DNA of 64,000 nucleotides, from NCBI RefSeq assembly GCF_036010505.1, contig NZ_CP108569.1:5695001-5759000 (forward strand). The letters are read 5' to 3'. Under the pieces are notes generated by a model. It had not been told where the DNA came from, searched no databases, and saw nothing but the letters and a program-made list of their open reading frames with translations. Positions 1 through 64,000 of this stretch are shown piece after piece. The stretch's first letter is position 1, and every line of letters begins with the position of its first letter. Position numbers and translations under genes: made by a program. The stretch is from Streptomyces sp. NBC_01197. Lineage in GTDB: Bacteria; Actinomycetota; Actinomycetes; Streptomycetales; Streptomycetaceae.

Positions 1-110
1 CGGGGGGGACCGGCGTGCGAGGCTGGGCGGTGGCAGCGCGCCGCTCCGCCCTGCCGACCGGACCGGACGCCGTCCGTTCCGGACCGGAAGCCCGCCAGGA
101 GGAATCCGCC

Positions 111-458
111 ATGCCGCAGATCACCGTCGAGTACTCCGAGTCCCTGGAGGACGCCTTCGACCGCAGAGGCTTCGTACTCGGCCTGCACCCGGTCGTCGTG
201 GAGACGGTCTCCGCCACGCTCCCCGCCTGCAAGACGAGGTTCGTCAGGACGGCCGGGTTCGTCGCGGGCGACGGCGCGGGTGACGACGCCGTGGTGCACG
301 TGGAGATCGCGCTGCTGGCCGGCCGTACCGACGAGGCCAAGGCGCGGCTGAGCGAGGCGGTGCTCGATGTCGTACGCCACCACCTGAAGCCCACGCAGAG
401 CACGGTGCACCTCTCCGCCGAGACCCGCGATCTGGACGCGTCCTACCGCAAGGCCTGA
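111..458 (+). CDS. 5-carboxymethyl-2-hydroxymuconate isomerase-like tautomerase
   Basis: A 115-residue tautomerase-superfamily protein resembling 5-carboxymethyl-2-hydroxymuconate delta-isomerase (HpaF/HpcD type), a cytosolic enzyme of homoprotocatechuate breakdown. In this family the N-terminal proline exposed after Met removal is the catalytic base; the protein begins MPQITVEYS, which fits. The length is normal for the family. The frame is open upstream to position 15, but ATG 111 is chosen because a perfect AGGAGG lies at 97-102 with 8-nt spacing and because Pro2 must be exposed. No other homoprotocatechuate genes are visible, so the true substrate is open. It converges on the TetR gene after 30 bp. 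Confidence 0.8.
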   Translation: MPQITVEYSESLEDAFDRRGFVLGLHPVVVETVSATLPACKTRFVRTAGFVAGDGAGDDAVVHVEIALLAGRTDEAKARLSEAVLDVVRHHLKPTQSTVHLSAETRDLDASYRKA

Positions 459-488
459 GCGCGGGCCGGGTGTTCCCGCGGGCCGTCC

Positions 489-1214
489 TCAGCCGGTGCG
501 CTGGGCGGGGAGTTCCGTCGCGGGCAGCGGCGCCAGCGAGAGCAGCCGGCCGACCAGGTCCCCGAACGGCCCGTCGGCGGGCTCCTCGCTCAGTATCCGG
601 CGTACGACCGCCGCCATCTCGGTGTCGTACGCCGCGCTCACCGCGGCCAGCGCGGCGAAGTCGTGCACCAGCTGCAATTCCAGCTCGGACCGCGGAATGC
701 TCCGCCCGTCGAGCCAGATCAGCGCGGTCGACTCGGCGAGCGACACCCACGACCTGACCACCAACTGGAGCCTGGCGGGCGGCTCCTGGACGTCCAGATG
801 GGACAGGATCTGGAGATACGCGGTGGTGCGGACCTCGTCGATCATCGCGTTGGTGGTGGTGGAACCCACGGCGGGGCCGCCGCGCATCAGCGCGGCGAAG
901 CCGGGCCCGTGCTCCTCGACGAAGTCGAAGAACCGCTCCATCACCCGCAGCAGCCGCGCCCCCAGCGGCCCTTCGCGCGGCTCGACGAACCGCTCGGCCA
1001 GCTCGTCGGCCGCGCGGCGCAGCGCCGCCTCGTACAGGCTCTGCTTGCCGGGGAAGTAGTGGTAGACGAGCGGCCGTGAAATGCCCGCGGCCGCGGCTAT
1101 CTCGTCGATGGAGACATCGTCGGGGGAGCGGTGGCTGAACAGTTCGAGCGCGACGCTGATCAGCTGCTGCCTGCGCTCTTCGACGCCCAATCTGCGGCGT
1201 ACCCCGGTCGTCAT
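489..1214 (-). CDS. TetR family transcriptional regulator
   Basis: A 241-residue TetR-type repressor. The N-terminal helix-turn-helix is clear: RRQQLISVALELFSHRSPDD followed by DEIAAAAGISRPLVYHYFPG (about residues 14-60). The C-terminal ligand-binding half is all-helical and typical in length. The frame is open to 1319, but ATG 1214 gives the standard short lead-in to the HTH (MTTGVRRRLGVEERR), so it is preferred. It is convergent with the tautomerase gene and downstream of the GH92 gene, from which a strong terminator separates it. The ligand and targets cannot be read from sequence. Confidence 0.88.
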   Translation of the reverse strand: MTTGVRRRLGVEERRQQLISVALELFSHRSPDDVSIDEIAAAAGISRPLVYHYFPGKQSLYEAALRRAADELAERFVEPREGPLGARLLRVMERFFDFVEEHGPGFAALMRGGPAVGSTTTNAMIDEVRTTAYLQILSHLDVQEPPARLQLVVRSWVSLAESTALIWLDGRSIPRSELELQLVHDFAALAAVSAAYDTEMAAVVRRILSEEPADGPFGDLVGRLLSLAPLPATELPAQRTG

Positions 1215-1303
1215 ATGAACAGGGTACCGATTGTGGTGCCGCCGGGCGTTGGCCGTACCGGGGCGGGCTGTGCCACGTGCGCCCGATGCGGGCGTCGGCG
1301 AAA

Positions 1304-1342
1304 CGGGCCGTCGTGGCACGGATTCCGTGCCACGACGGCCCG
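1304..1342 (-). terminator. Rho-independent-type terminator of the GH92 gene
   Basis: A perfect 17-bp stem (1304-1320 pairing with 1326-1342) closes a 5-nt loop. On the minus strand it begins 19 nt after the GH92 stop codon and is followed by TTT. It should isolate the downstream TetR gene from mannosidase transcription. Confidence 0.85.
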
Positions 1343-1360
1343 CCGGCCGGCTGTTCCGGG

Positions 1361-4300
1361 TCAGGCGGTGGCCACCGCGAAGACGTGCAGCACGCCGCCA
1401 TTCGTCGTGGACGGCAGCGTCACGCTAGCCAGCTGCTTGCCCGCCTGGAGTGTGACCGGCGCGGTCGCGAAGACCTCCGTGCCGACCGGGTCCGTACCAC
1501 CGCCCTGGACATCGCGGTACGGGGTGTGGACCGCGATCGTGTTGCCGAACGACGGCTTGTCCCCTCCGCCGCCCAGCGTCCAGTCGCTGAAGCCGATGTC
1601 CGCCTTCTGCGTGGTGCCGTCGGTGTACGTCAGCGTCGCCGTACCGCTGGCCGAACCCTCGGCCGCGCTGCCCAGCAGGCTGAGCTCCGTGGCGCCCTGC
1701 GCCGACGGGACGTTCAGCACCTGCGGGGTGTCCCCGGCCACCTCGATGTTGTCGGGGTCTCCGGCTGCCACCTTCGGCCAGGTGAAGTCGAAGCCGCCGG
1801 ACGAGACGGTACCCCCGGGTGTGGCCCCGGCCGCTGCCAGCGCCTTGCCCGAGTAGCTCCAGCCCTCACCGTCGAAGTTGGCCTGCGGGTTGTCGTCGTC
1901 GGAGGATATGGCCGTGCTGTTCCGGTTCCAGAGCATGCTGTTCTTCGTGGCGACGGTCACCGCGAACGACGTCTTCGGAAGCTCCTTGCCCGCCGAGGAC
2001 TTCAGTGTGACCGGGACCGTGTAGCGGCCCTCCGCCGTGCCGGACGCGGCCGACACCGAGAGCTTCGCGCTCGCCGCGCCGCCCGCCGGGACCGTGAAGT
2101 CGCCCTGCGCGGGCTGCACCGTGACACCGGCCGGCGGTGTCGCCGTCCAGTGCACCGTGGTCGGCTCCTGCTCCAGCGTCTGCACCTTGACCGTGATGTC
2201 CGCACCGGCGGCGCCGGGCTCGATCTTCAGCTGCTCGGGGGTGGCGCCGGTGAAGTACTTCACGCCGCCGCCCGGGAAGGACGGCGGGGCGTCGGCCGCC
2301 GCGCTGCCCCACGAGGTGTCCGCCTTGGCGCCCAGCGTGTAGTCGAGGGTGCCGCCGTGGGTGACCAGTGAGGCCGGGACCCAGGGCTTGCCGGACGTCC
2401 GGCCGTTGACCTTCAGCCCCTGGATGTACGTGTTGTCCGCCGAAGCGGCCGGAGCGTTGACCGTGATGGTCCGGCCGTGCCCGGTGTGCACCACCACGTG
2501 CGGGAACAACGGCGCCGAGAGCGTCAGATCGGCGCGGCTGGGGTTCTGCGGGTACATGCCGAGTGCCGAGAACACATACCAGGACGACATGGTCCCGGCA
2601 TCGTCGTTACCGGGAATGCCGCCCGGGGTGTCGGTCCACAGCTGGTCCATCTCCGCGCGGACGGTCTCCTGCGTCTTGTACGGGGCGCCCAGGTAGTCGT
2701 ACAGGTAAGGCGTGTTGATGTCCGGTTCGTTGGTCGCGTCGTAGCGCGTGTCGTCCTTCGCCGAGAAGTCGAACTTGCCGTCCGGCGTACGGAAGAAGGC
2801 GTCCAGCCGCTTCACGGCGCTGTCATCGCCGCCCATGGCGGACGCCAGGCCCGCGACGTCCGAGTACACCATCCAGGTGTAGCGGGCACTGGTGCCCTCG
2901 ACGAAGCCGCTGCCGGTGCCGGGTGTGAAGGTGCCCGCCCAGGTGCCGTCGGACTTGCGGTCGCGGATGTAGCCGCCCTGCGGCGTGGCGTTGGCGTCGA
3001 AGACGTTCGTCCAGTTGCCCGAGCGGTCCAGGAACTTCTTCGCGTCGGCGCTCTTCCCGGTCTGCCGGGACAGCTCGGAGAGACCGTAGTCGGCCGCCGC
3101 GTCCTCCAGGGTCTCGGCCGCGCCGCCCCAGCAGTGGCAGTTGTCGGAGGGTACGTACCCGAGCTTCAGGTACTTGTCGAGCGCGGGGCGCTGGCCCACG
3201 CACTCGACGTTGCAGCCGGAGCTGTCCGAGTCGTTCGCCGTCGGTACGGTCGCCGCCTCGACCAGCGACTTCAGTGCGCCCTTGACGTCGAAGTCATGGC
3301 CGCCGAACGCGTAGATCCCGGCGAGCGCGGCGTCGGACGGGTCGCCCGACATGACGCTCGTCTTGCCGTTCTCAAGGAGCCAGCGGTCCCACTCGCCGCC
3401 CCGCTGTCCCGCGTAGTTGTAGAGCGACTGTGCGTAGTCGCTGCCCGCCCTGGGGTTGAGCAGCGTCATCAGCTGCACCTGGGCGCGGTACTGGTCCCAG
3501 CCGGAGAAGGTGCCGTACTGCGCCTGCTGCCTCTTGGCCAGCCGGTGCGGCTTGCGGTCGGCGCCAAGATAGCGGCCGTCGACGTCACTGGTCAGCGTCG
3601 GCTCCAGCATGGAGTGGTAGAGCGCGGTGTAGAAGGTCGAACGCTGGGCGTCGGTGCCGCCGCCCACCTCGACCGACTTCAGCACCTTGTTCCAGGCGCC
3701 GGCCGCCTGCGACTTCACGGAGCCGAAGCTCTTGTGGGGCGCGTTCTCGGCGCGGAGGTTGGCTTCGGCGTTCTGCGGGCTGACATAGGAGACGGCGACC
3801 TTGGCCTGCGCCTCCGTGGTCCCGTCGGCGAAGGTGATGTACGCGCCCGAGCCCTTGCCCTCCACGGCGTTGCCGGACGAGCTGTAGCCCGTACCGCCGG
3901 ACGCCGAGGTGGACCCCGGGCTGACCGTGCTGTCCTTCCAGGTGCCGACCTTGGCGAACGCCTTGTCGAAGTGGGCGGTGAAGTACAGCGTGTACAGGTC
4001 GTGCCGGTTGTTCGCGCTCTGCGGGCCGCAGAAGTTGCCCGCGGTGACGGAGCCCGTCACGGTCCGGGCCGCCTTGTCGATCTTCACGGTGGCGTCCGTG
4101 CTGCCGCTCTCCGAGTTGGAGGTGCGGAAGAGCATGCTGGCCGGCTTGTCCTTGGGGAAGCCGAACTGCCCGGAGCCGGTCCGTGGAGTCGTGGTCAGCG
4201 CGGCGGACGCGCCGTTGTCCAGGCCGACCTTGTAATAGCCGGGCGACGCGCTCTCGTTGGCGTGCGAGAAGCTGCTGGCGTACTTGGCGTCGGTGGTGTC

Positions 4301-4711
4301 CGCGCTGGGCGACGAGTCGACATCGCCCGTGTACGGCATGATCGGGATGTCGCCGTTCGCACCGGAGCAGCCCACCCCGTTGAGGTGGGTGAGGCTGAAG
4401 CCGCGGATCTTCGTGGCGTCGTACTGGTAGCCGCCGGGCGCGGGTGTGGAGACCTGCTTGCCCCTGGAGTTCTGCGGGCTCCAGGCCAGCATCCCGAAGG
4501 GCTGCACCGCGCCCGGGTAGGTGTTGCCCGCGTTGGCGGAACCGATCAGCGGGTGGACGTACGACACCGGGTCCTTGACGGTGCCGTGCGAGGATGCGGC
4601 CGAGGCGGGGGCGGCGGTGGCCGCCATCCCCAGAGCGGCCATGGCGGTCACCACGACGGAGCTGAGCGCTCTGGTCCCGGTGCGCGTCCGACGGCTGTGC
4701 GTGTCTGACAC
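1361..4711 (-). CDS. Secreted GH92 family alpha-1,2-mannosidase
   Basis: A 1116-residue exported glycoside hydrolase family 92 enzyme (calcium-dependent exo-alpha-mannosidases acting on N-glycans and mannans). An Arg-rich n-region, a hydrophobic core and APASA form a Sec-type signal peptide (about residues 1-40). The GH92 domain follows (about 45-790), with family motifs YVHPLIGSANAGNTYPGAVQ, FSGWDQYRAQ, FVEGTSARYTWMV and GGIPGNDDAGTMSSWYVFSA, the last carrying the catalytic-region acidic residues. A NEW3-like beta domain follows, then a roughly 200-residue C-terminal beta-rich domain common in Streptomyces secreted hydrolases. GTG 4711 is chosen because AGGAA lies just upstream; the open frame to 4891 covers a repeat-bearing leader. 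An operator-like palindrome lies upstream. Confidence 0.92.
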   Translation of the reverse strand: MSDTHSRRTRTGTRALSSVVVTAMAALGMAATAAPASAASSHGTVKDPVSYVHPLIGSANAGNTYPGAVQPFGMLAWSPQNSRGKQVSTPAPGGYQYDATKIRGFSLTHLNGVGCSGANGDIPIMPYTGDVDSSPSADTTDAKYASSFSHANESASPGYYKVGLDNGASAALTTTPRTGSGQFGFPKDKPASMLFRTSNSESGSTDATVKIDKAARTVTGSVTAGNFCGPQSANNRHDLYTLYFTAHFDKAFAKVGTWKDSTVSPGSTSASGGTGYSSSGNAVEGKGSGAYITFADGTTEAQAKVAVSYVSPQNAEANLRAENAPHKSFGSVKSQAAGAWNKVLKSVEVGGGTDAQRSTFYTALYHSMLEPTLTSDVDGRYLGADRKPHRLAKRQQAQYGTFSGWDQYRAQVQLMTLLNPRAGSDYAQSLYNYAGQRGGEWDRWLLENGKTSVMSGDPSDAALAGIYAFGGHDFDVKGALKSLVEAATVPTANDSDSSGCNVECVGQRPALDKYLKLGYVPSDNCHCWGGAAETLEDAAADYGLSELSRQTGKSADAKKFLDRSGNWTNVFDANATPQGGYIRDRKSDGTWAGTFTPGTGSGFVEGTSARYTWMVYSDVAGLASAMGGDDSAVKRLDAFFRTPDGKFDFSAKDDTRYDATNEPDINTPYLYDYLGAPYKTQETVRAEMDQLWTDTPGGIPGNDDAGTMSSWYVFSALGMYPQNPSRADLTLSAPLFPHVVVHTGHGRTITVNAPAASADNTYIQGLKVNGRTSGKPWVPASLVTHGGTLDYTLGAKADTSWGSAAADAPPSFPGGGVKYFTGATPEQLKIEPGAAGADITVKVQTLEQEPTTVHWTATPPAGVTVQPAQGDFTVPAGGAASAKLSVSAASGTAEGRYTVPVTLKSSAGKELPKTSFAVTVATKNSMLWNRNSTAISSDDDNPQANFDGEGWSYSGKALAAAGATPGGTVSSGGFDFTWPKVAAGDPDNIEVAGDTPQVLNVPSAQGATELSLLGSAAEGSASGTATLTYTDGTTQKADIGFSDWTLGGGGDKPSFGNTIAVHTPYRDVQGGGTDPVGTEVFATAPVTLQAGKQLASVTLPSTTNGGVLHVFAVATA

Positions 4712-4726
4712 CCGTTCCTGCCCTTC

Positions 4727-4780
4727 GTGTGTGACGGACTCGTGTGTGACGATTCGTGCGAGACGGACTTGTGTGTGACG
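4727..4780. repeat. Short tandem repeats in the GH92 leader
   Basis: GTGTGTGACG occurs exactly at 4727-4736, 4742-4751 and 4771-4780, with a degenerate copy at 4756-4765, giving a period of about 15 bp. The array lies 16-69 bp upstream of the GH92 start codon, probably within the 5' untranslated leader. Confidence 0.75.
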
Positions 4781-4838
4781 GGCGGTCAACATGTGCTGAA
4801 CAGGAGCGCCGTCGACCACTCCGGAACGGCGCTCGCCC

Positions 4839-4850
4839 GACAACGTTGTC
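4839..4850. promoter_or_regulatory. LacI-type operator upstream of the GH92 gene
   Basis: GACAACGTTGTC is a perfect 12-bp palindrome, 128 bp upstream of the mannosidase start. On the minus strand it reads TTGACAACGTTGTC, so the half-site overlaps a good -35 hexamer (TTGACA). CpG-centred palindromes of this form are typical LacI-family operators before Streptomyces sugar-utilisation genes. No LacI regulator is encoded in this window. Confidence 0.65.
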
Positions 4851-4880
4851 AACGACGTGAGGATGCTCCTCCTGCCGGTC

Positions 4881-4915
4881 CGGGGTGTCAAGGCTCCGCA
4901 GGCCTTGACACCCCG
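4881..4915. terminator. Terminator downstream of the ferredoxin reductase operon
   Basis: A perfect 13-bp stem (4881-4893 with 4903-4915) and a 9-nt loop lie 17 nt beyond the reductase stop codon. There is no strong T-tract, as is usual in Streptomyces. It separates the di-iron/reductase operon from the GH92 promoter region on the same strand. Confidence 0.75.
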
Positions 4916-4931
4916 GCCCGGCGGATGCCTC

Positions 4932-6014
4932 CTACAGATCGAGGACGAGCCGCCCGCCCCGCGCCCGTGACACGCAGATCAGCATCGAGTCGTCCCGCTC
5001 CGCGTCCGTCAGCAGCTCGTCCCGGTGGTCTATCTCGCCGTCGATGACGCGCTGTTGGCAGGTCCCGCAGAAGCCCTGCTCGCAGGAGTACGGCACATTC
5101 GCCACCTCCGCGCGGACGGCGGCCAGCACCGTGGAGCCGGGCGCGACCGTCACCGTACGGCCGGAGCGGCGCAGTTCGACGTCGAAGCTGTCCGCGTCCG
5201 CCGCATCTGCCGCCTGCGGTGCGAACCGCTCCAGATGGAGCGCGGCTCCGGCCGGGAGCGCAGCCGTCACCGCTTCGAGCAGGCCCTCCGGGCCGCAGCA
5301 GTAGTACGCGGTCCCCGCCGGGTCGTCCCCGAACTCCAGGCCAGGGTGGCCCAGTTCGTCCTGCGGGACCACCGTGACGCGGCCCGCGCCCCCGCCCAGC
5401 TTCTCGGCCTCCGCCAGGAACGGCATCGAGGCGCGCGTACGCCCGCAGTACACCAGCCGCCACCGCGCGCCCGCCGCTTCGGCCGCCCGGAGCATCGGCA
5501 GGACCGGGGTGATCCCGATGCCGCCCGCGACGAAGACGTACGAGGCGGCTTCGACCAGCGGGAAGCGGTTGCGGGGGCCGCGGATCTCGATCTCGGCGCC
5601 CTCGTGGAGCTGTTCATGGACCTCGCGGGAGCCGCCCCGGCCGTCCTCGATCAGCCGGGTGGCGACCGTGTACGCCTCCCGGTCGGCCGGGTCCCCGCAC
5701 AGCGAGTACTGGCGGACCAGGCCGGACGGCAGTACCAGATCCAGATGGGCGCCCGGCGTCCAGGCGTCGAGCGGTTCGCCGGACGCGCTCTCCAGCCGGA
5801 GCCGCACGACGCCGTCGGCCTCCGGGGCGCGCTCGGTGATCAGCAGCCGCCGGCCGACGGTCCGGTGGCGGCCACGGCCCGAGACCGGCGGCTCCAGCGC
5901 GGGCAGCGGCCAGAGCGGGGACGCGGCGATACGGCGGTGCAGGGCGCGCTTGGCGAGCAGGGCCGCACCGGCGACCAGAACGACCGTGTGGACGCGGGGC
6001 GGGGGCGGCGCCAT
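4932..6014 (-). CDS. Membrane-anchored NAD(P)H:ferredoxin oxidoreductase, PDR/VanB type
   Basis: A 360-residue electron-transfer flavoprotein. An N-terminal hydrophobic segment (about residues 8-24, VVLVAGAALLAKRA) suggests membrane attachment. The flavin domain has RQYSLCGDP, the nicotinamide domain GGIGITPVLPM, and a C-terminal plant-type 2Fe-2S domain has CEQGFCGTC plus a distal Cys in LICVSRA, giving the usual four ligands. Phthalate dioxygenase reductase/VanB-type proteins pass NAD(P)H electrons to an oxygenase. Its ATG lies one base from the end of the preceding di-iron protein gene, so the two are almost certainly co-translated and probably partners. Total length and domain order are normal apart from the anchor. 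Confidence 0.88.
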   Translation of the reverse strand: MAPPPPRVHTVVLVAGAALLAKRALHRRIAASPLWPLPALEPPVSGRGRHRTVGRRLLITERAPEADGVVRLRLESASGEPLDAWTPGAHLDLVLPSGLVRQYSLCGDPADREAYTVATRLIEDGRGGSREVHEQLHEGAEIEIRGPRNRFPLVEAASYVFVAGGIGITPVLPMLRAAEAAGARWRLVYCGRTRASMPFLAEAEKLGGGAGRVTVVPQDELGHPGLEFGDDPAGTAYYCCGPEGLLEAVTAALPAGAALHLERFAPQAADAADADSFDVELRRSGRTVTVAPGSTVLAAVRAEVANVPYSCEQGFCGTCQQRVIDGEIDHRDELLTDAERDDSMLICVSRARGGRLVLDL

Positions 6015-6015
6015 C

Positions 6016-6960
6016 TCAGTGGGCTCCGTTCGCGGTGGCGGCAGTCGGGACGGTGGAATTCGCGACGGTGGAATTGGATGCGGGGGAGTTCGCGGCCGGC
6101 GAGTTCGCGAGATAGGCGACGGCCTGCGCCGTGCTGCCTTCCTGCGAGGGGTGGTAGGTACGGCTCAGATACCCCGGCACGGACCGGGCGATGGCCCCGG
6201 TCGTGGGCAGCAGCCCCTGCTTGCCGCGCCGGTGGTAGGCCCGCAGGGTCGCCCGGCCGTCCACAAGCAGCGGATCGTTCTCCATGAAGAATCTGACGCC
6301 GCGCTGCCAGAGGAAGACCAGTGCGGAGAAGGCGGTCGCCCAGGTGCGCACCCTGCGGCGGTAGCCGCCGTCGATGTGCTGGAAGACCTCGAAGGCGACC
6401 GACCGGTGTTCGACCTCCTCGGCGCCGTGCCAGCGCAGCAGGTCCAGCATGGTGGGATCGGCCCCGCGCCGGTCGAGCGCCTCCGCGTTGAGCACCCAGT
6501 CGCCGAGGAACGCCGTGTAGTGCTCGATCGCGGCGATCGTCGCGACCCGCTCCTTGAGCCACCAGCGGCTCGCCCGGCCGGGCGGCAGCGTCCGGTCGCC
6601 GAGCAGCTTCTCGAAGAGCCAGTCGACCTGGGCGGTGTACGGGGTCGGGTCGAGCCCCTGCGCCGCGAGGTGGGGGAGCACGTCGTCGTGTGCCTGCGAG
6701 TGCATGGCCTCCTGGCCGATGAACCCGATGACGTCCTGGCGCAACCGCGCGTCCCGGATCAGCGGCAGCACCTGCTTGTAGACGTGCACGAACCAGCGTT
6801 CGCCCGCGGGGAGCAGCAGATGCAGCACATTGATGGTGTGCGTGGTGAACGGGTCACCGGGCACCCAGTGCAGCGGGGTGGACTCCCAGTCGAAGGAGAC
6901 CTTGCGGGCCTTGAGTGCTATGTGTTCCGAAGCCACCGGGGCGGGCTGCGTATTAGACAT
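6016..6960 (-). CDS. Ferritin-like di-iron protein (metal-dependent hydrolase family, COG3687)
   Basis: A 314-residue protein of the family usually labelled predicted metal-dependent hydrolase (PF10118). The sequence shows a four-helix di-iron pattern: Glu54 (GERWFVHVY), Glu84-x2-His87 with His91 (GQEAMHSQAH), Glu147 (AIEHYTAFLG) and Glu183-x2-His186 (EEVEHRSVAFE). This matches the E, ExxH, E, ExxH layout of oxygen-activating ferritin-like enzymes better than a hydrolase site. The C-terminus carries pentapeptide repeats of the ANSPA/ANSTV type. It is first in an operon with a ferredoxin reductase (1-bp gap). My inference is an oxygenase or desaturase fed by that reductase; the substrate is unknown. 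Confidence 0.85.
   Translation of the reverse strand: MSNTQPAPVASEHIALKARKVSFDWESTPLHWVPGDPFTTHTINVLHLLLPAGERWFVHVYKQVLPLIRDARLRQDVIGFIGQEAMHSQAHDDVLPHLAAQGLDPTPYTAQVDWLFEKLLGDRTLPPGRASRWWLKERVATIAAIEHYTAFLGDWVLNAEALDRRGADPTMLDLLRWHGAEEVEHRSVAFEVFQHIDGGYRRRVRTWATAFSALVFLWQRGVRFFMENDPLLVDGRATLRAYHRRGKQGLLPTTGAIARSVPGYLSRTYHPSQEGSTAQAVAYLANSPAANSPASNSTVANSTVPTAATANGAH
6057..6116. repeat. 15-bp tandem repeats at the 3' end of the di-iron gene
   Basis: Four degenerate 15-bp units (6057-6071, 6072-6086, 6087-6101, 6102-6116) of the form GAATTCGCGACGGTG encode Ala/Asn/Ser-rich pentapeptides near the C-terminus. They are in frame and look like slippage expansions of a disordered tail. Confidence 0.8.
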
Positions 6961-7042
6961 GGCGTCAATGTACCGACGGGTACGCCCAAGGGACAGGGCC
7001 TTGCACGCAGCCGTCCGGCCGCGCGAGCGCCGCGGGCCCCCG

Positions 7043-8986
7043 TCACCGCAGCGCGCCGACCCGGGTCCCGTTCGCCAGCCGTCCGGTCAGCTGCGCCTTC
7101 GTCCCCTGCTTGGCGGGCAGGGCGAGCAGCGGGCCGATGGCGCTGCCCGTGATGCCGCCCGTCGTGGCCAGCGAAGTGAACTGCGCGCTGCCCGCCGCCA
7201 GTACGTACCACTGCCCGTCGCGGGACTTCCACAGCACTCCGGCGAGCACCCGTGGCTGCCGTTTTCCGCAGGCCGGTGAGTTCTCCGACCGGGCCACCAC
7301 CGTGTCGGGATCCGGCCCCCGGCCGCCCGGGACCCGGAACTGTGCGAGCACCCGGCTCCCGGCGCCGCGCCAGGTCTCCGCGCGGGTGCAGAGCCAGGCC
7401 GCCCGGCCGCCCGCGGCCGGCAGTTGCTGGGAGGCGAACTGCCAGGAGTTCACCGTGCGTACGCCGTGCGAACGGACCACGGGGAGCAGGCAGGCGGTAT
7501 GCGCCCAGCCCGACAGGTCCGCCGCACCCGTCACGTCGTGCGGCCCGGTCGGCGGACCCGCGAGCAGCCGGGCCGGGGGCAGCTCGCCCAGGTCGGTGAA
7601 GAGATGCGTGCCCGCACCGTCGCCCAGCGCGAGCGCGTTCCAGGAGGTGCAGGTACGGGAGGCACCGGGGCCCGGTACCGGGTCGGTGACACCGTCGGCC
7701 GCGCGGGCCAGCGGCCGCGCCCCCGCCGCAGGGGCGAGCAGGTCCCGCACGCTCGCGCCCCGCACCCAGGGCGCCGTCAGATAGCGGACGTTGCCGTCGG
7801 TCCTGCCGACGACCAGCGCATCCGAAGCGACCTCGTCCGCGCCGTCCACCCGCGCGAAATCCAGCGCGGTGCCTCCGCCGCCGTCCTTCGCCTCCGCGTA
7901 CCGCACCACCCGAAGACCGTCGTAGAGCAGCACGACCACCGCGTCGTCCACCGTGCCCGCGTACAGCAGCTGCGGCGCGCCCATCGGCGGCCCGGCGGGT
8001 GTGCCGGGGGTCGCCGAGACCTGTACGGAGTCGCCGGGGCGGGCCCAGACGGCGAGCGCGCGCCGCAGCAGCGCCGTGTCACCGGTGCGGTCGCCGCGCA
8101 CAGGCCAGACGGAGAAGTCGGTACGGGCCGACGCCTTCCACGCGGTCCCCGCGACCCGGGTCAGCTTCGCCGGGTTCAGGGCCTGCTCGGAGACCGGGTT
8201 GCCGGTGTACGCCGGTGCCGCGGTCCGCCCGGCGCCCAGACCGCCGGCCGGCAGCGCCAGCAGCGTCCCGCACACCAGGACGGCGGCGGCCGAGGCCAGC
8301 GCACCCCGGCCGCGGCGTCTGCGCCGCAGCAGATCGGTCGGCCTGGCCTGGAGCGAGCAGGGGTCGAACGCGGCGGACGCCAGCAGCCCGTACTGCGCCG
8401 ACGGGCCGTCCGCCCGGTCGAGCGCCGTTCTGGGGTCGGCCACTCCGGCGGCCTCCAGCACCCGCCGTACCCGGGTGTCGTCGAGCCCTTCGAGGCCGCG
8501 CAGCGCGTACGCGGCGCGGGCCGGCCCGGAGAGGGCGGAGAGCCGCTGGTCCAGGGCGAGTTCATCGGCGCCGCCGGACCGGGGGAAGAGCCGCAGTCCC
8601 CACACCTGGGGCAGCAGCGGAGGCAACTGGGCGCGGCGGGGCCAGGCGTTCCACCGCCGGGGCCGCGCGACCTCCAGCGCCGCCGCGACCACCCGGCCCC
8701 GCACATAGGCGTAGGCCGGGTCGCAGTCGTCCGCCCGGCGCGGCGACGGAAAGGAATCGGCCGCCCCGGACCGCCGTCCGCGCGGCAGCGCCCGCTGCGC
8801 GATGGAGTGGGCTGTCAGCACCCGGCGGTTGCGGCCGAGCGACGGCGGCAGGATCAGATACGCCAGCCGGACCAGCCGGGGGTAGTGCTCGACGAGCGCG
8901 GCCCCGGCCTGTCCGGTGTCGACATCTGCGGCATCGGCGGCGGCTGAGTCGGACGCGGGGCGACGGGTGAGATCCTTTGGCGGCAC
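7043..8986 (-). CDS. Membrane protein with sigma-factor-like N-terminus and exported domain (paralogue 1)
   Basis: A 647-residue protein of no named family. About residues 28-46 (ALVEHYPRLVRLAYLIL) resemble ECF sigma region 2; residues 140-190 (DELALDQRLSALSGPARAAY and the following helices) resemble a degenerate region 4. A juxtamembrane FDPC-x4-RPTDLLRRRR motif (207-224) precedes one transmembrane helix (about 229-250). About 390 exported residues follow, with four cysteines (CTSW, TACLL, WLCTR, PACGKR) that could form two disulfides. It is a clear paralogue of 46143-48137, sharing all these motifs. The start is GTG 8986. Whether it still binds RNA polymerase is unknown; a membrane-tethered regulator is an inference. 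Confidence 0.75.
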   Translation of the reverse strand: MPPKDLTRRPASDSAAADAADVDTGQAGAALVEHYPRLVRLAYLILPPSLGRNRRVLTAHSIAQRALPRGRRSGAADSFPSPRRADDCDPAYAYVRGRVVAAALEVARPRRWNAWPRRAQLPPLLPQVWGLRLFPRSGGADELALDQRLSALSGPARAAYALRGLEGLDDTRVRRVLEAAGVADPRTALDRADGPSAQYGLLASAAFDPCSLQARPTDLLRRRRRGRGALASAAAVLVCGTLLALPAGGLGAGRTAAPAYTGNPVSEQALNPAKLTRVAGTAWKASARTDFSVWPVRGDRTGDTALLRRALAVWARPGDSVQVSATPGTPAGPPMGAPQLLYAGTVDDAVVVLLYDGLRVVRYAEAKDGGGGTALDFARVDGADEVASDALVVGRTDGNVRYLTAPWVRGASVRDLLAPAAGARPLARAADGVTDPVPGPGASRTCTSWNALALGDGAGTHLFTDLGELPPARLLAGPPTGPHDVTGAADLSGWAHTACLLPVVRSHGVRTVNSWQFASQQLPAAGGRAAWLCTRAETWRGAGSRVLAQFRVPGGRGPDPDTVVARSENSPACGKRQPRVLAGVLWKSRDGQWYVLAAGSAQFTSLATTGGITGSAIGPLLALPAKQGTKAQLTGRLANGTRVGALR

Positions 8987-9020
8987 ATTCAGCAGAACGA
9001 GCGAATGGTGCGTTGGTCAC

Positions 9021-9048
9021 CGGGGGCCCCGCCGCGCCGGGGCCCCCG
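9021..9048. terminator. Terminator of the GH89 gene
   Basis: CGGGGGCCCC at 9021-9030 pairs with GGGGCCCCCG at 9039-9048 across an 8-nt loop, 6 nt past the GH89 stop. It lies between the GH89 gene and the start of the sigma-like gene on the same strand. Confidence 0.7.
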
Positions 9049-9054
9049 AACCGC

Positions 9055-12000
9055 TCAACTCAGCGACCAGCCACTGAAGTCCACGGTGCCGCGCATCCCG
9101 TTTCCGCCGTTCGTCGCACTCATGAAGATCCCCGTGTCCTGGCTGCCCGCCGCACTCGGCACGGCGACGGTGGCGACCGTGCGCCAACTGCCCCCGCCGT
9201 CCGTCGAGAAGGAGCCGGTGTACGCCGTGCCCGCCCGGGTGAGCCGCAGCACGACCGGTGCCTTGATGCCGGTGACGCGCTTGTAGGTGTCCAGCGCGCC
9301 GTCGCCGTCCGTGTCGTACGAGAGCACGACGCCCTGGCCCGGCGTCACCGCCAGGTTCAGGAACCCGGCCGAGCCCGGGGTCGCCAGGCTGTTGCGTACG
9401 ACGATGCCGGACCGGGCCCAGCTACCGGTGTTGTCCTGGGAGTCCACCCGTACGGTCACGCTCGTGCCGTCGGACATCGCCCCCGCGCGGAACGCGGTGC
9501 CGAACTGGGTGGTGCCCTTCCACAGGTCCTGCCCGCCGCCGTTGATCGCCAGCCGATCGTCCAGCTGCCCGAACACCGCGTCGTTGCCGGTGTACGTCCG
9601 CCACCCGTCGGCGAGCGGACCGGCCACGTACACCGCGCTCTGCTCCCGCACATCCACCTGCTTCTCGCCCTGCGGTCCGAACCGCGTCACGAGGGTGTAC
9701 GGCATCGGGCGCAGCGGAGTGGTCAGCGGGTCGGCGGGGGCGGTGACCTGCCAGGAGACCGAGCCGGACGCGCCAGGGCCGACCCTCTTCAGGGAGGTGC
9801 CGCCCTTCGGCGCCGCGTCCAGGCCGGTCAGCGTGAAATCGACCTGGCCGGTCGCGCGCAGCCCGTTGAGGTTACGGAAGCCGGCCGTGACCGTGCCGGT
9901 GCTGCCCGGGGTGAAGGCGACGGGCTGGGCGGAGACGGTGGCGGCGCCCTGGTACGGGGCCGTGGCCAGAGTGTCGTACACCCGCTGCGCGGTGCGGTAC
10001 GCGTCGCCGGTCGCCTTCACGGGGTACGAACCGGTCCGGTGGGTCCAGGACTCCTCGTCCGGGTACCAGTCGAAGGTTTTGGCACCCCGGCCGTCGGCGA
10101 GCGCGGCCGCCAGTTCGTCCAGGAACGCCTGCCACTGCGGGAGATGGACGTCGCTGAGCAGCCCGTGCCAGTCGCGGTTCGCGTAGTTGCTGAGGTGGTC
10201 GGCGGCGGTGCGGTCACCCCAGGTGGTGATGAGGGTGCGGGCCGTCCACTCCAACTGCACCGCCTCGGCCGGGCTGGTGGCGAAACGCTTGGCCTCCTCA
10301 AGCCAGGGGCCGAGCAGGAACGCCTGGTGGCAGCCGGCCAGGGTGTCGGCTAGCCGCATCAGCTTCAGCCAGAGCACGGACAGCGCCCGGAGGGTGGCGG
10401 CGTCCTTGCCGGTGTAGGCGTCGTGCAGTTGGGGCAGCAGGATCCGGCCCCGGTCGGCGAGGGCCTGCCGGGCGAGGTCGACGAGGTCGTAGCGGTAGGC
10501 GTCCGAGCCGCGCAGCGGTGCCCGGACATCGAGCAGTGCGGCGAAAGCGGTGTCGAACCCGGCGGTGTCGAAGGCGGACTTCACGGAGGCGGTGAGGCTG
10601 GGCCGACGGGCGAAGAGCGAGTCGACCGGACGTCCGTCGGTGGTGGTCAGCTGGTACGCAGTCGTGGCGAGCGCGGCGAACGCCGTCCGCGCGGCGCGGT
10701 CGTCCCCGCCGTAGCGCACCCCGGCGTACTGGGTGAACCACGCGGTCCGGTCGATCTTCTCGGTGCGCCAGGCCAGTTCGCTGAAGAGCTCGAAGGCGGC
10801 CGGGTCGCGCTCGGCGGCCTCCGGCATGTACGCGGTGCCGGCCAGCGCGCTGCCCGGCTTGTCGCGCCACGCGGTGAACTTCTCCGTCCAGCGGTCGGTG
10901 TCGGCGCCGATCGTCGTACGGCCGCCGAAGTCGGGGATGGAGCCGAAGGCGTACGGCGCGCCGCCCCAGGTCTTCTCGCGGTCGGTGACGGTGTCGATGT
11001 CGGAGAGCCCGTCGACGATCAGGATCCGGTCGGTGTCCACGGCCCGGAGCAGTTCGGCGCGCGGGTTGGCTCCCCAGCCGAGGATGACCCAGGTGGCGTC
11101 GGGGTGGACGGTGTGCAGGGCTGTCTCGACGGCCCGCGCGGCATCGGCGACCGGGACGTCACCGGGGGTGCCGCCCTCGTGGAGCAGGTCCATCTTGAAG
11201 TGTTCGGCGTCGCCGAGGAGTTCGGACTGGTGCCGGTAGAAGGCCGCGGCCACCCGGTCGAACACCTCCGACCTCGGGTCGAGCCAGTCGGGGCGTCGCA
11301 GCCCGTTCCAGGTGCCCTGCGGGACGACGTCGGCGCCTGGGTTGCGGTCCGGGAACCCGTCCGGGACTGTCCCGAAGTAGCCGGGGAACACCGGGTGCAT
11401 GCCCAGCTCGCGCAGCCGGTCGGCGATCCGCCGGCCCAGGTCGGCGCGCCGGTCGATCAGCGCGGTGGAGAGCGGGCCGCCGTATCCGCTCATGTTCTGG
11501 AGGAGCCACCAGGGCTGGTGGGAGGGGGCGGGCAGCCAGGTGCGGGCCTCGGTGTCGGAGTACCCGAAGTCCTGGAGCAGCCGGTGGTAGACGGCTTCCT
11601 GACCGGGCGTGATGAGGACTTCGTTGCAGCCGTGCAGGGCCAGCACGTCGATCGTCCGTTCCCAGTGCGGCCAGTCCGCGTACGGGGCGGTGTAGCCGTC
11701 GTGGGTGTCGTTGAGCGCGAAGCGGTGCGGGACAGTCGCCGACTGCTGGATGGCCTTGCCGGGGGCGGGCAGCCGCTTGGGCAGGTCGAGCTGCGAGGTG
11801 TTCCACGAGATGTGTGCCCGGCAGACGTACTTGAGGTACCAGTGGACGCCGGTCAGTGCAGTGGCGGGGCCGGTGGCGGCGACCTCGATCCGGCCCGCCG
11901 AGCCGGCGACCCGGAAGCGTTCCCCACCGGTCAGGGGTGTGAGCGTGAACTGGTCGGCGTGGAGCGGCAGCAGACGCTTCAGGGCCGCGCGGGCCGGTCC

Positions 12001-12165
12001 GGTGTCGAGCGGCTCCGGTGCGGCGGGGGAGTGGCTCATGGGAAGGCCCAGGGGAAGGGCGGCCGGTGCGCCGGCCGCTGCGGCGGGGGTCTGCGCGCCG
12101 ATCACGGCGCCGGCGCCGATCACACCCGCGGTGCTCAGCAGCGTACGTCTGGACAGCTCGTGCAT
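9055..12165 (-). CDS. Tat-exported GH89 alpha-N-acetylglucosaminidase
   Basis: A 1036-residue secreted exo-glycosidase related to human NAGLU; the family removes terminal alpha-linked GlcNAc from glycans. The N-terminus MHELSRRTLLSTAG is a twin-arginine signal, cleaved near AAAAG. The NAGLU body (about 50-720) shows the family stretches DGYTAPYADWPHWERTIDVL, NMSGYGGPLS, FKMDLLHEGGTPGD (carrying a probable catalytic Glu) and FGSIPDFGGRTTIG. A C-terminal beta-sandwich of about 170 residues (ADGWRTYTGNDAVFG onward) resembles DUF1349/concanavalin-like modules and probably binds carbohydrate. ATG 12165 is chosen over GTG 12171 because GAGGAG sits 5 nt upstream of the ATG and overlaps the GTG. Confidence 0.92.
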   Translation of the reverse strand: MHELSRRTLLSTAGVIGAGAVIGAQTPAAAAGAPAALPLGLPMSHSPAAPEPLDTGPARAALKRLLPLHADQFTLTPLTGGERFRVAGSAGRIEVAATGPATALTGVHWYLKYVCRAHISWNTSQLDLPKRLPAPGKAIQQSATVPHRFALNDTHDGYTAPYADWPHWERTIDVLALHGCNEVLITPGQEAVYHRLLQDFGYSDTEARTWLPAPSHQPWWLLQNMSGYGGPLSTALIDRRADLGRRIADRLRELGMHPVFPGYFGTVPDGFPDRNPGADVVPQGTWNGLRRPDWLDPRSEVFDRVAAAFYRHQSELLGDAEHFKMDLLHEGGTPGDVPVADAARAVETALHTVHPDATWVILGWGANPRAELLRAVDTDRILIVDGLSDIDTVTDREKTWGGAPYAFGSIPDFGGRTTIGADTDRWTEKFTAWRDKPGSALAGTAYMPEAAERDPAAFELFSELAWRTEKIDRTAWFTQYAGVRYGGDDRAARTAFAALATTAYQLTTTDGRPVDSLFARRPSLTASVKSAFDTAGFDTAFAALLDVRAPLRGSDAYRYDLVDLARQALADRGRILLPQLHDAYTGKDAATLRALSVLWLKLMRLADTLAGCHQAFLLGPWLEEAKRFATSPAEAVQLEWTARTLITTWGDRTAADHLSNYANRDWHGLLSDVHLPQWQAFLDELAAALADGRGAKTFDWYPDEESWTHRTGSYPVKATGDAYRTAQRVYDTLATAPYQGAATVSAQPVAFTPGSTGTVTAGFRNLNGLRATGQVDFTLTGLDAAPKGGTSLKRVGPGASGSVSWQVTAPADPLTTPLRPMPYTLVTRFGPQGEKQVDVREQSAVYVAGPLADGWRTYTGNDAVFGQLDDRLAINGGGQDLWKGTTQFGTAFRAGAMSDGTSVTVRVDSQDNTGSWARSGIVVRNSLATPGSAGFLNLAVTPGQGVVLSYDTDGDGALDTYKRVTGIKAPVVLRLTRAGTAYTGSFSTDGGGSWRTVATVAVPSAAGSQDTGIFMSATNGGNGMRGTVDFSGWSLS

Positions 12166-12767
12166 CGGCACTCCTCGTGTTGCGCGTCAATGCTGCTGAC
12201 GGTCCGTGCGATGACAGATGCATGCGATGCGCACGGTAATGACGAGGGGCAGGTGGAGCAATGGGGCGCACAGGTTCGGGTGCGTAAAAGCGGCCCGGTT
12301 CCATCTTTCGGCCCGCCGAATCCAGGATTGACAAGGTGGGGAGTTGGGTATCACACGGCGATCCCGAACTGGGCGATTTCGTTCTGTCAGTGGCTTGGTC
12401 GCTGTCCGGGTGCGTGGGTGATCTGCATTCCGTAATGAACAGAATCAGGTCCGAGGAGGGCCTGAAATCGTACGCCTGGTACACCAGGTACTGACCTGCG
12501 ACGATCTTCTGCGGGCACGCCGCGGTTCGTGGGCATTACGGCTGGATCCGGGTGCAATCGGCGTCGCTGGGTCCGAACTGATTGATGAAATGCGCCGCAG
12601 CGTACGGCCGTTGCATTCGAGCGGTCGGCATTCAAGCCGCTCAAGGGGAGGGCCGGTCCATCACCTGGCCGGAAACGTCCGCGTTCATGGCTCATGTGTG
12701 CTGTTTCGCGGGACGCCAAAGTCGAACTGAATAAAACGGGACCACGGACCGTGCCATGCCCCCTGCC
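12166..12767. other. 602-bp intergenic region with one inverted repeat
   Basis: No convincing gene is present; short frames here lack coding character. It is less GC-rich than its neighbours (for example GAATAAAACGGG near 12730). The clearest structure is CCTGGT-AC-ACCAGG at 12475-12488, a 6-bp inverted repeat that could be a regulator site. On the minus strand it holds the GH89 promoter and the 3' end of the response-regulator transcript. Confidence 0.6.
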
Positions 12768-13415
12768 CTACCCCCGGTCGAGATAGGCGAGCACCGCGAG
12801 GACCCGCCGGTTGTCGTCGTCCGACACCGGCAGGCTCAGCTTGGCGAAGATGTTCGACGTGTGCTTCGCCACCGCCCGCTCCGTCACCACGAGCTGACCC
12901 GCGATAGCGGCATTGGAACGCCCCTGTGCCATCAGCTCCATGACCTCCAGCTCGCGCGGGGTGAGGCTGCCCACCGGCTTGTCCTGGGCCCGCCGGGACA
13001 GCAGTTGCTGGATCACCTGCGGGTCCATCGCGGTACCGCCCGCCGCCACCCGGCGTACCGCGTCGATGAACTGGTCGGCGTCGAACACCCGGTCCTTGAG
13101 CAGATATCCCACGCCACCCGTACCGTCCGCCAGCAGCTCGCGGGCGTACAACTGCTCCACGTGCTGCGACAGGACCAGGACCGGCAGCCCGGGTCTGGCC
13201 CGGCGGGCGGCCAGCGCGCACTGGAGGCCCTCGTCCGTGTGGGACGGCGGCAGCCTGACGTCGACCACGGCGACGTCAGGCTGCAATTCGGCCAAGGCCT
13301 TTGTCAGTTCGGGTCCGGTCTCGACCGCTGCCGCGATCTCGAAGTCGTACGCCTCCAACATCCGGACCAGGCCGTCTCTCAGAAGGAAGAGGTCTTCGGC
13401 GAGGACAACGCGCAC
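12768..13415 (-). CDS. NarL/FixJ-type response regulator
   Basis: A 215-residue two-component response regulator. The receiver domain (1-125) has the acidic pair in VVLAED, the phospho-acceptor Asp in DVAVVDVRLPPSHTDEG, and Lys in GYLLKDRVFD. The C-terminal LuxR-type HTH (about 148-212) has SLTPRELEVMELMAQGRSNA. It starts at GTG 13415 and overlaps the 3' end of the histidine-kinase gene by 37 bp, so the two are translationally coupled. The divergent MMPL transporter gene beyond the kinase is the obvious candidate target. Confidence 0.92.
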   Translation of the reverse strand: MRVVLAEDLFLLRDGLVRMLEAYDFEIAAAVETGPELTKALAELQPDVAVVDVRLPPSHTDEGLQCALAARRARPGLPVLVLSQHVEQLYARELLADGTGGVGYLLKDRVFDADQFIDAVRRVAAGGTAMDPQVIQQLLSRRAQDKPVGSLTPRELEVMELMAQGRSNAAIAGQLVVTERAVAKHTSNIFAKLSLPVSDDDNRRVLAVLAYLDRG

Positions 13416-14668
13416 GGAATCTCCATCGTCACCATGGTCGGGCCGCCCACTGGGCTGTTGACGGCCAGTACGCCGTCGAATGTACCCAGTCGGCGTTCGA
13501 TTCCGCTCAGCCCCGAACCCTTTCCCGCTGACGCACCCCCGCGGCCGTCATCGGTGACCGATATCCGCAGCATCCCCTCGGCGTGGTGGATGTCGGCCCA
13601 GATCCGGTCCGCCCCCGCGTGCTTGACGGCGTTCGTCAGGACCTCGCTGACCGCGAAGTACGCCGCCGACTCGACCGGGGCCTCCGCGCGGCCCGCCATG
13701 TCCACCTCGACCTCGGTCGTCACGGGCAGCCGCAAGGCCAGCGCCCTGACCGCGTCACCGAGTCCCCGCTCGGCCAGCACCGGCGGGTGGATGCCGCGCA
13801 CCAGGTCACGCAGCTCCGTGAGAGCCTCCGCCGATGATTCGCGGGCCATCGACAGCATCTTCTTCGCCTGCGCCGGGTCCTTCTCGATGAGCGCCTCGAT
13901 GGTGGACAGATTCATGCCCATGGCCACCAGCCTGGCCTGCGCGCCGTCGTGCAGATCCCGCTCGATCCGGCGCAGTTCGGCAGCCGAACTGTCCACGGCG
14001 TCGTGCCGGGTCTCAGTGAGCCGTTCGATGCGCTCGCCCAGCTCTGCCTCCCTGGTGGGGGCCAGCGCCGACCCGGTGATGGTGAAGTGGACACGGATCA
14101 GAGCGGGCCCGAAACGCAGTCCGGCTGCGATCCAGCAGATACCGACCAGGGCCGCGAACGCAGCGGTGGTCCAGCTGTCGACCCGGACGAACTCGTACCA
14201 GTACCCACCGCCCGCACGGACGATCGGCTTCCAGAGACCGAGCAGCAGGAGGATGCCGAAGAGACCCTCGCTGAGCAGCGACAGCGGGAGCAGCGCGGTG
14301 ACCGCGCCCACCGTCATGTCGACCAGCAGCCAGCGTATGTCGCGCCACGTCGCGGGGTCCTTCACCAGCACCGTGCAGCGCTCCACCTGACCGGCTGTGC
14401 CCGATCGCGGGTGGAGCGGGAGCGGCCGGCGCACCACGGGAATGCGGGTGCCCGTCCACTTGGCCGCCAGCAGCCGGCGCTGGTTGGCGTGGGAGCGGAT
14501 CAGCTCCAGCAGCGCCGGCGTCGTGAAGACACCGACGCCGACCGGGATCAGGGCGATCGACGTGACCGCCAGGGCGAAGAGCGTGATCGAGCCGATGAGT
14601 GACATCCCGGCCAGCGCCAGGCCCCGTACGGCCGTCAACCCCGCGTCGCGTGCCTTCGTCGCCCTCAT
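13379..14668 (-). CDS. Sensor histidine kinase (HisKA_3 type)
   Basis: A 429-residue membrane kinase. The N-terminal half has several hydrophobic segments and resembles the PSPA-like sensor domain of Streptomyces kinases. The dimerisation helix ELRRIERDLHDGAQARLVAM carries the phospho-acceptor His, followed by a HATPase domain ending in GSGLSGIERRLGTFDG. ATG 14668 is preferred over the upstream frame because AGGGA lies 5-9 nt upstream. It forms an operon with the overlapping response regulator and is divergent from the MMPL gene across 231 bp. The signal is unknown; membrane stress or lipids would fit the transporter neighbour. Confidence 0.9.
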   Translation of the reverse strand: MRATKARDAGLTAVRGLALAGMSLIGSITLFALAVTSIALIPVGVGVFTTPALLELIRSHANQRRLLAAKWTGTRIPVVRRPLPLHPRSGTAGQVERCTVLVKDPATWRDIRWLLVDMTVGAVTALLPLSLLSEGLFGILLLLGLWKPIVRAGGGYWYEFVRVDSWTTAAFAALVGICWIAAGLRFGPALIRVHFTITGSALAPTREAELGERIERLTETRHDAVDSSAAELRRIERDLHDGAQARLVAMGMNLSTIEALIEKDPAQAKKMLSMARESSAEALTELRDLVRGIHPPVLAERGLGDAVRALALRLPVTTEVEVDMAGRAEAPVESAAYFAVSEVLTNAVKHAGADRIWADIHHAEGMLRISVTDDGRGGASAGKGSGLSGIERRLGTFDGVLAVNSPVGGPTMVTMEIPCALSSPKTSSF

Positions 14669-14899
14669 TGATGTCCCTCTCGTCCCTGGCCAGGTGAGCA
14701 CCGGCCTGGACACCAGTGTGGCCGCAAGGGGGCGCCCGGGGCATTGGGTTCTGCACCCGATTCGGGGGTGTAGCTGGCACCACCCCGGGCCCTCGCCCTA
14801 TGGCTCCGCACAGGGTGCCTGGACGGCTGGGGCCGCCCGCGGCCCGTTCCTAGCGTGTGAAGCGAACCAACCGACGCTTACATCTGGGGGCGGAACGCC

Positions 14900-17014
14900 A
14901 TGAGGCTCAACCTCGCGGCACGTATCGGTGTGTGGAGTGCCCACCACCGAAGAACAGCCATTTTCGGCTGGCTGGTGTTCGTGGTGCTCGCCATGGGCAT
15001 CGGCGGGGCCTCCGGCATGGTGAACATGTCGGACTCCGAGAACGGCGCGGGCGAATCGGCGCAGGCCACCCGGATCCTGGAGGACGCCGGTCTCAGCAGG
15101 CCCGCCGGCGAGATGGTCATGGTGTCGGGCAGCGGCGCCGGCGACTGGAAGCCTGTGGCACGCGCGGTCACCGCGGCCGTCGGGAAGACCGGAGCGGTGC
15201 GGAACATCGCGGCGCCCGTCCCCTCGAAGGACGGCAGGGCCGCGCTGATCACCTTCGACATGAAGGGCGACGCGGACACCGCGGCCGACCGGGTGGGGCC
15301 GGTGCTCGACGCGGTGTCCGGGGTGCGCGCCGACCGGCCGGACGTGCGGATCTACCAGTTCGGCGACGCCAGCGCGGGCAAGTGGCTCGGCGATCTGCTC
15401 TCCAAGGATCTCCGCTCGGCCGAATTCACGGCAGTGCCACTGGCGTTGGGCATCCTGCTGGTGGCCTTCGGGGCCGTGGTGGCCGCGCTGCTGCCCGTCG
15501 GGCTCGCGCTGACGGCGTGCATGGCGGCCTTCGGGCTGCTGTCGCTCGCCAGCCACCAGCTGCACCTCTTCCAGACCACGTACTCGGTGATGTTCCTGAT
15601 GGGCTTCGCCGTCGGCGTCGACTACTGCCTCTTCTACCTGCGGCGCGAACGCGACGAGCGGGCCGCGGGGCGCGACGCCGAGACCGCCCTGCGCATCGCG
15701 GCCGCCACCAGTGGACGGGCCGTGCTCGTCTCGGGGGTCACCGTGATGGTGGCGATGGCCGGGATGTTCCTGTCCGGCCTGATGCTGTTCGAGGGCTTCG
15801 CGCTCGCCACCATCATCGTGGTCCTCATCGCGATGCTCGGCTCGGTGACGGTGCTGCCCGCGCTGCTCTCCTGGCTGGGCGACCGGATCGACGGCGGGCG
15901 CGTCCCGCTGCTGAACCGGCGCAGCAGGCGCGGCGTACGGCAGAGCGGCGCGACAGCCGGACGGCTGCTGAAGCCGGTGCTCGCCCGCCCCGCGCTCTTC
16001 GCGGCCGGAGCGGTGGTGGCGCTGCTCGCCCTGGCGGCACCCGCGCTGGGTATGAAGACGGAGGAACTCGGCCTGGAGAAGCAGTTCGGCTCGTCGTCCG
16101 AACTGTCGGTCGCCTACCGCCATATCGCGGACACCTTCCCCGGTGGCCCCGCCCCGGCCACGGTGGTGGTCAAGGCCGACGACATCGGAGCGCCGGGCGT
16201 ACGCAAGGCACTCGCCGGATTCGACCAGGTCGCCGTGCACAGCCGGCAGAACGTCGCGGAGATCGAGGTGCCCCTGCCCACGGGCCGGGCCGGCCTGACG
16301 GAACTGCGGGACGAGCGGCTGCCCGCCGCCTTCGACGGCACCGGCGCCCACGCCTACGTCACCGGGGAACTGGCGAATTCGCTCGACTTCAACCATCAGC
16401 TGAAGCACGGAATCGTTCCGGTCTTCGCCTTCATCACGGCGGTGACCTTCCTGCTGATGCTCTGCTGCTTCCGCTCGTACGTCATCGCCCTGACGTCCGT
16501 TCTCCTCAACCTGCTCTCGGTGGCCGCCGCGTACGGGGTGATGGTCGCCGTCTTCCAGCACGGCTGGGGAGCGTCGCTGATCGGCTCGGAGAAGGCTGGT
16601 GCGATCGAGTCCTGGATGCCGCTCTTCGTCCTGGTCGTCCTCTTCGGCCTCTCGATGGACTACCACGTGTTCGTCGTGTCCCGGATCCGGGAGGCGCGCG
16701 AACGGGGGCTGAGCACCAGGGGCGCGGTCGACGAGGGCATCCGGCGGACCGCGGGCGCGGTGACCGGCGCCGCCGTGATCATGGTCGCGGTGTTCTCGGT
16801 CTTCGGCTCGCTCTCGATGCAGGACATGCAGCAGATGGGCGTCGGCCTCGCGGTGGCGGTACTGCTGGACGCGACCGTGGTGCGGATGGTGCTGCTGCCC
16901 GCGGTGATGACGCTGCTGGGCGAGCGCAACTGGCGTACGCCGAAGGGGCTTTCCCCCCGGCGGCCCGGCCCCGGTTACCGCGACGCGGCCCCGAAGATCC
17001 CGGCAGGCATCTGA
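14900..17014 (+). CDS. MMPL family RND-type transporter
   Basis: A 704-residue integral membrane transporter of the MMPL/RND superfamily, which moves lipids, drugs or siderophores across the membrane using the proton gradient. The layout is TM1, an extracytoplasmic loop, five TMs, a second loop, then five TMs. Both RND repeats show the conserved Asp-Tyr site in the transmembrane core: FAVGVDYCLFYLRRERDE (about 237) and FGLSMDYHVFVVSRIREA (about 590). ATG 14900 follows GGGGGCGG. It is divergent from the histidine kinase, which suggests induction by that system. Confidence 0.92.
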   Translation: MRLNLAARIGVWSAHHRRTAIFGWLVFVVLAMGIGGASGMVNMSDSENGAGESAQATRILEDAGLSRPAGEMVMVSGSGAGDWKPVARAVTAAVGKTGAVRNIAAPVPSKDGRAALITFDMKGDADTAADRVGPVLDAVSGVRADRPDVRIYQFGDASAGKWLGDLLSKDLRSAEFTAVPLALGILLVAFGAVVAALLPVGLALTACMAAFGLLSLASHQLHLFQTTYSVMFLMGFAVGVDYCLFYLRRERDERAAGRDAETALRIAAATSGRAVLVSGVTVMVAMAGMFLSGLMLFEGFALATIIVVLIAMLGSVTVLPALLSWLGDRIDGGRVPLLNRRSRRGVRQSGATAGRLLKPVLARPALFAAGAVVALLALAAPALGMKTEELGLEKQFGSSSELSVAYRHIADTFPGGPAPATVVVKADDIGAPGVRKALAGFDQVAVHSRQNVAEIEVPLPTGRAGLTELRDERLPAAFDGTGAHAYVTGELANSLDFNHQLKHGIVPVFAFITAVTFLLMLCCFRSYVIALTSVLLNLLSVAAAYGVMVAVFQHGWGASLIGSEKAGAIESWMPLFVLVVLFGLSMDYHVFVVSRIREARERGLSTRGAVDEGIRRTAGAVTGAAVIMVAVFSVFGSLSMQDMQQMGVGLAVAVLLDATVVRMVLLPAVMTLLGERNWRTPKGLSPRRPGPGYRDAAPKIPAGI

Positions 17015-17042
17015 CCGAATACAGACGGCGGCACGCGGCAGC

Positions 17043-17114
17043 GCAGCGCCCTCCCCGGGTGCCATGGGACGTGGGACACGGGGTTTGGAACAAGCCGGGG
17101 AGGGCACCGCGCTG
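17043..17114. terminator. Probable bidirectional terminator between convergent genes
   Basis: A long inverted repeat: CCTCCCCGG near 17050-17058 can pair with CCGGGGAGG at 17096-17104, with extra GCGC pairing outside and a loop of about 37 nt. It lies between the convergent MMPL and winged-helix genes. Confidence 0.5.
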
Positions 17115-17140
17115 GGTGTCGCGGGGACGAACGGGTGTGA

Positions 17141-17695
17141 TCAGGGCGCGTACTTGTACCCGACGCGGCGCACCGTACGGATCGTGTGCCGGTGCTCGGC
17201 ACCCAGCTTTCGGCGCAGCCGGGCCACATGGACATCGACCGTCCGGCCGTCGCCCACATGCCCGTACCCCCACACCGTGGTCACCAACTGGTCGCGGCTG
17301 TGCACGCGGTGGGGGTGCGCGACGAGATGCGCGAGCAGCTCGAACTCCAGATACGTCAGATCCAGTGTCCGCCCGTCCACCGAGGCGGTGCGCTGTGCAC
17401 TGTCGATCCGCACCGCCCCTCCGGGTGCGGTGGGGGCCGGTACCGGGCCCGGCTGGTGGTCGGCCGGCACCAGCACCAGATAGCCGATCATCGGGGGCTG
17501 CCCCGGCGCGCTGGGCAGGGTGTGCGGGGGCGCGGGCAGCCAGGTGGCGCCCGGCGGCAGGAAGTCGGCGACCGGGACCACCTCGTCACGGTCGACGGAC
17601 CGCAGCCGGTTCCGGTGGGACGGGAAGGGACTGGCGGTCGCAGAGGTCGCAGTGGTCACGGCGGTCGCAGCGGAGAGGGAACGGGTGTCAGCCAT
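17141..17695 (-). CDS. Winged-helix (OmpR/PhoB-type) regulator without receiver domain
   Basis: A 184-residue regulator. The C-terminal about 95 residues form an OmpR-type winged helix: RTLDLTYLEFELLAHLVAHP, HSRDQLVTTVWGYGHVGDGR and TVDVHVARLRRKLG. The N-terminal about 90 residues are Pro/Ala/Thr-rich and contain no phosphorylatable Asp, so it is not a standard response regulator. No kinase is adjacent. Proteins of this stand-alone kind occur repeatedly in Streptomyces. It converges with the MMPL transporter. Targets cannot be predicted from the sequence. Confidence 0.85.
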   Translation of the reverse strand: MADTRSLSAATAVTTATSATASPFPSHRNRLRSVDRDEVVPVADFLPPGATWLPAPPHTLPSAPGQPPMIGYLVLVPADHQPGPVPAPTAPGGAVRIDSAQRTASVDGRTLDLTYLEFELLAHLVAHPHRVHSRDQLVTTVWGYGHVGDGRTVDVHVARLRRKLGAEHRHTIRTVRRVGYKYAP

Positions 17696-17960
17696 GAGTG
17701 GTCAGCTCTTTCACGCGGAGAGGTCGTCGATGGACGTACGTCGTGCGCGCCGGCCGAAGGCTTCGAAGCGGAAGAGGCGTTAGAGGGCCGGCGCCTGCGT
17801 CGCACGGCAACACACTCGGTCGAAGTCGTGATGCTGACGGGACGGCCAGAACGGTTCGAGGTCGGAGCGACCGGTCGAGGTGTTCTGATGGCGGGCCATG
17901 TGCCCATTGAACCAGATCCGCCGGAGCGGCAGCAGGGGCTCCCGGCAATGGAACGGCTCA

Positions 17961-17989
17961 GGGGCGCCCGCCGGTGCGGCGGACGCCCC
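17961..17989 (-). terminator. Putative glnII terminator
   Basis: GGGGCG (17961-17966) pairs with CGCCCC (17984-17989), and CCGCC (17968-17972) with GGCGG (17978-17982), leaving one internal mismatch and a 5-nt loop. It lies 83 nt downstream of the glnII stop. Confidence 0.6.
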
Positions 17990-18039
17990 CGTGGGGAACG
18001 CGGCGAAGATGCGTACCCGGGTGCTCATGTATTCAGGGA

Positions 18040-18071
18040 GGAGTCCAGGGTGCCCAGGGAGTCCAGGGTGC
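18040..18071. repeat. 18-bp-period direct repeat
   Basis: GGAGTCCAGGGTGC occurs at 18040-18053 and again at 18058-18071, directly abutting the glnII stop codon. A partial third copy (CAGGGAGGA) precedes it. Confidence 0.8.
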
Positions 18072-19100
18072 TCAGACCTGCCCTGCCTTCTCCAGCGCGG
18101 TGCAGCAGGTGTCGGTGACCAGCCGGGTCACCACGTACGGGTCGACGTTAGCGTTGGGCCTGCGGTCCTCGATGTAGCCCTTCCGGTCCCGCTCGACCTG
18201 CCACGGGATCCGGACCGACGCACCGCGGTCGGAGACACCGTAGGTGTACTCGTTCCACCGGGCCGTCTCGTGCAGACCGGTCAGCCGGTCGTCGATCCCG
18301 GCCCCGTAGTTCTTCACGTGGTCCATCGGCTTCGAGCCCTCGCCCAGCGCCTCGCACGCGGTGATGATCGCGTCGTATCCCTCGCGCATCGCCTTCGTGG
18401 AGAAGTTGGTGTGCGCGCCCGCGCCGTTCCAGTCGCCCTTCACCGGCTTCGGGTCGAGTGTCGCCGACACGTCGAAGTCCTCGGCGGTCCGGTAGAGCAG
18501 CCAGCGCGCGATCCACAGCTGGTCGGACACTTCGAGCGGCGACAGCGGACCGACCTGGAACTCCCACTGGCCGGGCATGACCTCGGCGTTGATGCCCGAG
18601 ATGCCAAGACCCGCTGCGAGGCAGTGGTCGAGGTGCTTCTCCACGATGTCGCGGCCGAAGATCTCGTCGGCGCCGACCCCGCAGTAGTAACCCCCCTGCG
18701 CGGCCGGGTACCCGCCCTCCGGGAAGCCGAGCGGCCGGTGGCCGTCGAAGAACGTGTACTCCTGCTCGATACCGAAGATCGCCTCCTGCGCCTCGAACCG
18801 CCCCGCGACCTCGGCGAGTGCGGCCCGGGTGTTGGAGGAGTGCGGGGTCAGGTCGGTGTTGAGGACCTCGCACAGGACGAGTACGTGGTCACCGCCGCGT
18901 ATCGGGTCCGGGCAGCTGACCACCGGGTTGAGCACCAGGTCGGATGCGTGGCCCCGCGCCTGGCTGGTGCTCGAACCGTCGAAGCCCCAGAGCGGCGGGG
19001 CCTCCCCGGTGGCCAGGATCTTCGTCTTCGAACGGAGTTTGGCGGTCGGCTCGGTCCCGTCGATCCAGATGTACTCGGCCTTGAACGTCACGGAAGCCAT
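18072..19100 (-). CDS. glnII: Glutamine synthetase type II
   Basis: A 342-residue GSII (eukaryote-like) glutamine synthetase, making glutamine from glutamate, ammonia and ATP in the cytosol. Family signatures are present: YIWIDGTEPTAKLRSKTKIL, WGFDGSSTSQARG, the ATP/glutamate-site GIEQEYTFFD and GDWNGAGAHTNFSTKAMR, and NVDPYVVTRL at the end. GSII lacks the adenylylation Tyr of GSI. The frame runs upstream to 19541, but the GSII homology and the GlnR box both point to ATG 19100. A four-pentamer GlnR array at 19174-19211 precedes it. Confidence 0.96.
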   Translation of the reverse strand: MASVTFKAEYIWIDGTEPTAKLRSKTKILATGEAPPLWGFDGSSTSQARGHASDLVLNPVVSCPDPIRGGDHVLVLCEVLNTDLTPHSSNTRAALAEVAGRFEAQEAIFGIEQEYTFFDGHRPLGFPEGGYPAAQGGYYCGVGADEIFGRDIVEKHLDHCLAAGLGISGINAEVMPGQWEFQVGPLSPLEVSDQLWIARWLLYRTAEDFDVSATLDPKPVKGDWNGAGAHTNFSTKAMREGYDAIITACEALGEGSKPMDHVKNYGAGIDDRLTGLHETARWNEYTYGVSDRGASVRIPWQVERDRKGYIEDRRPNANVDPYVVTRLVTDTCCTALEKAGQV

Positions 19101-19173
19101 CCTTCGCTGGTGCGGCCCTGCTGGTGCGAGCCCTGCGGTGCGGCAGGCCCATGCCGCAGCATCGCAATCCGTG

Positions 19174-19211
19174 GTTTCCCGGCCGTTGCCCGAGCGTGAA
19201 CGGGGTGTTTC
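19174..19211. promoter_or_regulatory. GlnR binding site upstream of glnII
   Basis: On the minus strand four pentamers occur at exact 11-bp spacing: GAAAC (19211-19207), TTCAC (19200-19196), GCAAC (19189-19185) and GAAAC (19178-19174), each separated by 6 bp. This matches the gTnAC-n6-GaAAc GlnR consensus of Streptomyces. The site is 74 bp upstream of glnII and 34 bp upstream of the divergent Gfo/Idh gene. Confidence 0.85.
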
Positions 19212-19244
19212 CCGGCGCGGATGTGATGGCCGACACTGACCGGT

Positions 19245-20171
19245 ATGACGAAGCCATCGCGTACCAAGCCCACCCGCACGAAGGCGCGTATCGGTCTGCT
19301 CGGCACCGGCCCCTGGGCGCGGTCCACCCACGCCCCCGCGCTCGCCGCCCACCCGGACATCGAGTTCAGCGGGGTCTGGGGCAGACGGCGCGAGGCGGCC
19401 GCCGAGCTCGCCGCCGAACACGGCACGACCGCATACGACGGTGTGGACGCGCTCCTCGCGGCGAGCGACGCGGTCGCGGTGGCTCTCCCACCGGACGTCC
19501 AGGCGCCGCTCGCGACCCGCGCCGCGGCAGCCGGATGCCATCTGCTGCTCGACAAACCGGTCGCCACGACGGTCAGCGGCGCACGCGAGGTCGTGGCCGC
19601 GGCCGCACGCTCCGGCGTCGCGTCCGTGGTCTTCTGCACGCTGCGCTTCACACCGGGGGTGGCCGAGTGGATCGCCGGACAGGCCGCCGTGGACGGCTGG
19701 TTCACCGGCCGCGCGGAGTGGCTCGGGGCGCTCTTCTCACCCGGGGTGGACAGCCCGTACGCGGCCTCCCCGTGGCGCGGGGAGAAGGGCGGGCTGTGGG
19801 ATGTGGGTCCGCACGCGCTCTCGGTCCTGCTGCCGGTCCTCGGGGACGCGACGGAGGTCACAGCGGCCGGCGGCGCCGGGGACACCGTCCACCTCGCGCT
19901 GCGCCACACCTCGGGCGCTTCCAGTTCGGCGACGCTCAGCCTGAGCGCCCCGGCCCGAGCGGCGGGCGCCACCGTCGAGTTCCGCGGCACCCACGGGGTG
20001 GCGGTGCTGCCGGAAGGCCGGGGCGGCGCCGCGCGGGTGCCGTTCGCCGCGGCGGTCGACGCGCTGCTCGCGGCCGTACGGACCGGTGAACCGCATCCGT
20101 GCGACGTACGGTTCGGCCTGCGGCTGACCGAGATCCTGGCGGAGGCGGAGAAGCAGCTGACCGGGAAGTGA
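19245..20171 (+). CDS. Gfo/Idh/MocA family oxidoreductase
   Basis: A 308-residue NAD(P)-dependent dehydrogenase of the Gfo/Idh/MocA superfamily. The N-terminal Rossmann motif ARIGLLGTGPWARSTHAPAL is followed by LLLDKPVATTVSGAREVV, the conserved Lys-Pro catalytic segment, and a C-terminal beta-sheet domain with KGGLWDVGPHALSVLLPVLG (catalytic His region). Substrates are usually sugars or cyclitols; the specific one cannot be told. It is divergent from glnII with only 144 bp between the starts, within which the GlnR box sits, so nitrogen control is possible. It converges on the ArsC-like gene. Confidence 0.9.
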   Translation: MTKPSRTKPTRTKARIGLLGTGPWARSTHAPALAAHPDIEFSGVWGRRREAAAELAAEHGTTAYDGVDALLAASDAVAVALPPDVQAPLATRAAAAGCHLLLDKPVATTVSGAREVVAAAARSGVASVVFCTLRFTPGVAEWIAGQAAVDGWFTGRAEWLGALFSPGVDSPYAASPWRGEKGGLWDVGPHALSVLLPVLGDATEVTAAGGAGDTVHLALRHTSGASSSATLSLSAPARAAGATVEFRGTHGVAVLPEGRGGAARVPFAAAVDALLAAVRTGEPHPCDVRFGLRLTEILAEAEKQLTGK

Positions 20172-20209
20172 CCGGCGGCGCGGCGGAGCAGCAGGGGCCG
20201 GGCGGGAAC

Positions 20210-20569
20210 TCACCGCCCGAGAACGTCCCGTACCGCTTCCTCCGTACGCGCCACCACCGCCGTGCCGTCGTCCGCCGTGATGATGGGCCGCTGGATCAGC
20301 TTCGGATGCCCGGCCAGCGCGGCGATCCACCGGTCCCGCGCTTCCGCGTCGCGCGGCCAGTCCTTCAGCCCGAGCGCCTTCGCGTCCGGCTCCTGGGTCC
20401 GGGTGATGTCCCACGGCTCCAGTCCGAGCCGGCCGAGCACCTCCCGGATCTCGTCCTCACCCGGCACGTCGTCCAGGTATCTGCGGACGGTGTACGAAGC
20501 ACCTTCCGCGTCCAGCAGGTCCACCGCGCTGCGGCATTTCGAGCATGCGGGATTGATCCAGATCTCCAT
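20210..20569 (-). CDS. ArsC/Spx-family arsenate reductase-like protein
   Basis: A 119-residue thioredoxin-fold protein of the ArsC/Spx family. The N-terminal site MEIWINPACSKCRSAVDLLD has a Cys-x2-Cys motif rather than the single Cys of plasmid ArsC. Downstream KLIQRPIITADDGTAVVAR is the conserved second signature. No arsenic transporter or ArsR regulator is nearby, so a general thiol-redox role is as likely as arsenate reduction. The open frame extends upstream to 20962, but ATG 20569 begins the conserved domain. Confidence 0.88.
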   Translation of the reverse strand: MEIWINPACSKCRSAVDLLDAEGASYTVRRYLDDVPGEDEIREVLGRLGLEPWDITRTQEPDAKALGLKDWPRDAEARDRWIAALAGHPKLIQRPIITADDGTAVVARTEEAVRDVLGR

Positions 20570-20698
20570 GGGGTCAAAGGTACGTGAGAGGCCGTCCGGA
20601 CCCTTCTGGCCAGGGGCTTCTGTCAGTGCCGGGCAGTAAAATGGAAGCAGTTCGTGAGGGCCCGTGAGGGCCCTTTCACCAGCGCCTGGAGGTCGCCG

Positions 20699-20956
20699 AT
20701 GGCCGTAGCCGTGTTCCCGACGGAGTCCCTGGTCAAGAAGAAGCTGCCCGCAGGAAAACCACGTGACTGGTACGTCTCGCACAACCGCAGGCTGAAGGCG
20801 ATGCGCCTGACCATCGCGCTGCTCGACACCGGTGTCTACCGGCCGGATCAGGCAACGAACCGGAAGATACGCTCCACGGCTGCTCTCGCGGGCATCCACC
20901 CGCCGTCCGACACCACCTGCCGGATGGTCCGTGTCCTGATCCGCTTGGGGCGCTGA
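20699..20956 (+). CDS. Conserved hypothetical small basic protein
   Basis: An 85-residue protein beginning MAVAVFPTESLVKKKLPAGK with a good GGAGG (20688-20692) 6 nt before ATG 20699. It is rich in Lys/Arg and has one Cys near the end (TTCRMVRVLIRLGR). I recognise it only as a conserved Streptomyces protein of unknown function. It has no signal peptide or transmembrane segment. It is divergent from the ArsC-like gene. Confidence 0.7.
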   Translation: MAVAVFPTESLVKKKLPAGKPRDWYVSHNRRLKAMRLTIALLDTGVYRPDQATNRKIRSTAALAGIHPPSDTTCRMVRVLIRLGR

Positions 20957-20979
20957 GCACACCAGTAGTCCGACCGGGT

Positions 20980-21027
20980 TTCACCAACTGATCCACCGGC
21001 TGATTCACCGAGTGCTTCACCAGTCGT
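20980..21027. repeat. 12-bp tandem repeats
   Basis: Four consecutive degenerate 12-bp units beginning TTCACC or TCCACC: TTCACCAACTGA, TCCACCGGCTGA, TTCACCGAGTGC and TTCACCAGTCGT. They lie in the 137-bp gap between two convergent genes. On the minus strand they would read as four-residue Gly-Glu units, but no gene is supported there. Confidence 0.75.
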
Positions 21028-21093
21028 TCGGTCGGTGGGGGCGGACATCAACTCGCACCCACCGGCCGAAGCGGAACCGGCCGGGCCCCGCCG

Positions 21094-21942
21094 TCAGTCC
21101 GTGCCGCGTGTCCCGATGACAACCGTGGCGTACCGCTCAACGCTGCTGGCCACTCGTGCGGACAGCCCGTCCCGGGTGACCGTCCGTACGGCCGCGGGCG
21201 CCTGCCGTTCGCTGGTCTCGAACAGCAGATGGCCGCCAGGCGCCAGCCAGGGCAGCGCGGCCGCGGTCACCCGCCGCAGTACGTCGAGGCCGTCCGCACC
21301 ACCGTCGAGCGCGACGCGCGCCTCGTGCACCCGGGCCTCGGCGGGCAGCAGCTCGATCTCCTCCGTGGGGACGTACGGCACGTTGGCCAGCAGGATGTCG
21401 ACGCGGCCCCGCAGCGACCGCGGCAGTGGACTGTAGAGGTCGCCTTCGTACACCCGGCCCCCGGCACCGGCGACATTGCGGCGGGCACAGCGGACCGCGG
21501 CGGGGTCGACATCGGCCGCGTGCAGTTCGGCTCCGTCCAACGCGGCGGCGAGCGCGGCCCCCAGCGCGCCCGAGCCGCAGCACAGGTCGACCACGACGGC
21601 CCCGGGCGGAGCGAGGGCGACGGCCTGCTCGACCAGGAACTCGGTACGCCGGCGGGGTACGAAGACCCCCGCGTCCACGGCGACGCGCAGACCGCAGAAC
21701 TCCGCCCAGCCCAGTACGTGTTCGAGCGGGAGCCCCACGACGCGCCGGTCGACCATGGCGGCCAGTTCGGCGGAGTCGCGGGCGGCGGAGACAAGCAGCG
21801 CCGCTTCGTCCTCGGCGAAGACACAGCCCGCGGCCCGGAGCCTGGTGACGATGGCGGAGAGCGGCAGCGGTGACTGAGGTGACGGCGGTGACTGAGGTGA
21901 GAGCGGTGACTCAGGTGTCAGATGTGACGGTGGGACCGGCAT
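21094..21942 (-). CDS. PrmC-related protein N5-glutamine methyltransferase
   Basis: A 282-residue class I SAM-dependent methyltransferase related to PrmC/HemK. The SAM motif is VVVDLCCGSGALGAALA (about 117-133). The family's NPPY catalytic motif is NVPY here (LLANVPYVPTEEIELLPAE), as in the PrmC-related subfamily rather than true PrmC. The N-terminus (residues 8-26) is a Ser/Pro repeat, SPLSPQSPPSPQSPL, encoded by 18-bp DNA repeats. ATG 21942 has only a weak AGG upstream, so a start after the repeat cannot be excluded. The substrate protein is unknown. Confidence 0.85.
   Translation of the reverse strand: MPVPPSHLTPESPLSPQSPPSPQSPLPLSAIVTRLRAAGCVFAEDEAALLVSAARDSAELAAMVDRRVVGLPLEHVLGWAEFCGLRVAVDAGVFVPRRRTEFLVEQAVALAPPGAVVVDLCCGSGALGAALAAALDGAELHAADVDPAAVRCARRNVAGAGGRVYEGDLYSPLPRSLRGRVDILLANVPYVPTEEIELLPAEARVHEARVALDGGADGLDVLRRVTAAALPWLAPGGHLLFETSERQAPAAVRTVTRDGLSARVASSVERYATVVIGTRGTD
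21867..21920. repeat. 18-bp tandem repeats in the methyltransferase N-terminus
   Basis: Three 18-bp units (21867-21884, 21885-21902, 21903-21920), GCGGTGACTGAGGTGACG and close variants, encode hexapeptides of the SPQSPP/SPLSPQ type, in frame. Confidence 0.85.
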
Positions 21943-22126
21943 GTGAGCCTTTCGGGATACCTGTGGGGCTCCCTCGGTTCACCTGGGTCAGATGAACCGC
22001 ACGGCCGTGAGGGGGAGCGCCCGGCCTGCTACAGCGGTAATGGGGCTCACCTCCTCGGTACGGTCCACGGGCGTGGGGAGGGCAACAGTACATGAGAGCG
22101 CCGTCCTTTCCGCGGGGTCCGACCGT

Positions 22127-22744
22127 TCACGGGGCGAAGGTGCCCGGGCCGCCCATGCCGCGCAGAAGGGTGTCGACCACGCGGGTGGCCAACTCGTCGA
22201 CATCGTCGGCGTCGTCGGGTCCGGCCGGTTCGGTCCGGCTCTGGGCCGCCTCGTGGATCAGTGCGTAGTAGACGCGGCGCGTCCAGTCCAGATCGGCGTC
22301 GGCGCGCAGCACACCGGCGTCCCGGGCACGCCGGAACAGCCGGTCGCACCGGCCGAGCACATCGGCATGGATCCGCGCCACTTCGGGATTCTCCGGCGCC
22401 GTCCTGCTCATGGCGAATCCCCAACTGATCTTTACCCGCAGAGCGTTCGCCGTCACCTGGTAGAGCGCGACCAGCGGAGGTGTGCTGTCGGGGCGGGCAC
22501 TCTCGACTGCCTGGTGGAACTGCTGAGTGGCCCAGGCGGTCAGCGCCTCGACCAGGGCTTCCCGGGTCGCGAAGCGGCGGTGCACGGTCGTCCGCGCGAC
22601 GCCCGCCGCCTCGGCGATCTGCTCCATCGTCGCCGCCGGTTGAGCGCTCAGCACCCGCTCGGCGGCGGTGAGGATCGCCTGGACGGTGCGCTCCGCGTCC
22701 GCGCGCAGAGGCCGTCGCGGACCCCGCTGATACATGCGATCCAT
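22127..22744 (-). CDS. TetR family regulator of the divergent SDR gene
   Basis: A 205-residue TetR repressor. The HTH spans about residues 18-62: TVQAILTAAERVLSAQPAAT, then QIAEAAGVARTTVHRRFATR. ATG 22744 is preceded by AGAGG at 6-nt spacing. It is divergent from a short-chain dehydrogenase gene, and the 140-bp interval holds a 26-bp near-perfect palindrome over the SDR promoter, so autoregulation and control of the SDR are very likely. The inducer is unknown, probably a substrate of the SDR. Confidence 0.9.
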   Translation of the reverse strand: MDRMYQRGPRRPLRADAERTVQAILTAAERVLSAQPAATMEQIAEAAGVARTTVHRRFATREALVEALTAWATQQFHQAVESARPDSTPPLVALYQVTANALRVKISWGFAMSRTAPENPEVARIHADVLGRCDRLFRRARDAGVLRADADLDWTRRVYYALIHEAAQSRTEPAGPDDADDVDELATRVVDTLLRGMGGPGTFAP

Positions 22745-22809
22745 GGGCTACCTCTCGATGATCGCGGTGATCTCGGGCCAAGACTACGACAGCGTGGCGA
22801 TTCAGCTCC

Positions 22810-22842
22810 TACTTGCAACATTGATGTCGCAAGTACTACATT
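22810..22842 (+). promoter_or_regulatory. Promoter and TetR operator for the SDR gene
   Basis: The palindrome at 22810-22835 has arms TACTTGC and GCAAGTA and an inner ACAT-TG-ATGT, with one mismatched pair over 26 bp. It overlaps a good plus-strand promoter: -35 TTGCAA (22813-22818), an 18-bp spacer, and -10 TACATT (22837-22842). A bound TetR dimer would block RNA polymerase. Confidence 0.75.
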
Positions 22843-22884
22843 CAAAGCGTCATCCGAGACTCGTATCTGGCGCGGGAGTGTGTG

Positions 22885-23673
22885 ATGGATCTGCAGTTGA
22901 CCGGCAAAACGGCAGTAGTGACCGGCGCGAGCCGTGGCATCGGCCTGGCCACGGTGGCCGCGCTCGTCGGTGAGGGCATGAGGGTGGTGGCGGCGGCCCG
23001 GACCGTCACTCCGGAGCTCGAAGCCACCGGGGCGCTGGGCGTATCCGTGGACCTGACCGACCCCGCCGGGGCCTCCGACCTGCTGCTCCGCGCGACGGAC
23101 GAATTCGGCAGGCTGGACCTGCTGGTCAACAATGTCGGCGGTGGTGACAGTGGGGCCGGACAGACGGGCGGCTTCCTCAGCTTCTCGGATCAGCAGTGGC
23201 AGGACTCGTTCGACCTGAACTTCACCGCCGCCGTCCGCACCACCAGGGCCGCGCTGCCCCATCTCATCGGAACCGGGGGCGCCGTGGTCAACATCTCTTC
23301 CAACGGAGCCAGGACGCCGCACGCTGGGCCCGTCACGTACACGACCGCCAAAGCGGCGCTCACCGCGTTCGGCAAGGCGCTGGCCGAGGAGTTCGGCCCG
23401 CGTGGTGTCCGCGTCAACACGATTTCACCGGGCCCGGTCCGCACCGCGATGTGGGAGGCCCCGGACGGCTACGGGGCCGAACTGGCCGCCGCGATGGACC
23501 TGGGCCAGGAGCAACTCCTGGCCCAGCTCCCCTCGCTCATGGGCATGGTGACCGGCCGGCTGGTGCGGCCCGCCGAGGTGGCGGCGCTCGTCGCCTACCT
23601 CGCGTCGCCCCTCGCGGGCAGCGTCACCGGGGCGGATCACATCATCGACGGCGGCGCGATCAAGACCGTATGA
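22885..23673 (+). CDS. SDR family NAD(P)-dependent oxidoreductase
   Basis: A 262-residue classical short-chain dehydrogenase/reductase. It has the cofactor motif TGASRGIGLATVAAL, NNVGGG, the catalytic Ser in VVNISSNGA and the Tyr-x3-Lys pair in TYTTAKAALTAFGKALAEEF; the C-terminus SVTGADHIIDGGAIKTV is typical. GTG 22882 and ATG 22885 are both possible; the ATG is used. Expression is probably repressed by the adjacent TetR. Three 24-bp repeat units follow the stop directly. Confidence 0.92.
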   Translation: MDLQLTGKTAVVTGASRGIGLATVAALVGEGMRVVAAARTVTPELEATGALGVSVDLTDPAGASDLLLRATDEFGRLDLLVNNVGGGDSGAGQTGGFLSFSDQQWQDSFDLNFTAAVRTTRAALPHLIGTGGAVVNISSNGARTPHAGPVTYTTAKAALTAFGKALAEEFGPRGVRVNTISPGPVRTAMWEAPDGYGAELAAAMDLGQEQLLAQLPSLMGMVTGRLVRPAEVAALVAYLASPLAGSVTGADHIIDGGAIKTV

Positions 23674-23741
23674 ACTACAGGCCGCCGCACCGTGTGAACG
23701 GCGTGCCGCCGCGCCGTATGAACCGCACGCTGCCGCGGCCT
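23670..23741. repeat. 24-bp tandem repeats after the SDR stop
   Basis: Three degenerate 24-bp units (23670-23693, 23694-23717, 23718-23741), each starting ATGAAC or GTGAAC followed by GCCGCCG-rich sequence. They fill the gap between the convergent SDR and amylase genes. The period equals eight codons, but no open gene uses them. Confidence 0.75.
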
Positions 23742-25119
23742 ACGACGTGGCGGTCGTGTCGAGAGCGAGTGCGCCCTTGGCCGGGACCGTCGCCGTGACC
23801 TTGCCGTCGTTCCCGACCGTCACGGTGTTGCCCGTGCAGTTGCCCGGGGACGCCTTGGCGACGTTGCAGTACGTGCCGCCGGGCAGTGACGTGGTGAACG
23901 TCTGCTGGAGGTCGCCGCCCCCGTTGTTGAGGGCGACGTACCCCTTGGCGCCGCGCCCGAAGGCGATGGCGCTGCCCTGCGACCACCAGTCGGTCACCGC
24001 CGCGTCGCCGACGGCGTTGTGGAACCCGACCATCCCGGTGATCTCGGGGTCCGCGTGCATGTTGGTCCAGCCGTCGCTGCCGCTGGGCGGCCCCGCGTCC
24101 TTGTCGGACCACTCGTAACCGGAGAAGACGTTCGGTGAGCCGTAGGGGAACGCGAGCATGAAGGCGTTGGCGAGCTTGTAGGTGTCGCCGTCCTTGTAGC
24201 TGAGCGTCGAGCCGTTCCGTTCGGTGTCCCAGTCGTCGACGAACGTGGTGGCCTTGTCGCCGGGCAGCTTCCCGTCGGCGACGTTCTGCAGGCTGCCGAG
24301 GTCGCCGCCCTGGAAGGCGCTCTTGAGGTGGGTGCCGTAGCGGAACTCGTCGACGTCGCCGAGTCCCGTGTACTCCTCTGGCTGTACGGCCTCGCCACTG
24401 CCGTAGATGACCTCCGAGACCCAGAAACCGGGGTCGGCCATCTTGCTCCGGATGGCCTGCAGGTCGGCGGCGGCCATGTGCTTCGCCGCGTCGATGCGGA
24501 ATCCGTCGACGCCCATCTTCCGCAGGCCGGTGAGGTAGCCGGCGACGGTGGACCGGACGTAGTCGCTGCCGGTGTCGAGGTCGGCCAGGCCGACCAGTTC
24601 GCAGGTCTGGACGTTCTCGCGATTGGTGTAGTCGGTGATGTCCTTGCGGCAGGTGTGGAAATCCGGGTCGCTGTACGTCCCCGGGTAGTTGTACTTGCTG
24701 TACTGCGTGCCGCCCGTCCCGGTGCCCGACCCGGCCGACATGTGGTTGATGACCGCGTCGGCGATCACCTTGACGCCGGCCGCATGGCACGCGCTCACCA
24801 TGCCCTGGAACGCGTCGGCGTCCCCGAGGCGCCCGGTGATCCGGTAACTCACGGGCTGGTACGAGGTCCACCACTGGGAACCCGCGATGTGCTCGGTGGC
24901 CGGTGACACCTCGACGTACCCGTAACCGGCCGGGCCGAGCGAGTCCGTGCAGATCTTTCCGACGTCCGTGTACGGGCGCTCGAAGAGGGTTGCGGTGACG
25001 GTCCGGTCGCCGGGAGGCGCGCCCTGCGCCTGCCAGGGGGTGAGGGCGAGCAGACCGCCGGTGGCCATGACCCCGGCCATGACCCCGGTCATGGACGTGC
25101 CGAGCAGACGGTTGCGCAT
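23740..25119 (-). CDS. aml: Secreted alpha-amylase (GH13)
   Basis: A 459-residue exported alpha-amylase hydrolysing internal alpha-1,4 bonds of starch. A signal peptide (residues 1-33, ending QAQG) precedes the (beta/alpha)8 barrel. Visible catalytic regions are DAVINHMS (I), GFRIDAAKH with the nucleophile Asp (II), [13 protein letters not shown] with the acid/base Glu (III) and [11 protein letters not shown] with the third Asp (IV). Region IV has Trp where most amylases have His (NHD). Domain C ends the protein; the CBM20 starch-binding domain of many Streptomyces amylases (about 566 aa) is absent. Palindromic operators lie upstream. Confidence 0.93.
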
Positions 25120-25235
25120 CGTTGCGGCTCCTTCGTGGGGCGGGCAGTGCGGTGTCCCGGGGCGGCCGCGTGCGGGTGACCGCCATGGGGGGAGACGCAG
25201 AGGAGCCTGCCGCTAAGGCATGAGCACTTCAAGAG

Positions 25236-25264
25236 TTTGCGCAAAAGTTTCCTGCAACTTGCAG
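25236..25264. promoter_or_regulatory. Paired palindromes upstream of the amylase gene
   Basis: TTTGCGCAAA (25236-25245) is a perfect palindrome, and CTGCAA-C-TTGCAG (25252-25264) is perfect around a central base. Their centres are about 17-18 bp apart. They are 117-145 bp upstream of the amylase start. TTGCA-type repeats before Streptomyces amylase genes are known targets of the LacI-family maltose repressor (MalR/Reg1). Confidence 0.65.
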
Positions 25265-25315
25265 AAATAACTTGCCGGTCTCATGCCGGTGTTCTGGTGA
25301 GGGGAAGGCCGGGGC

Positions 25316-26251
25316 CTACCGGGCGGCGGGCCGGCCGTTACGCGGATGCCGCAGGACGCAGTCGCCGCAGAGGCTGCCGCCGGGGACCCGGTAGTACAGG
25401 CAGCAGTTGTTGCGAAGGAACGCGAAGCCCAGCCCCTCCTCGACGATGAAATCGCCGCTGCCCGCGAGGGGTTCGCCCGCCAGCACGGCGGCCGCCAGTG
25501 CGGTGGCCCGCGCCTCGACGCCGGGGCGCCGGCCGTTCAGCACGCGCACCGCCCCGGCCAGCGCGGACGCCGCGTTGCCCCGCAGAGTGTGCGGCGAGAG
25601 GCTGTACCGGGCCCGCAGGGTCGCGTGGAACGGGCGCAGATGGGCGAGGGCCACCGCCGCGAGTACGGCGTCGGCAGGATGGTCCTCCTGTGGTCCCTGC
25701 GGGGCGAGTGCCGGTACGGGCAGCCACAGTTCGAGCGGACCGTCGTCGGTGAGGCGTACCCGCAGCCGCTCCGGGTTCAGGTCCGGCAGACGCCCGGCGA
25801 GTACGGCTGCGCCGAGCGCGACCGACCAGAGGCGGGAGGCGAGGCCCAGCTGGAAAGCGGAAGCGGCCACCCGGAGCTGGTCGGTGCCCATCCGCCGGGC
25901 GTACAGCCGCACATACGCACTGAGCGGACCGGCCGGGCCGTCGCCGTCGCCATCGGGGACGGTGCCGGGCGCGTTGATGGTGTCGGCGCTGTCCGTTCCG
26001 TACAGACCGGACAGCGGTCCGAACCCTTCCGGGTCCTGCCTCTCGCCGTACTGAACGGTGAAGTACGGCCCTACCGAGCCCAGTCGGGCGAGTACGGCGG
26101 AGGCTTCAGTCACGGGGTGCACCAGACGGCTGGACGGCGGAGGTTCGAGGGCTGCGGTTCGGGGGCTGGTTCGGGGCCGAAGCCCCGGACCGGTCAGCCT
26201 GAAGGCCGGCGCGGCCCCACGGGCGCGGACCAGGCTACGCGGTCGGGCCAC
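25316..26251 (-). CDS. FhuF-like (2Fe-2S)-binding protein
   Basis: A protein of up to 311 residues with the FhuF-type C-terminal iron-sulfur motif: Cys-Cys-x10-Cys-x2-Cys in RNNCCLYYRVPGGSLCGDCV. FhuF proteins reduce ferric siderophores in the cytosol. No siderophore genes are adjacent. The start is uncertain: GTG 26251 lies 10 nt after the DNA glycosylase stop and suggests coupling, but the first about 45 residues are Arg/Pro-rich and non-conserved in character, and in-frame GTGs at 26122 and 26113 (VHPVTEASAVL) are good alternatives. It may be co-transcribed with the glycosylase. Confidence 0.8.
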   Translation of the reverse strand: MARPRSLVRARGAAPAFRLTGPGLRPRTSPRTAALEPPPSSRLVHPVTEASAVLARLGSVGPYFTVQYGERQDPEGFGPLSGLYGTDSADTINAPGTVPDGDGDGPAGPLSAYVRLYARRMGTDQLRVAASAFQLGLASRLWSVALGAAVLAGRLPDLNPERLRVRLTDDGPLELWLPVPALAPQGPQEDHPADAVLAAVALAHLRPFHATLRARYSLSPHTLRGNAASALAGAVRVLNGRRPGVEARATALAAAVLAGEPLAGSGDFIVEEGLGFAFLRNNCCLYYRVPGGSLCGDCVLRHPRNGRPAAR

Positions 26252-26261
26252 GCGGCCCCGG

Positions 26262-27128
26262 CTACTTCAGCAGCCGGGACATCCGCCGGTCCGCCAGGAT
26301 CCTGCCGCCGGTCTGGCAGGTGGGGCAGTACTGCATCGAGGAGTCGCTGAAGGACACCTCGCGGACGGTGTCCCCGCAGACGGGGCACGGCTCTCCCGCG
26401 CGCCCGTGTACGCGCAGCCCGCTCTTCTTCTCGGCCTTGAGATTGCGCAGGGCCAGCCCGCGGGACCGTTCGACCGCCTCGCCGAGCGTCGTCCCGATCG
26501 CCGCGTACAGCACGTCCACCTCCTCGTCGGAGAGCTTGGCGGCCAGCCGGAACGGCGACATCCGGGCCGCGTGCAGGATCTCGTCCGAGTACGCGTTGCC
26601 GATCCCGGCGATCACGCTCTGGTCGCGCAGCACGCCCTTGATCTGGCGGCGCTCGCCCTCAAGCAGGCCGGTGAAGGCCGCGAGAGTGAAGGATTCGGCG
26701 AGGGGATCGGGCCCCAGGCGTGCGATGCCGGGCACCTCCAGCGGATCCCGGACGACGTAGACCGCCAGCCGCTTCTGGGTGCCGGCCTCGGTGACGTCGA
26801 ACCCCGCGCCTTCCGGCTCCTGCAGCCTGACCCGGAGCGCCAGCGGGCCCTTGCCCGGGCGGGGCGGCGCGTCCGGCAGGCGGTCGCTCCAGCGGACCCA
26901 GCCCGCCCTGGCGAGGTGCATGACCAGATGCACTCCGCCGATCCCGAGGTCGAGGAACTTGCCGTGCCTGGTCACATGGTCGAACGACTGTCCTTCGAGC
27001 GCTGTGAGCGGTGGATCGTAGGTCTTGAGCGCGTGGACGGCCACCGGGTGGACACGGGCGACGGTACGGCCGACGACGTGCTCGCCCAGGAACCGGGTGA
27101 GGGACTCGACCTCCGGCAATTCAGGCAT
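26262..27128 (-). CDS. Fpg/Nei family DNA glycosylase
   Basis: A 288-residue bifunctional DNA glycosylase/AP lyase for oxidised bases. The N-terminal MPELPEVESL supplies the catalytic Pro (exposed after Met removal) and Glu. The H2TH region includes GIGNAYSDEILHAARMSPF. The C-terminal zinc finger CPVCGDTVREV...YCPTC has four Cys and ends TGGRILADRRMSRLLK. Length and order are normal. Specificity (Fpg-like 8-oxoG versus Nei-like pyrimidines) cannot be fixed. It is followed closely by the FhuF-like gene. Confidence 0.93.
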   Translation of the reverse strand: MPELPEVESLTRFLGEHVVGRTVARVHPVAVHALKTYDPPLTALEGQSFDHVTRHGKFLDLGIGGVHLVMHLARAGWVRWSDRLPDAPPRPGKGPLALRVRLQEPEGAGFDVTEAGTQKRLAVYVVRDPLEVPGIARLGPDPLAESFTLAAFTGLLEGERRQIKGVLRDQSVIAGIGNAYSDEILHAARMSPFRLAAKLSDEEVDVLYAAIGTTLGEAVERSRGLALRNLKAEKKSGLRVHGRAGEPCPVCGDTVREVSFSDSSMQYCPTCQTGGRILADRRMSRLLK

Positions 27129-27279
27129 AACGCCATTCTGCCTCGCATCGGCGGGATCGGACCGCCGACCGCCGCCGGACCGGTTCAGCCGGAAGTGTCA
27201 CACCGCACCCGGCCCGGCCTCAACAGTCCGGCGGCGGGCCGGGCTGAGTGGCCGGCCGGGGGCAGTCCGAACCGCCCCC

Positions 27280-27492
27280 TCAAGCAGCGGGGACGCGGCC
27301 CAGGAACCGTGCACGGATACGGCCGTCCTCCGCGAGCGCGATCACGTCGAACCCGGCGACGGGCGCCGAGCCGTCGGCGAGGGACACCAGCTCCCGGCTG
27401 AAGCGGGCGATGGCGTGGTGGTCGTCGGCGGCCCCGGTCTGCCGGGACTCGAAGCCGGGGAACTGCTCCCCGCCGGGACGCCGAACGGCCAC
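27280..27492 (-). pseudogene. Remnant of a SnoaL/NTF2-like protein
   Basis: A 70-residue frame whose C-terminal half, DDHHAIARFSRELVSLADGS followed by AGFDVIALAEDGRIRARFLG, reads like the last strands of a SnoaL/NTF2-like protein. The family is normally 120-150 residues with an N-terminal helix and strands that are missing here; immediately upstream lies the end of the nucleotidyltransferase-fold gene (19-bp gap). The simplest reading is a 5'-truncated remnant. A short expressed protein is not excluded. Confidence 0.55.
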
Positions 27493-27511
27493 CGCCCGCA
27501 GCCCCCCACAG

Positions 27512-28285
27512 TCACCGCTGGGCCGCCTCGGCGCTGTCGCCCTGACCGCGAACCCGGGACGGCGGAGCGGACTGCCGCAGCGCCGCCAGCCAGGTGTGCC
27601 CCGGGTAGGCGCGCGTCAGGAAACCGGCCAGCGTGGCTCGTTGGGCATCCGACAACAGGGGCAGCGTGGCGGTGAAGTCCTGCTGGTCCTTGGGCCGGGC
27701 CCGTCCGGCCTTGAAGAGCAGCACCAACTCCGGTGCGAGATAAGGGATTCCGTCGGCCGTCCGCCGGATGACCACGGTGTACGGCAGCCGGATCGCCGGA
27801 TCGCGGCGGCATATCCAGATGTCGCCGTCGTGCGGCTCGCGGAAGACGTCGAGCAGGTACGTCCCGGTCACCCGGTCACGCAGCCAGGTCTGATGGGTCA
27901 CGGCCAGGGCCGTGGCCGGGGCCGCCTCCCAGATACGTCCGGACCCCACCGCGTCGAACTCGAACAGGGCCCCGGAAAGCCCGCCCCCGGCACACTCGCC
28001 CCGGGAAAGCCCGGCCTCCGGATGGGCTCCCGCCCCAGGTCCGACGGTGAGGCGCGCGCGGATCTCGGGGAACCGGGCCGCCGGGACCGCGATTTCGATG
28101 TCGCCGTGCTCCCGGCTCTGCTCACCCCGGAACAGGTCCAGTGCCCAGCCCGCGGCGACGTACCAGGGCGCGCTGACTCCGGCGAGACGCGAGGCCACCT
28201 CCTGCGGCCGCCAGCAGTCCGCCCACCGTGCGTCGATCTCGTCCGGAGCCACCACGACACCACCGGCGGGAAGCTGTTCGGTCAT
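27512..28285 (-). CDS. Nucleotidyltransferase-fold protein
   Basis: A 257-residue protein similar to LinA/ANT-type minimal nucleotidyltransferases. The recognisable part is WYVAAGWALDLFRGEQSREH followed by GDIEIAVPAARFPE, giving the Gly-x-Ala-Leu-Asp and Asp-Ile-Glu acidic motif, with KPKDQQDF-like ARPKDQQDFTATLPLL further on. Members modify aminoglycosides or lincosamides, but many chromosomal copies are uncharacterised, and the usual GG doublet is AG here. A Gly/Ala-rich stretch (about 80-110) looks like an insertion. No resistance role can be claimed. Confidence 0.78.
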   Translation of the reverse strand: MTEQLPAGGVVVAPDEIDARWADCWRPQEVASRLAGVSAPWYVAAGWALDLFRGEQSREHGDIEIAVPAARFPEIRARLTVGPGAGAHPEAGLSRGECAGGGLSGALFEFDAVGSGRIWEAAPATALAVTHQTWLRDRVTGTYLLDVFREPHDGDIWICRRDPAIRLPYTVVIRRTADGIPYLAPELVLLFKAGRARPKDQQDFTATLPLLSDAQRATLAGFLTRAYPGHTWLAALRQSAPPSRVRGQGDSAEAAQR

Positions 28286-28586
28286 CCCGTCAACCTACCG
28301 GCGGGACTCCGTTCCCCCCATCTGGTCCCCGGTATCAGGAGCCGCTGTGAATGTTTTCCGACGGAACGGCTCCGGTTCTTCACTCCGTCACATGAAACTG
28401 ACAAAGTGACAGATCGAATGGCGCCGGGACGCCGAGGCCGTCTCCGCTCAGGAGGCCCGACCCACCTCGGTATGCGTGAGCAGCAGACCCCCAGCGTCAC
28501 CCCCACCATCCCCGGCCTCCGCGGGGCGAAGCGACAGCCGTCCAGCCGAAGGCACTCCGGGGTCAGTTGCACGGAAGGAAACACCC
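28286..28586. other. Intergenic leader of the amidase gene
   Basis: A 301-bp divergent region. The part at 28385-28410 is AT-richer and could hold the promoter. The last 150 nt are GC-rich with several self-complementary segments (for example CCCCGGCCTCCGCGGGG near 28513). I cannot match it to a known riboswitch. Confidence 0.45.
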
Positions 28587-30563
28587 TTGCACAAGAGAAA
28601 AGGGAAGCGATGGCTGCCGGCGGCCGTTCTCGGCGGCACCCTGGCCGCAGGAGCCCTCGCTTTCCTGCCTGCCATCGCCCAGGCGGGAAACGAGGACGAC
28701 GCGAAACAGCCGACCACCGCGCAGGCCGACTTCAACGCAGCCGCTGCGGAGTTCAAGGTTCCGGTCTCTGTCCTCCAGGGCGTGGCTCATGAGGAGTCCG
28801 GCTGGCTGCAGCACACCGGCTACAGCGACACCGGTGGCTGGGGCCTGATGAACCTCACTGATGTGACACCGGAGATGGTGGCGGACGGCGAGGCCGGCGC
28901 CGCGGGCCGCTCCGGCCTCACCTCGTTCACCGACCACCCCGAACTGCACACCCTGCGAGCCGCCGCGAAGCTGACCGGAGTTCCGGCCGCACAGCTCCAG
29001 CACAACCGGAGGGACAACATCCGGGGCGGGGCCGCCCTTCTCGCCTCGTACCAGAAGCAACTCACCGGCAGTACGTCCGAGGACCCGTCGCAGTGGACCG
29101 CGGCGATCGCCAAGTACAGCCGGATGTCGGACCGGAAGGCGGCCACGTCGTACGTCGACGACGTGTTCGCCACCATCGCATCGGGCGCCAAGCAGGACTC
29201 GAAGGCCCCCGCCGGATCGAAGGCGGCCACGGCGGCCAAGGCGGCCACGGCGCCCACCACCGCGGTCACCATGAGCGCAGTGCCGTCGGCGAAGCCGGTC
29301 ACCGGCCAGCTGAGCAAGCTCCACCTCAAGGACACCTCGTCGCCGCAGGCCGAATGCCCGCGGACGATGAACTGCCGGTTCGTCCCGGCGGATCCGTCCA
29401 ACGGCCAGGTGTCCGACCGCCCGGCCAACGGCATAAAGATCAACCAGATCATCATCCACACCACGGAGGGGGCGTACGACGACGCGATCAAGACCTTCCA
29501 GACCCCTGGTGGCGCCTCGGCGCAGTACGTGATGCGGTCGTCGGACGGCGCGGTCACCCAGATGGTGGCCGACAAGGACGTCGCGTTCGGTGACGGCAAC
29601 TACGACAGCAACCTGCACGCGGTCCAGATCGAGCACGAGGGCTTCTCCGCGCACGGCGCGGACTGGTACACGACGGCGGCCTACCAGCAGACCGCCAGGC
29701 TCGTGCGGTACCTGGCCGCCCGGTACGACATCCCGCTGGACCGGCAGCACATCCTCGGCCACGACAACGTGCCGGGTCCGTCGGACACCACCCTGTCGGG
29801 TATGCACTGGGACCCGGCCGACGGCTGGGACTGGACGCGCTTCATGCGGTTGCTCGGCGCCCCGTTCGACTTCGGCCGCCATGGCGTCGGACCCGTCGGG
29901 TCCGCCGTGACGATCACCCCCGGGTTCCGCGAGAACGAGCAGACGTACACCGTCTGCCCGGAGGACGACCCGACGGGTGCGGTCACCGCCTGCACGCCGG
30001 TGACCGGACCGTCGAGCGCCCTGTTCGTACGCAGCGCACCGAGCGACGACGCCCCGCTGATCCTCGACCCGGTCATCCACCCGGACCCCGCGGCGAAGGG
30101 CGGCACCGACAGGGTCAACGACTGGAGCGTCACGGTCCAGGCCGGGCAGCAGTTCGTCGTCGCCGGGGAGCAGGATGACTGGACGGCGATCTGGTACGAC
30201 GGCCAGAAGGGCTGGATCCACAACCCCGGCGGCAGCAACACCTCACCCGCCCCGGGCGCACGGATCCTCAGGCCGGCCGGTACCACCGCCGCCCCGGTGT
30301 ACGGAACGGCGTACCCGGACCCGTCCGAGTACCCGGCCGGGCTATCCCCGTCGAAGCAGGTCCCGCTGACGGCGAAGAACTACTCGATCCCGGTCGGTCA
30401 GGCCTATGTCGCGGCCCAACCGCCGGTCGCCGGCGTGGACTTCTTCCCCAAGGGCGGAGAGGTGGTCACCGGGGCCAAGCACTACTACACGGTCCAGTTC
30501 AACCACCGGTACATCCTGGTCAACGCGGCGGACGTCACGGTGAGCCGGACGGCGCGCCACTGA
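28587..30563 (+). CDS. Secreted transglycosylase-like/N-acetylmuramoyl-L-alanine amidase fusion
   Basis: A 658-residue exported cell-wall hydrolase. TTG 28587 is taken as the start because AAGGAAA sits 7 nt upstream and it begins a clean signal peptide (LHKRKGKRWLPAAVLGGTLA, ending AIAQA). Residues 40-210 resemble a lysozyme/transglycosylase fold (SVLQGVAHEESGWLQ with a candidate catalytic Glu). Residues 300-480 are an Amidase_2 (PGRP-type) domain: IIIHTTEG (zinc His), IEHEGF, and GHDNVPGPSDT with a second His and Asp. The C-terminal about 170 residues include an SH3-like part (SALFVRSAPSDDAPLILDP). It probably cuts both glycan and stem peptide of peptidoglycan. Confidence 0.88.
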   Translation: MHKRKGKRWLPAAVLGGTLAAGALAFLPAIAQAGNEDDAKQPTTAQADFNAAAAEFKVPVSVLQGVAHEESGWLQHTGYSDTGGWGLMNLTDVTPEMVADGEAGAAGRSGLTSFTDHPELHTLRAAAKLTGVPAAQLQHNRRDNIRGGAALLASYQKQLTGSTSEDPSQWTAAIAKYSRMSDRKAATSYVDDVFATIASGAKQDSKAPAGSKAATAAKAATAPTTAVTMSAVPSAKPVTGQLSKLHLKDTSSPQAECPRTMNCRFVPADPSNGQVSDRPANGIKINQIIIHTTEGAYDDAIKTFQTPGGASAQYVMRSSDGAVTQMVADKDVAFGDGNYDSNLHAVQIEHEGFSAHGADWYTTAAYQQTARLVRYLAARYDIPLDRQHILGHDNVPGPSDTTLSGMHWDPADGWDWTRFMRLLGAPFDFGRHGVGPVGSAVTITPGFRENEQTYTVCPEDDPTGAVTACTPVTGPSSALFVRSAPSDDAPLILDPVIHPDPAAKGGTDRVNDWSVTVQAGQQFVVAGEQDDWTAIWYDGQKGWIHNPGGSNTSPAPGARILRPAGTTAAPVYGTAYPDPSEYPAGLSPSKQVPLTAKNYSIPVGQAYVAAQPPVAGVDFFPKGGEVVTGAKHYYTVQFNHRYILVNAADVTVSRTARH

Positions 30564-30597
30564 CGGACGAAGGCGACGGCCACCGCTACGGGTGGCA

Positions 30598-30643
30598 ACG
30601 GGCGTGGTTTCCGGGGGCCAACTCCCCCGGGAACCACGCCCGT
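30598..30643. terminator. Strong bidirectional terminator
   Basis: A 20-bp stem (30598-30617 with 30624-30643, one G-U pair) closes a 6-nt loop and is followed by TTC. It lies between the convergent amidase and CitB-type regulator genes and serves both. Confidence 0.9.
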
Positions 30644-30694
30644 TCGCCCTTCGAGGCCGACCTCGCGACACGGTGGGGCAGTGGCCGGCCACAT

Positions 30695-31366
30695 TTACGG
30701 AATCCGGTACTCCTGCTCGGGGCGCCCGGTCGCCCCGTAGCGCAGTCTCATCTTCAGCAGGCCGCTGGTGACCAGCCCCGCGAGGTAGCGCTGGGCGGTG
30801 GCGCGCGAGACGCCGATGAGCGCACCGACCTCGCCCGCCGACAGCGGGGAGGCCGAACTCCGTACGGCCGAGAGCACCGCGTCGCCGGTCACCGTGCGGG
30901 GGGCGGGACGTCGGGCCGTACGGTGGACCGGCGGGCTCCGCAGGGCGGCGTACGCGCTCTCGACAGCGCCCTGGTCGACGATCTCCGCTTCGGTCAGCTG
31001 GCGGAAGCGGGCGTAGCCGCGCAGCTTCTCGGCCAGTAGTTCCGGCGTGAACGGCTTGACCAGATAGGCCAGTGCTCCCGCCGACACCGCCCGCCGCACC
31101 GTGGTTCCTTCGGCGGCCGCGCTCAGTACGAACGCGTCGCACTCCAGGCCGCGCAGCAGGTCGATCCCGGAACCGTCGGGCAGATAGAGGTCGATCAGTG
31201 CCAGGTCAACGGGTGCGGCTTCGGCGGCCCGGAGCGCGGCCCCGGCGGAGTTCGCCGGGGCGACGGCCCGGAATCCGGGTACGCCGTCCACGAGTGACGC
31301 ATGGATCCCGGCGACCCGGAAGTCGTCGTCGACGACCAGCACGGAAAACGGCTCACGTCCGGTCAT
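30695..31366 (-). CDS. CitB/DctR-type response regulator
   Basis: A 223-residue regulator. The receiver domain has VLVVDDDFRVAGIHASLV, phospho-Asp in LALIDLYLPDGSGIDLL and Lys in AYLVKPFTPELL; the C-terminal HTH is SAGEVGALIGVSRATAQRYL. This is the CitB/DpiA/DctR arrangement used for citrate and C4-dicarboxylate sensing. Its ATG overlaps the kinase stop by 4 bp (31363-31366), so they form a coupled operon. The divergent GntP permease is the likely target. Confidence 0.92.
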   Translation of the reverse strand: MTGREPFSVLVVDDDFRVAGIHASLVDGVPGFRAVAPANSAGAALRAAEAAPVDLALIDLYLPDGSGIDLLRGLECDAFVLSAAAEGTTVRRAVSAGALAYLVKPFTPELLAEKLRGYARFRQLTEAEIVDQGAVESAYAALRSPPVHRTARRPAPRTVTGDAVLSAVRSSASPLSAGEVGALIGVSRATAQRYLAGLVTSGLLKMRLRYGATGRPEQEYRIP

Positions 31367-33405
31367 CGGCCTGCCTCATCCACGTTTCCTGCCCCACGTT
31401 TTCTGCCCCACGTTTCCTGCCCCCACGGCTTCTGCTCCACGAGTCCTGGCCCGGCCGCTCCGGGTTCCACGGCTCGGGTCACCGCGGATTCGGTCTCCAC
31501 GGTTCCGGACTCGGTCTCTCCGGGCGCCATGACTCCGGGCAGCCGGGCTACGAACACGGCACCGCCCGAGACCCGCCCCGGCTCGTCCCCGCCCGGCCCG
31601 GAAGCGGACGCCCCTGCTCCGTACGTCCCCGAGGGGCCCGGGTGCTCGGCCTCCGGCCCAGGCGGGCCGTCGTGTCCGGCCTCCGGCCCAGCCGGCGGCC
31701 CGCCGTGCTCGGCGAGGTGGACGTCTCCGCCCCTGGCCCGCGCGATCTGCCGCGCCAGTGCCAGCCCGATGCCCCGGCCGCCGACGGCTGACGTGTGGTC
31801 CTTCGTCGACACGCCCTCGCGGAACACATCGTCGGCCGGTTCGGACGGAATGCCGTCGCCGGTGTCCGCGACGGTGATGAGGAGCGTGGCGCCCTCGGTC
31901 ATCAGCTCGACCTCGACCAGGGAAGGGGCGCGCGTCCCGTGCCGGGCGGCGTCGATCGCGTTGTCGACCAGGTTGCCGAACACAGTGGTGACATCGACCG
32001 GGGCTGTCACGGTCCCTTCGGCCCAGGTCGCCCCGCCGATCACCAGCGTCACCCCGTTCTCCCGCGCATGGGCGGCCTTGGCGGACAGGAAAGCCCGTAC
32101 GTAGGAGTCGCGGACCGCGTCGATACCGGGCAGGGCCTCACCCAGCGGACCGGTGCCGAGCAGCGTGCCGATGTACTCGGTCGTCTCCGCGAGGTGACCG
32201 CCGTGGACCAGCGCGGAGACCACATGCAGCCGGTTGGCGAACTCGTGGCGCTGCGCGCGCAGCGCCGAACTCATCGCCTGCACCGCGTCGAGCTGGCGCG
32301 TCAGCGACTCGACGTCGGTGCGGTCCTGCACGGTCAGCAGTGTGCCGAGATCCTGCCCGTCGCGTTCGACCGGCCGGGCCGAGAGCACCAGGACGCGCTC
32401 GCCGACCGCCGCCATGACCGGGCTGCCGACGGGCGTACGGATCGTCTCCAGCACCCGCGGTGTCAGCCCCAGCGAGTCCACGGACGATCCCGGCCGGGCC
32501 GGGGTCGCCAGCAGCCGGCGCGCCTCGTCGTTGGCGACGGTGACCGTCCCGCCGTTGTCGACGGCGAGTACCCCTTCGCCGATCCCGTGCAGGACGGCTT
32601 CCTGCTCCTGCACCAGACCGGCCAGCTCCTCCGGTTCCAGGCCGAGCGTCAGCCGCTTCCAGCGCCGGGCCAGCAGGGCCGAAGCACCGATACCGAGCAG
32701 CAGGGCGACCACCAGCCAGCCGAGACCGCCCAGCAGTACACGGATCAGCTGCGCCCGCACGTCGGATACGGCGACACCCGCGTTGGCCTCGCCGACGACC
32801 CGGTGCGAGCCCGGTGCGTACACCGGGACCTTCGCGACCACCTCCTCGCCGAGATGCGCGTGGTCCCGCGCCAGCACCTCATGACCGGAGAGCGCACCGC
32901 TGGGATCGGTGCTCACCATCCGCCCCAGCTGGGACCGCTCCGGATGCGCCAGCCTGATGCCGCGGTCGTCGGTGACCACCACGAACAGCGATCCCGTCCT
33001 GGTGCGGGCCGCCTCCGCCGCCGTCTGGACCGGTCCGGCGGCGAGCGTCGCGCGCGGCGTGCTCGCGGCTCCGCCGCCGGGCCGGGTGTTGGCCGCCGAA
33101 TACTTCGCCGCGCCACGCCGGACGGCGGGCTGGGCGGCGACCGTACGGGCCACCGCGAGCGCACGCAGCTGGTACTCGCTGACGAGCCGGTGCTCGTTGG
33201 AGTACGCGTAGGCGCCGAACGCCGTGGCCAGGGTCACCGCGACGACCGCGCACTGCAACAGCAGGACCTGGGTGCGCAGCCGCACCCGCCCGCGTATCCG
33301 CCGGCGCGCGGCGGGGCGGCGGGCGGACGGGTTCGCGGCGGACGGCTTCCTGGCAGACGGCTTCCCGGCAGGCAGCTCCCTGGCGGACGGTCCGAAGAAT
33401 CTCAC
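31363..33405 (-). CDS. CitA/DcuS-type sensor histidine kinase
   Basis: A 680-residue membrane kinase of the carboxylate-sensing family. A first TM (about 40-60) and second TM flank an extracytoplasmic PAS-like domain (SLFVVVTDDRGIRLAHPERS, about 115-215). A cytoplasmic PAS (GIGEGVLAVDNGGTVTVAND) and the phospho-acceptor His in RAQRHEFANRLHVVSAL follow, then a HATPase (VFGNLVDNAIDAARHG, GGRGIGLALARQIAR). An unusually long Pro/Gly/Glu-rich tail of about 100 residues is inserted into and after the last part. The N-terminus has pentapeptide repeats. GTG 33405 is chosen at VRFFGPSAREL; the upstream frame lacks coding character. Confidence 0.9.
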   Translation of the reverse strand: MRFFGPSARELPAGKPSARKPSAANPSARRPAARRRIRGRVRLRTQVLLLQCAVVAVTLATAFGAYAYSNEHRLVSEYQLRALAVARTVAAQPAVRRGAAKYSAANTRPGGGAASTPRATLAAGPVQTAAEAARTRTGSLFVVVTDDRGIRLAHPERSQLGRMVSTDPSGALSGHEVLARDHAHLGEEVVAKVPVYAPGSHRVVGEANAGVAVSDVRAQLIRVLLGGLGWLVVALLLGIGASALLARRWKRLTLGLEPEELAGLVQEQEAVLHGIGEGVLAVDNGGTVTVANDEARRLLATPARPGSSVDSLGLTPRVLETIRTPVGSPVMAAVGERVLVLSARPVERDGQDLGTLLTVQDRTDVESLTRQLDAVQAMSSALRAQRHEFANRLHVVSALVHGGHLAETTEYIGTLLGTGPLGEALPGIDAVRDSYVRAFLSAKAAHARENGVTLVIGGATWAEGTVTAPVDVTTVFGNLVDNAIDAARHGTRAPSLVEVELMTEGATLLITVADTGDGIPSEPADDVFREGVSTKDHTSAVGGRGIGLALARQIARARGGDVHLAEHGGPPAGPEAGHDGPPGPEAEHPGPSGTYGAGASASGPGGDEPGRVSGGAVFVARLPGVMAPGETESGTVETESAVTRAVEPGAAGPGLVEQKPWGQETWGRKRGAGNVDEAGR
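33323..33397. repeat. 15-bp tandem repeats in the kinase N-terminus
   Basis: Five degenerate 15-bp units starting at 33323, 33338, 33353, 33368 and 33383 (GCGGACGGCTTCCTG type). They encode Lys/Pro/Ser/Ala pentapeptides in the cytoplasmic N-terminal tail, in frame. Confidence 0.85.
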
Positions 33406-33433
33406 CCCGCCGACGGTAACCGCCGACGCCCGG

Positions 33434-33460
33434 TGCACAGAATGCACACAACGCACGGAA
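33434..33460. promoter_or_regulatory. 9-bp direct repeats between the kinase and gntP genes
   Basis: Three consecutive 9-mers, TGCACAGAA, TGCACACAA and CGCACGGAA, lie in the 212-bp divergent promoter region. Phased direct repeats like this are candidate sites for the CitB-type response regulator; this is inference. Confidence 0.5.
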
Positions 33461-33617
33461 CAGGGGTTACGCGGGTTGTGCGCAGAACCTGGAGAGCAGT
33501 GGCAGGCGCCGGATAGCTTCCCGCCGGGACACAACGAGCCGCACCAGGAGTTCTCTTGCTGAAGATACCGCGCCCCGGAACACGGGCCCGCTCGCGTCGC
33601 ACCCGCGGGGGCCAACT

Positions 33618-35018
33618 GTGACGGGGCACACCTGGACGCTGCTGATCATCCTGGCGGCAGCCATCGCCGTACTGATCCTGCTGATCAACTCACGGTTGCG
33701 GTTCCACCCCTTCGTGGCGCTGATGACCGTGTCGATCGGTGTCGCGCTGGCCGCGGGCCAGCCCGTCGAGAAGATCGCGGAGTCACTGGAGTCGGGCGCC
33801 GGCGGCATCCTCGGCAACGTGGGCGTGACCCTGGCCTTCGGCGCGATGCTGGGCAGGCTGCTGTCGGGGTCGGGCGCCACGGACAAGATCGCCCGCCTGA
33901 TCGTCGACCGGTCCGGGGAACGCTCCCTGCCCTGGTACATGGCGGGCGCCGCCTTCGTCATCGGCATCCCGATGTTCTTCGAGATCGGGCTGATCGTGCT
34001 GCTCCCGCTGATCTTCAGCGTGGCCCGGCGCCTCCAGGACACCCACCGGATCAAGGGGTCGCCGTACGTCTTCCTCGCCACCCCCGCGATCGCCGCGCTG
34101 TCGACCCTGCACGGAATGGTGGCACCGCACCCCGGCCCGCTGGTCGCGGTGGAGGGGCTGCACGCCAACCTCGGCATGACGATCGTGGTGGGTCTGGTCT
34201 GCGCGATCCCGACGATCATCATCGCCGGCCCGGTGTACGGCCGCTGGATCGCGCCGCGTCTCGACGTGCACCCCGACCCGGAACTGGTCGCGAAGTTCAC
34301 CGGGCCCGAGAACCCGGACGACAGCACGGGCGTCGGCGCCCCTCCCGTCAACAAGGTCCGCACCGGCTGGGCGCTGACCGCCGTACTCGTCCCGGTCGTA
34401 CTCATGCTGCTGCGCACGCTCGCGGAGCTGGTGTACGACGAGTCGAGCCCGGTACGGCACGTCCTGACCTTCACCGGTGAGCCGGTGATCGCCATGCTCG
34501 CGGGCTTCCTCTTCGCGCTGTTCGCACTCGGCTACCGCAGCGACATGACCCCCGACGCCATCAGGTCGTCCCTGACGGACAGCCTCAAGGCGGTGGCCGG
34601 CATCCTGCTGATCATCGCGGGCGGCGGCGCGTTCAACCAGGTCCTGGAGGACTCGGGCATCGGCAAGGCAGTCGAGTCGGCAGCCTCGGGACTGCACATC
34701 AACGTCCTGATCCTGGGCTGGCTGCTGGCCCTGCTCCTGTCGTTCTCGACGGGCTCGGCCACCGTGGGAATCGTCGCGGCGACGGGCATCCTGGCCCCTC
34801 TGGCGGCCTCCGGCAGCAGCCTGCACACGGCACTGCTCGTGGTCGCGATCGGAGCAGGATCGATCGGCCTCAACTACGTGAACCACGCGGGTTTCTGGCT
34901 GGTCAAGGAGTCCTTCGGGATGTCACTTGGCCAGGCCACGAAATCACACACGGCGATCCAGACGATCGTGAGCGTCTGCGGCCTGCTGATGGCCCTGCTG
35001 ATCTCGGTCGCAGCGTGA
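33618..35018 (+). CDS. GntP family permease
   Basis: A 466-residue transporter with about 12-14 transmembrane segments, of the gluconate:proton symporter (GntP) family. Characteristic stretches are GAMLGRLLSGSGATDKIARL, FVIGIPMFFEIGLIVLLPL, TLHGMVAPHPGPLVAVE and LLSFSTGSATVGIVAATG. Members import gluconate, related sugar acids or D-serine. It is divergent from a CitA/CitB-type two-component system, which suggests that the system senses the transported acid. The start is GTG 33618 with a G-rich ribosome site. A strong terminator follows the gene. Confidence 0.93.
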   Translation: MTGHTWTLLIILAAAIAVLILLINSRLRFHPFVALMTVSIGVALAAGQPVEKIAESLESGAGGILGNVGVTLAFGAMLGRLLSGSGATDKIARLIVDRSGERSLPWYMAGAAFVIGIPMFFEIGLIVLLPLIFSVARRLQDTHRIKGSPYVFLATPAIAALSTLHGMVAPHPGPLVAVEGLHANLGMTIVVGLVCAIPTIIIAGPVYGRWIAPRLDVHPDPELVAKFTGPENPDDSTGVGAPPVNKVRTGWALTAVLVPVVLMLLRTLAELVYDESSPVRHVLTFTGEPVIAMLAGFLFALFALGYRSDMTPDAIRSSLTDSLKAVAGILLIIAGGGAFNQVLEDSGIGKAVESAASGLHINVLILGWLLALLLSFSTGSATVGIVAATGILAPLAASGSSLHTALLVVAIGAGSIGLNYVNHAGFWLVKESFGMSLGQATKSHTAIQTIVSVCGLLMALLISVAA

Positions 35019-35073
35019 ACACGGCCTCGCCGCCCACCGGTTCGCGCACCGGTCACTGACCGGGACACGACCG

Positions 35074-35106
35074 AGGGCCGCCGCCCAGCAACTGGGCGGC
35101 GGCCCT
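35074..35106. terminator. Bidirectional terminator between gntP and glnA
   Basis: A perfect 15-bp stem (35074-35088 with 35092-35106), 3-nt CAA loop and TTT on the plus side. It lies between convergent genes. Confidence 0.92.
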
Positions 35107-35160
35107 TTCGGAGTACGGAACCGGTGGCCGGGCTTCCGCCCACACGTACCGGTCGCGCGT

Positions 35161-35184
35161 TCTAGTGCCTGCGGCGGCACTAGA
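35161..35184 (-). terminator. Hairpin overlapping the glnA stop codon
   Basis: TCTAGTGCC (35161-35169) pairs with GGCACTAGA (35176-35184) over a 6-nt loop. It includes the glnA stop (35180-35182), so ribosomes would melt it; it may protect the 3' end or act as a first attenuator before the main terminator. Confidence 0.55.
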
Positions 35185-36589
35185 GGTCGAAGTACAGCTC
35201 GAACTCGTGCGGGTGCGGGCGCAGCTGGATCGGGGCGATCTCCTGCGTGCGCTTGTAGTCGACCCACGTCTCGATCAGGTCGGAAGTGAAGACGCCGCCC
35301 GCCTGGAGGTACTCGTTGTCGGCCTCCAGGGCGTCGAGGACCGCCGGGAGCGAGGTCGGGACCTGGGCGACGCCCGCGTGCTCCTCGGGGGCCAGCTCGT
35401 AGAGGTCCTTGTCGATCGGCTCGGCCGGCTCGATCTTGTTCTTGACGCCGTCCAGGCCGGCCATCAGCAGTGCCGAGAAGGCCAGGTACGGGTTGGACGA
35501 CGGGTCGGGCGCGCGGAACTCGACGCGCTTGGCCTTCGGGTTCGAGCCGGTGATCGGGATCCGCATCGCGGCCGAGCGGTTGCGCTGTGAGTAGACCAGG
35601 TTGACCGGGGCCTCGAAGCCGGGGACCAGGCGGTGGTACGAGTTCACCGTCGGGTTGGTGAAGGCAAGCAGCGAGGGGGCGTGCTTCAGGATGCCGCCGA
35701 TGTAGTAGCGGGCCATGTCCGACAGGCCCGCGTAGCCCTGCTCGTCGTAGAAGAGCGGGGAGCCGCCGGTCCACAGGGACTGGTGGACGTGCATGCCAGA
35801 GCCGTTGTCGCCGAAGATCGGCTTCGGCATGAAGGTCGCGGTCTTGTTGTTGCGCCAGGCGACGTTCTTCACGATGTACTTGAAGAGCATCAGGTCGTCG
35901 GCCGCGGCGAGCAGCGTGTTGAACTTGTAGTTGATCTCGGCCTGGCCCGCGGTGCCGACCTCGTGGTGCTGGCGCTCGACCTGGAGGCCGTTCTTGTCCA
36001 GCTCCAGGGAGATCTCGGCGCGCAGGTCGGCGAAGTGGTCGACCGGCGGGGTCGGGAAGTAGCCGCCCTTGTAACGGACCTTGTATCCGCGGTTGTTCTC
36101 CTCCGCACCGGTGTTCCAGGCGCCGGCCTCGGAGTCGATGTGGTAGAAGCTCTCGTTCGCCGAGGTCTGGAACCGGGCGCTGTCGAACACGTAGAACTCG
36201 GCCTCGGGGCCGAAGTACGCCGTGTCGGCGATCCCGGTCGAGGTGAGGTACGCCTCGGCCTTCTTCGCCACGTTCCGCGGGTCGCGGCTGTACTGCTCAC
36301 CGGTGATCGGGTCGTGGATGAAGAAGTTGATGTTGACGGTCTTGTCGCGGCGGAAGGGGTCGACCCGGGCGGTCGACAGGTCCGCTCGGAGCGCCATGTC
36401 GGACTCGTGGATGGCCTGGAAGCCGCGGATCGACGAGCCGTCGAACGCAAGCTCCTCGGCCGGGTCGAAGACCGCCGCCGGGATGGTGAAGTGCTGCATC
36501 ACGCCGGGCAGGTCACAGAACCGGACATCGATGAACTTGACGTCTTCGTCGGCGATGAACTTCTTCACGTCGTCGGCGTTCTGGAACAT
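35180..36589 (-). CDS. glnA: Glutamine synthetase type I
   Basis: A 469-residue GSI-beta-type glutamine synthetase, the main ammonium-assimilating enzyme (dodecamer, cytosolic). Motifs: [17 protein letters not shown], the metal-site [22 protein letters not shown] and NRSAAMRIP. The adenylylation Tyr is present in [11 protein letters not shown] near residue 397, so it can be regulated by GlnE. ATG 36589 follows GGAGGAG at 4-nt spacing; the open frame upstream to 36658 is not used. A two-repeat GlnR box lies upstream at 36687-36725. Confidence 0.97.
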
Positions 36590-36686
36590 CCAACTCCTCC
36601 TACTCCCGACCCGGGAGGGGCGGGGTTGCGGCTCGTTGTGGCGCCAGTGCGGTGGCACACGCTGGACCTGACCATAGGGACAGCGG

Positions 36687-36725
36687 ATTTCTCAAGCATG
36701 ACCCATTTGTTTCGCTGAAGTTAAC
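36687..36725 (-). promoter_or_regulatory. GlnR box upstream of glnA
   Basis: On the minus strand: TTAAC-n6-GAAAC-n6-GTCAT-n6-GAAAT, four pentamers with exact 6-bp gaps, closely matching the gTnAc-n6-GaAAc consensus. It is about 100-135 bp upstream of the glnA start, as in other Streptomyces. Confidence 0.88.
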
Positions 36726-36798
36726 CGGCCCGGGTGCGACACCGCTGCGACGACCCCCGACCGTACGGATCGGAAGGGGGCCGCAGTACCGTGGACGG

Positions 36799-37266
36799 GT
36801 GGACAACAGGCAAGTAGTCGGATCGTGGCTCTCCGGGCCTGGCGAGGCCGCGAAAGAGATGGGCGCCGACTTCGGCTACCGGGGCAAGCGGCTCGGCCTG
36901 CCGGAGGAAGGGCCGGGCGCGATCGCGCCGCTGGGCCGCCGGTTCGGGGCCGTTTTCATCGACTGGGCACTCTGCATGCTTATCGCATACGGGCTCATTT
37001 CGCGCGGCGGTCAGCAGTCGGCGGGGAACTGGGCCCTGCTCGTGTTCTTCGTACTGAGCCTGCTCACCGTCTCGACGGTCGGATTCACCCCGGGCAAGCG
37101 TCTGCTCCGGCTGCGGGTCGTCGCGGAGGGCGGCGGGCGCCTCGGTACGGGCCGTGTCTTCGTACGCAGTCTGCTGCTCTGCGTAGCCATCCCCGCGCTC
37201 ATCTGGGACCGCGACGGACGCGGCCTCCACGACCGGCTGGCCCGCGCCGTGCAGGTACGGATCTGA
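36799..37266 (+). CDS. RDD family membrane protein
   Basis: A 155-residue membrane protein of the RDD family. It contains RRFGAVFIDWALCMLIAYGL (the Arg-x-x-Asp signature with TM1), a second TM (WALLVFFVLSLLTVSTVGF), [12 protein letters not shown] and the final DRDGRGLHDRLARAVQV. Function in the family is unclear (transport has been proposed). GTG 36799 (VDNRQVVGSWL) is the likely start; the region upstream is glnA promoter. It converges on the DUF4191 gene with a strong terminator between. Confidence 0.85.
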   Translation: MDNRQVVGSWLSGPGEAAKEMGADFGYRGKRLGLPEEGPGAIAPLGRRFGAVFIDWALCMLIAYGLISRGGQQSAGNWALLVFFVLSLLTVSTVGFTPGKRLLRLRVVAEGGGRLGTGRVFVRSLLLCVAIPALIWDRDGRGLHDRLARAVQVRI

Positions 37267-37323
37267 CCGCCGGCGTACGGATCCGATCTCGGCCGGGCGA
37301 CGTCGCCCGGGGCACACGACAAC

Positions 37324-37357
37324 AAGGCGGCCCGGACCTGGTGGTCCGGGCCGCCTT
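37324..37357. terminator. Bidirectional terminator between the RDD and DUF4191 genes
   Basis: A perfect 15-bp stem (37324-37338 with 37343-37357) with a TGGT loop, in the gap between convergent genes. Confidence 0.9.
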
Positions 37358-37380
37358 CGGTGTGTGGTGCGTGGCGTGGG

Positions 37381-38076
37381 TCAGCGCTGCTTTCCGCCGC
37401 GCGGGGCGCGGGCGCTCTTCGGCATGGGGCCCTTCGGGAGCGGCATGTTCGACATCAGGTCGCCCATCGCGCGCAGCCGGTCGTTGGCGGCGGTGACCTG
37501 GGCACCGGTCAGGACGCGCGGCAGCTTCAGCAGCGTGGTGCGCACCCTCTTCAACGAGACCTGGCCCTCGCCGTCGCCCACGATGATGTCGTGCACCGGC
37601 ACGTCCACCACGACGCGCGCCATCTTCTTCTTCTCGGCGGCCAGCAGGGACTTCACCCGGTTCGGGTTGCCCTCGGCCACCAGGACCACTCCGGCCTTGC
37701 CGACCGCGCGGTGCACGACGTCCTGGCTGCGGTTCATCGCGATGGCCGGGGTCGTGGTCCAGCCGCGGCCCACATTCTCGAGCACCGCCGCCGCAGCGCC
37801 GGGCTTGCCTTCCATCTGTCCGAAGGCCGCTCGCTCGGCGCGGCGTCCGAAGACGATCGCCATCGCGAGGAAGGCCAGCAGGAAACCCAGGATGCCCAGG
37901 TAGATGGGGTGACCGATCAAGAAGCCGACGCCGAGGAGGACGCCGAAGACGACGATTCCCAGGCCACCGACGACAAGACCGACCTTGGGATCGGCCTTGC
38001 GGGTCATCTTGTAGGTCAGGGCGATCTGCTTGAGTCGCCCGGGATTCTCAGAGTCTGCGTTTGCCTTCCTCGCCAT
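37381..38076 (-). CDS. DUF4191 domain membrane protein
   Basis: A 231-residue actinobacterial protein of unknown function (DUF4191). After a basic N-terminus (RKANADSENPGRLKQIALTY) come two transmembrane helices (about 30-72), then a cytosolic domain with GRGWTTTPAIAMNRSQDVVH and GVVLVAEGNPNRVKSLLAAE. It is conserved next to lipA across actinobacteria, including mycobacteria, which suggests a link to lipoate metabolism or merely stable synteny. ATG 38076 begins the conserved part. The C-terminus is Pro/Lys-rich. Confidence 0.88.
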   Translation of the reverse strand: MARKANADSENPGRLKQIALTYKMTRKADPKVGLVVGGLGIVVFGVLLGVGFLIGHPIYLGILGFLLAFLAMAIVFGRRAERAAFGQMEGKPGAAAAVLENVGRGWTTTPAIAMNRSQDVVHRAVGKAGVVLVAEGNPNRVKSLLAAEKKKMARVVVDVPVHDIIVGDGEGQVSLKRVRTTLLKLPRVLTGAQVTAANDRLRAMGDLMSNMPLPKGPMPKSARAPRGGKQR

Positions 38077-38095
38077 GGCCAGAAGTTTACGCGGA

Positions 38096-38302
38096 CTAAG
38101 AAGTGCGGGCCGCCACGGCCTCCAGTACGTGCTCTGCGTCCACCCGGTCCTTGGCCCGGCGGCGGTCTTCGAGGACCGATGTCCAGGCATTGCGGCGGGC
38201 GGTGCGCTGGCCGTTGCTCAGCAGCAGTGATTCGACCGCACGGAGTGCTCCGGTGACGGTCGGGATGGCGGTGACGCGTACGGACTGGGTCGCGGCCTGC
38301 AT
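38096..38302 (-). CDS. Small conserved hypothetical protein
   Basis: A 68-residue protein, MQAATQSVRVTAIPTVTGAL onward, largely helical with many charged residues (EDRRRAKDRVDAEHVLEAVA). No transmembrane segment or cysteine. ATG 38302 has GAGGGG 8 nt upstream. The coding-frame GC pattern and a position between lipA and the DUF4191 gene, which I recall as conserved in Streptomyces, support it. The function is unknown. Confidence 0.7.
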   Translation of the reverse strand: MQAATQSVRVTAIPTVTGALRAVESLLLSNGQRTARRNAWTSVLEDRRRAKDRVDAEHVLEAVAARTS

Positions 38303-38713
38303 GATGGGGCCCCTCGGGACGGCAGCGGATACACAGCGGATACAGCGGTACGGCGAGTGGTGCGGTACGGCGAGCGGTGCGTGTGACGTGGTGCGGTGCG
38401 TGACGCGGAGCGGTTCTGCGGTGTGCGGGGGACCGGCGGGCGGAACGGTTCTTCTTGGTTCGTGCACCGGGCCGTGGCTCCGGACCGGGCCCCGCATCGT
38501 TCCCCGGGCCGGTGTCCGGTCCGATGGGGCGGTGCGTAGTTCCAGAGTCACTGATTGTTGTTACCAAGGCATGTCCAGGCGGTCAAACGCCCGTGAAGGC
38601 CGGGTAATCCCCGTGGAACGGAGGACGCGGCCCGTACTGGCCCTCCTACCTGCGAGGACCGTACGAGCCGCGTCTCACGGCGACTACCGCACAGTAGTGG
38701 CTTGTGCCCGGAT
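38303..38713. other. Intergenic region upstream of the small gene, with repeats
   Basis: A 411-bp gap without a supported gene. It contains a 17-bp two-copy tandem repeat (38345-38378) and a preceding CAGCGGATACA repeat (about 38323-38343). The section next to lipA (about 38550-38700) has AT-richer stretches that could promote the small gene. Confidence 0.55.
38345..38378. repeat. 17-bp tandem repeat
   Basis: GCGGTACGGCGAGTGGT (38345-38361) is followed at once by a copy with one change (38362-38378). It lies upstream of the 68-residue protein gene. Confidence 0.85.
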
Positions 38714-39667
38714 TCACACGGCGGCGGCGCCGCGCCGATCCATCGCCTGGCGGAAGAGGCGGCCGGCTCGGTACGAGGACCTGACCAGCGGGCCCGACAT
38801 CACACCGGAGTAGCCGATCTCCTCGGCTTCGCCCTGGAGCTCCACGAACTCGGCCGGCTTCACCCACCGCTCGACCGGGTGGTGGCGCGGGGAGGGGCGC
38901 AGGTACTGCGTGATGGTGATGAGCTCGCAGCCCGCGTCGTACAGGTCCTGGAGCGCCTGGCTGATCTCCTCGCGCTCCTCGCCCATGCCCAGGATGAGGT
39001 TCGACTTGGTGACCAGACCGGCCTCACGGGCCTTGGTGATGACTTCGAGCGAGCGCTCGTAGCGGAAGCCGGGGCGGATCCGCTTGAAGATACGCGGCAC
39101 CGTCTCCACGTTGTGCGCGAGGACCTCCGGGCGGGACGAGAAGACCTCGGCCAGCTGCTCGGGGACCGCGTTGAAGTCGGGGATGAGCAGCTCGACCTTG
39201 GTGCGGCCCTCGGCACGCTCGGCCGTCATGGCGTGGATCTGCCGCACGGTCTCCGCGTACAGCCAGGCGCCGCCGTCCTCCAGGTCGTCGCGGGCAACGC
39301 CGGTGATGGTCGCGTAGTTCAGGTCCATCGTGACGACGGACTCACCCACCCGGCGCGGCTCGTCCAGGTCCAGGGCGGCCGGCTTGCCGGTGTCGATCTG
39401 GCAGAAGTCGCAGCGCCGCGTGCACTGGTCGCCGCCGATGAGGAAGGTGGCCTCGCGGTCCTCCCAGCATTCGTAGATGTTGGGACAGCCCGCCTCCTGG
39501 CAGACCGTGTGCAGCCCCTCGGACTTCACCAGGGCCTGCATCTTCGTGTACTCGGGGCCCATCTTGGCGCGAGTCTTGATCCACTCGGGCTTGCGCTCGA
39601 TGGGGGTCTGGCTGTTCCGGACCTCCAGACGCAACATCTTGCGCCCGTCGGGTGCGACAGCGGACAC
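38714..39667 (-). CDS. lipA: Lipoyl synthase
   Basis: A 317-residue radical-SAM enzyme that inserts two sulfurs into octanoyl groups on lipoyl domains. The auxiliary 4Fe-4S cluster motif is [12 protein letters not shown], the radical-SAM motif CTRRCDFC, and the C-terminal RSSY motif (LVRSSYRAG) is present. GTG 39667 follows AGGGAG at 6-nt spacing; the longer frame to 39994 is rejected. It is downstream of lipB on the same strand (170-bp gap). Its products serve the E2 subunit encoded at 53884-55683 and the glycine cleavage system. Confidence 0.96.
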
Positions 39668-39837
39668 GTCCGGCTCCCTACAGCTTCGATTCTTCGGCGA
39701 ACACCAGGGTACGCCCGTCATATGTATGGCTTGTTCTCTGGCCAACCCGGGGCCGCTGAGGCGCATTCCCCCTACCGGCCAGGACCGCTCCTGTTCCGGA
39801 CGGGGACGGACCGCCCGGACGGAGCCCGCCGGCCGCG

Positions 39838-40635
39838 TTAGGCGGTGGCGCCCTCGACCGTACGCGGCGCCAGGGCCGCGTTCTCCAGCACGTCCCGCAG
39901 ATGTTTCTCCACGACGGGCAGCACCTCTGCGATCGTGACCTCGCGGCCCAGCTCGTACGAGAGCGAAGTCACCCCCGCGTCCCGGATCCCGCACGGCACG
40001 ATCCGGTCGAACCAGGTGGTGTCGGGATTGCAGTTCAGCGCGAAGCCGTGCATGGTCACGCCCTTCGCGACCCGGATGCCCATGGCGGCGATCTTTCGGT
40101 CCTCACGGCGCTGCCCGGCGTTGGACGGCGCGTACTCGGGGCCGTTCATCCGCGGGTCGAACTCCTCGTCGTGCAGCCGCGGGTCCAGATCGAGCGAGAG
40201 CCCGCCGATGGACGGGCGCTGCTCCACCGGATCGCCCAGCACCCAGACACCCGCGCGGCCCTCGACGCGGCTGGTCTCGACACCGAACTCCGCACAGACC
40301 CGGATCAGCGCCTCCTCCAGGCGGCGCAGATGCGCGATCACGTCCACCGGGCGCGGCAGCTTCTGGATCGGGTAGCCGATCAGCTGGCCGTAACCGTGCC
40401 AGGTGATCTTGCCGCCGCGGTCCACATCCACCACCGGCGTCCCGTCGAGAGGGCGCTCGCTGTCGTCCGTGCGCCGCCCCGCCGTGTAGACGGGCGGATG
40501 CTCCAGGAGCAGCACGGTGTCGGGCGTCTCGTCGGCGAACCGCGCCGCGTGCACCTCACGCTGCTTCTGCCAGGCCTCCCGGTACTCGACGGCTTCCTCG
40601 CCGAACCCCAGACGGACAAACCGCAGCTCGCTCAC
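39838..40635 (-). CDS. lipB: Octanoyl-(acyl carrier protein):protein N-octanoyltransferase
   Basis: A 265-residue transferase moving octanoate from ACP to lipoyl-domain lysines, the first step of lipoate synthesis. Family motifs: [32 protein letters not shown], the catalytic Lys in [11 protein letters not shown] and the catalytic Cys in [11 protein letters not shown] 40635 begins [12 protein letters not shown]. It lies upstream of lipA and is divergent from a TPR regulator. Confidence 0.96.
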
Positions 40636-40855
40636 GGCAGCTCCTCATCGCATACGGACAGCACGCCCCGGAGAGCGCCACCCGGCAACTGTACGACCGC
40701 CTCGAACGGCACCCCTGGGCGGGCAGAAACGACACCTCCTCACACGATCGGATGAATCCGGGGCGAAGGTGGCGGAACGAGCGGTTGAGCCCGCTAAATT
40801 CGCGCCGTTCCATGAGGGCTGCTCCCGGCCCGGAAGGCAGGAGACCGCACAGCTG

Positions 40856-42337
40856 ATGACGGAACGAACCCCGCAGCGCACGTCCAACCGCCAGCTCGCC
40901 GCGCTCATCGGAGAGGCAGGGTTCTCCAACGCGGGGCTGGCCAGAAGAGTCGACCAGCTCGGCCTTGAGCACGGTCTCGACCTGCGGTACGACAAGACGT
41001 CGGTGACCCGCTGGCTGCGCGGTCAGCAGCCGCGCGGCACCACGCCCGCGCTGATCGCCGAGGTCTTCACCAGGCGTCTGGGGCGCAGGCTCTCCGCGCA
41101 GGATCTGGGGCTCGACGCCTGCGCGCCGGTGTACGCGGGGCTGGAATTCGCCGGTACGCCCGAGGAGGCCGTCGACATCGTCAGCGGTCTCTGGCGCAAG
41201 GACTCCGGCAGCCATGCCGAACTGCGCAAGATCGCCTTCACCCCTGCCGGGCTCGTCGTGCCGAGCCGGGACTGGCTGATCGGCCGCCCGGACGACTGGG
41301 GCGCACCCGGTTCGGCCGGTGGAGTGAGGCCGGGGCAGAACGGCCGCGCCGAGCCACCCCGCTCAGCCGCCAGGATTCCCTCGCAGCCCCGCCCGACCGT
41401 GCCGCGCCAGCGGCAGACCGAGCGGACGACCGGGCAGCGGGTCGGGCCGGGCGACATCGCGGCGCTGCGTTCGGTGGGCGAGCTGTTCCGCACGCTCGAT
41501 CACGCGTACGGCGGCGGCCACGCCCGGCAGGCCCTGGTGCGCTACCTGGAGCACGAGGCGGAGCCCATGCTCCGCGGGACGTACGGGGAGGCGACCGGCC
41601 GGCGGCTCTTCGCGGCCGCCGCGGACCTGACCCGGCTGGCGGGCTGGACCTCGTACGACATCGCGGCCCACGGGCTCGCCCAGCGCTACTTCGTCCAGGC
41701 CCTGCGGCTCTCGCAGGCCGCCGGGGACCGGGCGTACGGCTCGTACGTGCTCGTCACCATGAGCCGCCAGGCCGTCTATCTCGGGCACGGCAGGGAGGCC
41801 GTCCAGCTCGCACGCGTGGCCCAGCAGGGCATCGGGAGCTCGGCGCCGCCGGTCGTCCAGGCGCTGCTGCACGCCGCCGAGGCGCGCGGCCACGGGGCGC
41901 TCGCCGAGGTACGGGCCTGCACGGCCTCCCTGGCACGGGCCGAGCGGGCCATGGAGGCGGCCCGGCCGGGCGACGAAGTGCCGTACTGGGCACGGTTCTT
42001 CGACGAGGCGCAGTTGGCGGACGAGTTCGGGCACTGCCACCGCGACCTCCAGCAGTACCGGCCCGCCGCGCAGTACGCGGAACGCTCGCTCCAGCTGCGC
42101 GCTCCCAGCTTCGCGCGCTCCCGGCTCTTCTGCCGGGTCGTGCTGGCCACCGCGCGGCTGGGCCTCGGCGAACTGGACCAGGCGTGCGCGCTGGGGGCCG
42201 AGTCGGCGCAGCAGGCGGGGGAGATGCGGTCGGTGCGGGCCGTGGAGTATGTGCGCGAGTTCGAGCGGAGGCTGGAGCCGTACCGGGACGCGGCGGCGGT
42301 ACGGGGGTACCGGGACCGCGTCGCGGCGCTCGGCTGA
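40856..42337 (+). CDS. NsdA-like regulator with TPR-type repeats
   Basis: A 493-residue protein with an N-terminal HTH-like segment (FSNAGLARRVDQLGLEHGLD, YDKTSVTRWLRGQQPRGTTP, about 15-60) and an all-helical C-terminal two thirds (about 200-490) with TPR-like repeats such as RYFVQALRLSQAAGDRAYGS and REAVQLARVAQQGIG. It resembles the NsdA group of Streptomyces regulators that restrain development and antibiotic production. ATG 40856 is used although GGAG is 12-14 nt away. It is divergent from lipB and sits beside it in other Streptomyces as I recall. Confidence 0.82.
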   Translation: MTERTPQRTSNRQLAALIGEAGFSNAGLARRVDQLGLEHGLDLRYDKTSVTRWLRGQQPRGTTPALIAEVFTRRLGRRLSAQDLGLDACAPVYAGLEFAGTPEEAVDIVSGLWRKDSGSHAELRKIAFTPAGLVVPSRDWLIGRPDDWGAPGSAGGVRPGQNGRAEPPRSAARIPSQPRPTVPRQRQTERTTGQRVGPGDIAALRSVGELFRTLDHAYGGGHARQALVRYLEHEAEPMLRGTYGEATGRRLFAAAADLTRLAGWTSYDIAAHGLAQRYFVQALRLSQAAGDRAYGSYVLVTMSRQAVYLGHGREAVQLARVAQQGIGSSAPPVVQALLHAAEARGHGALAEVRACTASLARAERAMEAARPGDEVPYWARFFDEAQLADEFGHCHRDLQQYRPAAQYAERSLQLRAPSFARSRLFCRVVLATARLGLGELDQACALGAESAQQAGEMRSVRAVEYVREFERRLEPYRDAAAVRGYRDRVAALG

Positions 42338-42345
42338 GGCTCACG

Positions 42346-43686
42346 TCACGCGGCGAGCGGGAGCCCGTCCACCGCGACGTCCGGTTTGATGCCGAAGTCC
42401 CGCATGACCGCCTGCGCGGCGCGGCGGCCCGAGGCGAGTGCGCCCTGGGCGCTGCTGGTGTCGCGGTGGTCGCCGCACACGTAAAGACCCGCGAGCAGAC
42501 GGACCGGGCGGCGCATGTCGTGCGGCGGCGGCATGGCGGGGACCGCGTCGGGGGAGTGGTGGACGGCGAGCAACTCCCAGTCGTCGGTCGATGTGCCGTG
42601 CAGCGCGGCCAGTTGGGCGCGGGCCGCGCGTTCCAGGCCGGCGCCCGGGTCGCCGAGCACCGTCGACGAGATCAGCGCGTGGCCGTCCGGGGCCCGGGTG
42701 GGGTCGACCTCGCTCATGACCGCGCTGTGCGAGACGGGGCCCGAGCGGTCGGCGTCCAGGACCAGGGCCGGGCCGGTGGGCGGAGGCGCCGGGGCAGCAT
42801 GGTGAAGGACCGTCACCGGGTGGAAGTCCGGGACCCGCAGCCCGGGCAGCAGCCGGGCGGCCGAGCGGGCGTCGGTGGCCACGATGAGCGCACGGCAGCT
42901 CAGCGTGCCCAGTTCCGCCGTGGTGACCGAGCTGATGGAGGCGGCGGTGACGGGTACCCCGGTGCGCACCGTGCCCGGCGGCAGCGTCGCCGCCAGCCGC
43001 TCGGGCAGGACGGCCGCGCCGCCCGCCGGTACGCACAGCCGGCCGAGGGCGAAACTCCGCAGCGCGAGATCCGCGCACCGGCTCGACGTGGTCAGCCCGG
43101 GGTCGCTCAGCAGCGCGGACAGCAGGGGCTTGAGGAAGCCGGCCGCGGCACGCGGCGGGAGGCCGTACGAGCGGAGCGCGGCCAGCGCGGTCTGTTCCGG
43201 GCGGGCCGGCAGCCGGTCCACCGGGGTGGCGGCGAGGCGGGCCAGCGCGGCGCCCAGCCTGGCCCGGTCGAGTGCGCCGCTCACGCGTGCACTGTTCGCG
43301 CCACGGCCGCCGCCCGTGGCACTGCTCAGGGGGGCGCGTGAGGCGCTCCGCAGGGCGCTGAATGCGCCCCGTGTGCCCCCGGCCTCGCCCGTACGGTGCA
43401 GACGGCCCCCGCTGTGCACGAGGACGCCCGGTGAGAACAGCCTGAGGTCCGTCTCGCCCAGGCACGGGGCGCGGAGCAGTTCCGGGTACGAGGTGTTGAG
43501 GAACCCCCCGGCGCGGTCCAGGCGGAAGCCGCCGGTCAGCTCGGTGGACATGCGGCCGCCCGGCGAGGGGGCGGCCTCCAGGACACTGACCGACACACCG
43601 GCACTGGTCAGCCGGTGAGCGGCTGCCAGGCCGGCGAGCCCGGCTCCGACGATGATCACGTCGGCATGGCGTGCGGTTCTGAGCAC
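42346..43686 (-). CDS. FAD-dependent amine oxidase-like oxidoreductase
   Basis: A 446-residue flavoprotein. The N-terminal dinucleotide motif DVIIVGAGLAGLAAAHRLTS and GGRMST are typical of the monoamine oxidase/protoporphyrinogen oxidase superfamily, and LYVCGDHRDTSSAQGALASG near the C-terminus completes the FAD site. Substrate unknown; carotenoid or amine oxidation are options. GTG 43686 is preceded by GGGGAGGGG at 3-nt spacing; the open frame to 44451 upstream is repeat-rich and rejected. It converges on the TPR regulator with an 8-bp gap. Confidence 0.87.
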   Translation of the reverse strand: MLRTARHADVIIVGAGLAGLAAAHRLTSAGVSVSVLEAAPSPGGRMSTELTGGFRLDRAGGFLNTSYPELLRAPCLGETDLRLFSPGVLVHSGGRLHRTGEAGGTRGAFSALRSASRAPLSSATGGGRGANSARVSGALDRARLGAALARLAATPVDRLPARPEQTALAALRSYGLPPRAAAGFLKPLLSALLSDPGLTTSSRCADLALRSFALGRLCVPAGGAAVLPERLAATLPPGTVRTGVPVTAASISSVTTAELGTLSCRALIVATDARSAARLLPGLRVPDFHPVTVLHHAAPAPPPTGPALVLDADRSGPVSHSAVMSEVDPTRAPDGHALISSTVLGDPGAGLERAARAQLAALHGTSTDDWELLAVHHSPDAVPAMPPPHDMRRPVRLLAGLYVCGDHRDTSSAQGALASGRRAAQAVMRDFGIKPDVAVDGLPLAA

Positions 43687-43896
43687 GTGCCCCTCCCCGA
43701 GGTCGGCGCGGCCGCGGTCTTCCGTGCAGAGCTGATTCCCCCAACCGGCCGCGGAAATGCCCTGGTTCGGGTTGAGAGTAGGGAGTGGGGCGGTGGGTGG
43801 CAGGCGCGCGGCGCGGGGGCATGGGGGCGCGGGGTCGCACGGCGGGCGGTGGGGGCGTGGGGCGGTGCGCGCTGGGGCCGGTGCGGTTGCGTTGCA

Positions 43897-43946
43897 GGGG
43901 GCTCCGCCCCGGACCCCGCTCCTCGGACTCCGGAGGGGCTGGATTC
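43897..43946. repeat. Dispersed Streptomyces REP-like element
   Basis: GGGGCTCCGCCCCGGACCCC followed by GCTCCTCGGACTCCGGAGGGG and GCTGGATT. This palindromic intergenic motif is, from memory, very common in Streptomyces genomes. The flanking 43785-43880 is G-rich (repeated GGGGCG) and holds no supported gene. Confidence 0.7.
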
Positions 43947-43985
43947 GGTCTCCGCCCGGTGGCGTCCGCGCGGGGCCCGACTCGC

Positions 43986-44873
43986 CTACGCCGCCGCCCG
44001 GATCGCCCCGTCGATCTCCGGGAACGCGAAGGTGAAGCCCGACTCCAGGAGCTTCTTCGGGAGGACCCGCTGGCTTCCCAGGACGTCCCCCGCCATCTCG
44101 CCCAGCGCGACCCGCAGCGCGGGCGCCGGGGCCGTGAACAGGGTGGGCCGGTGCAGGACCCGGCCCATGGCCGCTGTCACCTCGCGGTTGGTGACCGGCT
44201 GAGGTCCGGTCAGGTTCACCGGGCCCGACAGGGACTCCGTGTCCAGGATATGGCGCAGCGCCGCGACATGATCGAGCAGCGCGATGAAACTCCAGTACTG
44301 GCTGCCGTCGCCCATCCGGCCGCCGAGCCCCGCCTTGAACAGCGGGAACAGCCGGCCCCAGGCCCCGCCCTCCCTGGCCACGACCAGGCCCGTACGGGCG
44401 AACGCCGTCCGGATTCCCGCTTCTTCGGCCGCGCGGGCCGACTCCTCCCACTCGACGCAGAGCGAGGCGAGGAAGCCCTCACCGGGGGGTGCGTTCTCGT
44501 CGACCGCGCGGTCGCCCGTGTCTCCGTAGTAGCCGACCGCGCTGCCGCACAGGAACACCGCCGGCGGTACGTCGAGCGAGGCGACGGCCTCCGCGAGAGT
44601 GGCGGTGCCCAGCACCCGGCTGTCCCGCAGCTCCTTCTTGTACGCGTCCGTCCAGCGGTGGTCGCCGACCCCCGCACCAGCCAGGTTGACCACCGCGTCG
44701 CAGCCCGCCAGACCCGCCGTGTCCACGTGCTCACGGGCCGGATCCCAGGCCACCTCGTCCGCTGCCCTGACCGTACGGCGGACCAGCCGCACCACCTCGT
44801 GCCCGTCGGCGCGCAGGGAGCGGCCCAGCGCCGTACCGATCAGTCCTGATGCTCCGGCAATCGCGATACGCAT
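43986..44873 (-). CDS. TIGR01777 family epimerase (SDR-type)
   Basis: A 295-residue extended-SDR protein. It begins MRIAIAGASGLIGTALGRSL (NAD(P) motif) and contains VVNLAGAGVGDHRWTDAYKKE, FLCGSAVGYYGDTGDRAVDE with the Tyr of the family, and the C-terminal DUF1731-like ALRVALGEMAGDVLGSQRV. Related proteins include cell-division-associated SulA-like YfcH. ATG 44873 begins the Rossmann fold; the longer frame is rejected. It is divergent from the GNAT gene (70 bp). Confidence 0.92.
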   Translation of the reverse strand: MRIAIAGASGLIGTALGRSLRADGHEVVRLVRRTVRAADEVAWDPAREHVDTAGLAGCDAVVNLAGAGVGDHRWTDAYKKELRDSRVLGTATLAEAVASLDVPPAVFLCGSAVGYYGDTGDRAVDENAPPGEGFLASLCVEWEESARAAEEAGIRTAFARTGLVVAREGGAWGRLFPLFKAGLGGRMGDGSQYWSFIALLDHVAALRHILDTESLSGPVNLTGPQPVTNREVTAAMGRVLHRPTLFTAPAPALRVALGEMAGDVLGSQRVLPKKLLESGFTFAFPEIDGAIRAAA

Positions 44874-44943
44874 GGGCCCATCCTCACGCACCCCGGCGAA
44901 ATCGCGCAGCGCCGTCGCCCGCGTCCGTGGCAGAGTGGCCCGC

Positions 44944-45438
44944 ATGCCCGATCCGAACATACGTATGGCCGTACCCGATGACGGTGACGCGCTCGGTGAG
45001 CTCGACCGGGTGACCTGGTCCTCGCTGCACGCGGTCATGCCCCCGCCCCAGCCCCCGTACCACCCCTTCTTCGACGAGCAGCACCGCCCCGACGACCACA
45101 TGGTCGCCGAGCTGGCAGGCGCGGTCGTGGGCTACATCCGGCTGGTACGGCCGACTCCGCTCGCCAGCAACGCCCATGTGCGCCAGATCCAGGGCCTGGC
45201 CGTCGCCGGGACGGCGCGCCGCCACGGTGTGGGCCGGGCGCTGCTGAGGGCCGCGTGCGCCGAGGCACGGCGCCAGGGCGCATCCCGGATCACCCTGCGG
45301 GTACTCGGGCACAACACCCCGGCCCGCGAGCTCTACGCCGCCGAGGGGTTCGCGGTGGAGGGCGTGCTGCCGGGCGAGTTCTACCTGGCGGGCCGGTATG
45401 TGGACGACGTGCTGATGGGGCGCGGCCTCACCGCGTAA
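44944..45438 (+). CDS. GNAT family N-acetyltransferase
   Basis: A 164-residue acetyltransferase. The acetyl-CoA loop is VAGTARRHGVGRALLRAACA, following the beta-strand VRQIQGLAV, and LRVLGHNTPARELYAAEGFA completes the fold. The substrate is not predictable. ATG 44944 is used; a GTG two codons upstream (44938) is possible. It converges on the DUF4240 gene with a 37-bp gap. Confidence 0.88.
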   Translation: MPDPNIRMAVPDDGDALGELDRVTWSSLHAVMPPPQPPYHPFFDEQHRPDDHMVAELAGAVVGYIRLVRPTPLASNAHVRQIQGLAVAGTARRHGVGRALLRAACAEARRQGASRITLRVLGHNTPARELYAAEGFAVEGVLPGEFYLAGRYVDDVLMGRGLTA

Positions 45439-45475
45439 TGAACCTCGGCCACATGCCGGCGGGGCGCATGGACGC

Positions 45476-45994
45476 TCAGGAGCCGAACCGCTCCCACAGG
45501 CGCGGATACCGTTCGGCGAGTGCCTCGTCGTCGAAGTCGACCGGCGGCCCTTCCGGGTCGGCGGCCTGCGGCGGAATACCGAGATCGGGCGTGGGTGCCC
45601 CGGTGAGCTGTTCGTACGCCTCGTCGGCCGCGTACCCCAGGTCCTCGCCGTCGCCGTCGATCTCCTCGTCGAAGTCGTCGAGGAGGTCGGCCAGGGCGTC
45701 CGGGTCCTGCAGCGCGCCCTCGAAGATCTCCCGGCCCTGGCCGATGAGCCAGCAGCGGAAGTAGTCGAAGGAGTCGCTGTCGCTCTCGCGCAGCAGCACG
45801 ACCGCCGCGCCCCACAGGTCCCAGCGGTAGGCGCGGTTGTAGCGCGTCTCGAAGTACCGGGCGAACTCCAGCACGGACTCCGGGTCGAGCTGCGCCAATC
45901 GCTCGGTGAGCAGGTCGGCATGGTCCTCGGGGTCGCCGTCGGCGGCCGCGCGAGTGCTGTCGATGGTCTCCCAGAACTCCGTCTCGTCCCTCAC
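45476..45994 (-). CDS. DUF4240 domain protein
   Basis: A 172-residue acidic cytosolic protein of the DUF4240 family. It starts MRDETEFWETIDSTRAAADG, and has FARYFETRYNRAYRWDLWGA and FRCWLIGQGREIFEGAL as conserved blocks. The family is uncharacterised, with frequent links to WGR/SMI1-like proteins. The C-terminus ends in ALAERYPRLWERFG. There is no clear neighbour relation. Confidence 0.85.
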   Translation of the reverse strand: MRDETEFWETIDSTRAAADGDPEDHADLLTERLAQLDPESVLEFARYFETRYNRAYRWDLWGAAVVLLRESDSDSFDYFRCWLIGQGREIFEGALQDPDALADLLDDFDEEIDGDGEDLGYAADEAYEQLTGAPTPDLGIPPQAADPEGPPVDFDDEALAERYPRLWERFGS

Positions 45995-46142
45995 GCGTCC
46001 AGCATCGTGGTTGGCCGGGCGCTGCGCACGCGGAGCGCCGATCAGCGGCCCTCTTGTTACCAGGCGATGTGACCGTCCGATGAATCACTCGTTTGACGGG
46101 TGAAGCGTTTCGATCACTCACCCCAAAGGGGCCGCCCCCGTC

Positions 46143-48137
46143 ATGCGAACGCAAGAGCAACCGGAAGGAGCGCGGTCCGGCGCCGCCCGGGTGGGCGTGG
46201 AACAGGCCGAAGCCGCACTCGTCGAGCACTATCCGCGGCTCGTCCGCCTCGCCTACATCACGCTGCCCCCGTCACTGGGCCGCCACCGCCGGGTGCTCGC
46301 CGCCCATGCGGCCGTCCAGCGGGCGCTGCCCGCCTCGTCGCGCGGCAGCGTCCCGGACGAGCCGCGGGTGCCCGCCCAGCGCGGCACATCGGATGACCCC
46401 GGTTACGTCCTGGTCAGACAGCGCGTGCTGACGGCCGCCCTGGCGTACGGACAGCGTCCCGGCTGGTGGCCCCGGCAACTGCCCGCACCGCGTGCGCTGC
46501 GGCCCGCGCTGCCCGCCGTCTTCGGGCTGCGGATCTTCCCCCGGGCCGGTGGCGCCGACGAACTCGCCCTGGAACAGGCGCTGTCCGGGACCACAGCGGC
46601 CGCCAGGGCCGCACTCGTGCTGCACCGCATCGAGGGGCTGAGTGAACAGGCCACCCGTACGCTGCTGACGACGGCGGGCGCCACCGACGCGGGGTCCGCG
46701 CTGCGCACGGCGCTCCGGCTGGCCCGCACCCCGGCGGAGACGGGCGCAGACGCGCTGCTGACATCCGACGAGTTCGACCCCTGTCTGGTGCACACCCGCC
46801 CCACGGATCTGCTCCGGCGCAGGCAGCGCATCAGGTTCGCGCGGTCCGTGGGCGTCGTCGTGACCGTGCTCGCCGTGGCGCTGGTGGTGGTGGACCGCGA
46901 GGGCGGCTCGGCGCCGTCGGCAGCGACCGGGCCGTTCGATCCCGCGGTCAGCGCCCGCGCCGTTGACCCGGCGCTGCTGCTGCGCGCCCCGGCGCAGGAG
47001 TGGGCCGACAGCTCGCGCCTGGACTTCACGGTCTGGCCCGCGCGAGGCGCGCGCAAGGAGGACACCGCGCTGCTCGGCCGGGCGCTGAAGGTCTGGGCGA
47101 GCCCCGCCCGTACGGTACGGATCTCCGCCACCCAGGGCGCCGCGACCGTCCCGCCGTCCCAGCCGCCCCGGCTGCTCTACGCGGGCGACGTGGACGGCGC
47201 GGCGGTGGTGCTGTTCGCCGACGGTGAGCGGGTCGTCCGGTACGCCGAGCCCACCGGCGGCAAGGGTGCGCCCGCGCTCGACTTCGCCCGCACCGACGGC
47301 GCGGACCTCACCACCGGGGCCGCGGTCGTCGTCGCCCGCACCGACGGAAACGCCCGTTTCCTGCTGGCCCCCTGGGTCGCCGAGTCCGGCACCCGCGACC
47401 TCCTCGCCCCGGACGCCCCGGCGCGCCCGCTCGACGAGGGCAAGGACGGAGTGACCGCACCGGTGTCGAGCCCGGCCCCGGTCGTGGGTGGCACCGGATG
47501 CGGTTCCTGGACCGCGCTCCAGCTCCGCTCCTCCAGCAAGGTGGTGGAGAAGCACGCGTTCCTCGTCACCGACCTCGGCGACCTCACGCCCGTCCACCTC
47601 ACCTACAGCCCGCCGCCGGCCGGCCGCGACCCGGCGGGGCAGCCGAGGGAGGCGACCGGCAGCCAGGCGCTGCTCAGCTGGGCGCACACCGCCTGCTCGC
47701 TGGCCGGTGTGCGCGGCACCGGTGTACGCGCCGTGAACAACTGGGAGTACGCCCGCCAGCAGCTCCCCGAGAACGGCGGCAGTGCCTCCTGGGTGTGCAC
47801 CAGGGCGGACACCTGGCAGGGGCCCGGCCGGGTCTCCGTACAGCTCCAGCTCCCCGGGCCGGCGTCCAGGCCGGGCGCGATGGTGGCGCAGCAGAAGAAC
47901 ACCGCGCTGTGCAGCCGCTTCGGCCGGAACGTACTGGCCGGTGCCAAGTGGGAGTCAGGCTCGGGGCGCTGGTACCTGCTCGCCGCGGGCAGCAGGGAGG
48001 TCCGCGAGATCGAGGCGACCGGGGGCGTACGGGCCACGGCGCACGGTACGACGCTGGCGGTACGGGCGGGAAAGAGCGACCGGGCTGTGCTGTCGGCCCG
48101 GCTGGCGAACGGGGACACGCTGAAGGCACTGGGCTGA
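46143..48137 (+). CDS. Membrane protein with sigma-factor-like N-terminus and exported domain (paralogue 2)
   Basis: A 664-residue paralogue of the protein at 7043-8986. Shared elements in order: EHYPRLVRLAYITLPPSLGR (about 28-47, sigma region 2-like), GGADELALEQALSGTTAAAR with a region-4-like IEGLSEQATRTLLTTAG (137-180), the juxtamembrane FDPC-x4-RPTDLLRRR (211-227), one transmembrane helix (about 234-250) and an exported domain with LLYAGDVDGAAVVLFADGER and four cysteines (CGSW, TACSL, WVCTR, ALCSRF). It lacks a signal peptide, so topology is N-in. ATG 46143 follows AAAGGGG. No anti-sigma or sigma gene is adjacent. Confidence 0.75.
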   Translation: MRTQEQPEGARSGAARVGVEQAEAALVEHYPRLVRLAYITLPPSLGRHRRVLAAHAAVQRALPASSRGSVPDEPRVPAQRGTSDDPGYVLVRQRVLTAALAYGQRPGWWPRQLPAPRALRPALPAVFGLRIFPRAGGADELALEQALSGTTAAARAALVLHRIEGLSEQATRTLLTTAGATDAGSALRTALRLARTPAETGADALLTSDEFDPCLVHTRPTDLLRRRQRIRFARSVGVVVTVLAVALVVVDREGGSAPSAATGPFDPAVSARAVDPALLLRAPAQEWADSSRLDFTVWPARGARKEDTALLGRALKVWASPARTVRISATQGAATVPPSQPPRLLYAGDVDGAAVVLFADGERVVRYAEPTGGKGAPALDFARTDGADLTTGAAVVVARTDGNARFLLAPWVAESGTRDLLAPDAPARPLDEGKDGVTAPVSSPAPVVGGTGCGSWTALQLRSSSKVVEKHAFLVTDLGDLTPVHLTYSPPPAGRDPAGQPREATGSQALLSWAHTACSLAGVRGTGVRAVNNWEYARQQLPENGGSASWVCTRADTWQGPGRVSVQLQLPGPASRPGAMVAQQKNTALCSRFGRNVLAGAKWESGSGRWYLLAAGSREVREIEATGGVRATAHGTTLAVRAGKSDRAVLSARLANGDTLKALG

Positions 48138-48204
48138 CCACCGGATCCGGAATCCCCCGGAAAACCGGACCGAAGCTGTCGGGTATAGGTGGCACGGTGA
48201 CCGT

Positions 48205-49128
48205 ATGGAGACAGACAAGCCTTTGACGGGACGAATCGCCCTGGTGGCCGGAGCCACCCGGGGTGCGGGCCGGGCCATCGCCGTACAGCTGGCAGCGGCG
48301 GGCGCCACCGTGTACGCGACCGGGCGGACCACCCGCGAGCACCGCAGCGAAGTGGGACGTTCCGAGACCATCGAGGAGACCGCCGAGCTGATCGGCGCCG
48401 CGGGCGGGACCGGATTCGCCGTGCCCACCGACCATCTGGAGGAGGAGCAGGTCCGGGCGCTGGCCGAGCGCATCGACCGTGAGCAGGGACGGCTGGACAT
48501 CCTGGTCAACGACATCTGGGGCGGTGACCATCTCGCCCGGGTCGGCGAGGACGTCAAGATGTGGGAGATCCCGCTGGAGGAGGGGCTCCGGATGCTGGAA
48601 CTCGGGGTGAAGAGCCACATCATCACCAGCAGTGCCCTGCTCCCGCTGCTGGCCCGCACCCCCGGTGGCCTGGTGGTCGAAGTGACCGACGGAACAGCTG
48701 AGTCCAACCGCGACTACCGGGTGAACTTCTACTACGACCTGGCCAAGAACGCGCCCATCCGGATGGCCGCCGGCCTCGCCCACGAGCTGGAGTCCGTCGG
48801 TTCCACGGCCATCTGTGTCACCCCGGGCTTCCTGCGCTCGGAGGCGATGCTCGACCACTTCGGGGTGACTGAGGCGACCTGGCGCGACGCCATCGCGAGG
48901 GAACCGCACTTCGCCATCGCGGAGTCGCCGGTGTTCGTGGGCCGCGCGGTGGCGGCGGTCGCGGCCGACGCGGACCGGGCGCGGTGGAACGGGCAGTCGC
49001 TCTCCAGCGGACAACTGGCCGCGGAGTACGGCTTCACGGACACGGACGGCAGTCGGCCCGACGCCTGGCGGTACATCACGGAGGTCGCGCTCGGCGGCGC
49101 GGACCGGGCAGCGGAGGAGTACCGGTAA
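48205..49128 (+). CDS. SDR family oxidoreductase
   Basis: A 307-residue short-chain dehydrogenase of the DHRS1-like type. It has the cofactor motif VAGATRGAGRAIAVQLAAAG, NDIWGG in place of NNAG, and YYDLAKNAPIRMAAGLAHEL with the catalytic Tyr-x3-Lys. The C-terminal extension (after residue 250) is longer than in classical SDRs. The substrate is unknown. ATG 48205 is 67 bp after the sigma-like gene on the same strand; co-transcription is possible. It converges on the WYL regulator. Confidence 0.9.
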   Translation: METDKPLTGRIALVAGATRGAGRAIAVQLAAAGATVYATGRTTREHRSEVGRSETIEETAELIGAAGGTGFAVPTDHLEEEQVRALAERIDREQGRLDILVNDIWGGDHLARVGEDVKMWEIPLEEGLRMLELGVKSHIITSSALLPLLARTPGGLVVEVTDGTAESNRDYRVNFYYDLAKNAPIRMAAGLAHELESVGSTAICVTPGFLRSEAMLDHFGVTEATWRDAIAREPHFAIAESPVFVGRAVAAVAADADRARWNGQSLSSGQLAAEYGFTDTDGSRPDAWRYITEVALGGADRAAEEYR

Positions 49129-49141
49129 CGGCTGCCCTGAC

Positions 49142-50176
49142 TCAGGCGTACAGCCGCGCCGCCGCGGTCAGCGCGTCGGCGAAGCGCGCCCGGAGCTCCG
49201 GTGGCTCCAGGACCTCCACCTCCGGCCCCAGCGAGAGCAGTTGACCGTACGCCACCTCCAGTGACTCGACGGGCAGCGCGACCGTGACCCGGCCGAGATC
49301 ATCAGGGGCGGAGGCCGAGGTCAGCGCCTCGTTCGCCGCCGCGCGGTCCACGGCGTGCGGGAGGGACTCGGCGCCGGCCGCGGAGACCCGGACCACCACC
49401 TCCGCCGCGAGGAGCGACCGGGCGAAGTCCGCCGCACGCTGCTCCCAGAAGGCGGACAGGTCGAACGCCTCGTCCCGTATGAAACAGCCCTGCCCATCGT
49501 GGGCATGGAGCGTGACTGCGGTGAAGCGGTCGATGCGGTACACCCGGAAGTCAGCCGCATCACGCGGGCCGGTCGCGTCGCGCGGATCGGTTATGCCGCG
49601 CGGGCCGTCTTCCGCGCGAGCGCAGACGTACCAGACACCAGCCTTCAGCACGAGGCCGTACGGCTCCAGGTCGCGCTCCACCTCGGAACCGTCCCGGCGG
49701 CGGTAGCGCGCCGATACCCGTCTGTCCGCCCACACCGCGCCGGCCAGCGCGGGCAGCAGCTCCGGCGTGCTCGGCTCCTGGTACCAGCCGGGCGCGTCCA
49801 GATGGAAGCGCCGGTCCGCCGACGCGGGGGCGTCGCGCAGCGCGGGCAGCAGGGCCGCCGACACCTTCAGGCGGGCCGCCGACGCGGCGTCCTCAAGCCC
49901 CATCTCCCGCAGCGCGCCGGGCAGCCCGGAGAGGAACAGCGCCTCGGCCTCGGTGCGGGCCAGACCGGTCAGCCGGGTGCGGTAACCGCCGATCAGCCGG
50001 TACCCGCCGGACCTGCCCCGCTCCGCATACACCGGAACGCCCGCCTCCGAGAGCGCGAGCGCGTCCCGTGTGACGGTGCGCTCGGACACGTCGAGCTCCT
50101 GCGCCAGCTCGGCCGCCGTCATCAGCGGCCGGGACTGGAGCAGGAGCACCATCTTGATCAGGCGGGCAGCGCGCAT
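49142..50176 (-). CDS. WYL-domain HTH transcriptional regulator
   Basis: A 344-residue regulator with an N-terminal HTH_11/DeoR-like winged helix (RAARLIKMVLLLQSRPLMTA, ELDVSERTVTRDALALSEAG) and a WYL domain (RDLEPYGLVLKAGVWYVCAR, YRIDRFTAVTLH, about 135-240) followed by the WCX helix-strand extension. WYL proteins often sense nucleic acids or nucleotides. ATG 50176 is used; GTG 50191 upstream is in frame. Target unknown; the convergent SDR is the nearest candidate. Confidence 0.9.
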   Translation of the reverse strand: MRAARLIKMVLLLQSRPLMTAAELAQELDVSERTVTRDALALSEAGVPVYAERGRSGGYRLIGGYRTRLTGLARTEAEALFLSGLPGALREMGLEDAASAARLKVSAALLPALRDAPASADRRFHLDAPGWYQEPSTPELLPALAGAVWADRRVSARYRRRDGSEVERDLEPYGLVLKAGVWYVCARAEDGPRGITDPRDATGPRDAADFRVYRIDRFTAVTLHAHDGQGCFIRDEAFDLSAFWEQRAADFARSLLAAEVVVRVSAAGAESLPHAVDRAAANEALTSASAPDDLGRVTVALPVESLEVAYGQLLSLGPEVEVLEPPELRARFADALTAAARLYA

Positions 50177-50263
50177 GGAATCAGCATGCACGCCACCACT
50201 GACAACGGGCCCGTGACGTCGGGTTCCCCCGGCTCACGCGCCCGCTGCCAGATGTTCACACGG

Positions 50264-52930
50264 TCACAGGCCGTAGCGCTCGCGCGCTTCCTTGACCGCC
50301 GAAACGGGTACCTCGCCGCGCTTGGCGAGCGAGGCCAGCGCCGCGACGACGACCGACTGGGCGTCGACACCGAAGTGGCGGCGGGCCGCCTCCCGGGTGT
50401 CCGACAGACCGAACCCGTCCGTGCCGAGCGAGGTCCAGTCCTGCTCGACCCACTGGCTGATCTGGTCCGGTACCTGTCGCATCCAGTCGCTCACCGCGAG
50501 CACCGGACCGGGCGCACCGGCCAGCGCCTGGGTGACGTACGGGGTGCGCTGCTCGCCGCGGAGCAGCGCCTCGTCGCACTCCAGCGCGTCGCGGCGCAGT
50601 TCGCCCCACGAGGTCGCCGACCAGACATCGGCCGTGACACCCCAGTCGGCCGCGAGCAGTTCCTGCGCCTCCAGTACCCAGTGGATCGCCGTACCGGATG
50701 CGAGCAGCTGCATCCGCGGGGCGCCGGCTGCCTCCGCTCCCTCCTTGAAGCGGTACAGACCGCGGCGGATGCCCTCCTCGACGCCCTCGGGCATCGCGGG
50801 CTGCGGCTTCGGCTCGTTGTAGACCGTCAGGTAGTAGAAGACGTTCTCCGCGTCCGGGCCGTACATCCGGCGCAGACCGTCCTTGACGATCACCGCGATC
50901 TCGAAGGCGAACGCCGGGTCGTAGTTGAGCGACGCCGGGTTGGTGGAGGCGATCAGGTGCGAGTGGCCGTCCGCGTGCTGGAGCCCCTCACCGGTCAGGG
51001 TGGTGCGGCCCGCGGTGGCGCCGACGATGAATCCGCGGCCGAGCTGGTCGCCGAGCTGCCACATCTGGTCGGCCGTGCGCTGCCAGCCGAACATCGAGTA
51101 GAAGATGTAGAAGGGGATCATCGGTTCACCGTGCGTCGCGTACGACGAGGCGGCGGCGATGAAGTCGGCCATGGCGCCGGCCTCGGTGATCCCCTCGTTG
51201 AGGATCTGGCCGTCGGTGGCTTCCTTGTAGTACATCAGCTGGTCGCGGTCGACCGCGTCGTACGTCTGGCCCTTCGGCGAGTAGATACCGGCCGAGGGGA
51301 ACAGCGACTCCATACCGAACGTACGGGCCTCGTCGGGGACGATCGGCACCCAGCGCTTGCCGGTCTGCTTGTCCCGCATCAGGTCCTTCATCAGGCGGAC
51401 GAAGGCCATCGTGGTGGCCATCTCCTGATGTCCCGAACCCTTGATGAGCGCCTTGAAGGCACGCTCCTCGGGCTCCGGGAGCACCACCTGGTGCACCCGG
51501 CGGGCCGGGGCGGGGCCGCCGAGCTCGGCGCGGCGCTCCTGGAGGTAGCGGACCTCGGGGGAGTCGGCGCCGGGGTGGCCGTACGGCACCAGGCCCTCGT
51601 CCAGCTTCGCGTCCGGGATCGGCAGGTCCAGCAGGTCGCGCATGGCGCGGAACTGCTTGCCGTCCAGCTTCTTCATCTGGTGGTTGGCGTTGCGGGACTC
51701 GAAGCCCTCGCCGAGCGTGAAGCCCTTCACGGTCTGCGCGAGGATCACGGTCGGCGCGCCCTTGAACTCCAGGGCCGCCTTGTACGCCGCGTACACCTTG
51801 CGGGCCTCGTGGCCACCGCGCGAGGTGTGGAAGCACTCGGCGATCTTCGCATCGGTGAGCAGCTTCGCCAGCTCGGCCAGCGCGGGCTCGGCGCCGAAGA
51901 AGTGCTGGCGGATGTAGGCCACGTCGCGCGTCGCGTACGTCTGGAACTGCGCGTCCGGCACCTCGCGGAGGCGGCGGATCAGCGCACCGTTGGTGTCGAG
52001 CTGGATCAGCTCGTCCCAGGCGGAGCCCCAGAGCGTCTTGATGACGTTCCAGCCGGCGCCGCGGAACTGGGCCTCCAGCTCCTGCACGACCCGGAAGTTG
52101 GCCCGCACCGGGCCGTCGAGGCGCTGCAGGTTGCAGTTGATGACGAAGGTGAGGTTGTCGAGCCCCTCACGGGCGGCCAGGGTGAGCGCGGTCGTCGACT
52201 CGGGCTCGTCCATCTCGCCGTCGCCGAGGAAGGCCCAGACGTGCGACTTCGAGGTGTCCTTGATGCCGCGGCCGGTCAGATAGCGGTTGAACCGAGCCTG
52301 GTAGATCGAGGAGATCGGGCCCAGGCCCATCGAGACCGTGGGGAACTCCCAGAGCCAGGGCAGCCGGCGCGGGTGCGGGTAGGACGGCAGACCGTCGCCG
52401 CCCGCCTCCTGGCGGAAGTTGTCGAGCTGCTGCTCGCTGAGGCGTCCGTCGAGGAAGGCGCGGGCGTAGATGCCGGGCGACGCGTGGCCCTGGATGTAGA
52501 GCTGGTCACCCGAGCCGTCGCCCTCCTTGCCGCGGAAGAAGTGGTTGAAGCCGGTCTCGTACAGCCAGGCGGCCGAGGCGAAGGTGGCGATGTGGCCGCC
52601 GACGCCGAACCGGGAGCCGCGGGTGACCATCGCGGCCGCGTTCCAGCGGTTCCACGCGGTGATCCGGCTCTCCATCGCCAGGTCGCCGTCGAAGGCGGGC
52701 TCGGCGGAAGTCGGAATGGTGTTGACGTAATCGGTCTCAAGCAGCTTGGGCAGCGCGAGACCGTCGCTGTCGGCCCGCTCCAGCGTGCGGCGCATCAGAT
52801 ATGCGGCACGGTGGGGGCCGGCGGCCTTGGTGACGGCGTCCAGGGAGGCCGCCCACTCGGCGGTCTCCTCGGGGTCGCGGTCCGGGAGCTGGTCGAGCTC
52901 GCTGTGAAGCTTGCCTACGGGGTCGGTCAT
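50264..52930 (-). CDS. aceE: Pyruvate dehydrogenase E1 component, homodimeric
   Basis: An 888-residue thiamine-diphosphate E1, decarboxylating pyruvate and acetylating the lipoyl group on E2. The ThDP motif is [20 protein letters not shown] through [13 protein letters not shown]. Other conserved blocks are [32 protein letters not shown] and [20 protein letters not shown] 52930 follows GGAAGG; the open frame to 53089 covers the promoter. Upstream are a 17-bp palindrome over a good promoter and a GntR gene on the same strand. The E2 and E3 genes lie just beyond, completing the complex. Confidence 0.96.
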
Positions 52931-53016
52931 GGTCGCCGCCTTCCGGACAGAACAGGGGGTGCAGATAGGCCCGGTCTGGCAGGACAGGGCGACGGGCTGG
53001 GTGAAGCCCTCCGGAG

Positions 53017-53046
53017 ACTGTAAATCGCTGATCGATGATCGATCAA
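53017..53046 (-). promoter_or_regulatory. aceE promoter with 17-bp palindromic operator
   Basis: TGATCGAT-G-ATCGATCA (53029-53045) is a perfect palindrome around one base. On the minus strand it overlaps -35 TTGATC (53046-53041), with an 18-bp spacer to -10 TACAGT (53022-53017), giving an 87-nt leader. The position is ideal for repression. Confidence 0.7.
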
Positions 53047-53135
53047 AGGGTTGAAGGAAAAATCTTTCCGCACCGTAGAAAGTCGGCATTCGGTGTCAGT
53101 AATCGGGGCACGCGGTGCCGCGAAAGGGCCTCTCG

Positions 53136-53759
53136 TCAGGCCCGCGGTGCACATCCGAGCACGTGGACCTTCACCAGAGGGCCGATCTGCGGGTCCCTCC
53201 GGCGGAAGGCCTCGACCAGTGCTTCGTGCTCTTCCGCGTAGGACTTCTGCACGGTCCCCAGCCAGCGGATCGACAGCGTGGTGAACACCTCGATGCCCAG
53301 GGACTCCCAGGTGTGCATCAGCACACTGTTCCCGGCGGCCCGCACCAGCTCGCGGTGGAAGGCCACGGTGTGCCTGACCTGCGCCGCGCTGTCGCCGGCC
53401 TGGTCGGCCCGGTAGAGGGCGGCGACCGAGGGCTCAAGGACGGACACGTCGGCGGCCAGCCGGTCGGCGGCCAGCTCGGCCGCGATCTGCTCAAGACCGG
53501 CCCGGACGGGGTAGCTCTCCTCCAGGTCGGCAGCGGTCAGATTCCGTACGCGTACGCCCTTGTTGGGGGCCGACTCGATGAGCCGCAGCGACTCCAGCTC
53601 GCGCAGGGCCTCCCGGACCGGCGTCTGGCTGACCTCCAGCTCGACGGCGATCCGCCGCTCCACGATCCGTTCACCGGGCTGCCAGCGCCCGCGGACGATG
53701 CCCTCCACGATGTGCTCGCGAATCTGCTCGCGCAGGGAGTGGATGACGGGCGGCGTCAT
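53136..53759 (-). CDS. GntR/FadR-family transcriptional regulator (FCD domain)
   Basis: A 207-residue regulator with an N-terminal GntR winged helix (REQIREHIVEGIVRGRWQPG, SQTPVREALRELESLRLIES) and a C-terminal FCD effector domain (YPVRAGLEQIAAELAADRLA, HTVAFHRELVRAAGNSVL, EHEALVEAFRRRDP), with His residues that typically bind a metal. FCD proteins such as PdhR and LldR sense organic acids. ATG 53759 follows AAGGAG. It lies between the E2 and aceE genes, so control of pyruvate dehydrogenase is likely by context. Confidence 0.92.
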   Translation of the reverse strand: MTPPVIHSLREQIREHIVEGIVRGRWQPGERIVERRIAVELEVSQTPVREALRELESLRLIESAPNKGVRVRNLTAADLEESYPVRAGLEQIAAELAADRLAADVSVLEPSVAALYRADQAGDSAAQVRHTVAFHRELVRAAGNSVLMHTWESLGIEVFTTLSIRWLGTVQKSYAEEHEALVEAFRRRDPQIGPLVKVHVLGCAPRA

Positions 53760-53773
53760 TTTGTGCTCCTTCG

Positions 53774-53810
53774 GACCGTATTGGTCTGGGTGTGGCCGGT
53801 CGCGCGGACC
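53774..53810. promoter_or_regulatory. Inverted repeats upstream of the GntR gene
   Basis: GACC-n5-GGTC (53774-53786) and GGTC-n5-GACC (53798-53810) lie 15-51 bp before the GntR start. CCGTATTG at 53776 is mirrored by CAATACGG at 53824. They are candidates for autoregulation by a FadR-type dimer. Confidence 0.45.
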
Positions 53811-53830
53811 AGGCCCCCCATGACAATACG

Positions 53831-53871
53831 GCGGCGCCCCCGTCCGGAAGGGATCCGGAGGGGGGCGCCGC
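53831..53871. terminator. Terminator downstream of the E2 gene
   Basis: GCGGCGCCCCC (53831-53841) pairs with GGGGGCGCCGC (53861-53871) and TCCGGA (53843-53848) with TCCGGA (53854-53859), with a single G-G mismatch and a 5-nt loop. It starts 12 nt past the E2 stop and separates E2 from the GntR gene. Confidence 0.85.
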
Positions 53872-53883
53872 AGGTGAGGCTGG

Positions 53884-55683
53884 TTACAGGCCGAGCTCGA
53901 CCTCGAACTCGCCGGCCTCCAGGATCTCCTTGACCGTCGTCAGGTAACGGGCCGCGTCGGCGCCGTCCACCAGGCGGTGGTCGTAGGAGAGAGCCAGGTA
54001 CGTCATGTCGCGGACGCCGATGACGGTGCCCTCGGCGGTCTCGATGACGGCCGGACGCTTGACGGTCGCGCCGATGCCCAGGATGGCTGCCTGGTTCGGC
54101 GGGACGATGACCGTGTCGAACAGCGCACCGCGCGAGCCGGTGTTGCTGATCGTGAAGGTCGCACCGGACAGCTCGTCCGGGCTGATCTTGCTGGACCGGA
54201 CCTTGCCGGCCAGCTCAGCGGTCTTCTTCGAGATACCGGCGAGGTTGAGGTCGCCCGCATCCTTGATGACCGGGGTCATCAGACCCTTCTCGGAGTCCAC
54301 CGCGATACCGATGTGCTCGGTGTCGAAGTAGGTGATCGTGCCCTCGTCCTCGTTGATCCGGGCGTTGACGACCGGGTGGGCCTTCAGCGCCTGAGCGGCG
54401 GCCTTGACGAAGAACGGCATCGGGGACAGCTTGACGCCCTCACGGGCGGCGAAGGACGCCTTGGCCTGGTTGCGCAGCTTCATCAGCTTGGTGATGTCCA
54501 CCTCGACCACGGTGGTCAGCTGAGCCTGGCTGTGCAGCGCCTTCATCATGTTGTCGCCGATGACCTTGCGCATCCGGGTCATCTTGAGGGTCTGGCCGCG
54601 CAGCGGGGACGCCTCCAGCTTCGGCGCCCTGGCAGCGGCGGTGGGAGCCGCCGACGGCGCCGGGGCGGCGGCCTTGGCGGCCTCCGCCGCGGAGATGACG
54701 TCCTGCTTGCGGATGCGGCCACCGACGCCGGTGCCCTTGACCGAACCCAGCGCGACGCCGTTCTCGGCGGCGAGCTTGCGGACCAGCGGGGTCACGTAGG
54801 CGCCGTCGTCAGCAGCTGGGGGCGCGGCGACAGCTTCTCCGGTGGAGCCGGTGCTCGCACCGGAGGTCGGGGCCGGGGTGACGGGGGCGGGAGCCGGAGC
54901 GGCGGCCGGGGCCGGTGCGGGCGCCGGTGCGGCGGGCGCGGCCGGAGCCTGCTGGGCGGGTGCCGGAGCCGGAGCGGCGGCCGGTGCCGGAGCAGCCGGG
55001 GCCGGTGCGGCAGCGGGTGCCGGAGCAGCCGGGGCCGGTGCCGGAGCGGCGGGCGCGGCTGCCGGGGCCGCACCCTTCGCACCGACGACGGCGAGCCGGG
55101 CGCCGACCTCGGCGGTCTCGTCCTCGCCGACCAGGATCTCCAGCAGGGTGCCCGAAACGGGCGACGGGATCTCGGTGTCGACCTTGTCGGTCGAGACCTC
55201 GAGCAGCGGCTCGTCCTCGGCGACGTCGTCGCCGACTTCCTTGAGCCAGCGGGTGACGGTGCCCTCGGTGACGCTCTCGCCGAGCGCCGGAAGGGTGACG
55301 TCCGTGCCCTCGGCGGAACCGCCGGCGGCGGGCGCCTCGGCAGCCGGAGCAGCCGCGGGGGCCGGGGCCTCGGCGGCGGGCGCGGGGGCCTCGGCGGCAG
55401 GCGCCTCGGCGGCGGCCGGAGCCGGGGCGGCAGCGGGCGCGCCCGTGCCGTCGTCGATGACGGCCAGCTCGGCGCCGACCTCGACGGTCTCGTCCTCGGC
55501 GACCTTGATGGCGGCCAGCACGCCCGAAGCCGGAGCCGGGATCTCGGTGTCGACCTTGTCGGTCGAGACCTCAAGCAGCGGCTCGTCGGCCTCGACGCGC
55601 TCGCCCTCGGCCTTGAGCCAGCGGGTGACGGTGCCCTCGGTGACGCTCTCGCCGAGCGCCGGCAGGGTTACGGAAACCGACAT
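53884..55683 (-). CDS. sucB: Dihydrolipoamide acyltransferase (E2), two lipoyl domains
   Basis: A 599-residue E2 core. Two lipoyl domains (about 1-76 and 128-205) each carry the lysine in [10 protein letters not shown]. Long Ala/Pro linkers separate them from a peripheral-subunit binding domain ([20 protein letters not shown], about 295-330) and a C-terminal acyltransferase domain with the catalytic His-Asp in [17 protein letters not shown]. Automatic annotation calls this family SucB, but in actinobacteria (mycobacterial DlaT, corynebacterial AceF) the equivalent serves pyruvate dehydrogenase and is shared with oxoglutarate dehydrogenase. It is 70 bp downstream of lpd and near aceE. Confidence 0.93.
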
Positions 55684-55753
55684 GGTTTCAGTTGCTCCTT
55701 ACAAAGTCTGGAAGTGGTCGTCGCGCCCAGGGACTGAGAGCCCGGGAGGGCTG

Positions 55754-57142
55754 CTAGTCGTGGGAGTGCAGGGGCTTGCCGGCGAGGGCCAGGTGGGCCT
55801 CGCCGAGCGCCTCGCTCTGCGTCGGGTGCGCGTGGATGAGCTGCGCGACCTCGGCCGGCAGGGCTTCCCAGTTGTAGATCAGCTGGGCTTCGCCGACCTG
55901 CTCACCCATCCGGTCACCGACCATGTGGACGCCTACGACGGCACCGTCCTTGACCTGGACGAGCTTGATCTCGCCCGCGGTCTTGAGGATCTTGCTCCTG
56001 CCGTTGCCCGCGAGGCTGTACTTGAGGGCGACGACCTTGTCCGCGCCGTACACCTCCTTGGCCTTGGCCTCGGAGAGTCCGACCGATGCGACCTCGGGGT
56101 GGCAGTACGTCACCTTCGGCACACCGTCGTAGTCGATCGGCACGGTCTTCAGGCCGGCCAGCCGCTCCGCGACGAGGATGCCCTCGGCGAAGCCGACGTG
56201 CGCGAGCTGAAGGGTCGGGGCCAGGTCACCGACGGCCGAGATCGTCTCGACGTTGGTGCGCATGTACTCGTCGACCAGGACATAGCCGCGGTCCATCGCG
56301 ACGCCCTGCTCCTCGTAACCGAGGCCCTGCGAGACCGGTCCGCGGCCGATGGCCACGAGCAGCACCTCGGCCTCGAACTCCTTGCCGTCGGCCAGCGTGA
56401 CCTTGACACCCTTCTCGGTGTACTCGGCCTTGTCGAAGAAGGTGCCCAGGTTGAACTTGATACCGCGCTTGCGGAACGCCCGCTCCAGGAGCTTCGAGCT
56501 GTTCTCGTCCTCGACCGGCACCAGGTGCTTCAGGCCCTCGACGACCGTCACGTCGGTGCCGAAGGACTTCCACGCCGAGGCGAACTCGACGCCGATGACG
56601 CCGCCGCCAAGGATGATCGCGGACTCCGGGACCCGGTCCAGCGTCAGGGCGTGGTCGGAGGAGATGATGCGGTTGCCGTCGATCTCCAGGCCGGGCAGCG
56701 ACTTCGGTACGGAGCCGGTGGCGAGGAGGATGTGGCGGCCCTCGATGCGCTTGCCGTCCACGTCCACGGAGGTGGGGGAGGAGAGACGCCCCGCACCTTC
56801 GATGTAGGTCACCTTGCGGGAGGCGACCAGTCCCTGCAGGCCCTTGTAGAGGCCCGCGATCACATCGTCCTTGTACTTGTGGACCCCGGCGATGTCGATG
56901 CCCTCGAAGGTGGCCTTGACACCGAACTGCTCGCTCTCACGCGCCTGGTCGGCGATCTCGCCGGCGTGCAGCAGGGCCTTCGTGGGGATGCAGCCGTTGT
57001 GCAGGCAGGTGCCGCCGAGCTTGTTCTTCTCGATCAGGGCGACGTCGAGACCAAGCTGCGCCCCGCGCAGCGCCGCGGCGTAACCGCCGCTACCGCCGCC
57101 GAGAATCACTAGGTCGAAAACGGTGCTGGCGTCGTTCGCCAC
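55754..57142 (-). CDS. lpdA: Dihydrolipoyl dehydrogenase (E3)
   Basis: A 462-residue flavoprotein reoxidising dihydrolipoamide on E2 with NAD. The N-terminal FAD motif is LVILGGGSGGYAAALRGAQL, the redox-active disulfide GGTCLHNGCIPTK, the NAD motif AIILGGGVIGVEFASAW, and the C-terminal His-Glu pair is in HAHPTQSEALGEAHLAL. GTG 57142 is used because GGAGG lies 7 nt upstream. It is the first gene of an lpd-E2 operon. The length is normal. Confidence 0.96.
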   Translation of the reverse strand: MANDASTVFDLVILGGGSGGYAAALRGAQLGLDVALIEKNKLGGTCLHNGCIPTKALLHAGEIADQARESEQFGVKATFEGIDIAGVHKYKDDVIAGLYKGLQGLVASRKVTYIEGAGRLSSPTSVDVDGKRIEGRHILLATGSVPKSLPGLEIDGNRIISSDHALTLDRVPESAIILGGGVIGVEFASAWKSFGTDVTVVEGLKHLVPVEDENSSKLLERAFRKRGIKFNLGTFFDKAEYTEKGVKVTLADGKEFEAEVLLVAIGRGPVSQGLGYEEQGVAMDRGYVLVDEYMRTNVETISAVGDLAPTLQLAHVGFAEGILVAERLAGLKTVPIDYDGVPKVTYCHPEVASVGLSEAKAKEVYGADKVVALKYSLAGNGRSKILKTAGEIKLVQVKDGAVVGVHMVGDRMGEQVGEAQLIYNWEALPAEVAQLIHAHPTQSEALGEAHLALAGKPLHSHD

Positions 57143-57448
57143 GTCACGTCCTCCATGCATGGTGCGCCGGTGCCGGTCTTCCCTGACCGGGCGGCGGCGG
57201 GTGTACGGCCGCTTTTATTTCGGCCCTGTGGTGGGGGCCCTGTCCTGCCGAAGACCCATCTTTGCACTTGTCGGCCGCCGACGAGACGCCGGGCCGCAGT
57301 GCGGTACGTCCCATCCGCCCTCCGGGCCGCTCACCCGGGCGTACGCGCGTACGGATTTCGTTCAGGGCGAACACCGGCAAAGACAGGGCAAAGCCGTACG
57401 GCCCCGGGCGGGGAGCCCGGGGCCGTACGGGAGGTGCGGTGGCGCCGG
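57143..57448. other. Intergenic region upstream of lpdA
   Basis: A 306-bp gap with no gene. It contains the pepA terminator (57394-57430) and a perfect 14-bp palindrome CGTACGCGCGTACG (57340-57353) about 200 bp before lpdA that could be an operator. A T/A-rich run GCTTTTATTTC at 57211 lies in the probable leader. Confidence 0.6.
57394..57430. terminator. Terminator of pepA
   Basis: A perfect 16-bp stem (57394-57409 with 57415-57430) and a 5-nt loop, 18 nt downstream of the pepA stop on the minus strand. Confidence 0.88.
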
Positions 57449-58969
57449 TCAGCCGAGGTCGCCGTCGGCAGTGCGCTCCGCGAGGCGCACCAGGGTGCGG
57501 ATCGCCGAGCCGGTGCCGCCCTTGGGGGTGTACCCGAAGGGGCCTGCCTCGTTGAAGGCCGGGCCCGCGATGTCCAGGTGGGCCCAGGTGATGCCCTCGC
57601 CGACGAACTCCTTCAGGAACAGACCGGCGACCAGCCCGCCACCCATCCGTTCGCCCATGTTGGCGATGTCGGCGGTGGGCGAGTCCATGCCCTTGCGCAG
57701 GTCGGCGGGGAGCGGCATCGGCCAGGACGGCTCGCCGACCTCCTCCGCGATCTCGTGCAGCTCGGTACGGAAGGCGTCGTCGTTGGACATGATGCCGAAG
57801 GTACGGCTGCCGAGCGCCATCATCATCGCGCCGGTCAGCGTCGCCACGTCGACGATCGCGTCGGGCGTCTCCTCGGAGGCCTTCGCCAACGCATCGGCCA
57901 GCACCAGCCGGCCCTCGGCGTCGGTGTTGAGGACCTCGACGGTCTTGCCGCTGTACATCCGCAGCACGTCACCCGGGCGGGTGGCCGAGCCGGACGGCAT
58001 GTTCTCGGCGAGCGCCAGCCAGCCGGTGACGTTGACCTGGAGGCCGAGGCGCGCGGCGGCCACGACGGCGGCGAACACGGCGGCGGCGCCGGCCATGTCG
58101 CACTTCATCGTCTCGTTGTGGCCGGCCGGCTTGAGCGAGATGCCGCCCGAGTCGTACGTGATGCCCTTGCCGACGAAGGCGAGCGACTTCTCCGCCTTGG
58201 AGTGCGTGTACGAGAGCTTCACCAGCCGGGGCGGAGCCTCCGAACCGACACCGACGCCGAGGATGCCGCCGAAGCCGCCCTTGGTGAGGGCCTTCTCGTC
58301 GAGCACCTGCACCTTGACGCCGTGCTCCTTGCCGGCCGCGGTGGCGACAGCGGCGAAGGCGGCCGGATCCAGCTCGTTCGGCGGGGTGTTGACCAGGTCG
58401 CGGGCGCGGTTGATCTCCTCGGCGACGGTCACGGCGCGCTCGGCGGCGGCCTTGTGCGCCTTGTCCCGCGGCTTGGCTCCCAGCAGGGCGGCCTCACCGA
58501 GCGGGCCCTTGGCCTCCTTGGGGACGGCCTGGAATGCGGTGAAGGCGTACGCCCCGAGCAGCGCGCCCTCGCCGATCGCCTGGACGTCCTCGGCGGCCGT
58601 GACGGGCAGCGCGAAGGCGGCCTTCTTGGCACCGGCCAGCGCGCGGGCGGCGACACCGGCCGCGCGGCGCAGCGTCTCCTCGGCGAACTCGGCCTCGGCG
58701 TCCGTCTTGTCCGGTACGGCGCCGAGCCCGACGGCCAGGACGACCGGGGCCTTGAGGCCGGCGGGCGCGGGGACCTTGGTCGCCTCGCCCTCGGCGCCGG
58801 TGGCTCCGAGGGTCTCCAGAACGGCGGCGAGCTTTCCGCCGAACGCCTTGTCCACGGCTTCGGCGCCCGGTGCGACCACGGGGCCCTTGGCGCCCTTCGC
58901 CACGCCTACGACGACGGCGTCGGCGCGCAGCGTTGCGGCGCCGGCCGTGCTGAGAGTGAGAGCAGTCAC
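57449..58969 (-). CDS. pepA: Leucyl aminopeptidase
   Basis: A 506-residue M17 metallo-aminopeptidase removing N-terminal residues from peptides (cytosolic hexamer). The catalytic domain has FVGKGITYDSGGISLKPAGH (metal Lys and Asp), MKCDMAGAAAVFAAV and the signature NTDAEGRLVLADAL. The N-terminal domain is less conserved, as normal. GTG 58969 begins MTALTLSTAGAATL. It is transcribed toward lpdA but separated by a terminator. Confidence 0.95.
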   Translation of the reverse strand: MTALTLSTAGAATLRADAVVVGVAKGAKGPVVAPGAEAVDKAFGGKLAAVLETLGATGAEGEATKVPAPAGLKAPVVLAVGLGAVPDKTDAEAEFAEETLRRAAGVAARALAGAKKAAFALPVTAAEDVQAIGEGALLGAYAFTAFQAVPKEAKGPLGEAALLGAKPRDKAHKAAAERAVTVAEEINRARDLVNTPPNELDPAAFAAVATAAGKEHGVKVQVLDEKALTKGGFGGILGVGVGSEAPPRLVKLSYTHSKAEKSLAFVGKGITYDSGGISLKPAGHNETMKCDMAGAAAVFAAVVAAARLGLQVNVTGWLALAENMPSGSATRPGDVLRMYSGKTVEVLNTDAEGRLVLADALAKASEETPDAIVDVATLTGAMMMALGSRTFGIMSNDDAFRTELHEIAEEVGEPSWPMPLPADLRKGMDSPTADIANMGERMGGGLVAGLFLKEFVGEGITWAHLDIAGPAFNEAGPFGYTPKGGTGSAIRTLVRLAERTADGDLG

Positions 58970-59187
58970 GGTGGTGAAATCTCGCTTCCGTTGAGTTGGT
59001 CGGTGGCCGATGGATGGGGCCGCCCCGCCGCAGAGCCTACGCTCGGTGACGGAAATCGCCCACGCGGGCTGCTAATTAGACAGAGCAGCAAATAGAGCGG
59101 GGCGGCAGATCTTGTCCTGCGCGACGGTGCGCGACGGAGCGCCGGACAGGACAGGGCGGCAGACACGACGGCCCGCCGGACCGGCTG

Positions 59188-59952
59188 TCATCCGAACGTC
59201 AGCACCACCAGGGCCGCCGTGGCCGCCGTCTCGGCCAGCGCGCCGAACACGTCCCCGGTCACCCCGCCGAAGCGGCTCACGCAGTGCCGCAGCAGGAGTT
59301 GGGCCGTGCCGAGCGCCAGCAGCACGGCCAGTGCGTGGCGCAGCGCGCCGTACGGCCCGAAGAGCGCGCCCGCCGCCGCGCACACCGCGGTGACACCAAC
59401 GGCCGTGCCCAGCGCGGCCCCTGCGGGCACGGCCCCGGCCACCGCCGCGCCAAGACCGTCCGGGCGGGCGGCCGGAACGCCCCGGCGGCAGGCGAGCGTC
59501 AGCGCCAGCCTGGCCGCGAGCGCGCAGACGACGGCGCCGGCCGCTCCCTGCGCCCAGCCCTCCCCGTACAGCCGGGCCAGCGCGGCGACCTGGGCGAGCA
59601 GGACGAGGACCAGCGTCACCACGCCGAACGGGCCGATGTCCGACTGCTTCATGACGCGCAGCGCTTCATCGGCCGGCTTCGCGCTGCCGAGTCCGTCCGC
59701 GACGTCCGCGAGGCCGTCCAGATGCAGCCCACGGGTGAGGACCGCGGGCACAGCCGCGCTCACCACCGCGGCGAGCAGCGGCCCGGGACCGAGCAGCAGC
59801 ACCGGTGCGCCGAGCGCCGCCGCGCACACCCCCACGACCAGGCCGGCCAGCGGAGCCCAGAGCATGCCCGAGCGCGCAGCGGCCCGGTCCCAGCGGGTCA
59901 CCCGGACCGGGAGGACCGTGAGCGTGCCGAAGGCGAAACGTATGCCGTCCAT
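59188..59952 (-). CDS. cobS: Adenosylcobinamide-GDP ribazoletransferase (cobalamin synthase)
   Basis: A 254-residue integral membrane enzyme joining adenosylcobinamide-GDP and alpha-ribazole in the last step of cobalamin synthesis. Family motifs: FAFGTLTVLPVRVTRWD, RGLHLDGLADVADGLGS, KQSDIGPFGVVTLVLVLLAQ and [14 protein letters not shown]. About six transmembrane segments. ATG 59952 is used. Its partner cobT, which makes alpha-ribazole phosphate, is at the right edge, separated by three membrane-protein genes. Confidence 0.95.
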   Translation of the reverse strand: MDGIRFAFGTLTVLPVRVTRWDRAAARSGMLWAPLAGLVVGVCAAALGAPVLLLGPGPLLAAVVSAAVPAVLTRGLHLDGLADVADGLGSAKPADEALRVMKQSDIGPFGVVTLVLVLLAQVAALARLYGEGWAQGAAGAVVCALAARLALTLACRRGVPAARPDGLGAAVAGAVPAGAALGTAVGVTAVCAAAGALFGPYGALRHALAVLLALGTAQLLLRHCVSRFGGVTGDVFGALAETAATAALVVLTFG

Positions 59953-60020
59953 GGCGCGCAGGCTATCCGCAGGCGAGGGCGGATAAGTTACGTGTAACAC
60001 TCAAAAGGGAAGCAGGTGGC

Positions 60021-60800
60021 ATGGGTCACTGGTGGGCGCGGAACATTGTGGAACCCGGCAAGCTCCCGCTGACGCTGGCGCTGTTCTCCTTCGTCCTGTC
60101 CTTCGTGATCGTGCGGTCCATCGCCCGGCTGATCCGGGCGGGCCGCGGACCATTCAGGAACGTCACCCCCGGCGGCATGCACATCCACCATGTGGTGCCC
60201 GGCGTCATCCTGGTGGTCATCGGCGGCTTCGGCGCGGTGACCAGTGGGAGACACGGGGTGGGCGGCGCTGTCTGGGCGGTCGTCTTCGGAGCCGGGGCGG
60301 GCCTGGTCCTCGACGAGTTCGCCCTCCTCCTCCACCTCGACGACGTGTACTGGAGCGAACAGGGCCGCAAGAGCGTCGAGATCGTGGTGCTCACGGCGGC
60401 CCTGGTGGGGCTGATCCTGGGCGGCTTCCTGCCGTTCGGGGTCAATCAGGTGTCGCCGCAGGAGGCCCACGACCGGACGACGGTCGTGGTGAACGTCGTG
60501 CTGGACTTCGCCTTCGCGCTCATCGCGCTGAGCAAGGGCAAACCCCGGATCGCCCTGATCGGCGCCGTGGTCCCGTTCGTCGCCCTGATCGGCGCCGTCC
60601 GGCTGGCCCGACCGGTGTCCCCGTGGGCCAAGCGCTTCTACCGCAACAGGCACCGGACCCGCGCCAGGGCGATCCGGCGCGCCTACCGTCACGACAGGCG
60701 CTGGGCGGGCCCACGGCGCCGGCTGGGGGAGTTCATCGGCGGCGCCCCCGACCCGGCCCGGACCAAGCTGCCCGGACGGGACGGCGGACCGCCCCGCTGA
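60021..60800 (+). CDS. Conserved integral membrane protein with HxHH motif
   Basis: A 259-residue protein with about five to six transmembrane helices and a basic C-terminal tail (AKRFYRNRHRTRARAIRRAY). Between TM1 and TM2 is GGMHIHHVVPGVILVVIGGF with three His; further on LVLDEFALLLHLDDVYWSEQ adds Asp, Glu, His and two Asp near the membrane face. Together they could form a metal site. I recognise it as a conserved actinobacterial family without known function. ATG 60021 follows AAGGGAAGCAGG. Its last 112 bp overlap the convergent rhomboid-like gene. Confidence 0.78.
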   Translation: MGHWWARNIVEPGKLPLTLALFSFVLSFVIVRSIARLIRAGRGPFRNVTPGGMHIHHVVPGVILVVIGGFGAVTSGRHGVGGAVWAVVFGAGAGLVLDEFALLLHLDDVYWSEQGRKSVEIVVLTAALVGLILGGFLPFGVNQVSPQEAHDRTTVVVNVVLDFAFALIALSKGKPRIALIGAVVPFVALIGAVRLARPVSPWAKRFYRNRHRTRARAIRRAYRHDRRWAGPRRRLGEFIGGAPDPARTKLPGRDGGPPR

Positions 60801-61456
60801 AGCCGGCGGTCCCGCCAGCCCGCCAGGGCGCAGAGCGCCAGCGCGGCCAGGATCGCCGCCAGATGCTCCTTGCCCGCCAGGTTGTCCTTGAGGACCAGCT
60901 CCAGGACCATGCCCAGGATCACCGCGCCGGTCGTCCACCGGGCGCCCAGCCGCCAGCAGACGAAGACGGCGAGACCCACCACGGCGGCCGAGGGACCGGT
61001 GTCGACGATCAGCGCGTCCGACGCCTTCACGCCGAAGGCGTTGTGCGGCCCGAAGGAGATCGCGAGGCGGGCGTACAGCGTGCCGGCGAGCGTGGTGACG
61101 TACGAGATCAGTAGCGTCCGCCACCAGCCGATGCAGATCTCCGCCATGCCGAACACCAGCAGGATCTGGACCAGCGCGCCCCAGACCGGCAGGTCCAGGG
61201 CCGGTACGAACAGTGAGAGCGGGGTGCGCAGCAGCGCGAGCCAGAGCGGGTCCATCGCCCGGACGAACCCGATGTCGTGCACAGGCCGCAGCCCCCACGA
61301 CTGGTTCTGCACGATCTGGAAGCACGCCGTCAGGGCGACGGAGCCGAGTGTCAGCGGGACGGCACGCCACTTCCTGCTGACGAGCGCCGTCCGTACGGTG
61401 GTGAACAGCGGCCCCCACTCGCGGCGGGCCGCGGCGCACAGGGCGCTCCGGTTCAC
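60689..61456 (-). CDS. Rhomboid-like integral membrane protein
   Basis: A 255-residue protein with about six transmembrane helices. Glu-Ile in FGMAEICIGWWRTLLISYVT resembles the rhomboid loop region; VDTGPSAAVVGLAVFV carries Ser156 where the rhomboid nucleophile sits, and LAGKEHLAAILAALAL carries His198 in the position of the catalytic His. It therefore looks like the actinobacterial rhomboid-like group and may be an active intramembrane serine protease. GTG 61456 overlaps the stop of the lysyltransferase gene by 4 bp, showing translational coupling. Its tail overlaps the convergent upstream gene by 112 bp. Confidence 0.72.
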   Translation of the reverse strand: MNRSALCAAARREWGPLFTTVRTALVSRKWRAVPLTLGSVALTACFQIVQNQSWGLRPVHDIGFVRAMDPLWLALLRTPLSLFVPALDLPVWGALVQILLVFGMAEICIGWWRTLLISYVTTLAGTLYARLAISFGPHNAFGVKASDALIVDTGPSAAVVGLAVFVCWRLGARWTTGAVILGMVLELVLKDNLAGKEHLAAILAALALCALAGWRDRRLQRGGPPSRPGSLVRAGSGAPPMNSPSRRRGPAQRLS

Positions 61457-63219
61457 CGTCTGGTCCCGAGCGGCTTGCGGTGCAGCCACTTCAGGATGCC
61501 CGGGGCCTCCAGGAAACCCTCGGCGCGCGCCGAGGCGACAGCGATGCGCAGCAGATCCGCGCTTTTCTCGAACAGCATGAAACGGGGCTCCCAGATTGGC
61601 CGGTACTTGGCGTTGGCGCGGTACAGCGACTCGATCTGCCACCACCGTGAGAAGAAGGTGAGGAACGAGCGCCATAGCCTCAGCACGGGGCCGGCCCCGA
61701 GCTTCGAGCCACGTTCGAAGACCGATCTGAACATCGCGAAGTTGAGTGAGATCTGAGTGATCCCGATCTCCTTCGCCCGCTGCAGGAGTTCGATGATCAT
61801 GAACTCCATCAGGCCGTTCTCGGCCTCCCGGTCACGGCGCATCAGATCCAGCGAGAGCCCTTCCGGGCCCCAGGGCGCGAAACTCAGGACGGCACGCAAC
61901 TCGCCCTCGCCGTCCGTGCATTCGAGCATCATGCAGCGGCCGTCCGCCGGATCGCCGAGCCGTCCGAGCGCCATCGAGAACCCCCGCTCGGTGGCTCCGT
62001 CGCGCCAGTCGTCGGCCCGGTGCAGCAGGTGCTCCATCTCGGCATCGGGGATCTCCTCGTGCCGCCGGATCCGGACCGTGTACCCGGCGCGCTGCACCCG
62101 CTTGTACGCCTGGCGCACCGTCCGCATGGCCCGGCCCTCCAGGGTGAACTCCGCGGTGTCCACGATGGCTTCGTCGCCGAACTCCAGCGCGTCGAGGCCG
62201 TGCCTGGCGTAGACCGTGCCCGCCTCCTCGCTCGCCCCCATCACCGCGGGCAGCCAGCCGTGCTCGCGCGCCTCGGCCAGCCAGGGCTCGATCGCCCCCG
62301 GCCAGGCCTCCGGATCGCCGATCGGATCACCTGAGGCGAGCGAGACCCCGCTCAGCACCCGGTAGGCGACCGCGGCCTTGCCGGTGGGGGACCACACCAC
62401 GCTCTTGTCGCGGCGCAGCGCGAAGTAGCCGAGTGAGTCGCGCTCGCCGTGCTTGTCCAGGAGGGCGCGCAGCCGCTCCTCGTCGTCCGGGGTGATCGGG
62501 TCGACGGCACGCCGGGAGCGGAAGGCCGCGAAGAGCACCGCGAGCAGCAGCAGGGTGGACATGACGTTGATGAAGACGTCGACCCAGGCGGGGGTCTCGA
62601 TGCCCTGGATGCGGGAGTCGTTGGGGACCAGCGAGACCAGCCGCATCGTGCCGTACCGCCAGCGGTCCAGGAACGTCGAACGGTACGTGTCATGGGCCGT
62701 GTTGGTGATGGTGACCAGCAGCGAGGCCAGCAGGGAGCAGACCAGCAGCCCTCCCACGGCAACGGTGGCCGCCAGCTTCGGATTGGAGCGGTCGCCCTTG
62801 GCGTAGAACTCCCGCCTGCCGGTCAGCAGCGACAGGACGAAGGCTGCGGTCAGCGCCAGCGAGACCCAGTTCTGCGCGTACCTGCGGAACTCCGGGAAGC
62901 ACATCGCCAGCACGAGGACCAGCAGGAAGAGTCCGCTCATCACCAGGTTGAGCAGCCAGGCGGCCCGCTTGCGGCGGCGCATGGTGACCGCCAGGAAGAG
63001 GCTGAACGCACCCGATGCGAAGCCCGCGGTGAGCAGATAGGGGGTGAAGAAGTACTCGGTGTTGTGCCGCCGCACATCCTGGCCCAGGGAGACCCAGGCG
63101 GCGCCCAGCAGATTGATGAACGCCACGGCACGCAGATACCAGACGGCGAACGCCGCACAGTGGCGCGACCGGACCGTGGTCAGGGGTGTGCCCCCGGCAG
63201 ATGTACGGACGTCTCCCAT
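61453..63219 (-). CDS. MprF-type phosphatidylglycerol lysyltransferase domain membrane protein
   Basis: A 588-residue protein: seven or so N-terminal transmembrane segments (to about residue 240), then a cytosolic DUF2156/GNAT-fold domain like the C-terminus of MprF and LysX. Signatures: YFALRRDKSVVWSPTGKAAV, SGVSLASGDPIGDPEAW and MEFMIIELLQRAKEIGITQI, with SLNFAMFRSVFERG near the end. MprF proteins transfer lysine or alanine from tRNA to phosphatidylglycerol, reducing sensitivity to cationic peptides. No lysyl-tRNA synthetase domain is fused. It overlaps the rhomboid-like gene by 4 bp. Confidence 0.9.
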   Translation of the reverse strand: MGDVRTSAGGTPLTTVRSRHCAAFAVWYLRAVAFINLLGAAWVSLGQDVRRHNTEYFFTPYLLTAGFASGAFSLFLAVTMRRRKRAAWLLNLVMSGLFLLVLVLAMCFPEFRRYAQNWVSLALTAAFVLSLLTGRREFYAKGDRSNPKLAATVAVGGLLVCSLLASLLVTITNTAHDTYRSTFLDRWRYGTMRLVSLVPNDSRIQGIETPAWVDVFINVMSTLLLLAVLFAAFRSRRAVDPITPDDEERLRALLDKHGERDSLGYFALRRDKSVVWSPTGKAAVAYRVLSGVSLASGDPIGDPEAWPGAIEPWLAEAREHGWLPAVMGASEEAGTVYARHGLDALEFGDEAIVDTAEFTLEGRAMRTVRQAYKRVQRAGYTVRIRRHEEIPDAEMEHLLHRADDWRDGATERGFSMALGRLGDPADGRCMMLECTDGEGELRAVLSFAPWGPEGLSLDLMRRDREAENGLMEFMIIELLQRAKEIGITQISLNFAMFRSVFERGSKLGAGPVLRLWRSFLTFFSRWWQIESLYRANAKYRPIWEPRFMLFEKSADLLRIAVASARAEGFLEAPGILKWLHRKPLGTRR

Positions 63220-63294
63220 GAAACGCGATGATATGGGGCGCCGGGTTTCCTGCCGGGACCTGCTGCGGCCGACGGCAGGCCGCCGACCGCGTTG

Positions 63295-64000
63295 CTACTC
63301 CCCACTGTCTCCCGCTGATGGCCCCGACGCCACCGAAGTCACGTCATTCCCGGCCGCGTTGGGTGTGTTTCCGGCCGGATCAGCCTCGGCGGAGGGGGCT
63401 ACGGCCCCGGTTTCCGCTGAGGTTTCCGAGGCGAGCGCCTCCGCTCCCCCGGCACTGTCCGCCGAACCCTCCGGGAGCTCAGCCGCCAGTGCCGCCGCCG
63501 CCTGCACGAGCGGCAGCGCCAGCAGCGCCCCCGTGCCCTCGCCCACCGTCACCCCGTGGTCGAGCAGCGGGGTGAGCGCCATCCGGTCCAGCGCCTTCGC
63601 CTGGGCCGGTTCACCGCTGACCTGGCCGGCCAGCCAGGATTCGGGGGCGCGGAAGGCGGCCCGCTGGCCCACCAGCGCGCACGCGGCCGAGACCACCCCG
63701 TCGAGGATCACCGGCAGCCGCCGGACCGAGCACTGCAGCAGGAACCCGGTCATCGCGGCCAGATCCGCGCCGCCGACCGCGGCGAGCAGCTCCAGTTGGT
63801 CGCCGAGGACCGGGCGGGCCCGGCGCAGCGCGTCCCTGACCGCCGCGCACTTGCGCATCCAGACGAGATCGTCGATGACCGCTCCGCCACGCCCGGTGAC
63901 GACCGAGGCGTCCGTGCCGCAGAGCGCGGCGATCAGCGTGGACGCGGCCGTGGTGCCGCCGACGCTCAGATCGCCCAGCACGACCAGGCCGGTGCCCGAA
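63295..64000 (-). CDS. cobT: Nicotinate-nucleotide-dimethylbenzimidazole phosphoribosyltransferase, partial
   Basis: The C-terminal about 235 residues of CobT; the 5' end lies beyond the window. CobT forms alpha-ribazole phosphate for the lower cobalamin ligand. Recognisable parts: VVLGDLSVGGTTAASTLIAA, VTGRGGAVIDDLVWMRK, LLAAVGGADLAAMTGFLLQC and the final catalytic GVTVGEGTGALLALPLVQAA. After this the family normally ends; here an extra Ala/Ser/Glu-rich tail of about 60 residues follows. Same strand as the MprF-type gene (75-bp gap). Confidence 0.93.
   Translation of the reverse strand, partial: SGTGLVVLGDLSVGGTTAASTLIAALCGTDASVVTGRGGAVIDDLVWMRKCAAVRDALRRARPVLGDQLELLAAVGGADLAAMTGFLLQCSVRRLPVILDGVVSAACALVGQRAAFRAPESWLAGQVSGEPAQAKALDRMALTPLLDHGVTVGEGTGALLALPLVQAAAALAAELPEGSADSAGGAEALASETSAETGAVAPSAEADPAGNTPNAAGNDVTSVASGPSAGDSGE

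Follow-up and report, generated by a model that had tools for sequence, protein, structure and literature searches.

A PF10118 protein and its reductase partner in Streptomyces: a predicted ferritin-like di-iron enzyme and candidate epoxidase of acyl lipids

Among described proteins, those that come closest in predicted fold to the protein studied here are RNR R2, R2lox and CmlI, the last of which belongs with AurF to the arylamine N-oxygenase family PF11583. The metal sites of R2 and R2lox contain two His residues, and to our knowledge neither has a partner reductase of the PDR/VanB type; the PF10118 protein is only 8–14% identical to them and, unlike them, has four conserved His residues. 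In mycobacteria, a desaturase is paired with a VanB-like reductase (DesA3 and Rv3230c). BoxB is described as a two-iron benzoyl-CoA epoxidase that is reduced by BoxA/NADPH (PMC5489048), and the gene pair reported below would resemble BoxB/BoxA in its working if our epoxidase reading is right, a likeness that we draw from the description of that system and that claims no kinship. EphD of Mycobacterium tuberculosis, in turn, is reported to have a hydrolase domain that is active on 9,10-cis-epoxystearic acid and lets EphD modify epoxymycolates in M. smegmatis (PMC7998700). Regarding PF10118 itself, the literature searched for PF10118 and COG3687 held no tested function.

The window, i.e. the whole stretch of 64,000 nucleotides that was analysed, carries on its minus strand a gene for a 314-aa protein (6016..6960), a predicted ferritin-like di-iron oxygenase, followed by a gene for a 360-aa PDR/VanB-type reductase (4932..6014), its presumed electron donor. 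The two genes are separated by a single base (6015), since the TGA of the former occupies 6018–6016 and the ATG of the latter 6014–6012. The 314-aa protein matched PF10118 ('Metal_hydrol') with E = 2.1e-76 and 257.3 bits against a gathering cut-off of 33.2, covering profile positions 1–246 of 247, and matched zero NCBIfam models at E ≤ 1. In the reductase, Fer2 (2.5e-13) and NAD_binding_1 (4.4e-6) were found above their cut-offs and FAD_binding_6 below its cut-off, together with the motifs RQYS at 101, GGIGITP at 164 and Cx4Cx2C...C from 311; its residues 56–360 matched phthalate dioxygenase reductase (2pia) with E = 8e-52. The order flavin, NAD and C-terminal plant-type 2Fe-2S is that of PDR/VanB (IA-type) reductases. 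The arrangement claimed in an earlier sequence-only reading of this DNA, namely a gene of a family annotated as metal-dependent hydrolase one base upstream of a reductase with these three domains, was thus reproduced, in contrast to the N-terminal membrane anchor that it had placed on the reductase. The hydrophobic run at this terminus comprises 12 residues followed by basic ones, which by hydropathy only is too short and too weak for a membrane span, and the segment is missing from a natural fusion protein described below. Its KD19 value was 1.32, with a median of 1.25 in 65 genus orthologues (the window's included) and values of 1.6 or more in 4 of the 65. The N-terminus may still touch the membrane.

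The candidate metal ligands of the 314-aa protein are E54, E84, H87, E146, H178, E182 and H185, to which the invariant H91 is added, giving the motif order E / ExxH / E / HxxxExxH. All eight residues were invariant across the 440 aligned relatives, some of which had been retrieved by a pattern spanning alignment columns 177–184. The E, ExxH, E, ExxH pattern recognized by the sequence-only reading is therefore real and its numbering is correct through His91 (Glu54, Glu84, His87, His91); its Glu147, Glu183 and His186 are one too high and correspond to E146, E182 and H185, and H178, which completes the last motif, had been missed. A predicted structural model (pLDDT 93.5) was all-helical, and E / ExxH / E / ExxH, the pattern of ferritin-like dimetal-carboxylate proteins, fell on four successive core helices, as judged by helix placement. 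The top structural matches of the model were R2, R2lox and CmlI. Searches of PDB chains with the single protein or with an 18-row profile gave no significant match, the best of the profile being 4-chloro-allylglycine synthase (E = 0.52). No heme-oxygenase-like dimetal oxidase was recognized by name among the 50 structure matches listed, an absence that we do not count as evidence. Because the eight Glu/His residues are invariant, map to four helices in a high-confidence model and are accompanied by matches to R2, R2lox and CmlI, the assignment of PF10118 proteins as ferritin-like di-iron enzymes with a candidate metal site is well supported as a prediction. The oxygen-activating di-iron site and the helical ferritin-like fold that had been proposed from the letters of the DNA are in line with these results.

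We then consider how regularly the reductase accompanies PF10118, using 'genus' for the genus group (Streptomyces) of the search tool. PF10118 gave 100 matches in this genus, distributed over 80 of 121 sampled genomes; 99 loci, including two of the window's own genome, were inspected after exclusion of one fragment, and 98 were determinable, as one locus is cut by a contig end. The reductase gene lay directly downstream of the PF10118 gene at 68 of the 98, and the other 30 had no reductase and a gene for an alpha/beta-hydrolase–SDR (short-chain dehydrogenase) fusion directly upstream; an alpha/beta hydrolase was found upstream in 2 of the 68 as well. Among 80 further-ranging named loci, all from one genome scan and assigned to phyla by their record titles (32 actinobacterial, 48 proteobacterial), a same-strand reductase homologue was present within 6 kb at 26 of the 32 actinobacterial loci, and at 0 of the 48 proteobacterial loci within the flanks examined, some of these contigs being short. 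In Streptacidiphilus melanogenes (L101), the di-iron protein and the reductase form one open frame of 634 codons that lacks the reductase's N-terminal segment; this is a single case and may be an assembly error. A scan of viral contigs for such a fusion protein returned four pattern matches, none of them a relative.

In a quick tree of 106 members, from which the partial loci L020, L039, L061 and L103 and the window itself (L001) were excluded, the reductase label required 3 changes, compared with 31.8 for shuffled labels. All 39 reductase-labelled rows fell in one actinobacterial clade of 41 (SH-aLRT 96), whose two unlabelled rows were L007, with no reductase across a 10-kb stretch, and L029; the label 'none' for L006, L011, L013–L015 and L017 was based on 1.5-kb flanks. 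As controls, 29 loci (106 kb) were searched at E ≤ 1e-15; the PF10118 protein, the reductase and the epoxide hydrolase had no match there, and the TetR protein had one. In addition, a homologue of this reductase at E ≤ 1e-40 was absent from 7 of 13 picked genomes whose PF10118 genes are all of the hydrolase–SDR class. Adjacency, the one fusion and the clustering on the tree together support the reductase as a dedicated partner within one actinobacterial clade. The partnership that the sequence-only reading had proposed recurs in that clade (39 of 41 rows), and genomes of this clade do place the family beside a reductase; extending it to the whole family would be too wide, because the reductase was found neither at the 48 proteobacterial loci nor beside the 30 hydrolase–SDR-type genus paralogues.

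The other recurrent neighbour of PF10118 is an alpha/beta hydrolase. Of the 80 named loci, 67 encode it in the same orientation (27 of the 32 from actinobacteria and 40 of the 48 from proteobacteria), and at 62 of these it is adjacent. The 13 loci where it was missing are L031–L033, L036, L038–L040, L061, L071, L087, L100, L107 and L109, of which L038, L061 and L087 sit at contig ends. Where the full fusion was scanned it matched NCBIfam NF004514, and 49 of 77 homologous hydrolase frames (loci L001–L110) were fused to an SDR within the flanks examined. The leading PDB matches of the hydrolase were epoxide hydrolases. The active site of alpha/beta epoxide hydrolases is built from HGxP, an Asp nucleophile, two cap Tyr residues, an acid and a His. 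In the 70 homologues that could be aligned (7 short ones of the 77 were dropped), HGxP, the Asp nucleophile in HDWG, both cap Tyr and the His were each conserved in 70 of 70, and the acid Asp in 68 of 70. The relatives' neighbour enzyme thus has both the domain order of EphD-type fusions and a full epoxide-hydrolase active site.

In the window the pair has no epoxide hydrolase beside it, unlike in these relatives. At L101, a sister of the window, an epoxide hydrolase–SDR gene is located directly upstream of the di-iron–reductase fusion, and in Embleya (L030) an epoxide hydrolase gene follows the reductase. In the window's own genome, the sole full-length hydrolase–SDR match abuts the second PF10118 gene (G000:C1:3838303-3839103), and three genus members having only reductase-type PF10118 (G107, G128 and G182) encode the hydrolase fusion elsewhere in the genome. 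Co-occurrence of PF10118 and hydrolase–SDR at the level of genomes (10 of 12 versus 6 of 186 over the cut-off) is confounded by kinship and was not used as proof, because the hydrolase–SDR family is present in each of the 8 sampled genomes from the window's genus. We also discarded a tie to a missing step of mycolate epoxidation, since the 'yet to identified enzyme' mentioned in PMC3859598 refers there to trans-cyclopropanation. A further gene family lies near the hydrolase–SDR/PF10118 cassette at 15 loci (e.g. L060:4003-5010) of Pseudomonas, Nevskia and actinobacteria, and a single member was scanned, which proved to be a MerR regulator.

Both partner genes were missing from 9 of the 80 named loci, from the 1.5-kb flanks of 5 of 19 phylum-sample loci (L006, L013, L014, L015 and L017), and from 6 of the 10 plasmid loci examined out of 75 records (L022 and L025–L029), with an SDR gene nearby in L026 and L027. 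Several of these are distant members of the family, yet L014, L015, L022 and L029 are 38–47% identical to the window protein. The genes surrounding annotated plasmid-borne members were highly varied. In the Mycolicibacterium plasmids L026 and L027, for instance, the distant PF10118 gene lies near an SDR gene and two FAD/NAD(P) oxidoreductase genes; a gene between these is annotated as ferritin-like in L026, and the gene at that place in L027 is called hypothetical. PF10118 genes can also be clustered, two in each of two Nevskia genomes and three in a Moraxellaceae genome (L035, L037 and L103).

The reading that we favour is that the window pair is a two-component O2-dependent mono-oxygenase, in which a di-iron epoxidase of unsaturated acyl lipids is fed by the reductase; we put its chances at about even, both substrate and reaction being drawn from the relatives. 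Electrons would pass from NAD(P)H through flavin and 2Fe-2S to the di-iron site, which would bind O2 and insert one O atom into the substrate, and the neighbours of relatives suggest that this step would convert a C=C bond of an acyl or other lipid into an epoxide. In those relatives, the epoxide hydrolase, often fused to the SDR, would open the epoxide to a diol, which would then be oxidized. It is because of these neighbours that we prefer an epoxidase to a hydroxylase or desaturase, the function suggested by the sequence-only reading in a membrane-associated form; the membrane part is not borne out.

An acyl-lipid hydroxylase or desaturase with a di-iron site, using the same reductase for C–H hydroxylation or dehydrogenation, would fit the fold, the ligands and the reductase equally well, and both the lack of an epoxide hydrolase beside the pair in the window's own lineage and the mycobacterial precedent of a desaturase with a VanB-like reductase agree with it. 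It leaves unexplained, however, why 67 of 80 loci in two phyla encode, on the same strand, an epoxide hydrolase whose active site is complete, so we hold it to be possible but rather unlikely. Improbable, in our estimate, is an R2lox-like or ferritin-like redox protein that performs metal oxidation, radical generation or peroxide removal without oxygenating a small molecule and whose metal site is reduced by the reductase: R2 and R2lox are the best structural matches, but the epoxide hydrolase and SDR genes linked to relatives speak for a metabolic substrate.

The likeness to AurF and CmlI concerns the order of ligands. E54, E84/H87, E146 and H178/E182/H185 of the window protein follow the same order as E89, E120/H123, E170 and H196/E200/H203 of the A4 sequence, which we take to be the AurF ligands, and this shared seven-ligand order probably reflects similar working, not membership. 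Sequence kinship was rejected, as the window protein gave no PF11583 match at E ≤ 1 and hhalign returned probabilities of 0.03% and 1.7%; the PF10118 protein differs further in its extra invariant H91, its dedicated reductase in one clade and its other recurrent neighbours. An AurF/CmlI-like amine N-oxygenase that uses this 4-Glu/3-His site could be argued from the E, ExxH, E, HxxxExxH order in the PF11583 alignment, from CmlI among the structural matches, from the nitronate mono-oxygenase gene (6035–7015) that follows PF10118 on the Tsukamurella plasmid L029 and would suit nitro-compound chemistry, and from the amidase and monoamine oxidase genes a few kb off on plasmid L024. Against this, besides the hhalign values, the genes that keep recurring nearby encode epoxide hydrolase, SDR and reductase, not enzymes of amines or nitro compounds, which makes the N-oxygenase decidedly improbable. 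That the protein is a true metal-dependent hydrolase, with the reductase as an operon neighbour of unrelated role, is hardly credible, for the Pfam name and its reuse in a genome-mining paper that in one place counts PF10118 among protease groups (PMC8960859) are opposed by a ferritin-like fold bearing a carboxylate-rich set of two-metal motifs, the in-frame fusion with the reductase, reductase adjacency at 68 of 98 loci and the lack of any paper with a tested PF10118 activity in the literature searched. The word 'hydrolase' in the family name is thus unsupported, and what the evidence indicates is a redox enzyme with a di-iron site.

Returning to the pair as a candidate epoxidase, in most of the genus the gene order is di-iron gene, reductase gene, TetR gene. 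Of 65 genus loci whose reductase is more than 55% identical to the window's, 62 carry a same-strand gene of the TetR_C_46 type after the reductase; the exceptions are L209, L204, which is nearly a twin of the window locus, and the window locus itself (L001), for which the flank was short. The window's TetR gene is found at 489..1214 (−); its frame was listed as 489–1319, and homology starts near the ATG at 1214. A close relative of this regulator has a solved structure (2qib, E = 4e-124), and the best-scoring NCBIfam model was FasR (NF053731), at 64.4 bits below the equivalog cut-off of 330, indicating distant kinship only. FasR is described as a sensor of long acyl-CoA (PMC7382501), and the TetR regulator may likewise sense an acyl molecule.

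Directly before the di-iron gene lies a conserved candidate promoter/operator element, TACCCGTCGGTACATTGACG (6963..6982, −). Of 65 loci, the window among them, 59 have its core GTACATTG in the 120 bases upstream, and a longer core, with at most two mismatches and counted regardless of locus type, has a single copy at each of 65 among 97 loci. The own genome contains one exact site of the full element, two sites with three mismatches and none other with fewer; at one three-mismatch site (L250) the nearby gene is presumably that of glyceraldehyde-3-phosphate dehydrogenase. TACATT at 6972–6967 stands six bases before the ATG of the di-iron gene, and therefore the transcript may be leaderless. An operator in the form of a TACC-N-GGTA palindrome was rejected, as it is present in 2 of the 65 loci (the window and L204) and the conserved element differs from it.

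A GH92 glycosidase gene (1361–4891, −) separates the reductase gene from the TetR gene in the window and also follows the reductase in L204. Only these two of the 99 genus loci have a homologue within the flanks examined, which suggests that the gene was inserted into the operon. A second glycosidase gene, for an alpha-N-acetylglucosaminidase (NAGLU; 9055–12171, −), lies near it, and directly upstream of the pair the same strand encodes a 647-aa protein (7043–8986, −) that has no Pfam match and homologues at 53 of the 99 genus loci. Elsewhere in the own genome, two AurF-family genes are arranged back to back on opposite strands (G000:C1:2230269-2232184), with similar divergent pairs in other genus genomes. 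SDR matches are mirrored at both ends of the main contig (G000:C1:17826-66074 and 7561756-7610004), therefore indicating a linear chromosome whose terminal inverted repeats reach at least about 66 kb inward.

Taken as a whole, PF10118 is best read as a new family within an already known kind of enzyme, with an unusual partner set, and what is new here is that 67 of 80 named loci, in two phyla, encode on the same strand an alpha/beta hydrolase whose epoxide-hydrolase active site is complete. The name misdirects for a family that occurs in 80 of 121 genus genomes and of which 48 of the 80 named loci are proteobacterial. As a tentative picture, which we hold with more doubt than confidence, PF10118 proteins would be widespread, misnamed lipid epoxidases that, in both actinobacteria and proteobacteria, form with EphD-type fusions a path from alkene through epoxide and diol to ketol. 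The dedicated PDR/VanB reductase would have been gained in one actinobacterial clade, and a TetR switch that senses acyl molecules in the Streptomyces branch of that clade. If this is true, PF10118 is a candidate source of the epoxy-lipids that EphD-type enzymes act on or remove. If the window protein is a di-iron mono-oxygenase, it would open a large O2-activating family, and its partner genes make the reaction testable.
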